Below, one piece after another: positions 1 to 26,064 of a DNA stretch of 26,064 bases; position 1 is the first letter of the stretch, and every line of letters begins with the position of its first letter. The translations under genes and the position numbers were made by a program. Below the pieces are notes generated by a model. It ran no database searches, had not been told where the DNA came from, and saw nothing but the letters and a program-made list of their open reading frames with translations. The stretch is from Candidatus Acidulodesulfobacterium acidiphilum (GTDB taxonomy: Bacteria; SZUA-79; Acidulodesulfobacterales; Acidulodesulfobacteraceae), in NCBI GenBank assembly GCA_008534395.1, contig SHMQ01000036.1, positions 1 to 26,064 on the forward strand, given 5' to 3'.

Positions 1-113
1 TAGTTTTTAAAAAATCCGCCGTAGTTATAATTTTGCATAGCAAACGCGGAAACCGAGCTAAAACCTAAAATAAGAATCGAAGCGGCTATTAAAAATAACC
101 TAATCTTAAACAT
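1..113 (-). CDS. Exported protein of unknown function, N-terminal fragment
   Basis: Only the first 37 codons lie in the window; the gene runs off the left edge. Read on the minus strand it starts at an ATG at 113-111, preceded by a strong purine-rich ribosome site (GGGGGGA, about 8 bases upstream). The product begins with two basic residues, a hydrophobic stretch and a small-residue end (SVSAFA), a typical Sec signal peptide cleaved around residue 25. The visible mature part is rich in Asn, Tyr and Gly. It is too short to assign to a family. It is transcribed away from the radical SAM operon across a 311-bp shared intergenic region. Confidence 0.6.
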   Translation of the reverse strand, partial: MFKIRLFLIAASILILGFSSVSAFAMQNYNYGGFFKN

Positions 114-263
114 AAGCGTAATCCCCCCTTTTAAATTATTTACTAATTATCCCTTTATAACCATTTATAATATAATATATTTAATAATATTATCATTATT
201 TAAAAATTTCTGTTGCGTAAGAGACATTTTTATAAATTCATTGCCGTTCATTCTCTTAATAAA

Positions 264-313
264 TGTCACCAAGTTGACAGAATTTTATTGCTTATAAAGT
301 TATGATGTAAACA
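264..313 (+). promoter_or_regulatory. Crp/Fnr-type class II promoter ahead of the radical SAM operon
   Basis: A TGTCA-N6-TGACA inverted repeat occupies 264-279 and a TATGAT -10-like box lies at 301-306. This puts the repeat centre at 271.5, which is -41.5 from a predicted start at 313, the classic activator geometry of Crp/Fnr-family proteins. The same spacing, to the base, recurs before the Cys-Gly peptide gene at 3430-3472. Which regulator binds is inference; a Crp/Fnr-type gene lies at 5343-6044. Confidence 0.5.
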
Positions 314-339
314 ATCGCAAATTTTGCTTGGCTTTGCAC

Positions 340-368
340 TTGACTATTAAGTTTATAATTATCATAAT
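340..368 (+). promoter_or_regulatory. Possible sigma70-type promoter for the radical SAM gene
   Basis: TTGACT at 340-345 and CATAAT at 363-368 are separated by 17 bases, each one mismatch from consensus. It would start transcription near 375, about 50 bases before the ATG at 425. In AT-rich DNA such matches also arise by chance. The rest of the 114-424 interval is AT-rich, with no open frame I can support. Confidence 0.35.
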
Positions 369-424
369 AATTATTAATATATAAAATATAGCAATGTTGC
401 TTATAATGAAAAATACTTTATATT

Positions 425-1441
425 ATGGACGGGTATAACAATAAAAACCGGAATAACGAGTTTTATATACAGTGGCATTTTATAGATTCCTGCAATCTAA
501 GGTGCAGCCACTGTTATCAAAAAGATTATAACCACAAAGAGATAGATTTTAACATGCTTAAATCTATTTTTTTAAAAATAAACGAAGCTATGTCGAAATG
601 GGGAATGGGTTGCTTTATTTCGCTGACCGGCGGGGAGCCTTTTTTAAAACCTGAGGGGCTTTTTTATTTAGCGGATTTAATAGAAAAATCGGATAATTTT
701 AAAAAATTTGCGATATTGACCAACGGCACATTGACCGACGACCGCATAATAAGCAAGATTAAGGATTATAAAAAACTTTCCGAAATTCAAGTATCTTTAG
801 ACGGACACGATGAAGAAACGCATGATAATATAAGAGGTGCGGGAACTTTTTTAAAAGCGGTCGAATCTATTCGAAAATTTAAAAATTCCTGCATTAAAAC
901 ATCGGTGATGTTTACCCTCCATAAAAAAAATATAGGGTCTGCCGTCAAGATGCTCACGCTTGCTGATTCCCTAAAAGTAAATTCTCTGACCGTGGAGCGG
1001 ATGACTACTATGAGCGAAGCCGAAAAGGAGGAATTTTTTATAGATGCCCCGGAATTAAAAAAAGTTTACTCCGATGTTTATTGTAAAGCAAAAAAGGAAT
1101 TATCGGGCAAGGATACCAAGCTAGTAACATCGAGGCCGTTGTGGAATTTGATAGACGAGAATACCGGCGGTTATTGTCCCGTCGGGTTTTCTTCCATTTG
1201 CGTCATGCATGACGGGACACTGCTGCCGTGCAGAAGGCTTTACCTGCCGCTCGGCAACATACTGACCGACGGGCTTTTCAAGGTATGGTATAATTCGGAT
1301 ATTTTATGGGAAATGAGAAAAAGGGATGATAGAAATGAATGTTCGAGCTGTGCCCATATCGAAAGATGCGGCGGATGCAAGGCTATAAGTTATTACCATA
1401 ATAAAGATTTAAACACAAAAGACCCGCAGTGCTGGATATAG
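425..1441 (+). CDS. Radical SAM/SPASM domain protein, putative peptide-modifying enzyme
   Basis: A 338-residue radical SAM enzyme. The SAM-binding [4Fe-4S] motif CNLRCSHC is at residues 23-30 and a GGEP motif follows near residue 70, the usual SAM-contacting turn. The C-terminal 90 residues form a SPASM-type domain with eight cysteines (about 251, 259, 269, 306, 309, 315, 318, 336), enough for auxiliary iron-sulfur clusters. SPASM enzymes typically modify ribosomal peptides or proteins (PqqE, sactionine synthases, AnSME). The next gene, 14 bp away, is a PqqD-like peptide-recognition partner, supporting peptide substrates. No Shine-Dalgarno site is obvious before the ATG. No substrate gene is adjacent; the Cys-Gly peptide at 3524 is the best candidate by promoter similarity. 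The exact reaction cannot be told from sequence. Confidence 0.9.
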   Translation: MDGYNNKNRNNEFYIQWHFIDSCNLRCSHCYQKDYNHKEIDFNMLKSIFLKINEAMSKWGMGCFISLTGGEPFLKPEGLFYLADLIEKSDNFKKFAILTNGTLTDDRIISKIKDYKKLSEIQVSLDGHDEETHDNIRGAGTFLKAVESIRKFKNSCIKTSVMFTLHKKNIGSAVKMLTLADSLKVNSLTVERMTTMSEAEKEEFFIDAPELKKVYSDVYCKAKKELSGKDTKLVTSRPLWNLIDENTGGYCPVGFSSICVMHDGTLLPCRRLYLPLGNILTDGLFKVWYNSDILWEMRKRDDRNECSSCAHIERCGGCKAISYYHNKDLNTKDPQCWI

Positions 1442-1455
1442 AGGAAAATTAAAAA

Positions 1456-1722
1456 ATGAGAATATTAAAACTTTCGGATAATGTCAGTTTAAAACAGTAT
1501 CAGGAAAAATATATGCTTTTTGACAACCTTAACGGAAATATATATAAACTTAACAGGCTTTCTTACGAAATATTATTATTGTGCGACGGGAAGAGCACTG
1601 ACGAAGATATAATAAACAATATAATAAATAATTTTGCCGTTTCTACGGAAAAGGCGGCAAAAGACTTTGACGATATAATAAATACGCTTTTAGATAAGCA
1701 TTATGTACTGAATATTATTTAA
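1456..1722 (+). CDS. PqqD-like peptide chaperone (RiPP recognition element)
   Basis: An 88-residue protein with the PqqD-family layout: an N-terminal beta-rich part (residues 1-35, with the characteristic hydrophobic-LN-L/I pattern NLNGNIYKLN) and helices at the C terminus ending in a DDIINTLL-type helix. PqqD family proteins bind the leader of a precursor peptide and hand it to a partner radical SAM enzyme. It follows the radical SAM gene by 14 bp with a GAGGA ribosome site in the gap, so the two are surely co-transcribed. The length matches stand-alone PqqD proteins. A palindrome and a separate promoter follow, so the operon probably ends here. Confidence 0.8.
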   Translation: MRILKLSDNVSLKQYQEKYMLFDNLNGNIYKLNRLSYEILLLCDGKSTDEDIINNIINNFAVSTEKAAKDFDDIINTLLDKHYVLNII

Positions 1723-1732
1723 TTTATGCCAT

Positions 1733-1783
1733 ATCGACCATGTCGATTTAATTTGACATTATATTAGCTGTAAGATTTATAAT
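1733..1783 (+). promoter_or_regulatory. Palindrome plus promoter ahead of the zinc-ribbon gene
   Basis: A perfect 6-bp inverted repeat ATCGAC-CAT-GTCGAT spans 1733-1747. It is followed by TTGACA at 1753-1758 and TATAAT at 1778-1783 with a long 19-base spacer. The palindrome sits just upstream of the -35 box, where an operator or activator site is common, but it could also be a weak hairpin at the end of the preceding operon. Confidence 0.35.
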
Positions 1784-1828
1784 TATAATATAAAGAAAGA
1801 TTAATCAAAAAAGACCGGAGTCAAAAAA

Positions 1829-2035
1829 ATGCCTATTTATCAGTATAAATGCCAAAAGTGCGGCAGGGATTTTGAAGTTTATCAAAGCAAGCTTTCCGAA
1901 TTTTATAGGAAAACCTTTAAAACAAAAAAAGAGGTGCGATGCCCATCCTGTAAAACCAAAGACGTTATTCTTGCAAAGAAGGTTGAACTTAAGGAAGCGA
2001 TTGCATGCGGCAAAACAGGCGGCGGTTTCGGGTGA
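1829..2035 (+). CDS. FmdB-type small zinc-ribbon protein
   Basis: A 68-residue protein beginning MPIYQYKCQKCG, the hallmark start of the FmdB zinc-ribbon family, with a second CPSCK pair near residues 38-42. The two CxxC knuckles should bind one zinc ion. The C terminus is Gly-rich (GKTGGGFG) with one further Cys. Family members are small cytosolic proteins of poorly known role, sometimes linked to amidase or formamidase expression. It stands alone between two promoter-like regions. About 150 bp of AT-rich DNA follow, in which I see only a weak TTTAGTT...AACTAAA hairpin near 2068-2095. Confidence 0.75.
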   Translation: MPIYQYKCQKCGRDFEVYQSKLSEFYRKTFKTKKEVRCPSCKTKDVILAKKVELKEAIACGKTGGGFG

Positions 2036-2189
2036 GGCACATAAAACAGGCAGGTTGCCTCGGATTTTTTTAGTTCGTTCGCGAGAAACTAAAATAAAGT
2101 TAAATTAAGAGGGTGGAGGTCTGCACCTGTTTAAAAATTATAATTATATAACCATGTTTAATTTATTTATTTAAAACAGGAGGTTTTAT

Positions 2190-2561
2190 ATGGCAAAAGT
2201 CGCGGTTATAGTCTTAGAAGGAACCGAACTTAAAGAATCGGTTGCAAAGATAAGGCATGCCATGATATACTCAAAAGAAATCAAGGCTTCAGGAAATGAA
2301 ATAATCCTTATTTTCGATGGCAATGGAACAAAGTGGCTCGATATAATATCCAATGACACATCCGACTTCGATTTTTTAAACAAGTTATTTAGAGAAATAC
2401 AATCGATGGGAATAATTTACAGGGCGTGCGACTTCTGTTCCACTAGAAAGGAGGTAAAAGACAGCCTTGTTAAAAAGAATATCGAACTCGTATCAGAATA
2501 CGACGGTCATCCCAATGTCGGCAGGTTGATAAACGAAGGTTATCAGGTAATAGTTATATAA
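2190..2561 (+). CDS. DsrE-like sulfur-carrier family protein
   Basis: A 123-residue protein with the alternating beta-alpha pattern of the DsrE/DsrF family (opening strand AKVAVIVLEG, central strand EIILIFDGNG, closing strand YQVIVI). A CDFC pair is at residues 80-83, at the position where the persulfide-carrying Cys of DsrE-like proteins commonly sits (YRACDFC). Family members pass sulfur atoms between proteins or act in thiol redox. It has a strong ribosome site (AGGAGG, 8 bases upstream) and is followed after 22 bp by the CcdA-like gene, so the pair probably forms a thiol or sulfur operon. It shows little similarity to the second DsrE-like protein at 7313-7723. Substrate and partners are unknown. 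Confidence 0.75.
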   Translation: MAKVAVIVLEGTELKESVAKIRHAMIYSKEIKASGNEIILIFDGNGTKWLDIISNDTSDFDFLNKLFREIQSMGIIYRACDFCSTRKEVKDSLVKKNIELVSEYDGHPNVGRLINEGYQVIVI

Positions 2562-2583
2562 TTTATGTAATTTGGAGATTTAA

Positions 2584-3374
2584 ATGACAGGATTTGAAAG
2601 CGGTTTTTTTGTGCCAGATGTATCATTGGCGGTAGCCTTTCTGGCAGGGTTGTTCTCTTTTGCAAGCCCATGCGTTTTTCCCTTAATCCCTTCTTATCTA
2701 TCATATGTATCCGGGTTTTCGGTTGCGGAACTTTCGGGCGGGAAAGGGGCGGCGGACGACGAAAGAAGACGGAAAGCGGCAAGGAGAGCCGTTGTTATCA
2801 ACTCGCTTTTTTTATATTAGGATTTACCGTAATTTTTGTGCTTCTCGAAATGTTCAGCGGGGCGGTGGCAGATTTTATAAAATCCGCGTGGGTAATGCGG
2901 ATAAGCGGCATAGTGGTTGTTCTCATGGGTTTATATATCGCGGGGATTTTAAACAAGCTTAAAATATTTTCGTTTTTAAACAGGGATGTCCAATTTAATT
3001 TGAAAAACAAGCCTGCGGGCATTATCGGCTCTGCCGTAATCGGCGCAATATTCGCGGGTGCGTGGACGCCCTGCATAGGCCCGATACTTGCCTCAATTCT
3101 TTTTATAAGCGCCACGCTTCATAATTCGCTTGAAGACGGCTTTCTTCTATTTACATATTCCATGGGTCTTGCCGTTCCTTTTTTTATAAGCGCGGTATCG
3201 TTAAATCTGTTCTTCACCGCATTTAAAAGATTTAAAAAATATATCCGGACAATCCAGATAATAATAGGAGTGCTTTTGATTGCCGTCGGGGTTTTGATAT
3301 TCTTTAACTATTTATCGATCATATCGCTATATTTCGGCAATACCTTTCATTACAACATACCTTATAACGGATAG
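2584..3374 (+). pseudogene. ccdA: CcdA/DsbD-type thiol-disulfide transporter, frameshifted
   Basis: A membrane thiol transporter of the CcdA family, which moves reducing power across the inner membrane for cytochrome c assembly or periplasmic disulfide reduction. The family signature Cys sites are visible: FASPCVFPLIPSYLSY in the first helix and AWTPCIGP in the second half. The reading frame breaks in a run of seven T at 2807-2813: the first frame stops at 2818-2820, and the remainder continues in the next frame as FFILGFTVIFVLLE to a TAG at 3372-3374. One more T would restore a normal protein of about 264 residues. This could be a sequencing or assembly indel, a phase-variable tract, or a real inactivation. 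Start ATG 2584 has a GGAG ribosome site. A second CcdA-like gene with a nearly identical C terminus ends at 25931. Confidence 0.85.
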
Positions 3375-3429
3375 GCGGGTTAATGAACACCTTATCCTGT
3401 CCCTGCATCTTCAAATAAAAAACGCCGAC

Positions 3430-3472
3430 TGTCACAATCGTGACATAATAATCCCAAATTGTAAAGTAAAAT
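3430..3472 (+). promoter_or_regulatory. Crp/Fnr-type class II promoter ahead of the Cys-Gly peptide
   Basis: A TGTCA-N6-TGACA repeat (with an extra C-G pair, so TGTCAC...GTGACA) is at 3430-3445 and a TAAAAT -10 box at 3467-3472. The repeat start and the -10 box are 37 bases apart, exactly as at 264 and 301. The predicted start site is about 3479, 45 bases before the peptide's ATG. The TGTCA-type half-site resembles those of CooA and related Crp/Fnr proteins rather than E. coli FNR (TTGAT). Confidence 0.55.
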
Positions 3473-3523
3473 AGATATTGTTATGTAATAAATAAATAAA
3501 AATTAACTAACGGGAGGTGCTTT

Positions 3524-3727
3524 ATGAAAAAATTAATTTTCATGACAATGGCTGCATTTATGATGTTAGGTTTGATTGCGGTTGGAAACGCAAATGCAAG
3601 TTATACCGGCATGTCAAACCCTTGCGGCAAAAACATGTCAAATGCCTGCGGCAAGAAAAAAACCTCGATGAAAAATTCTTGCGGTAAAATGAAAAATCCC
3701 TGCGGAAACGGCGGCGGAATGAAATAA
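3524..3727 (+). CDS. Small exported Cys-Gly repeat peptide
   Basis: A 67-residue peptide with an N-terminal Sec signal (hydrophobic residues 4-21, cleavage probably after ANA at residue 25). The 42-residue mature part carries four cysteines (34, 42, 53, 60), each followed by Gly, in the contexts NPCGK, NACGK, NSCGK and NPCGN, with many Lys and Met and a GNGGGMK tail. It has a strong ribosome site (GGGAGG) and its own Crp/Fnr-like promoter. Short Cys-rich repeat peptides of this sort are annotated in deltaproteobacteria and relatives, and I recall that some (ACGX-type) are listed as partners of radical SAM/SPASM enzymes. That link is from memory. It may be a modified peptide, a metal-binding peptide or an envelope thiol protein. 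Confidence 0.7.
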   Translation: MKKLIFMTMAAFMMLGLIAVGNANASYTGMSNPCGKNMSNACGKKKTSMKNSCGKMKNPCGNGGGMK

Positions 3728-3884
3728 AAAAAGCCGTTTATTGCCGGCGTAGATTAATTAGCTGTCCCTTGCTTTATTCTTTATCTTTATCATTATATTG
3801 TAGATTATATTATATAATGTAATGATATAATTCCAGGTTTTTAATACTGCGCCGGTTTGTTTATTTTAACGAGGATACGGTTTT

Positions 3885-5294
3885 GTGAAGCATAAGAAAT
3901 ATAAATCGTTGCATGTCCTTCAGGGTATTTTTGATATTTTTAGATTTAAGCGGTTGAAGAACAGCCTGCTTTATTTACCCATAATTTTAATTCCGTTACT
4001 TTTTGCATCCGTTATTTTTTTAACCGTTTATGTTTATGCTAAAGTTAATGCAAGCAATCAAAATGCCGATAAAAAATATTTATATTTAAAGAAACTTGCC
4101 GCACATAAAAATACCCATAAATTCCTAAATATTTACTGGAAAACTCCTATCGATGAGGGGAAACCCCCATATAAATGGCCCGAGATTCAAAAATCCCTTT
4201 CACCATCCTCTTGCATGGCATGCCATTACGATCAATATGAGGAATGGAAGAACTCAAGAATGGCGCATTCAATGGATGCAGGAGTGGTAGCGCAGCTTTT
4301 ATTAAAAAAAATGACCTCAAAACACTGGAAGCCTTGGGTTATGAGCTGTCTTAGCTGTCATTCGCCGCTTGCGGAATATTATATAAAACATAATAAATAT
4401 AAAGGGTTAGATAAAAAAGAAAAGTATATTTTAAAAAATGGTACAAAAGAAAAAAAAGCAATGGTTATTGCATTAAACGCACTAAAAATACCTATGAATA
4501 AAGGCGCCTTAAGCGTTAGCTGCGCTACATGTCATGTGAGATATTATCGCAGATTTGGTCCTGACATTAAAAAATATATGAAGCAGGGTAAGGTTGCACA
4601 CGGAGGCTTTGTTCCAAGCAAAGCATTTACAAAATCTTATTTTTGTATAAAATGCCATCAACTTCCTTCGGATAATAGAAGACTCAAAGGAAAATTATTT
4701 GAAAATACTTACTATGAATGGAAAAACAGCATCTACGCAAAAAAAGGCATTTCATGCGAAACGTGTCACACCCCTAATGGGTCAATGGCTTTTAAAAGTA
4801 TTTATAATAAAAACTTTGTATTGAAAGCCGTAACTATTCGCCTTAAAAAGGTTAACATTAATTCCGCTAATGTCCAAACAATTTTGAGTTTGACAAATTC
4901 AGGAGTCGGACATGATTTTCCTACTTATACGACGCCTAAGGTTATTTTGAATGTCGGGCAGGAAAATATCAAGGGGAAAGTTATTAAAAAGTCTGTTAAA
5001 AGTTATATAATAGGCTGGAGCGTGAGCTTAAATTTAAAGAAGCAATATTTTGATACGCGTCTAAAGCCTTTTCAAACAGCCAAGCTTATTTATGACCGCC
5101 CGTTAGTTGAAGGAGCGCAATATTTAAAGGCGTGGATTTACGTTGAACCGGAGTCGCATTATATACGCTTCTTTAAAGCATTTTTAAAGATTAAGCGGCT
5201 GCCGAAAATTATTAAAATTTTACTTTCAGAAGCACTAAAACAAGATTTAGATTGTAAATATCTATTGTGGGAAAAACGGATAAAAATAAATTGA
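3885..5294 (+). CDS. Membrane-anchored pentahaem c-type cytochrome
   Basis: A 469-residue protein with one uncleaved membrane anchor (about residues 27-52) and five CXXCH haem sites: CMACH 110, CLSCH 155, CATCH 213, CIKCH 254 and CETCH 291. Two of them lie beside Tyr-x-x-Trp-Lys-Asn-Ser segments (YEEWKNS, YYEWKNS), typical of the cytochrome c554-like multihaem family. Residues about 310-469 lack haem sites and look beta-rich. It should carry electrons on the periplasmic face, but partner and acceptor are unknown. The start is GTG at 3885 with a GAGG ribosome site 10 bases upstream; no in-frame ATG lies nearby upstream. The gene is convergent with the Crp/Fnr-like regulator; 48 bp without a clear terminator separate them. 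Confidence 0.85.
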   Translation: MKHKKYKSLHVLQGIFDIFRFKRLKNSLLYLPIILIPLLFASVIFLTVYVYAKVNASNQNADKKYLYLKKLAAHKNTHKFLNIYWKTPIDEGKPPYKWPEIQKSLSPSSCMACHYDQYEEWKNSRMAHSMDAGVVAQLLLKKMTSKHWKPWVMSCLSCHSPLAEYYIKHNKYKGLDKKEKYILKNGTKEKKAMVIALNALKIPMNKGALSVSCATCHVRYYRRFGPDIKKYMKQGKVAHGGFVPSKAFTKSYFCIKCHQLPSDNRRLKGKLFENTYYEWKNSIYAKKGISCETCHTPNGSMAFKSIYNKNFVLKAVTIRLKKVNINSANVQTILSLTNSGVGHDFPTYTTPKVILNVGQENIKGKVIKKSVKSYIIGWSVSLNLKKQYFDTRLKPFQTAKLIYDRPLVEGAQYLKAWIYVEPESHYIRFFKAFLKIKRLPKIIKILLSEALKQDLDCKYLLWEKRIKIN

Positions 5295-5342
5295 AAATTT
5301 TTTATTGAAGACCGGCTATTTCTTTTAATTTATTTAAATTTT

Positions 5343-6044
5343 TTATAATAATTTTTTTTTGTGAAAATCGATAATCCCCAAGTTTTTTAATTTATCCAGC
5401 ACAATCGTTGTCCTTTGCCTTGAGGCTCCCGTCAGGTTTGAAATTTCTTCGTGGGTTAATTTAAATTTAATATTTATTTGGATGCAGCGTTCTAATATAT
5501 TTGTTGAAGACGGTACGAGAACTTCCTCGACCCCAAAATTATTGGCAAGATAAATTAAAACCTCCGATATTCTGGCGTCCAAACTTTTATATGCCAGCGA
5601 TGCAATTTTTGTTGAAATATATTTAAACCGCAAACCGATTAATTTCAAAACCCTGTTGCCTATGACCGGATAAAGATTTAGTATTTTGTCGAAGTCGTCT
5701 TTTTTAAATTTACAAACCTCAGTATCCGTCAAAGCAAAAGCGCTTTCGGCATTTAAAAAATCGAAACTTGCTTCGCCGTCAAACACGTAATCGGCAAAAT
5801 TTCCAAAAATTTCATTCGGCTTTAAAATCTCTACTATAAATTCCTTTCCGTATTCCGTTGACAGCGTTATTTTAATATTGCCTTTTTTTAAAATATAAAC
5901 ATGGCTAGATTGAGATTCTCCTAAATATATAGTATCATTTTTCTTATAATATTCCATTTTCGATAAGTCGTCTATTAAACCTATATCTTTTTTTGAAAGA
6001 CTTTCGAAAATTTTTAGATTTTGCAACAACCAGAGTTTGCTCAT
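5343..6044 (-). CDS. Crp/Fnr-family transcription regulator
   Basis: A 233-residue protein with an N-terminal cyclic-nucleotide-binding-type beta barrel (residues about 10-125), a long dimer helix (about 130-165) and a C-terminal winged helix (LTHEEISNLTGASRQRTTIV, about 193-214). The recognition helix begins SRQR rather than the SRET of E. coli CRP, so a distinct operator is expected. The N terminus has no Cys cluster, so it is not an FNR-type iron-sulfur oxygen sensor; the ligand (nitric oxide, CO, nucleotide or other) is unknown. It is the only Crp/Fnr protein in the window and a natural candidate for the two TGTCA-N6-TGACA promoters. A half-site (TGTCA, 6104-6108) lies about 60 bp upstream of its start. 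Confidence 0.88.
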   Translation of the reverse strand: MSKLWLLQNLKIFESLSKKDIGLIDDLSKMEYYKKNDTIYLGESQSSHVYILKKGNIKITLSTEYGKEFIVEILKPNEIFGNFADYVFDGEASFDFLNAESAFALTDTEVCKFKKDDFDKILNLYPVIGNRVLKLIGLRFKYISTKIASLAYKSLDARISEVLIYLANNFGVEEVLVPSSTNILERCIQINIKFKLTHEEISNLTGASRQRTTIVLDKLKNLGIIDFHKKKLL

Positions 6045-6255
6045 ATTATTTAAATTTATATTTAAAATTTATTAAGATAAAAATATTAGAAAGAATAAGC
6101 AAATGTCAGAACGGTTATTATTTTATTTATAGTAATAAGCAATAAACTCATAGTGCGGCGAAACCGAAAGAATCGTAATGTGAAATTGTTTACCGAGCGA
6201 GTCTATTTTGATATTATACTATATAAAATAATAGTTTGAAATATGTATGTAAAAT

Positions 6256-6340
6256 CCCAAACCCAGATTTAGAAATTTATTTTCTGGATTTGGGTAAAAC
6301 CCCTAAATTGCCGATAGAAAACATTTAAATATTTTCTATC
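6256..6340. repeat. Two adjacent hairpins upstream of the IS remnant
   Basis: The 6045-6378 interval has no supportable gene. Two inverted repeats stand out: 6256-6267 with 6283-6294 (12 bp, one mismatch, CCCAAA...TTTGGG) and 6313-6321 with 6332-6340 (GATAGAAAA/TTTTCTATC, perfect). They may belong to the decayed insertion sequence or end transcription from either side. Neither has a convincing T-run. Confidence 0.4.
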
Positions 6341-6378
6341 GCAGGATTGGATTAAGGTTAAAATTTCTTTGCAATTAA

Positions 6379-6860
6379 AAGAGGAGGAAAAAATACATTA
6401 ATACCTTCGAGTGTTCCTACTCTTTAGACGAAGAAGCTATTTTAAAAGACGCTATGTATGACGGCTATTATGCTATAGAAACCAACGACTTAGAGCTTTC
6501 CCCTAAAGAGATAATTTCTAATTACGGAATGCTCTGGCAGATAGAAGAGTCGTTCCGCATTATGAAATCCACCATGGAAGTAAGACCCGTGTTCCACTGG
6601 ACGGAAGGAAGAATAAAAGGGCACTTTATGGTATGATTCCTATCCTTCCTTCTTGAAAGAAATTTGGAATTTAAACTTAAAGAGAAAGATATAGATTGTT
6701 CGCCGGAAAGAATAAAAGAAGCGCTTAATTCTTTGAATTTAGAGAAGCCGATATGGATAGCAACAAATTTATCATGAAGGTAAAGCCTATGCCTCTTGCG
6801 CATAACATATTTACCGCGCTAAGAATAAACTACCCGAAAAACATCTCCGATACCGCTTAA
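6379..6860 (+). pseudogene. IS1634-like (IS4-group) transposase, C-terminal remnant
   Basis: The frame from 6379 reads DGYYAIETND, then YGMLWQIEESFRIMKS and RPVFHWTEGRIKGHFMV, the conserved C-terminal catalytic block of IS1634/IS4-type DDE transposases, including the YREK-like Tyr/Arg/Glu context. The N-terminal two thirds are missing: a stop lies at 6376-6378. A TGA at 6634-6636 interrupts the frame where the family continues as FLSFLLERN, and a frameshift near 6745-6755 leads to the end VKPMPLAHNIFTALRIN and TAA at 6858-6860. At least three lesions show it is dead. It overlaps no other gene. Confidence 0.85.
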
Positions 6861-6937
6861 TCCTATATAAACACTAATCAAAATAGCTACGGTAGTAAAT
6901 TTTGCAGGAAATAAAATTGCAGATGCGCTATTTTATT

Positions 6938-6966
6938 GACTTTGAACTGAGTGGGGTGTCAAAGTC
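6938..6966. mobile_element. Probable right end of the IS1634-like element
   Basis: GACTTTGA (6938-6945) and TCAAAGTC (6959-6966) form an 8-bp inverted repeat around a G-rich core about 80 bp after the transposase stop. Such sequence is typical of the terminal region of IS1634-type elements, as I recall. The coding sequence of a different, truncated gene starts immediately afterwards. No matching left end is visible in 6045-6380. Confidence 0.4.
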
Positions 6967-6975
6967 AGAAAAAAA

Positions 6976-7194
6976 ATGCGCATTGAAACGCTTTCTCATG
7001 CTTTAGTTCGCTGGACGAGCGACGGATGGCGCACTGTTAACGATGCAGAGGTAAAAAATTCCGGACTAGGAGTTTTTTATAACGATTTGCCGACGGAAAA
7101 TTTAGCGGAAAACGATGAAATTGTTTTTACATTTTACTGGACAGATGAAGAAAAGTGGGAGAATAAGGATTTTTATGTTAAAATTAATGATTAA
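6976..7194 (+). pseudogene. Truncated C terminus of a GH15-like glucoamylase
   Basis: A 72-residue frame (ALVRWTSDGWRTVNDAEVKN, GLGVFYNDLP, EIVFTFYWTDEEKWENKDF) resembles the C-terminal end of bacterial glucan 1,4-alpha-glucosidases of family GH15. The catalytic part is absent and the frame begins directly behind the putative IS end, so an IS insertion or deletion probably removed the rest. The ATG at 6976 has no ribosome site, only a run of A. The family call is from memory of the C-terminal pattern; a stand-alone small beta-sandwich protein is the alternative. Confidence 0.5.
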
Positions 7195-7238
7195 AATAAA
7201 GAAAAATAAAAACTTTAGAAAAAAAGACGTTATAGAGA

Positions 7239-7291
7239 AAAAAGTCAGATTTTTGTTCCGCATTTATGCGTAAAATAAAATCTGACTTTTT
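7239..7291. terminator. Bidirectional intrinsic terminator
   Basis: A perfect 15-bp inverted repeat (AAAAAGTCAGATTTT at 7239-7253 and its complement at 7277-7291), with a small GCAT/ATGC hairpin inside the loop. Each strand has A before and T after the stem. It lies between the convergent glucoamylase remnant (ends 7194) and the DsrE-like gene (stop at 7313). Confidence 0.75.
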
Positions 7292-7312
7292 CATAAGCAG
7301 AGTTAAATTAGG

Positions 7313-7723
7313 TTAATATTGCATAAATATCGTTGCTTTCTCGGCTTTCTCTGTCAGAAACCAAGTAGCGCCTACTATTCCGTCTGCTTCTGGAACTAAG
7401 TCTTTTTGATCTACTTCAAAAATTGCAGCCGCTAACGAACATCCGTAAAAATGCACTTTACCGGTAGCCTTTAATGCTTTGACTATTTCGTATAAATCTG
7501 TAGGAAGTCCCGCTTTAGTCAAATTTTCCTGAATTTTTTGAAGAGACGCGTCTTGATGGTCCAATTTAATTTTGACGCCTTCTTTTGAAATAAGCTTAAC
7601 TGCCCAGTTTACGCATAAGATATCGACTTCGTCGTAAACCGCCGTGCCGAGATACGCAAACGCTAAACCAGTTAAAATTAAATCATAAGCGTCTTTCTGG
7701 ATGATAATAGCCATGCTTTTCAT
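7313..7723 (-). CDS. DsrE/DsrF-like family protein
   Basis: A 136-residue cytosolic protein of the DsrE/F-like type: opening strand MAIIIQKDAYD, a helix, a strand EVDILCVNWAV, and the strand VHFYGCSLAAAIF, where the Cys at the strand end matches the usual reactive Cys of the family. The end GIVGATWFLTEKAEKA fits as well. It has a strong ribosome site (AGGAGGT) and an 18-bp operator 38 bp upstream of the start that repeats in front of the TetR-type gene. It is probably the regulated target of that repressor, perhaps in the same transcript. Function may be sulfur transfer or a stress response; the sequence cannot decide. Confidence 0.75.
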   Translation of the reverse strand: MKSMAIIIQKDAYDLILTGLAFAYLGTAVYDEVDILCVNWAVKLISKEGVKIKLDHQDASLQKIQENLTKAGLPTDLYEIVKALKATGKVHFYGCSLAAAIFEVDQKDLVPEADGIVGATWFLTEKAEKATIFMQY

Positions 7724-7760
7724 TGTAATACCTCCTTTTTATTATTGTTTGTTATTATAA

Positions 7761-7778
7761 ATACCGAACATTCGGTAT
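7761..7778. promoter_or_regulatory. TetR-type operator before the DsrE-like gene
   Basis: ATACCGAA-CA-TTCGGTAT, a perfect 8-bp inverted repeat. It matches the site at 8400-8417 in 17 of 18 positions. These two copies flank the TetR-type gene. Confidence 0.75.
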
Positions 7779-7806
7779 GTAATTTATTATAAATGAAATG
7801 CCAAAT

Positions 7807-8391
7807 TCATGGCTTAAGAGTTCTCCATACGGATTCAAATATTTCTTCTTTATATATATCTAAATTCTTCTTGATGACGTTATCCCATTTAATTTGAATA
7901 AGTCTAACCGGTATGCCGGTTAGACAGACGGTAGCGACATAGCTGTCCATTTTTTTAATGTTCCCCTTTTGCATTTCGTTTTTCAAAAAAGTTCTTAGCA
8001 TTTCAAAAGGACCCGAAGAACATATGGGCTTTCCATCCGTTATAATTTCTTTATGTTTAATGTTTAGGGCATATTCAAGAGTTATTCTGTCTTCTTCCGC
8101 AATTCTAATAAGATTTAACACTAATTCTTTTATTTTATATTTTGTATCTTTTTTTGATTGCAATGTTTCTTTAAATAAATTATTTAAAAATAAAACAGTA
8201 TCGTTGAATAGCTTAACGGCTATTTCTTCTTTGCTGCTGAAATGATGATAAATAGCTCCGGTGCTTATACCGCATTCTGCCGCTATATCCCTCAAAGATG
8301 TATTATGGTAACCTTTTAAAACAAAAAGTTCCATTGATTTTTTAATAATTAGTTTTTGTGTTAAAAGCGACCTTTCATCACTGGTTTTCAT
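7807..8391 (-). CDS. TetR-family repressor
   Basis: A 194-residue protein with the TetR N-terminal helix-turn-helix (residues about 12-58: GYHNTSLRDIAAECGISTGA, IYHHFSSKEE), an unusually clear match. The all-helical C-terminal half binds an unknown ligand. Two nearly identical palindromes lie just upstream of its start and upstream of the next gene, so it very likely represses itself and the DsrE-like gene. No Shine-Dalgarno site precedes the ATG; the operator ends only 8 bp before the start codon, so the transcript may have a very short leader. Confidence 0.88.
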   Translation of the reverse strand: MKTSDERSLLTQKLIIKKSMELFVLKGYHNTSLRDIAAECGISTGAIYHHFSSKEEIAVKLFNDTVLFLNNLFKETLQSKKDTKYKIKELVLNLIRIAEEDRITLEYALNIKHKEIITDGKPICSSGPFEMLRTFLKNEMQKGNIKKMDSYVATVCLTGIPVRLIQIKWDNVIKKNLDIYKEEIFESVWRTLKP

Positions 8392-8399
8392 AATTAAAT

Positions 8400-8417
8400 A
8401 TAACGAACATTCGGTAT
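8400..8417. promoter_or_regulatory. TetR-type operator, autoregulatory copy
   Basis: ATAACGAACATTCGGTAT, one mismatch from the copy at 7761-7778, ending 8 bp from the TetR start codon on the minus strand. A bound dimer would cover the promoter or the start. Confidence 0.7.
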
Positions 8418-8556
8418 TTATTAAAAATTATATTACATAATTATTTATATAGTCAATATATTTTTATTAACATTATTAATTTTTTTAAAGACGACACAAT
8501 TTTAGGCAATTTGGAAATAGTTGAAAGTACGGATATAAAATGATATTATATATATT

Positions 8557-8976
8557 ATGAAAAAAGATAAGTCTTTTTTGAATAAAAAATATAAGATTTT
8601 CCTATTTCTTCCTCTTGCCGCCATAGCCATCTCTTATCTGATAGGAGCTACGAATATAAGCTATATGCTTAACGTTCCGATGATTATGTCCCCGGTGCAG
8701 GCGGGAATGTCTATGAATATGGAACAGACGGGACAGGTGGAGGGGAAACAGTTGTCATTTTTTTTAAAAACTGCAGGTGGGCATTCCAATAAGTTAAATT
8801 TGCAGTCTTACGTAACCTGCGTGGAATGTCAGAATTTACCCGCCGCCTATCGTCCGGTCATGTTTTATTACGGCGGTATTATTAAAACAGTCCCGCCTAA
8901 AAGACAATTTTATATTAAACATTTTTCTTCCGACATACCCCATCCCCCTCAAAACAGCCTTACCTTATTTAGTTAA
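8557..8976 (+). CDS. Small membrane-anchored protein of unknown function
   Basis: A 139-residue protein with a basic start and one hydrophobic helix (about residues 13-33), a short Met-rich stretch (MSMNMEQ) and a CVEC pair near residue 88. I do not recognise a family. Residues after the helix should lie in the periplasm; Met and Cys residues next to a copper locus might bind copper, which is only a guess. No ribosome site is obvious before the ATG, and the spacing to the next gene (186 bp, with a large stem-loop) argues against one operon. It could be a truncated form of a longer protein. Confidence 0.5.
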   Translation: MKKDKSFLNKKYKIFLFLPLAAIAISYLIGATNISYMLNVPMIMSPVQAGMSMNMEQTGQVEGKQLSFFLKTAGGHSNKLNLQSYVTCVECQNLPAAYRPVMFYYGGIIKTVPPKRQFYIKHFSSDIPHPPQNSLTLFS

Positions 8977-9010
8977 ATTAAACAGCCAATCTTTATTCTT
9001 TATCGCAAAT

Positions 9011-9107
9011 GCATCGAACATAAGTTCGTCAGCTTAAGATATAATCCGCTATAGTTTTATATATTATTATATCTTATGCTATCAGCATATGTTTATGTTC
9101 AAGATGC
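9011..9107. repeat. Large two-part stem-loop ahead of the cytochrome gene
   Basis: Outer arms GCATCGAACATAA (9011-9023) pair with TTATGTTC...GATGC (9093-9107) with a 2-base bulge. An inner perfect 9-bp stem joins AAGATATAA (9036-9044) to TTATATCTT (9067-9075). It may be a terminator for 8557-8976 or a leader structure for the cytochrome gene; there is no T-run. Confidence 0.45.
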
Positions 9108-9162
9108 GTGCAAATTAAAATTAACATAATTAAATTGTTAAATTACAAGAAGGGAGCTCTTT

Positions 9163-9726
9163 ATGAAAATAAAATATTTGTATAACAAGAAATTTATAAT
9201 TGTTTCGATATTATCGGTACTGTTAGTTATAGTGGTTATTGCAGGGATTTATTTAGCGAAATTTAGTTATGCTCAAGGTGCGGCTAACAACGGCGGCAAT
9301 AACGGAATGATGGGCATGGGCAATAATGGAATGATGGGCGGTAACGGCGGCATGATGAACGGAATGATGGGTATGGGCAACAACATGACTGGAAAAGAGG
9401 TAAATAATATGGGACACAAGATGTTTCCCCAATATAAAGGCGTAAAAACGGGACCGGCTTTATTCCATTATGAAGGCTGTTTTACGTGCCATACGATAAA
9501 CGGCTTAGGTGCCGGCGGCAACGATGCGCCCAATCTATCGCATATCGGCTCTATAAGAAGTTTTTCATGGATTGCGACCCAGATAGCCGACCCTTCCGCG
9601 CATTTTAAGAGAAACAGCGCAGTAACTTTAAACGGGGTTAAATACAGGGCTGTTATGCCTTCTTTTAAAAATATGTCTTCAAAGGATATAGGCATACTGG
9701 CAAAGTATCTCGAATCCTTAAAATAA
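9163..9726 (+). CDS. Membrane-tethered mono-haem cytochrome c with Met/Gly-rich linker
   Basis: A 187-residue protein with one N-terminal membrane helix (residues 11-33), a flexible linker of repeated NGMMGMGN-type motifs (residues 40-75, about a third Met) and a C-terminal class I cytochrome c domain. The haem site CFTCH is at 106-110 and the distal Met is probably in AVMPSFKNM, followed by a helix ending IGILAKYLESL. The linker would hold the haem domain away from the membrane and could bind Cu(I) through its Met residues (inference). It is the first gene of the copper-export cluster; its role may be electron delivery or copper oxidation, which is unproven. A good AGGGAG ribosome site precedes the ATG. 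Confidence 0.85.
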   Translation: MKIKYLYNKKFIIVSILSVLLVIVVIAGIYLAKFSYAQGAANNGGNNGMMGMGNNGMMGGNGGMMNGMMGMGNNMTGKEVNNMGHKMFPQYKGVKTGPALFHYEGCFTCHTINGLGAGGNDAPNLSHIGSIRSFSWIATQIADPSAHFKRNSAVTLNGVKYRAVMPSFKNMSSKDIGILAKYLESLK

Positions 9727-9753
9727 TAAAAAGAGGTTATTCAAAATTTTACC

Positions 9754-9841
9754 CTAATACTGCACGCTAATCCTGCACTCCTTACGCATCGCCATAACAA
9801 GGCGGGGCGGGAGATTAAGCGAAGTTCTCGTGCAGGATTAG
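9754..9841. repeat. G+C-rich inverted-repeat element between cytochrome and cusC-like genes
   Basis: CTAATCCTGCAC (9767-9778) pairs perfectly with GTGCAGGATTAG (9830-9841), and a near copy CTAATACTGCAC lies directly in front (9754-9765). The 51-bp centre is much richer in G+C than its surroundings. It ends 31 bp before the cusC-like ATG, so it could control translation or be a small mobile repeat. Confidence 0.5.
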
Positions 9842-9872
9842 GATTTTATATTAATTATGGAGAATAAATAAT

Positions 9873-11165
9873 ATGAATATATTTAATTTATGTTGGTTAA
9901 AGCGAAAGGTTTTAATTCTGTTTTCTTTCTTTGTCATTTTAACAGGTTTAATCTTTTACGGCGGACGGTCTTATGCGGCAGACGCATTGTCTTTAAAGAT
10001 GCTTATAAAAAATGCCTTGAAAAACCCTAATATAACTTCATCCATTTTGAAGACCGAAGGGCTAAAAGAAAAAATTGCTATTACAAAAGCCCTTCCGGAG
10101 CCGGTGGCAGGTATAGGGCTTACCGACGCAAACGGGTTTAATAATCCCGGAATCGGAGTAAATTCGATGAGCGATATAGGTTTAAGCATAAGCCAGAAGA
10201 TACCGTTTCCTTCGAAGCTCGAAACTAAAAGCAGGATAAATAAATATTCCTATATGTCGTCAAAAGCAAAAACAAGGGCTTTAAAAATCGATACCGCTTA
10301 TTTGGTCAAGGAAAGCTATTATAATCTTGCTTTGTTAGAAAAACAGATTATTGTAGTGAAATATAACAGGCTGCTTTTAAATATGATACTTAAAGATATT
10401 TCTCAAAAATACGGCACCGGTAGCGCTTCCGCTCCGGCTTATATCAGGACTATGTTAGAAGACGCAGGGTTGAAATCGGAATTGTTTTCGCTGAACAAGG
10501 CTAAAGCCAAATTAATTTATTTATTGAGCGAACTGACTGGGTTTGAGCCTTCGTATATTAAATCTCGTAGGGCCGTCCTGCCGAAGATTAAAGAGGTAGG
10601 AAAGAGAGATAAAACAAAAGAAGATATAAAAACGGCGTATAAGTATAATCCGGAATTAAAATCTTTAAAATATCTCGCCAAAAAATCGGATTATGAAACC
10701 GCTTATGCTAAAGAATCGTATCTTCCGGATTTTTACCTCAAAGCCGGTTACGGAGACAGATATTCGATGGTTCCCGTTTTGTCGGCTTCTGTCGGATTAT
10801 CCCTGCCCGTATATTTTAATTCATATCAGAAACCTTTGATAAATAAAGCAGAAAAAGACAAACTTTCTTCTATTTACGCTCTCAGCTGGGAAAGGTTGCA
10901 AATTATAAAAAACATCGGCGTTTATGCGAAAGATTTGCGGATAAACAAAAACAATTTTAAATTGTATGAAAATTTGTATGTTCCGGAAGCAAAACTTCTT
11001 TTTAAAGCCGAAATATCATCTTTCGGAACTGGGAAGTCGTCCGCATTTTCACTCTTAGACAGTTTCAGAAAATTAATCGATTCGGAATTTAAAAGGGATA
11101 TATATAATGCAAAATATTATATAGACAAATCCCGCCTCGAACAGGTTATGGGGAAAATACGATAA
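9873..11165 (+). CDS. cusC: TolC-type outer-membrane channel of a copper/silver efflux pump (CusC-like)
   Basis: A 430-residue protein with an N-terminal signal peptide (hydrophobic residues about 14-31, cleavage near SYAA) and the coiled-coil repeat organisation of TolC-family outer-membrane factors: two halves each with a long helical hairpin (AYLVKESYYNLALLEKQI; YNPELKSLKYLAKKSDYETA) and short beta segments (LYLKAGYG-like, SASVGLSLPVYF). It opens the outer-membrane exit for the CusB-CusA pump encoded directly after it. Ribosome site GGAG. It is 46 bp from the adaptor gene, so one operon. No N-terminal lipobox Cys after the signal. The substrate, Cu or Ag rather than Zn/Co, is inferred from the Met-rich neighbours. 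Confidence 0.8.
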   Translation: MNIFNLCWLKRKVLILFSFFVILTGLIFYGGRSYAADALSLKMLIKNALKNPNITSSILKTEGLKEKIAITKALPEPVAGIGLTDANGFNNPGIGVNSMSDIGLSISQKIPFPSKLETKSRINKYSYMSSKAKTRALKIDTAYLVKESYYNLALLEKQIIVVKYNRLLLNMILKDISQKYGTGSASAPAYIRTMLEDAGLKSELFSLNKAKAKLIYLLSELTGFEPSYIKSRRAVLPKIKEVGKRDKTKEDIKTAYKYNPELKSLKYLAKKSDYETAYAKESYLPDFYLKAGYGDRYSMVPVLSASVGLSLPVYFNSYQKPLINKAEKDKLSSIYALSWERLQIIKNIGVYAKDLRINKNNFKLYENLYVPEAKLLFKAEISSFGTGKSSAFSLLDSFRKLIDSEFKRDIYNAKYYIDKSRLEQVMGKIR

Positions 11166-11211
11166 AAATTAAAGAAATTAAGTAAATTAAGTAAATTAAG
11201 GAGTTAATTAA

Positions 11212-12525
11212 ATGAAAATTTTAAAAAATGCTAAAAATATATCGATATTTTTATCCGCCTTCGTTCTCGGCGGCATTGTTACGGTTATATTTTTAAAAAA
11301 TACCGGCATATTTACCGGAAGGAAGCAGATTTCTGCCGAAAAGGGCGCAGCCGCAAAACCAAAGCCAAAGATGAAAATGGTTAAGGGCGGGGTAATGGTA
11401 AGCATGGTTCAAAGACAGCTTTACGGCATAAAAGTCGGAAAAGCAAAATTAATGAAATTGACGAGAAAAATTAAAACTATAGGCGAGGTTGATTACAGCG
11501 TTCCTTTAGAAAAAACTGTAACATTGAAATACGGCGGTTATGTCAAAAACCTCTTTGTAAATAAACCCGGCATGAGCGTTTATAAGGGAGAACCCCTTTT
11601 TACAGTTTATAGCCCTGAGTTAGTCGACAGCGAAAAGGATTTCATGCTTGCTTATAAAAATTATATAAAATTAAAAAAATCAGATTTTAATTTCGGAATA
11701 AAAGAGGCTAAATCCTTTTTAAATTCTTCGGCTTTCAGGCTCAAACGGTTCGGCGTAACAAACAGCCAATTGAACATGCTAAAAATGGGAATGCTTATCT
11801 TAACTAACACGACGGTTCATTCGCCGGTAAACGGCGTCTTCTTGAAAAAATCTATTTTTTCCGGAAGTTATTTTAATGCGGGACAGCCGCTTTATAAACT
11901 GGCAGGACTGAGCCGCGTATGGATGAACATATGGGTCTATGAAAAGGATATGCCTTTCGTAAAAACGGGGGAAACGGTAAGTGTGAGATTTAACGCTTAT
12001 CCCGGGCGGGTATTTTACGGCAGGGTTTCGTTTATTTACCCTTATCTTGCCGGCAAAAAAAGGGTTGACGAGGTCAGGCTTGTTTTTAACAATTCAAAAG
12101 GCGAAATAAAACCCGGTATGTACGGAAATGCCGAAATTATGATTAAAAGCGAAAAGGTTATTGCGGTTCCTACATCCGCCGTTCTTATTACCGGGGCAAA
12201 ACCGCTGGTTTTCGTTTATAAAGGAAAAGGATATTTTATGCCGGAATATGTCGTTATAGGGACAAGATACGGCGGTTATTATCCTGTAATATCCGGCTTA
12301 AAAAACGGCGAGAGAATCGTCGTATCGGGAACATTTCTTATGTCGAGCGACTCCAATCTGTCCCAGGCTGTTGGTTCTATGGCAGGAATGCCCGGAATGT
12401 CTGGAATGTCAAACAATTCAAATTTATCGCAAAAGACTTCTTTTAAAGCAGGAACGCAGGCAATATCAAACAACATGGGGCGGACAAAAAAGACTTCTTC
12501 TATGACAGGTATGCCTGGAATGTGA
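11212..12525 (+). CDS. cusB: RND periplasmic adaptor protein (CusB-like) with Met-rich tail
   Basis: A 437-residue membrane-fusion protein. It has an N-terminal anchor (residues about 10-28), then a Lys/Met-rich stretch, a beta-barrel strand series, a lipoyl-type half (GYVKNLFVNKPGMSVYKGEP), a helical hairpin and a membrane-proximal domain (IVVSGTFLMSSDSNL near the end). It links the CusA-like pump to the CusC-like channel. The last 50 residues carry SMAGMPGMSGMS and end in SSMTGMPGM, a Met-rich tail that may collect Cu(I) or Ag(I); the usual Met sites of E. coli CusB are at the N terminus instead. Ribosome site AAGGAG; the operon continues to cusA. Confidence 0.85.
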   Translation: MKILKNAKNISIFLSAFVLGGIVTVIFLKNTGIFTGRKQISAEKGAAAKPKPKMKMVKGGVMVSMVQRQLYGIKVGKAKLMKLTRKIKTIGEVDYSVPLEKTVTLKYGGYVKNLFVNKPGMSVYKGEPLFTVYSPELVDSEKDFMLAYKNYIKLKKSDFNFGIKEAKSFLNSSAFRLKRFGVTNSQLNMLKMGMLILTNTTVHSPVNGVFLKKSIFSGSYFNAGQPLYKLAGLSRVWMNIWVYEKDMPFVKTGETVSVRFNAYPGRVFYGRVSFIYPYLAGKKRVDEVRLVFNNSKGEIKPGMYGNAEIMIKSEKVIAVPTSAVLITGAKPLVFVYKGKGYFMPEYVVIGTRYGGYYPVISGLKNGERIVVSGTFLMSSDSNLSQAVGSMAGMPGMSGMSNNSNLSQKTSFKAGTQAISNNMGRTKKTSSMTGMPGM

Positions 12526-12606
12526 TAAAAGCTATGCTTAAGAGTAATAAATTTAAAATTTAATATTAATATTAAGATGTTATTTAAAATACCGGGGAAT
12601 ACACAT

Positions 12607-15600
12607 ATGATAAATAAAATAATAGATTACTGCATAAATAATCAGTTTTTGGTTTTTGTTTTTATGTTATTTCTGGGGCTCGGCGGGGTATATGCCGTTT
12701 ACAATATAAGGCTTAATGCCCTTCCCGATATAGCGCCTTCAGAAGTTATTATTAAAACGGCGTGGCCGGGACAGCCGCCGAACATAGTCCAACTTCAGGT
12801 AACGTATCCTATAGAATCCTCGCTTATTTCCGCTCCAAGAGTAAAAGAGGTAAGAGGAAATTCTATGTACGGCACGTCTTTCGTTACGGTCGTATTTAAA
12901 AGAGGGACTTCGTTAGGATGGGCGAGGGCGCAGATACTGACTTATCTTTCTCAGGCAAAAAAACTGCTTCCTCAGGGCGTTTCTCCGGTTTTAAGTCCTT
13001 ACGCAAACGGAGTGGACTGGGTTTACCAGTATGCGATAATCGACAAAGCCCATAACCAGAGTTTAGCCGATTTATATTCCTATCAGGAGTATTTCCTGAG
13101 ATATGCCTTAGAAACCGTGCCGGGAGTAGCGCAGGTTGCGACTTACGGCGGCTGGAATAAAGAGTATCAGATTACTATTAATCCGAAAGCGCTTCAGTAT
13201 TACGATTTATCGCTAACGCAGGTAATTGATAATATAAAATCTTCCAACTCCGATACCGGAGCAAGGGTTATAAACTCTTCGTCCGGAGTCAGTCATTTAA
13301 TCTACGTCAGAGGTTATCTTCATAATTTAAATCAGATACGAAATATCGTCGTAGGAGAGGCGGCAACACACACGCCTGTTTTGGTCAAAAACATAGGAAC
13401 GGTTCAATTAGTGCCTGCTTCGAGCCGTTCCATATCGGACTTAAACGGCAAAGGACAGATGCTCGGAGGGGTGGTTATAAAAGACCAGGGTTCCGACACG
13501 CTGAAAGTAATCGCCGCCGTAAAGGATAAACTCAAAGAACTTAAAAACTCCCTTCCTAAAGGCGCAAAAATAATAACTACATACGACCAGAGCACGCTTA
13601 TTCACCGTTCCGTTTCGACGCTTAAAACCACGCTTATTATGATTGTTTTAATAGTCATTTTCGTTATTATGCTTTTCCTGTTTCATTTAAGGTCGTCCTT
13701 AGTTATAGTTATAATGATTCCGTTTGCTATTCTCGGGGCATTTTTGCTTATGTATATACTTCACATAAGCGCCAATATAATGTCCCTCTCCGGTATAGCG
13801 CTTGCAATAGGCGCAATGACCGATTCGGCGATAGTTATGATAGAAAACTCTCATTCGCATCTGGAAATTTTAGAACGCGCGCCCGAAAAATGCCCGTACG
13901 GCGGCATGGAAAATAGGGAAGAGGCGAGAAAACTCTGTATCGTGGATTCGGCTAAAGAGATGGGCAAGCCGCTTTTTTATTCGCTTATTATTATAGCGGT
14001 AGGATTTCTGCCTATTTTCTTTTTGACGGGCGAGGTAGGCGCATTGTTCAGGCCGTTAGCATACACTAAAACATTTTCTATGGTTTTTGCGGCGGTCATT
14101 TCCGTTATATTCGTGCCTATTCTTATGGTTTATCTGATTAAGGGCAGGATAATGCCTTTAGATAAAAATCCTATAAACAGGTTTTTAGTTTTTTTGTACT
14201 CGCCCGTTTTAAAATTCGTAATGAAACATAAAGCCGTATTTCTGATTTTGCTGTTCGCCGTTCTGGCAAGCGGGTATTTTGCATACAGCCGGCTCGGCTC
14301 GCAGTTTATGCCGCCCCTAGACGAAGGAACGCTTTTATATATGCCTTCATCGACCCCGGGTTATTCATACACGGATGCGGCGCAACTTTTGCAGATAGAA
14401 GACAGGCTCATTAAAAAATTTCCCGAAGTAAAAATGGTTACCGGAAAAGCGGGAAGGGCAAATACGGCTTTCGACCCGTCGCCTTTAAGCATGACCGAAA
14501 CGACGATTGTTTTAAAAAGAAGAAAATATTGGCCGGCGGGCATGACCGTAAGAAAACTGATAAATAAAATGAATAAAGCGTTAAATATACCCGGCCTCGA
14601 AAATGTATGGACCATGCCTATTAAAAACAGGATAGAAATGACGTCTGCCGGTTTAAGAACGCCAATAGGAATAAAAATATACGGTTCTAACGTAAAAACA
14701 CTGCAAAAGCTGGCGGAGGGAGTTGCGGGAGCCGTTTCCATGGTAAAGGGGACGTTGAGCGCTTATGCCGAAAGGGTTTATAACAGGCCGTATATAGTAA
14801 TTAAGCCGAATTCCGATGCCATGGGTTTTTACGGAATATCGCTTAAAAGCATAAACGAAGCCATAGACTCCTCTGCGGGCGGCCAGACTATAAGCACTAT
14901 TTACGATGGATTAGCCCGTTATCCGCTTTCGGTAAGATACCCTTATGCTTATAGAAATAATTTGAAATCACTTGGAAATATACTCGTAAAAACAGACAGT
15001 GGATTCGTACCTTTAAAAGAACTTGCATCGATAAAATACGAACTTGGTCCGTCTTTCGTATCTTCGCAGGGAGGAACGCCCGACGACACCGTCGATATAA
15101 CTTTAAACACGTCCAATATGGTATTATGGGCTAAAAATGCCAAAAAAACGATTAATAAATACGTTAAATTTCCTAAGGGCTATACATATACGATAAGCGG
15201 CGAATATAAATCCCTCAAAAGGGCAAATAACAAGCTTATGGTTATAATTCCGATAACGATATTTATTATATTTCTTTTGATATATTTTAATTTTAAATCC
15301 ATACCGTTATCGCTTTTGGCGCTATTTTCCATACCGTTTGCATTAGTCGGAGCGTTCTGGTATCTCTATCTTATGCATATAACGATGTCAATCGCCGTAT
15401 GGGTAGGCATCATCGCCGCAATGGGCGTATCTACGGAAATAGGCGTGGTCATGATTTCGATACTGGAACTTACCTTCCATAATTATTACCAAGTCGATGC
15501 CGACATAGAGCAGATAGTAATTAAAGGCTCTATAATAAGGCTCCGCCCCGTCGTTATGACGGCGATGTCTATCATTATCGGGCTTCTTCCGGCAATGTTT

Positions 15601-15762
15601 GCCTACGGCACCGGCGCAAGAATGACGAAGTTCATAGCCTCGCCTATGGTCGGCGGGATGGTCACGGCTACGATACTTAACCTGCTTTTATTGCCGACGT
15701 TATATCTTATCTGGAAAAAATGGGAAATCGGGCATATAAATTCTATCGGAAATATTAAATAA
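12607..15762 (+). CDS. cusA: Heavy-metal RND inner-membrane pump (CusA-like)
   Basis: A proton-driven exporter of about 1051 residues with the full heavy-metal RND layout: a first helix, a large periplasmic porter loop, helices 2-6, a second loop and helices 8-12. Family signatures include NALPDIAPSEVIIKTAWPGQ, IALAIGAMTDSAIVMIENSH with the proton-relay Asp in helix 4, and GSQFMPPLDEGTLLYMP. The Met in NRIEMTSAG corresponds to a Met used by CusA for Cu/Ag, as I recall. I prefer ATG 12607, with a GGGGA ribosome site and the usual MINKIIDYCINN start, over ATG 12577, which has no ribosome site and would add ten atypical residues. It is the last gene of the cus-like operon. Confidence 0.9.
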   Translation: MINKIIDYCINNQFLVFVFMLFLGLGGVYAVYNIRLNALPDIAPSEVIIKTAWPGQPPNIVQLQVTYPIESSLISAPRVKEVRGNSMYGTSFVTVVFKRGTSLGWARAQILTYLSQAKKLLPQGVSPVLSPYANGVDWVYQYAIIDKAHNQSLADLYSYQEYFLRYALETVPGVAQVATYGGWNKEYQITINPKALQYYDLSLTQVIDNIKSSNSDTGARVINSSSGVSHLIYVRGYLHNLNQIRNIVVGEAATHTPVLVKNIGTVQLVPASSRSISDLNGKGQMLGGVVIKDQGSDTLKVIAAVKDKLKELKNSLPKGAKIITTYDQSTLIHRSVSTLKTTLIMIVLIVIFVIMLFLFHLRSSLVIVIMIPFAILGAFLLMYILHISANIMSLSGIALAIGAMTDSAIVMIENSHSHLEILERAPEKCPYGGMENREEARKLCIVDSAKEMGKPLFYSLIIIAVGFLPIFFLTGEVGALFRPLAYTKTFSMVFAAVISVIFVPILMVYLIKGRIMPLDKNPINRFLVFLYSPVLKFVMKHKAVFLILLFAVLASGYFAYSRLGSQFMPPLDEGTLLYMPSSTPGYSYTDAAQLLQIEDRLIKKFPEVKMVTGKAGRANTAFDPSPLSMTETTIVLKRRKYWPAGMTVRKLINKMNKALNIPGLENVWTMPIKNRIEMTSAGLRTPIGIKIYGSNVKTLQKLAEGVAGAVSMVKGTLSAYAERVYNRPYIVIKPNSDAMGFYGISLKSINEAIDSSAGGQTISTIYDGLARYPLSVRYPYAYRNNLKSLGNILVKTDSGFVPLKELASIKYELGPSFVSSQGGTPDDTVDITLNTSNMVLWAKNAKKTINKYVKFPKGYTYTISGEYKSLKRANNKLMVIIPITIFIIFLLIYFNFKSIPLSLLALFSIPFALVGAFWYLYLMHITMSIAVWVGIIAAMGVSTEIGVVMISILELTFHNYYQVDADIEQIVIKGSIIRLRPVVMTAMSIIIGLLPAMFAYGTGARMTKFIASPMVGGMVTATILNLLLLPTLYLIWKKWEIGHINSIGNIK

Positions 15763-15918
15763 ATAAATTAAATAAATTTAATATAGAAGCTAATTTAGCA
15801 AAAGAAATGGTATTTTATCACTTACTTGGTCGGCAGGTACTTAATTCTGCCCAAAGGCTTAAACTTACCCGACTCTTACAACAAAAATAAAATACTTTAG
15901 GTCTGTAAATTTACCAAG

Positions 15919-15946
15919 TTGACATTTCCAAATAATAAGATATAAT
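15919..15946 (+). promoter_or_regulatory. Consensus sigma70 promoter for the Asn/Gln repeat protein
   Basis: TTGACA (15919-15924) and TATAAT (15941-15946) are both perfect, 16 bases apart, giving a start near 15953. The 12-mer ACCAAGTTGACA that contains the -35 box also occurs in the regulatory region at 268-279, but here the left TGTCA half-site is missing. The remaining 15763-15900 gap holds nothing I can name. Confidence 0.7.
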
Positions 15947-16006
15947 AAAATTGTTCTCTTACTAAAATTAAAATTTAAATTACTAACAAAGTCAAAGGAG
16001 TCAATT

Positions 16007-16786
16007 ATGAAAGCGATAAAATTTTTAAAAGTTTTTTTAATCGGTTTTATTGTTTTAGGAGTCGGTAGTGCTGGACTTGCGTCTGTTTTTGCCGGAGCGT
16101 CTTACGGGGCATCGACCCAAATTACGCGTAAAACGGTAATTAATAACGACGCAAAATTAATAAAGTTATACATAAAGATACTTAACAAAGTCGGCAATAA
16201 TAAACAGGCGGCGCTAGAAATCGAAAAAAATCTTCAGGTAAGCCCCTCGGGATTAAAGTTATATATGAAAAAAGGCATGGGAGTGGGAGACGCAGTTTTT
16301 ATAAAATTAATCGAAGACAATACTAACGCCGTAAACAAAGCAGACGTAAAAAACTTTATCAAAGGATATTTGACGGGCAACAATACCCTATCTCAGCTTA
16401 ACGGCAACGAAGTAAATGTTAAAAATGTAATTAAAGAAATGAACGGCGTGGTTAACTTAAAGGTAGTAAACGAGGTCTATAAAACTGAAACCGGCGTAAC
16501 CGTTGACCATACCCTGTCTCTTGCGGTCAACACGCCGAACACGACGCATAATTTAAAATTAGAAAATTATATGACTAACGAGAACGGCAATGTTTATAAA
16601 ACTCATACCTTGCAAAACCAGATGAATCAAGTAAATAACACGCAAAACCAGATGAATCAAGTAAATAACACGCAGCAGCAGATGCAGCAAATGAATAACA
16701 CGCAGCAGCAGATGCAGCAAATGAATAACACGCAGCAGCAGATTAAACAAACTAATAATATGCAGCAGCAGATGATGGGCAGGTAA
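16007..16786 (+). CDS. Exported protein with C-terminal Asn/Gln/Met decapeptide repeats
   Basis: A 259-residue protein of no family I recognise. Residues 1-35 form a signal peptide (hydrophobic core about 10-30). Residues about 40-150 look helical and hydrophilic (KLIKLYIKILNKVGNNKQAA); residues 150-200 are Asn/Thr/Val-rich. The last 57 residues are five decapeptide repeats from NQMNQVNNTQ through QQMQQMNNTQ to QQIKQTNNMQ, ending QQQMMGR. Regular Met spacing could bind copper; Asn/Gln repeats also favour self-association. A consensus promoter and an AAAGGAG ribosome site suggest high expression. It is followed by its own terminator, then by an outer-membrane protein gene. An intrinsically disordered envelope or surface protein is the simplest reading. 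Confidence 0.75.
   Translation: MKAIKFLKVFLIGFIVLGVGSAGLASVFAGASYGASTQITRKTVINNDAKLIKLYIKILNKVGNNKQAALEIEKNLQVSPSGLKLYMKKGMGVGDAVFIKLIEDNTNAVNKADVKNFIKGYLTGNNTLSQLNGNEVNVKNVIKEMNGVVNLKVVNEVYKTETGVTVDHTLSLAVNTPNTTHNLKLENYMTNENGNVYKTHTLQNQMNQVNNTQNQMNQVNNTQQQMQQMNNTQQQMQQMNNTQQQIKQTNNMQQQMMGR
16616..16765 (+). repeat. Five tandem 30-bp coding repeats
   Basis: Period 30 bp (10 codons), in frame, five units. Units 1 and 2 are identical except at the last base; units 3 and 4 are identical; unit 5 is diverged. The pairwise identity suggests recent unit duplication, so copy number probably varies between strains. Confidence 0.85.
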
Positions 16787-16815
16787 TTAATTAAAATTTT
16801 ATATAAACGATATAA

Positions 16816-16874
16816 ATGCAAGCTAAGTGCAAAAATACCTAAGTATAATTGTAATTTAGTTTGCATTTTTTTTT
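16816..16874 (+). terminator. Intrinsic terminator after the repeat protein
   Basis: ATGCAAGCTAA (16816-16826) pairs with TTAGTTTGCAT (16856-16866) through 11 bp including one G-T pair, with a 29-base loop, followed directly by a T-run to 16874. It separates the repeat protein from the outer-membrane protein, whose start lies 28 bp further on. Confidence 0.65.
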
Positions 16875-16901
16875 GTAAAATAAAAAGGAGGATATTCGGC
16901 A

Positions 16902-17711
16902 ATGGTAAGAAAAATAAAAGTATTAAATATCGTTTTTTTTGTTTTTGCTTTTTTAATAATTTCCGTAAATGTCAATATATCTAAATCGTTTGGCGCTTCC
17001 AGCTTGCAGATAGGAACGGGTTATAATGAAACATGGGGCAAATACGGCACGAACTATAACACATCCTTAATTTATATTCCGCTTAATATAAATTATTACC
17101 CGGATAAAACCTTTAATTTTCAAGCTACGATACCGTATATGCAGGTTCGTAAGCAAACATCTACGGTGTTGGTCAACAATATACCCGTTCAAAAAGCGGG
17201 CGCTTCGACTTCGACCACCGAAAGCGGTTTGGGAGATATAGTTTTGACCGGAAATTATAACATTACAAATCAGGCGGTAAACCCTTCCCTTCCGACCTTA
17301 ACGGCAACGGTTTTCGTTGACCTGCCCACGGCCAGCGAATCTAACGGCTTGGGAACGGGAAAGGCAAATTACGGTTTTCAATTGGGTGTTACGCAGTTAA
17401 TAAAATCTTATTTTTATTTTATAAACGGCGGATATACAGTTTTAGGCAAACCCTCGGACATTACCAGCCTTACTAACCCTTTTTCCGCATATGCAGGCGC
17501 GGGTAAATTAATCACGAAGGACATCTCTATCGCCGTATCGGGAGCATGGTCGCAGGCAATTATATCGGGAACGCACGATACTGTAACTGGAAACCTGTCC
17601 GTAATTTATACGATGGTAAAAAATAATACGATAGGTGTTACTTATATAAAAGGTTTTACAAACGAAAGCCCATCTCAGGGAATAATGCTAAGCTATTCGC
17701 TTATGTTTTAA
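16902..17711 (+). CDS. Outer-membrane beta-barrel protein, transporter-like
   Basis: A 269-residue protein with a signal peptide (hydrophobic residues 9-24, cleavage near SFGA) followed by alternating amphipathic strands (SLIYIPLNINYYPD, NFQATIPYMQV, LTATVFVDLPTASE, YFYFINGGYTVLG) and a C-terminal Phe (SLMF), the usual barrel-insertion signal. The layout resembles the MetA-pathway/phenol-type transporter family (about 12 strands), a loose call. It has an AAGGAGG ribosome site. Its position after a copper locus suggests a role in the envelope, but no substrate can be told. The next 185 bp are AT-rich with no gene. Confidence 0.7.
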   Translation: MVRKIKVLNIVFFVFAFLIISVNVNISKSFGASSLQIGTGYNETWGKYGTNYNTSLIYIPLNINYYPDKTFNFQATIPYMQVRKQTSTVLVNNIPVQKAGASTSTTESGLGDIVLTGNYNITNQAVNPSLPTLTATVFVDLPTASESNGLGTGKANYGFQLGVTQLIKSYFYFINGGYTVLGKPSDITSLTNPFSAYAGAGKLITKDISIAVSGAWSQAIISGTHDTVTGNLSVIYTMVKNNTIGVTYIKGFTNESPSQGIMLSYSLMF

Positions 17712-17962
17712 ATTCAGTTCAAAAGGCTTAAAATTTTAATTTGATGTATTAACAAAATTGTTAATAAATTTAACTTTAAAGCGCTAATAAATTTTTTTTA
17801 TAAATTAAAGCCTAATATTGTTGATTTGCTCCTTAAATTGCACCGGTAAGTTCGGTATTTTTTTTATTTTTTATTATAACTATATTTAGTTTATAAGCAC
17901 CAAAAAAATCTTATGGAATTCCGGCATTTACCAAAAAGTACCACTTTACCTGCGCCGTATGT

Positions 17963-18005
17963 CATACCGCCCTTTCGAACCTTAATCCGTTCGGAAGGCG
18001 GTATG
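17963..18005. repeat. Inverted repeat inside the decayed gene
   Basis: CATACCGCC (17963-17971) pairs with GGCGGTATG (17997-18005), continuing inward imperfectly (TTTCGAAC with GTTCGGAA). It covers the haem-motif end and the first frame break, so it may be coincidental coding sequence or the footprint of a small insertion. Confidence 0.4.
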
Positions 18006-18140
18006 AATAAACGGCTTCAGACTGCCAGACACGAACGGGATGGCTGCGGATGTAACCCAAATTATCATGGATTGAGCCCTGCAAATCCATGGCCAATACC
18101 TCTTTCTATTGATATAACAATTAGTTATCAGTATTACACT

Positions 18141-18154
18141 AATGAACGTTCATT
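18141..18154. promoter_or_regulatory. Perfect palindrome AATGAACGTTCATT
   Basis: A 14-bp perfect palindrome in the middle of the decayed gene, 200 bp upstream of the P-type ATPase. The form resembles TetR-family operators but differs from those at 7761 and 8400. No regulator is assigned. Confidence 0.3.
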
Positions 18155-18230
18155 CAAGCACCGACAGTTTTTCGGGGCACGTGATGTTCGACGCGGGCGG
18201 CGAGTTTTATATTATTGAGGAATTTAAATA

Positions 18231-18277
18231 AACAATAAATGTAGCGGAGAATAAGATGCTCCGCTACATTTATTGTT
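18231..18277. terminator. Long perfect hairpin before the P-type ATPase gene
   Basis: A 19-bp perfect inverted repeat (18231-18249 with 18259-18277; core GTAGCGGAG/CTCCGCTAC) around a 9-base loop. It begins at the last base of the pseudogene's stop codon, where a transcription terminator is expected, but no T-run follows. It insulates the ATPase gene from upstream transcription. Confidence 0.6.
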
Positions 18278-18356
18278 ACCAAAAAATTATATAAAAACTT
18301 AACATTTTCCATACAATATACGAGCTCATGTCAGAATTATTTGAGGGGGAATATTT

Positions 18357-20687
18357 ATGAAAATTTCAAAGAATTCGGAATGCGAAGAATGTAAAGTTTC
18401 AGGGGCGGCGGGCGGAGGAGATTTAGAAAAAGCTTCTCCGACTTCATATACTGCCGATAATGCCGTCGTTTACACCTGCCCTATGCATCCCGAGGTAAGG
18501 CGGGCGGAGCCGGGAAACTGTCCGATATGCGGAATGGCTCTCGAACCTGTCATTCCGGTTGCGGCCGCAGCTAAAACGGAGTGGGTTTGCCCTATGCACC
18601 CGCAAATCGTCAGGGATGCCCCTGGAAACTGTCCGATATGCGGAATGGCGCTCGAACCGAGGGCAGGTTCTTTGGAAGAAGAAAAAAATCCAGAGCTCAT
18701 AAACATGACGAGGCGTTTCTGGGTAAGCGCGGTTCTGACCGCCCCGGTTCTATATATTGCTATGAGCGTATATATTCCGGAAATATCAGTCGAAAATATT
18801 CTTCCTCTTCACATAGTGGAATGGATTGAGCTTATACTTGCTACCCCGGTAGTTTTATGGGGCGGATGGCCTTTTTTCGTCAGAGGTGTAAAATCCATAA
18901 TAAACCGCAGTCCTAATATGTTTACTTTAATAAGTCTGGGTGTAGGCGTCGCATATATTTACAGTCTTGCGGCGGCGCTTACTCCGCGGATATTTCCAGC
19001 GTCTTTCAGAGGCAGGGGCGGGCAGGTGGATACGTATTTTGAAGCTGCTGCTTTTATAGTAACGCTTGTACTTCTCGGTCAGATGCTCGAACTTAAGGCT
19101 CGCAGTAAAACCGGAGCGGCAATTAAAGCGCTGTTGGGACTTGCTCCTAAAACGGCTCGGCTGATAAAAGGAGATAAAGAAGAGGATGTTCCTTTAAACG
19201 ACGTCAAATCCGGCGATTTGCTCCGCGTCCGTCCGGGAGAAAAGATACCCGTCGATGGAACGGTAACCGAAGGAACAAGTTCCGTCGATGAATCTATGGT
19301 TACGGGAGAATCGATTCCCGTGGAAAAACATAAGGGGGATAAAGTAATAGGCGCCACCCTTAATGGAACGGGGTCGCTTATTATGACGGCAGAGAAAGTA
19401 GGTGCGGACACACTGCTTTCGAGAATTGTTCAGATGGTTTCCGAAGCGCAGAGAAGCCGCGCTCCTATCCAGAAACTCGCGGACATTGTCGCGGCATATT
19501 TTGTCCAGATAGTAGTGGCGGTCGCCGTTTTAACTTTTATTATATGGGCGCTTGTCGGTCCGGAGCCGAGAATGGCGCTTGCTCTCGTCAACGCCGTCGC
19601 CGTGCTGATAATAGCCTGCCCCTGCGCATTAGGGCTTGCAACGCCTATGTCTATAATGGTAGCCACGGGAAAAGGAGCGACGGGGGGCGTGCTTTTTAAA
19701 AATGCCGAGGCGATAGAAATTATGAGGAAGGTGGATACTTTAGTCGTGGATAAGACCGGAACTCTCACCGTCGGCAAGCCGAAATTAGCCGAAGTATTTG
19801 CGGCGAACGGATTTGACGAAAAGGAAATATTATATTTTGCTTCAAGCATAGAAAAAGGGAGCGAACATCCCCTTGCGGCGGCTATAGTTGCAGGAGCGGT
19901 CGAAAAAGAGATTAATCCGGGTAAAATGGAATCGTTTGAGTCGTTCACGGGAAAGGGCGTTACCGGCAGGATAGAGGGACGGAGCGTTGCTCTCGGTAAC
20001 CGCCTGCTCCTCGACGACCTGAAAATAGACCATGAAAATTTAGACTTAAAAGCCGAAGAAATGAGGCGGGAAGGGAAAACCGCAATGTTTATGGCTGTTG
20101 ACGGAAAAGCCGCCGGACTCATAGGCGTAGCAGACCCCATAAAAGATACTACTTTTGAGGCTGTAAAACGGCTTCATGAAGAAGGCATCCGCATAGTTAT
20201 GCTTACGGGGGACAACCGGACTACTGCCGAGGCCGTCGCCGGAAAGCTCGGCATAGACGAGGTCGTCAGCGAGGTATTGCCCGACCAGAAAGCCGGGGCG
20301 GTAAAAAGGTTTCAATCTCAAGGAAGAATAGTCGCGATGGCGGGAGACGGAGTAAACGATGCACCCGCCCTCGCGCAAGCGCAGGTCGGCATTGCAATGG
20401 GAACCGGTACCGACGTGGCTATGGAAAGCGCAGGCGTAACGCTTGTTAAGGGCGACTTAATGGGCATAGTCAGGGCAAGGCGCCTAAGCAGGGCGACTAT
20501 GCGCAATATAAAGCAGAATCTTTTCTTTGCTTTTATTTATAATACGGCAGGCATCCCTATTGCGGCGGGGGTGCTTTATCCCTTCTTCGGGATTCTACTC
20601 AGCCCCGCTATAGCGGCGGCGGCTATGAGCTTCAGCTCGGTATCCGTGGTGAGCAATGCCCTAAGACTAAGAAGGTCTAAATTGTAA
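18357..20687 (+). CDS. copA: Cu+-exporting P1B-type ATPase with two N-terminal heavy-metal-binding domains
   Basis: A 776-residue ATP-driven metal pump that moves Cu(I)/Ag(I) out of the cytosol. Two heavy-metal-binding domains (CPMHPE/CPMHPQ...[11 protein letters not shown]) lie at residues 40-64 and 76-101, in place of the usual CxxC HMA domain. Then come eight membrane helices, the actuator TGES, the metal site CPC at 421-423, the phosphorylated Asp in DKTGT at 465, [10 protein letters not shown], and the hinge GDGVNDAP. The final helices carry YN and [11 protein letters not shown], the Cu+ signature. The coding sequence is visibly richer in G+C than its neighbours, suggesting acquisition. 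Ribosome site GAGGGGGA. Periplasmic copper it releases could be taken up by the Cus pump. Confidence 0.93.
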
Positions 20688-20856
20688 AGTATATAAATAA
20701 ATCTCTTAATGTAAATTTGGATATTATTTTTTTTTGGTATATAATAAAAATAAATTTAAAACTTTTTTGTTAGTCAATTTATTATATGTATATTAACTGA
20801 ATAATTACGGGAGTCAGGTCGGCTTCCCCATAAGAAAATTCTCTGGATTATACATA

Positions 20857-20890
20857 ATTTACATTATTTACATTTTGTAAAAATGTAAAT
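20857..20890. promoter_or_regulatory. ATTTACAT boxes ahead of the TSUP operon
   Basis: Two direct ATTTACAT boxes (20857-20864 and 20866-20873) and one inverted ATGTAAAT (20883-20890). The second and third form an 11-bp perfect stem with a 3-base loop (20866-20890). It ends 30 bp before the start codon, so an operator or 5' hairpin is possible. The rest of 20688-20856 is AT-rich with no feature I can name. Confidence 0.35.
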
Positions 20891-20920
20891 AAAACTAACT
20901 TTTAATCAGAGGAATAACTT

Positions 20921-21826
20921 ATGGGAACGCTGATTTATTATATATCCGGTTCTATATGGGGATTGTTTACGGGATTCGTATTTTCTACGGTCGGAGCTGC
21001 TGGCGGAATACTTGCAAGCTTTGGATTTATTACCGTTTTGCATATCCATGCCGCCAATTCCGTGAAAGTAATGAGCCAGATTCTTGTTATCGTATCCCCT
21101 GTCGTCGCACTTCCTTTATATTTAAGGCAGGATAGGGTTAAACAGATAAGAAGCATCTTGTTTTATCTCGGCTTTATTATAGCCGCAGGCGCTATTATCG
21201 GCGCTTTATCAGGCTCATGGTTTTCAAAGAGCTATCTTTCCGAACTTAAATCATTTAAATACCTCTTCGGGTATCTGACGTTTTTAGTCGTCGCATTAAT
21301 GGTTTATAATATTTTAAAGCAGAGAAAGAAAAAACCGGAGGAGTGTAAAAAAGAATTCGGAGCGGATACCGCATCTGCAGCGGAAAACGGCAAGCTCAAT
21401 ATTCCTTCGGTATTAAAATTTTCAGTCAAGAAAATAGATTTTATGTGTATAAATAGAGATTACTCCGTTAAGCCAGTCGTTTTATTTGCGGCAGGGTTTT
21501 TTATAGCGGTAATATCGTCTATTTTCGGCGTTGGAGGCGGATTCTTAATCGTTCCGTTTTTGACGGACGTTATCGGCGTTCCCGTTTTTTTGGCGGCGGG
21601 AATAAGCATTCTTGTGGTTTTAATTTCATCCTTAACAAGCGTGTCTAATTATATAAGAATGGGAGTGCCGGTTATAGTTCCCGTCCTTTCGGCGACCTTA
21701 GCCGGCGTTATAATAGGTTCGATAGCAGGACCTAAAATTTCCCGGCATTTAAACGAAAAAATTTTAAAATACGTTCTTATGGTGCTGTTAGTTTTTGTAG
21801 GCGTATTTTACGTTTTTAAACCGTGA
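20921..21826 (+). CDS. TSUP (TauE/SafE) family anion transporter
   Basis: A 301-residue inner-membrane protein with two homologous helical halves. The first starts GLFTGFVFSTVGAAGG, the second FAAGFFIAVISSIFGVGGGF followed by LIVPFLTDVIGVP, the recurrent G-x-G-GG-F-P motif of the TauE/SafE/TSUP family, which moves sulfite, sulfonates or related anions. A cytoplasmic loop (residues about 135-185) joins the halves. Ribosome site AGAGG, 10 bases upstream. The next two genes follow within 51 and 64 bp in the same direction, so a three-gene operon is likely. The substrate, probably a sulfur oxyanion given DsrE/TusA-type neighbours, is inference. Confidence 0.85.
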   Translation: MGTLIYYISGSIWGLFTGFVFSTVGAAGGILASFGFITVLHIHAANSVKVMSQILVIVSPVVALPLYLRQDRVKQIRSILFYLGFIIAAGAIIGALSGSWFSKSYLSELKSFKYLFGYLTFLVVALMVYNILKQRKKKPEECKKEFGADTASAAENGKLNIPSVLKFSVKKIDFMCINRDYSVKPVVLFAAGFFIAVISSIFGVGGGFLIVPFLTDVIGVPVFLAAGISILVVLISSLTSVSNYIRMGVPVIVPVLSATLAGVIIGSIAGPKISRHLNEKILKYVLMVLLVFVGVFYVFKP

Positions 21827-21877
21827 GTGCTTGCAAATAAATCTCAATTTTATTACTATTAAAGGGAGGAAGAAAAA

Positions 21878-22198
21878 ATGGAACCCGTCGAAATAAAAAT
21901 TATTACAAAATGTCCGCCGCACGGAAGATGCAAAATGTATTCTTCCGTCCTGTGGCTTATCATTTCCACTTTTAAAAACGTTAAAATTTCTATAATTCCA
22001 TCGGACTATAAAGATAAAAACGACCCAGACGGACCTTGCGTGATAATAAAAGGCAGGGTCGTAGAGCCGTCAAATACAGTCTATGTTTCGGGGGAAGATT
22101 TTATAACTGCATTAAAGGAAGCCGGAGCCGTTGCATATGAAGGGATTAATCCCGACGTTTCCGCATTTGACGAGATAATAGAAAAATGTATAAATTAA
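21878..22198 (+). CDS. Small Cys protein, possibly thioredoxin-like
   Basis: A 106-residue cytosolic protein starting with a strand and a Cys-Pro turn (EIKIITKCPPHGRC, Cys 12 and 18), then a long helix, a strand (VKISIIPSD), and a second strand-turn-strand GPCVIIKGRVVEP with Cys near residue 53. It ends with helices (DEIIEKCIN). The beta-alpha-beta-beta order and the Pro-Cys-hydrophobic stretch before IKGRVV suggest a thioredoxin-like fold without a normal CxxC site. I do not recognise a named family. Ribosome site GGGAGGA. It lies between the TSUP transporter and the DUF5714-like gene, so a redox or sulfur role is conceivable. Confidence 0.5.
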   Translation: MEPVEIKIITKCPPHGRCKMYSSVLWLIISTFKNVKISIIPSDYKDKNDPDGPCVIIKGRVVEPSNTVYVSGEDFITALKEAGAVAYEGINPDVSAFDEIIEKCIN

Positions 22199-22262
22199 AC
22201 TAAGTTAAGAAGCAATCGTAGCATAAATTATTTTATTTAAAAAATTTTAAAGGGAAATTGAA

Positions 22263-23165
22263 ATGAATAATATATCAGGAGAATCTTGCGCCGAACTGGA
22301 ACAGGAACACAAATCCAATTGCTTAATATGCGGCCATCCCCTTGAATATCTGTCGTCCTCAGTTGACTTGACCTGCTTTTACTGCGGCAAAAAAGAAAAG
22401 GGGAGTATAGTTTGTTCGTCGGATAGGTCTCATTACGTCTGCGACGACTGCCACAATCTATCCTCTTTTAATTATATAAAAGATTTTATATTATCCACAA
22501 GCGCTAAAAATCCTTTTGAAATTACACTCGATATTTTAAATAATCCAAGCGTTACGGTGCCTATGTTAGGATGCCACCATGCTTATATTTTAACGGGTGC
22601 GGTTTTAGCTTCGTTAAAAAACAGGGGATACGTGCATATTTCCGAAGCCGATATCGAAGAAGCGTTTTACAGGCTCTCGAAGCAGGCTGTAGGAGGCTAC
22701 TGCGGCTTAAGCGGCGTTTGCGGCATAGTTCCTGCGGGCGGTATCGTATATTCGGTTTTAACCGGTTCAGTTTGCGGCAAAGATAAAGAACAAAAAATAA
22801 CCATGAAGATTACGGCTCTTCTTTCCAAAGCCGTGTTTGATTTAACGGGACCTTCGTGCTGTAAAGCCTATCTTTTTAAGGCGCTGGAGATACTCTCCGC
22901 ATCCTTCTATGAAGATTTTAACTTTCTTTTAATAGATAACGACGTTAATATTGCGTGCAGTTTCAAGGAACTGCACCCGCACGGATGCATTGGAGAAAAA
23001 TGCCCTTATTATGCCGGTTCTTATAACATTAGCGTTGAAAAGTTAAAAGAAAATTTGAAAGATACGGCTATAATATCCCATGAAACCGTTCCTATCGAGA
23101 TAAATTTAAAGTTAAATAAATCAGACCTTGAAAGCGGCGGCAATATACCCGCCGCTCCATGCTGA
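22263..23165 (+). CDS. DUF5714-type zinc/iron-sulfur-like protein
   Basis: A 300-residue protein. The N-terminal part is a double zinc ribbon (CLICG at 21-25, CFYCG about 39-43, CDDCH about 61-65). The remainder matches the DUF5714 pattern I recall: VPMLGCHHAYIL, AVGGYCGLSGVCGIVPAGG, DLTGPSCCKAY and, near the end, CSFKELHPHGCIGEKCPYY, in all more than twelve Cys. These invariant Cys and His residues probably bind metal or a cluster. Such domains sit next to SAM-dependent methyltransferase domains in other bacteria; none is present here. The role is unknown. It is the third gene after the TSUP transporter. A 43-bp gap separates it from the convergent DUF167 gene. Confidence 0.65.
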   Translation: MNNISGESCAELEQEHKSNCLICGHPLEYLSSSVDLTCFYCGKKEKGSIVCSSDRSHYVCDDCHNLSSFNYIKDFILSTSAKNPFEITLDILNNPSVTVPMLGCHHAYILTGAVLASLKNRGYVHISEADIEEAFYRLSKQAVGGYCGLSGVCGIVPAGGIVYSVLTGSVCGKDKEQKITMKITALLSKAVFDLTGPSCCKAYLFKALEILSASFYEDFNFLLIDNDVNIACSFKELHPHGCIGEKCPYYAGSYNISVEKLKENLKDTAIISHETVPIEINLKLNKSDLESGGNIPAAPC

Positions 23166-23208
23166 AAGTGATATGCCTTAAGTTTTAAGGCTGATATGAA
23201 AATCTATC

Positions 23209-23436
23209 TTATTCATCGATTACGACTATTTTATTTTTAGATTTTAAACCTGTTTTTATGGTAATTTTATTTTTAGGCGTGTCGTAAATTTCGGCGATTT
23301 TTCTTATGACCGCTTCGTTTGCTTTATTCTCTACCGGACGTTCCTTTATTGAAATTTTCAGCGTTCCGTCGTCTAATATTTTATAGCCTTCGATTTTTGA
23401 ACCCGTTTTTACCGCAACCGAAATTTTTTTTTGCAT
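23209..23436 (-). CDS. DUF167/YggU-family protein
   Basis: A 75-residue protein with the compact YggU fold and its fingerprint: KTGSKI near the start, the strand GTLKISIKERPVENKANEAV and the tail KNKITIKTGLKSKNKIVVID. Length is close to the family's 90-100 residues. The biochemical role is unknown; it is a conserved cytosolic protein. The ATG at 23436 has no clear ribosome site. It may share a transcript with the SHOCT protein gene just upstream on the same strand (44 bp gap). Confidence 0.8.
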   Translation of the reverse strand: MQKKISVAVKTGSKIEGYKILDDGTLKISIKERPVENKANEAVIRKIAEIYDTPKNKITIKTGLKSKNKIVVIDE

Positions 23437-23479
23437 AAAAAAATGTTGTATCTGCTATAGTCTGAATTGAAATATAGCG

Positions 23480-23755
23480 TTAACCAGCTATATCTTTTTT
23501 CATTCGCTCAAATTCTTCTTTCGTTATTTCGCCTTTGGCGTATCTTTTGTTTAATATGTCCACTGCGGATTCCGAGCGGCTGTCCTTCGTATAATGCCTG
23601 TCGTCGTCGTGGTAATGCCAGTCGTGTCCGTTTCCGCCGCATCCGCCGATAAAACCGCCGCGCCAGAAAATCATTAAGACTATAAGCAACATAACTATTA
23701 TCCCGATAATCGGAAATATCCACATTCCGCTTCCCCAAAAAAAGTAAGGCATCAT
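23480..23755 (-). CDS. Small membrane protein with C-terminal SHOCT domain
   Basis: A 91-residue protein with one membrane helix (residues 12-30), a cytoplasmic or periplasmic stretch rich in Gly, His and Asp (HDWHYHDDDRHY), and the SHOCT motif at the C terminus (AVDILNKRYAKGEITKEEFE). SHOCT is a short protein-protein or oligomerisation motif found on many small membrane proteins. The His/Asp cluster could bind a metal (inference). The start ATG ATG at 23755-23750 has an AGGAGAA ribosome site. It is divergent from the ArsR-type gene across 217 bp. Confidence 0.8.
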   Translation of the reverse strand: MMPYFFWGSGMWIFPIIGIIVMLLIVLMIFWRGGFIGGCGGNGHDWHYHDDDRHYTKDSRSESAVDILNKRYAKGEITKEEFERMKKDIAG

Positions 23756-23900
23756 ATTATTTTCTCCTTAAGTAAATATTACATTTTCGACAGTTTTTCT
23801 ATTATTGCCCGGTATATTTATATAATACCATATTTCGGCGCTTTATCAAGATTAATCGATATAAATAAAATTTGTAATTTATATTTATGATAAATTTTGC

Positions 23901-23951
23901 TTGACATAATATTATTCAAGGTATACTATATAAATAACTACTTATATAAGT
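23901..23951 (+). promoter_or_regulatory. Promoter and palindromic operator of the ArsR-type gene
   Basis: TTGACA (23901-23906) and TATACT (23922-23927) with a short 15-base spacer. A perfect 12-bp palindrome ACTTATATAAGT (23940-23951) lies in the likely transcript start, the typical place for ArsR/SmtB self-repression. The rest of the 23756-23972 gap is AT-rich and otherwise unremarkable. Confidence 0.5.
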
Positions 23952-23975
23952 CCTAATTTATACGATAGGGAGGTG

Positions 23976-24293
23976 ATGAGTATTACGGAAAAAGTTTCTC
24001 AGGTCTTTAAATTATTGAGCGATACTAACAGGGTAAAAATATTATTTTCATTAGAAAGCGGCTCCCGCACGGTTTCCCAGATTATCGAAGTTACGGGGAT
24101 GTCGCAACCCTTAGTATCGTTTCATCTTAGAGCGTTGCGCGAAGCCGGCTTTATTAAAACTTTGCGCAAATCTACATTTGTTATCAACGAATTGTGCGAC
24201 GACGAATTGATTAATCTAATAAGAAAATTTGAAAAATACGGGGGCGGCAATAAAGAAAACGCGGTTTCTAAATTTCCGTGTCCTTGCGAATAA
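23976..24293 (+). CDS. ArsR-family winged-helix regulator
   Basis: A regulator of about 105 residues with the ArsR/SmtB winged helix: LSDTNRVKILFSLESGSRTVSQ, then TGMSQPLVSFHLRALREAGFI as the DNA-recognition part. The usual ELCVCDL metal site is absent; Cys occur in NELCDDE and as CPC at the end, so a different sensor site is possible. The start is uncertain: GTG at 23973 and ATG at 23976 both lie within 3 bases of the GGGAGG ribosome site, closer than normal; the next in-frame option is ATT at 23982. It is followed after 48 bp by the Met-rich protein gene and then the TusA-like gene, probably co-regulated. Confidence 0.85.
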   Translation: MSITEKVSQVFKLLSDTNRVKILFSLESGSRTVSQIIEVTGMSQPLVSFHLRALREAGFIKTLRKSTFVINELCDDELINLIRKFEKYGGGNKENAVSKFPCPCE

Positions 24294-24341
24294 TTGTTAA
24301 ATTAAAAAATACAAACTAATTAAAAATAAGGAGATAATTTT

Positions 24342-25082
24342 ATGGGATGCAAAAACGAAACGAATAGCAGTGTAAAAAACGGTAAGACGCCGGAGGATAA
24401 TAACGACAATGGCGGACGGGAAGCAGGGCAAAACGAAGGTATGGGTCAGATGAAAGCAGGTATGAAAACGGGAATGGGGATGAGGAATAGAATGATGGGA
24501 GGAATGGGGATGGGCGCTATGATGCCTCCTATGGCTAAAAGAATGATGGGAGAAGCTCAAACCATGGCAGAAGTGAACGAAGAAGCAGGTCCGATTAAAA
24601 CGGGAATGGGCATGATGAATAAGATGATGGGCAAAATGAAAGACGAAAATTTCAATCCCATGGAAATGTGCAGACGTATGGAGGAATCTGTTGCGACGAC
24701 TGCAGAAATAGCAGGTCTTGCAACGCCGGAAGTACGCGCCCTATTTGAAGACTGGGCTTCGGAAGTCGAAAAAGAGATATTAACCGTCATCAAAGAAGAA
24801 GGTCAAATAAATCCCCTATCTATCGCCCAAAAATTTAAAATATCGGAGGACAGCGCTTTATATTTTATAAGCAAATTAGTACGCGATAAAAAAATAAAAG
24901 TAAATGCCGAATTTGCGGATGAAACGTTAAATGAGCAAACTGCCCAAACAGGTGAGGCAGACGCTAAAACTAAAGGCGATGTCACCGGGGAATCTTCGCA
25001 AGCCGCAAATACGGAATGCGCCGGAGGCGTATGTTCCGTGGACACTGCCGCGGCAGAAACGAAGAAAACACGGCAGAAGTAG
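24342..25082 (+). CDS. Met/Gly-rich protein with winged-helix-like segment
   Basis: A 246-residue cytosolic protein without a signal peptide. Residues 30-105 are extremely Met- and Gly-rich (GMGMRNRMMGGMGMGAMM, then GMGMMNKMMGKMKD). A helix with TTAEIAGLATPEVRALFEDW follows, then a helix-turn-helix-like block (EKEILTVIKEEGQINPLSIA, QKFKISEDSALYFISKLVRD, about residues 145-185). The C-terminal tail is low-complexity with ECAGGVC near residue 229. The HTH-like block resembles winged helices that read protein or DNA. Met-rich arrays can bind Cu(I); whether that drives DNA binding is speculation. I know no named family. It has an AAGGAG ribosome site and lies 48 bp after the ArsR-type gene. Confidence 0.6.
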   Translation: MGCKNETNSSVKNGKTPEDNNDNGGREAGQNEGMGQMKAGMKTGMGMRNRMMGGMGMGAMMPPMAKRMMGEAQTMAEVNEEAGPIKTGMGMMNKMMGKMKDENFNPMEMCRRMEESVATTAEIAGLATPEVRALFEDWASEVEKEILTVIKEEGQINPLSIAQKFKISEDSALYFISKLVRDKKIKVNAEFADETLNEQTAQTGEADAKTKGDVTGESSQAANTECAGGVCSVDTAAAETKKTRQK

Positions 25083-25117
25083 GTTCAAAATTTTAAATTA
25101 TAGTACTTTTTTACATA

Positions 25118-25164
25118 GAATAAATCATGATTATTGCTTTTCTATGAATAATCATGATTTATTC
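25118..25164. terminator. Long perfect hairpin before the TusA-like gene
   Basis: An 18-bp perfect inverted repeat (25118-25135 with 25147-25164; core ATCATGATTATT and its complement) around an 11-base loop. It lies 35 bp after the Met-rich gene. AT-rich and without a T-run; either a terminator or a regulatory RNA hairpin. Confidence 0.5.
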
Positions 25165-25223
25165 GTTGAATAAAGATTTTTAAACTTTAAGTTTAAACTT
25201 TAAATTATTATGGAGGATTTATT

Positions 25224-25481
25224 ATGGCGCATTTAGAAGATGAAATTAAACCCGTTGTAGTTGACATAAGGGGCGTATCGTGCTGTATGCCGCCCGTCGG
25301 TGAATTTATAATAGAAATGAGGCGGCAGCCGGAAAATGCCGTTATCGAGTTATTGACGGATAAAAAGGAAGAAGTCAACGATGTTTTAGAATGGGTAGGT
25401 AAAATTAATCAGAAAGTTTTGTCCGTTACCGAAGAGAACGGTTACTGGAAGGTATTAGCCAAAAAAATAAGCAACTTGTAG
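25224..25481 (+). CDS. TusA-like sulfur-carrier protein with Cys-Cys site
   Basis: An 85-residue protein of the TusA/SirA/YedF fold: first strand VVVDIRG, an active-site loop VSCCMPPVGEF, a helix, then AVIELLTDKKEEVNDVLEW and KVLSVTEENGYWKVLA for the last strand. TusA proteins carry persulfide sulfur on the Cys of the CPxP motif. Here that Cys aligns with C20, but the following Pro is replaced by a second Cys (CCMPP). This may change sulfur loading or allow a vicinal disulfide or metal binding (inference). Ribosome site TGGAGG. It may work with the DsrE-like proteins or the upstream ArsR-type regulator. A 5-bp CCGTT/AACGG hairpin follows near 25538-25555. Confidence 0.75.
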   Translation: MAHLEDEIKPVVVDIRGVSCCMPPVGEFIIEMRRQPENAVIELLTDKKEEVNDVLEWVGKINQKVLSVTEENGYWKVLAKKISNL

Positions 25482-25598
25482 AGGGGATATTTAATTATTT
25501 TTGTCGATATATTGTATAAGTCTGATTATTATTTATACCGTTAGTGTTGAACGGTTAAAAGAAAATCAATGAATTTAAAAATTTTTTATCTAACTATT

Positions 25599-25918
25599 AA
25601 TACCTTAAATCACCGTTAGAAATTTTATTTTCTGCATAAACGGCATATTTTTCTGATGAAAAAGACATGCTTTTTCAATACATTCAGAAAAATATATGTT
25701 TATATCCGCCTACGCGGGAATGACAATCCGGGGATTTAAGATTTACCCAATGTGATGTCCATTTGCGTCCGTATCAAAGACATGCTTTGATAGACACGGA
25801 CGCCAATATCTCGCGAAAGCGGGTACGTTTTAAAGCCGTCGGTATTTAGACGGTTCATCCAGAGTTATTTTATATATTGAACAATTTTTAATAATCTCTA
25901 ATGGTGATTAAAGGTAAT
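25599..25918. mobile_element. 320-bp miniature inverted-repeat element (MITE-like)
   Basis: Terminal inverted repeats of 28 bp (25599-25626 and 25891-25918) match in 23 of 28 positions, sharing ACCTT, AATCACC and TTAGA blocks. No coding frame lies between them; the inside carries two hairpins and G+C-rich short motifs (TACGCGGGAATGACA). A target duplication is unclear (possibly ATT on both sides). It ends 12 bp from the stop codon of the CcdA-like gene. I cannot identify the parent transposase; none is in the window besides the unrelated IS1634 remnant. Confidence 0.6.
25644..25803. repeat. Two look-alike hairpins inside the MITE-like element
   Basis: Hairpin 1 spans 25644-25698 and hairpin 2 spans 25765-25803. 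Both have an inner stem capped by the loop ACATG with the identical 13-mer AAAGACATGCTTT (25661-25673 and 25776-25788), an outer stem that continues without a gap on the 5' side, and an asymmetric bulge of 6 or 4 bases on the 3' side. The outer stem sequences differ, so pairing rather than sequence is kept. Confidence 0.6.
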
Positions 25919-25930
25919 ATTGGATAAAAG

Positions 25931-26064
25931 CTATCCGTTATACGGTATATTGTAATGGAAAGCATTGCCGAAATATAAAGATATTACGGAGAGATAATTA
26001 AAAAATATCAGTATCCCTACTGCAATTAAAATTACCCCGCTTATTACCGATATAGTCTTTATAA
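25931..26064 (-). CDS. CcdA-like thiol transporter, C-terminal fragment
   Basis: The last 43 codons of a gene that enters from the right edge. The translation ends ILIAVGILIFFNYLSVISLYF then GNAFHYNIPYNG, nearly identical to the end of the frameshifted CcdA-like protein at 2584-3374 (LLIAVGVLIFFNYLSIISLYFG, NTFHYNIPYNG). It is therefore a paralogue or duplicate of that transporter, in opposite orientation; the nucleotides differ at many third positions, so the copy is not recent. In this fragment the frame is intact. Only the last membrane helix and tail are visible. Confidence 0.8.
   Translation of the reverse strand, partial: IKTISVISGVILIAVGILIFFNYLSVISLYFGNAFHYNIPYNG

Follow-up and report, generated by a model that had tools for sequence, protein, structure and literature searches.

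A radical SAM/SPASM enzyme gene followed by a gene for a PqqD-like protein, with no precursor gene beside them, raises the question of which peptide such a pair acts on. The case studied here lies near one end of a 26,064-nucleotide stretch of DNA (hereafter, the window), contig C36 (G000:C36) of the 2.09-Mb, 70-contig assembly of Candidatus Acidulodesulfobacterium acidiphilum. The organism belongs to the Candidatus Acidulodesulfobacterales (SZUA-79), an acid-mine group (PMC6776010). The initial annotation proposed as substrate a peptide with Cys-Gly motifs encoded 2 kb downstream of the pair. We compared the locus across 386 draft genomes, one per species, comprising 30 genomes of the family and 356 others. 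The cognate substrates are probably (at a probability of about 0.8) precursors of 34-40 residues on which this RiPP-type pair acts, the Cys-Gly peptide being a separate member of the regulon.

Organization of the locus

The features of the locus are as follows.

3..113, minus strand: 5′ end of xDsrE, an exported DsrE-like gene, cut by the contig end and divergent from the enzyme gene
211..226, unstranded: degenerate operator TGTTGCGTAAGAGACA, in the xDsrE promoter
264..279, unstranded: operator TGTCACCAAGTTGACA, upstream of the enzyme, with a -10-like TATGAT at 301-306
425..1441, plus strand: predicted radical SAM/SPASM peptide maturase, 338 aa (PF04055, PF13186)
1456..1722, plus strand: PqqD-like protein, predicted to bind leaders (PF05402)
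1829..2035, plus strand: FmdB-type zinc-ribbon protein (PF09723) with a conserved ACGKTxGxFG tail
2190..2561, plus strand: cytoplasmic DsrE-like protein (AlphaFold model, pLDDT 78)
2584..3374, plus strand: CcdA/DsbD-TM-like gene, frame-broken (2584-2820 / 2670-3374)
3430..3445, unstranded: operator TGTCACAATCGTGACA, upstream of the Cys-Gly peptide, with a -10-like TAAAAT at 3467-3472
3524..3727, plus strand: predicted exported Cys-Gly peptide, 67 aa, with a signal-like N-terminus and four N-x-C-G motifs
3885..5294, plus strand: multihaem c-type cytochrome, linked to the Cys-Gly peptide
5343..6044, minus strand: Crp/Fnr-type regulator (PF00027, PF13545)

The xDsrE fragment shares 84% identity with residues 1-37 of a copy on contig C1 of the same genome. 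Neither this fragment nor the FmdB-type gene was named in the initial annotation. Linkage of the FmdB-type gene recurs in loci L043 (where the gene is truncated), L052 and L054, and the cytochrome adjoins the Cys-Gly peptide likewise in L043, L052, L066 and L067. The initial annotation placed two thiol genes between enzyme and peptide. For the one at 2190..2561, the best PDB matches of the model are 2fb6 and the DsrE/DsrF-like 3mc3, so that the protein is predicted to have the DsrE fold, as had been suggested. The CcdA-like gene is also real, but a single base in a T7 run near 2810 breaks its frame, and the identical break is seen in G019 (L067). Metal-efflux genes are present on the window contig.

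Judging from gene order, the island is a mosaic. The xDsrE promoter and the FmdB-type gene directly adjoin each other in G002, in the C1 locus of the window's own genome and in G012; in the window, a 1.5-kb segment with the enzyme and PqqD-like genes separates them. G020, a genome from a different genus, encodes the sister of the window enzyme (92% identity, support 99/99); the other copy within the window's genome, on C1, is not its sister (71% identity).

The enzyme and its PqqD-like partner

Both Pfam domains of the enzyme score over the cut-off (Radical_SAM PF04055, 80 bits; SPASM PF13186, 29.9 bits). In the enzyme alignment (A1), the motif CNLRCxHC, which contains the radical SAM CxxxCxxC, and seven C-terminal cysteines of SPASM type are invariant. 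The PqqD-like protein reaches 46.1 bits with PF05402 against a cut-off of 23.4, and its gene comes after the enzyme gene in most relatives. By these sequence features, 425-1722 looks like a real peptide-modifying pair of the RiPP type. The enzyme was detected in 23 of the 30 family genomes. As the initial annotation had observed, the pair has no adjacent precursor: inspection of the window revealed none beside the enzyme, and a profile HMM run on six frames revealed no remnant either.

A conserved family of probable short precursors

A search of the window's own family with the leader pattern of the peptides found beside more distant enzymes (see below) yielded a 34-aa form, MKK-x-Y-x-AP-x-F-x-EI-x-AEEFY...YGxKDSCYS, of a precursor family of 34-40 residues that includes MKKVYDAPMFAEIPAEEFYSLINKDYGLKDSCYS, MKKTYNVPLFQEIPAEEFYSLIMEDYGMKDLCYSCKSCK and MKSRYEAPVFQEISAEEFNCILMKNYGNINSCHTCRACF. 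The layout consists of an MKK-x-Y-x-x-P leader, an EI-x-AEEF block and a Cys-bearing tail, which reads either YG-x-x-D-SCYS or SCxxCxxC. Residues Y5 and P8 and the elements AEEF, YG and SC are invariant. At E<=1e-5, 27 of the 30 genomes of the family have the precursor and the 356 others give no match. It is under purifying selection, with a mean pS of 0.60 vs. a pN of 0.16 over 66 pairs. Its loci often have a dnaJ/bioB-OmpA-bioC/F context. Scans of Pfam and NCBIfam returned no family for the precursors, and a literature search gave no paper containing the tail sequences. A tempting substrate assignment is thereby replaced by a conserved precursor family that the searched libraries do not list.

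Among the 23 readable enzyme loci of the family, 17 have the precursor 25-250 bp after PqqD; in the remaining six, the window's genome included, it is found elsewhere in the same genome. Whereas the window itself has none, the second enzyme copy of its genome does have a precursor after its PqqD. The initial annotation would have given up its proposal if another precursor gene lay beside the pair in relatives, and precisely such a gene has been found there. More distant enzymes show a comparable arrangement. At 43-47% identity (Anaerovorax, Syntrophomonas, Lachnospiraceae, and others), every enzyme comes with a YxxP-type ORF of 26-53 aa, which in most cases directly follows PqqD and has a CxxCxxCxC tail (WCFGCTNCNCN or similar). 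Most enzymes of 35-40% identity (Desulfobacterales, Thermodesulfovibrionales, archaea, and others) have peptides of the YEKP...CRQCSGCHGCR type.

Two observations count against the precursor reading: the window copy lacks a precursor of its own, its substrate being deduced from relatives, and the co-occurrence of enzyme and precursor across genomes is imperfect. Five genomes possess a precursor without a detected enzyme, with contig ends close by in several of them. In G020, G021, G023 and G024, enzyme and precursor are located on different contigs, so action in trans must occur there.

The window's genome carries four precursor copies (C1:118469, C1:116617, C1:115441 and C66:2695), whose immediate upstream neighbours are PqqD, a ZraP-like protein or xDsrE. 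The precursor after the PqqD of the second enzyme copy on C1 ends in KDSCYS, the one after the exported DsrE-like protein in LCYSCKSCK, and the one after a 206-aa exported protein in NSCHTCRACF; the C66 precursor follows a relative of the 206-aa protein and has the tail DSCYV. The pairing of the DsrE-like protein with SCxxCxxC recurs in G002, G012, G013, G020 and G043. The model of the 206-aa protein resembles ZraP, CnrX, CpxP and Spy (Foldseek E of 0.05 or worse, probability 1.0), which suggests, with modest confidence, a ZraP/CnrX-like protein. At the N-terminus, three of the seven aligned members have NPCG or NACG in a segment resembling that of the Cys-Gly peptide. The predicted fold and this segment may point to a metal or envelope-stress theme.

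The Cys-Gly peptide and its operator

The peptide of the initial annotation, predicted to be exported, is real. Its N-terminus is hydrophobic and signal-like by sequence, and the motifs NPCGK, NACGK, NSCGK and NPCGN follow. Shuffling the mature part 100,000 times never produced at least three N[PAS]CG[KN] motifs; hence, the four N-x-C-G motifs are not due to chance. The gene is under purifying selection. Across the 30 genomes of the family, the DNA pattern for a doubled N-x-C-G was present only in Cys-Gly peptide genes and at one unrelated-looking site in G043.

The claim of a common regulator site with the same geometry has also been borne out. TGTCACCAAGTTGACA and TGTCACAATCGTGACA are the only matches to TGTCAN6TGACA at <=1 mismatch in the window (0.22 expected), and perfect matches in the whole genome are confined to these two promoters. 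In both promoters, a 5/6 -10-like hexamer stands at the same distance, 32 bp exactly, from the centre of the operator. The peptide operator is kept in L066 and L067 and has one mismatch in L043. The co-regulation of enzyme and peptide, as far as sequence can tell, is genuine. The degenerate TGTTGCGTAAGAGACA corresponds to TGTCTCTTACGCGACA / TGTCACGCAAGAGACA at the xDsrE promoters in L043, L186 and L052. A perfect palindrome, TGTCACTTAAGTGACA, lies between a ZraP-like gene and the orthologue (75%) of the window's Crp in G016 and G044, and in G043 it also precedes the ZraP-like gene. Most perfect operators in other family genomes are found at genes with no relation to this set, and the informative ones are limited to the Crp/ZraP-like sites of G016, G043 and G044. 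Since TGTCACTTAAGTGACA adjoins its orthologues and the ZraP-like genes (G016, G044), the Crp at 5343-6044 likely regulates the whole set by binding TGTCAN6TGACA. The operator being common to the xDsrE and ZraP-like transcripts, co-regulation does not single out the Cys-Gly peptide.

Which peptide does the enzyme modify?

The Cys-Gly peptide could still be a substrate of the window enzyme, modified before Sec export, either alone or besides the short precursors. Its operator, unique to it and the enzyme as a perfect site and identical in -10 spacing, its fourfold motif, the purifying selection on it and its linkage to the enzyme in three loci (those of the window, of the C1 copy and of G012) would fit a substrate too, and RiPP precursors that combine a Sec signal with Cys motifs are known, namely the bufferins (PMC12452194). 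In the genome-wide comparison that the initial annotation had proposed as a check, however, its distribution does not follow that of the enzyme: the peptide is found in only 5 of the 30 family genomes against 23 for the enzyme. It is present without a detected enzyme in G002, where the contigs run through the site of the window's enzyme and the enzyme is absent, and in G019, whose contig starts just inside that site, which leaves the enzyme's absence from it unproven. G017 has both, but on separate contigs, with the peptide gene placed in a sulfur-oxidation cluster of sox type (the sox genes were named by eye). It carries a predicted Sec signal in place of the precursor leader, with no similarity to that leader (at most 1.4 bits); other precursors adjoin the pair, and the operator extends to the xDsrE and ZraP-like transcripts. 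On distribution, leader and adjacency we reject the peptide as the sole substrate, and we consider any substrate role improbable. Maturation by an MNIO enzyme into a bufferin-like, copper-binding RiPP is less probable by far. The signal-like N-terminus, the repeated CG motifs, the metal-efflux genes on the same contig and the same motif at the N-terminus of the ZraP/CnrX-like protein would agree with it, but MNIO (PF05114) is found in 0 of 30 family genomes, the controls having been detected, which excludes maturation of the bufferin type. Most likely, what the Cys-Gly peptide gene adds to the regulon is an exported, Cys/Met-rich product, which would act unmodified as a periplasmic thiol or metal ligand.

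With the short precursors as substrates, the nature of the product has to be considered. They might give rise to a redox cofactor or a metal ligand, following a logic like that of PQQ or mycofactocin, and not to a secreted bioactive peptide. Nearly all genomes of the family have the precursors, at stable chromosomal positions; genes for a transporter, a protease or immunity were not seen beside them; and their small size and KP/YxxP leader recall PqqA. The cores of the paralogues differ (SCYS, SCYSCKSCK, SCHTCRACF), unlike what a single cofactor would require, and we regard this idea as doubtful. It is also conceivable, and we put it forward only tentatively, that a single maturase under Crp control acts on Cys-tailed precursors of three classes, with PqqD (SCYS), the exported DsrE-like protein (SCYSCKSCK) and the ZraP/CnrX-like protein with N-x-C-G (SCHTCRACF) as the respective co-encoded partners, and that all of these form, with the Cys-Gly peptide, an envelope thiol/metal system. 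If this were true, modified peptides would act with dedicated exported proteins in acid-mine bacteria. That the precursor tails divide by exported partner suggests that the modified peptides act alongside proteins in the envelope and are not free antibiotics.

Proposed mechanism

In the short-precursor scheme, the leader (Y-x-x-P...AEEF) would be bound by the PqqD-like protein and presented to the radical SAM/SPASM enzyme, which would modify the C-terminal, Cys-containing core. By analogy, the modification is most likely a thioether, because the closest solved relatives, SkfB and the CteB-type enzyme, make thioethers. For the window enzyme, the substrates would presumably be the four precursors encoded at other sites of the genome, reached in trans, or else one that lies just past the contig end. 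The product might, speculatively, be used in or near the envelope. The Cys-Gly peptide would belong to the same Crp regulon and be exported without modification.

Comparison with known systems

The initial annotation referred to a family of enzymes that act on Cys-Gly repeat (ACGX) peptides. The family does exist (TIGR04340, radical SAM/SPASM protein, ACGX system) and is the best NCBIfam match of the enzyme by E-value, but its 134.6 bits fall well short of the cut-off (400) and are on a par with SbtM (134.3 bits). In relatives, the precursors that adjoin the pair differ from those of the ACGX system in not being of the Cys-Gly repeat type; a Cys-Gly peptide lies within 5 kb of the enzyme in only three loci, and the other precursor adjoins it in most. 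Membership in TIGR04340 was rejected on both score and neighbourhood. None of the 386 genomes has a TIGR04340 member over the cut-off; the nearest, in G269 (L215), scores 257 bits, and its 3.5-kb locus contains no obvious Cys-Gly peptide. The enzyme falls under the cut-off of every named family among the NCBIfam matches listed. The PapB model gives 89 of 340 bits, and each precursor core has a Cys.

Bufferins are Sec-exported RiPPs with Cys motifs (PMC12452194). The Cys-Gly peptide resembles them in its signal-like N-terminus and CG motifs, and the family differs in having no MNIO enzyme.

Nearer to the pair are the sacti- and ranthipeptide systems. A PDB profile search with the enzyme gave SkfB (6efn) and the radical SAM protein 5wgg, which we take to be CteB, as the best matches. 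SkfB and CteB are thioether synthases of sacti-/ranthipeptides and carry a built-in PqqD-like domain. They share with the enzyme the radical SAM + SPASM fold family and a short Cys-containing precursor; here, however, PqqD is a separate protein, and the core has a single Cys or CxxCxxC. PqqE/PqqD/PqqA is similar in its separate PqqD protein and its short precursor with a KP/YxxP-type leader, but differs in that no PqqA-like core is present and PQQ_syn_pqqE scores 64.5 bits vs. 381. On the sequence features above, the pair is best described as belonging to the broad kind of radical SAM/SPASM enzyme, discrete PqqD and short precursor. The chemistry of an enzyme clade common to acid-mine bacteria, gut Firmicutes and archaea becomes directly testable.

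Positions 2165-6270 of the window are 94% identical to a region of G019, a genome of a different genus, suggesting that this segment was acquired or passed on by recent transfer. Further features of note are:

Window 6454-6636: transposase fragment, adjoining the metal-efflux part of the contig (CusABC-like and CopA-like genes)
Window 2584-3374: CcdA-like gene, one-base split at a T7 run (break near 2810)
L067 (locus from G019) 545-1335: CcdA-like gene, one-base split at a T7 run
Window 1829-2035, locus L052 9670-9876, locus L054 7712-7900: FmdB-type zinc ribbon

The CcdA-like split is identical in the two genomes, which are of different genera. The T7 run reads T TTT TTA, framed like a -1 slippery heptamer, and the gene may be either a pseudogene or read by slippage. 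The zinc ribbon is found close to the radical SAM/SPASM enzyme or the Cys-Gly peptide in all three loci, and its conserved C-terminal tail, EAIACGKTxGxFG, also contains an ACGK motif.

In G017, a sox-type cluster (L068, contig C7; sox names assigned by eye) houses a homologue of the Cys-Gly peptide. Its other members include a pair of exported DsrE-like proteins, a CcdA and one thioredoxin-like protein, a setting that points to periplasmic sulfur handling.

Candidatus Acididesulfobacter diazotrophicus (G021) has both the family-type system and a CRQCSSCHACR-type one (L065/L123). Where the enzyme's relatives occur in gut Firmicutes, archaea, and other organisms, they have in common a larger type of cluster (L099-L109, L112-L124) comprising the enzyme, PqqD, a YxxP precursor with a CxxCxxC tail, proteins with a 'QKDDGGW' terpene-cyclase-like motif, and amidohydrolase-like and asparagine-ligase-like proteins, which looks like an uncharacterised biosynthetic system.
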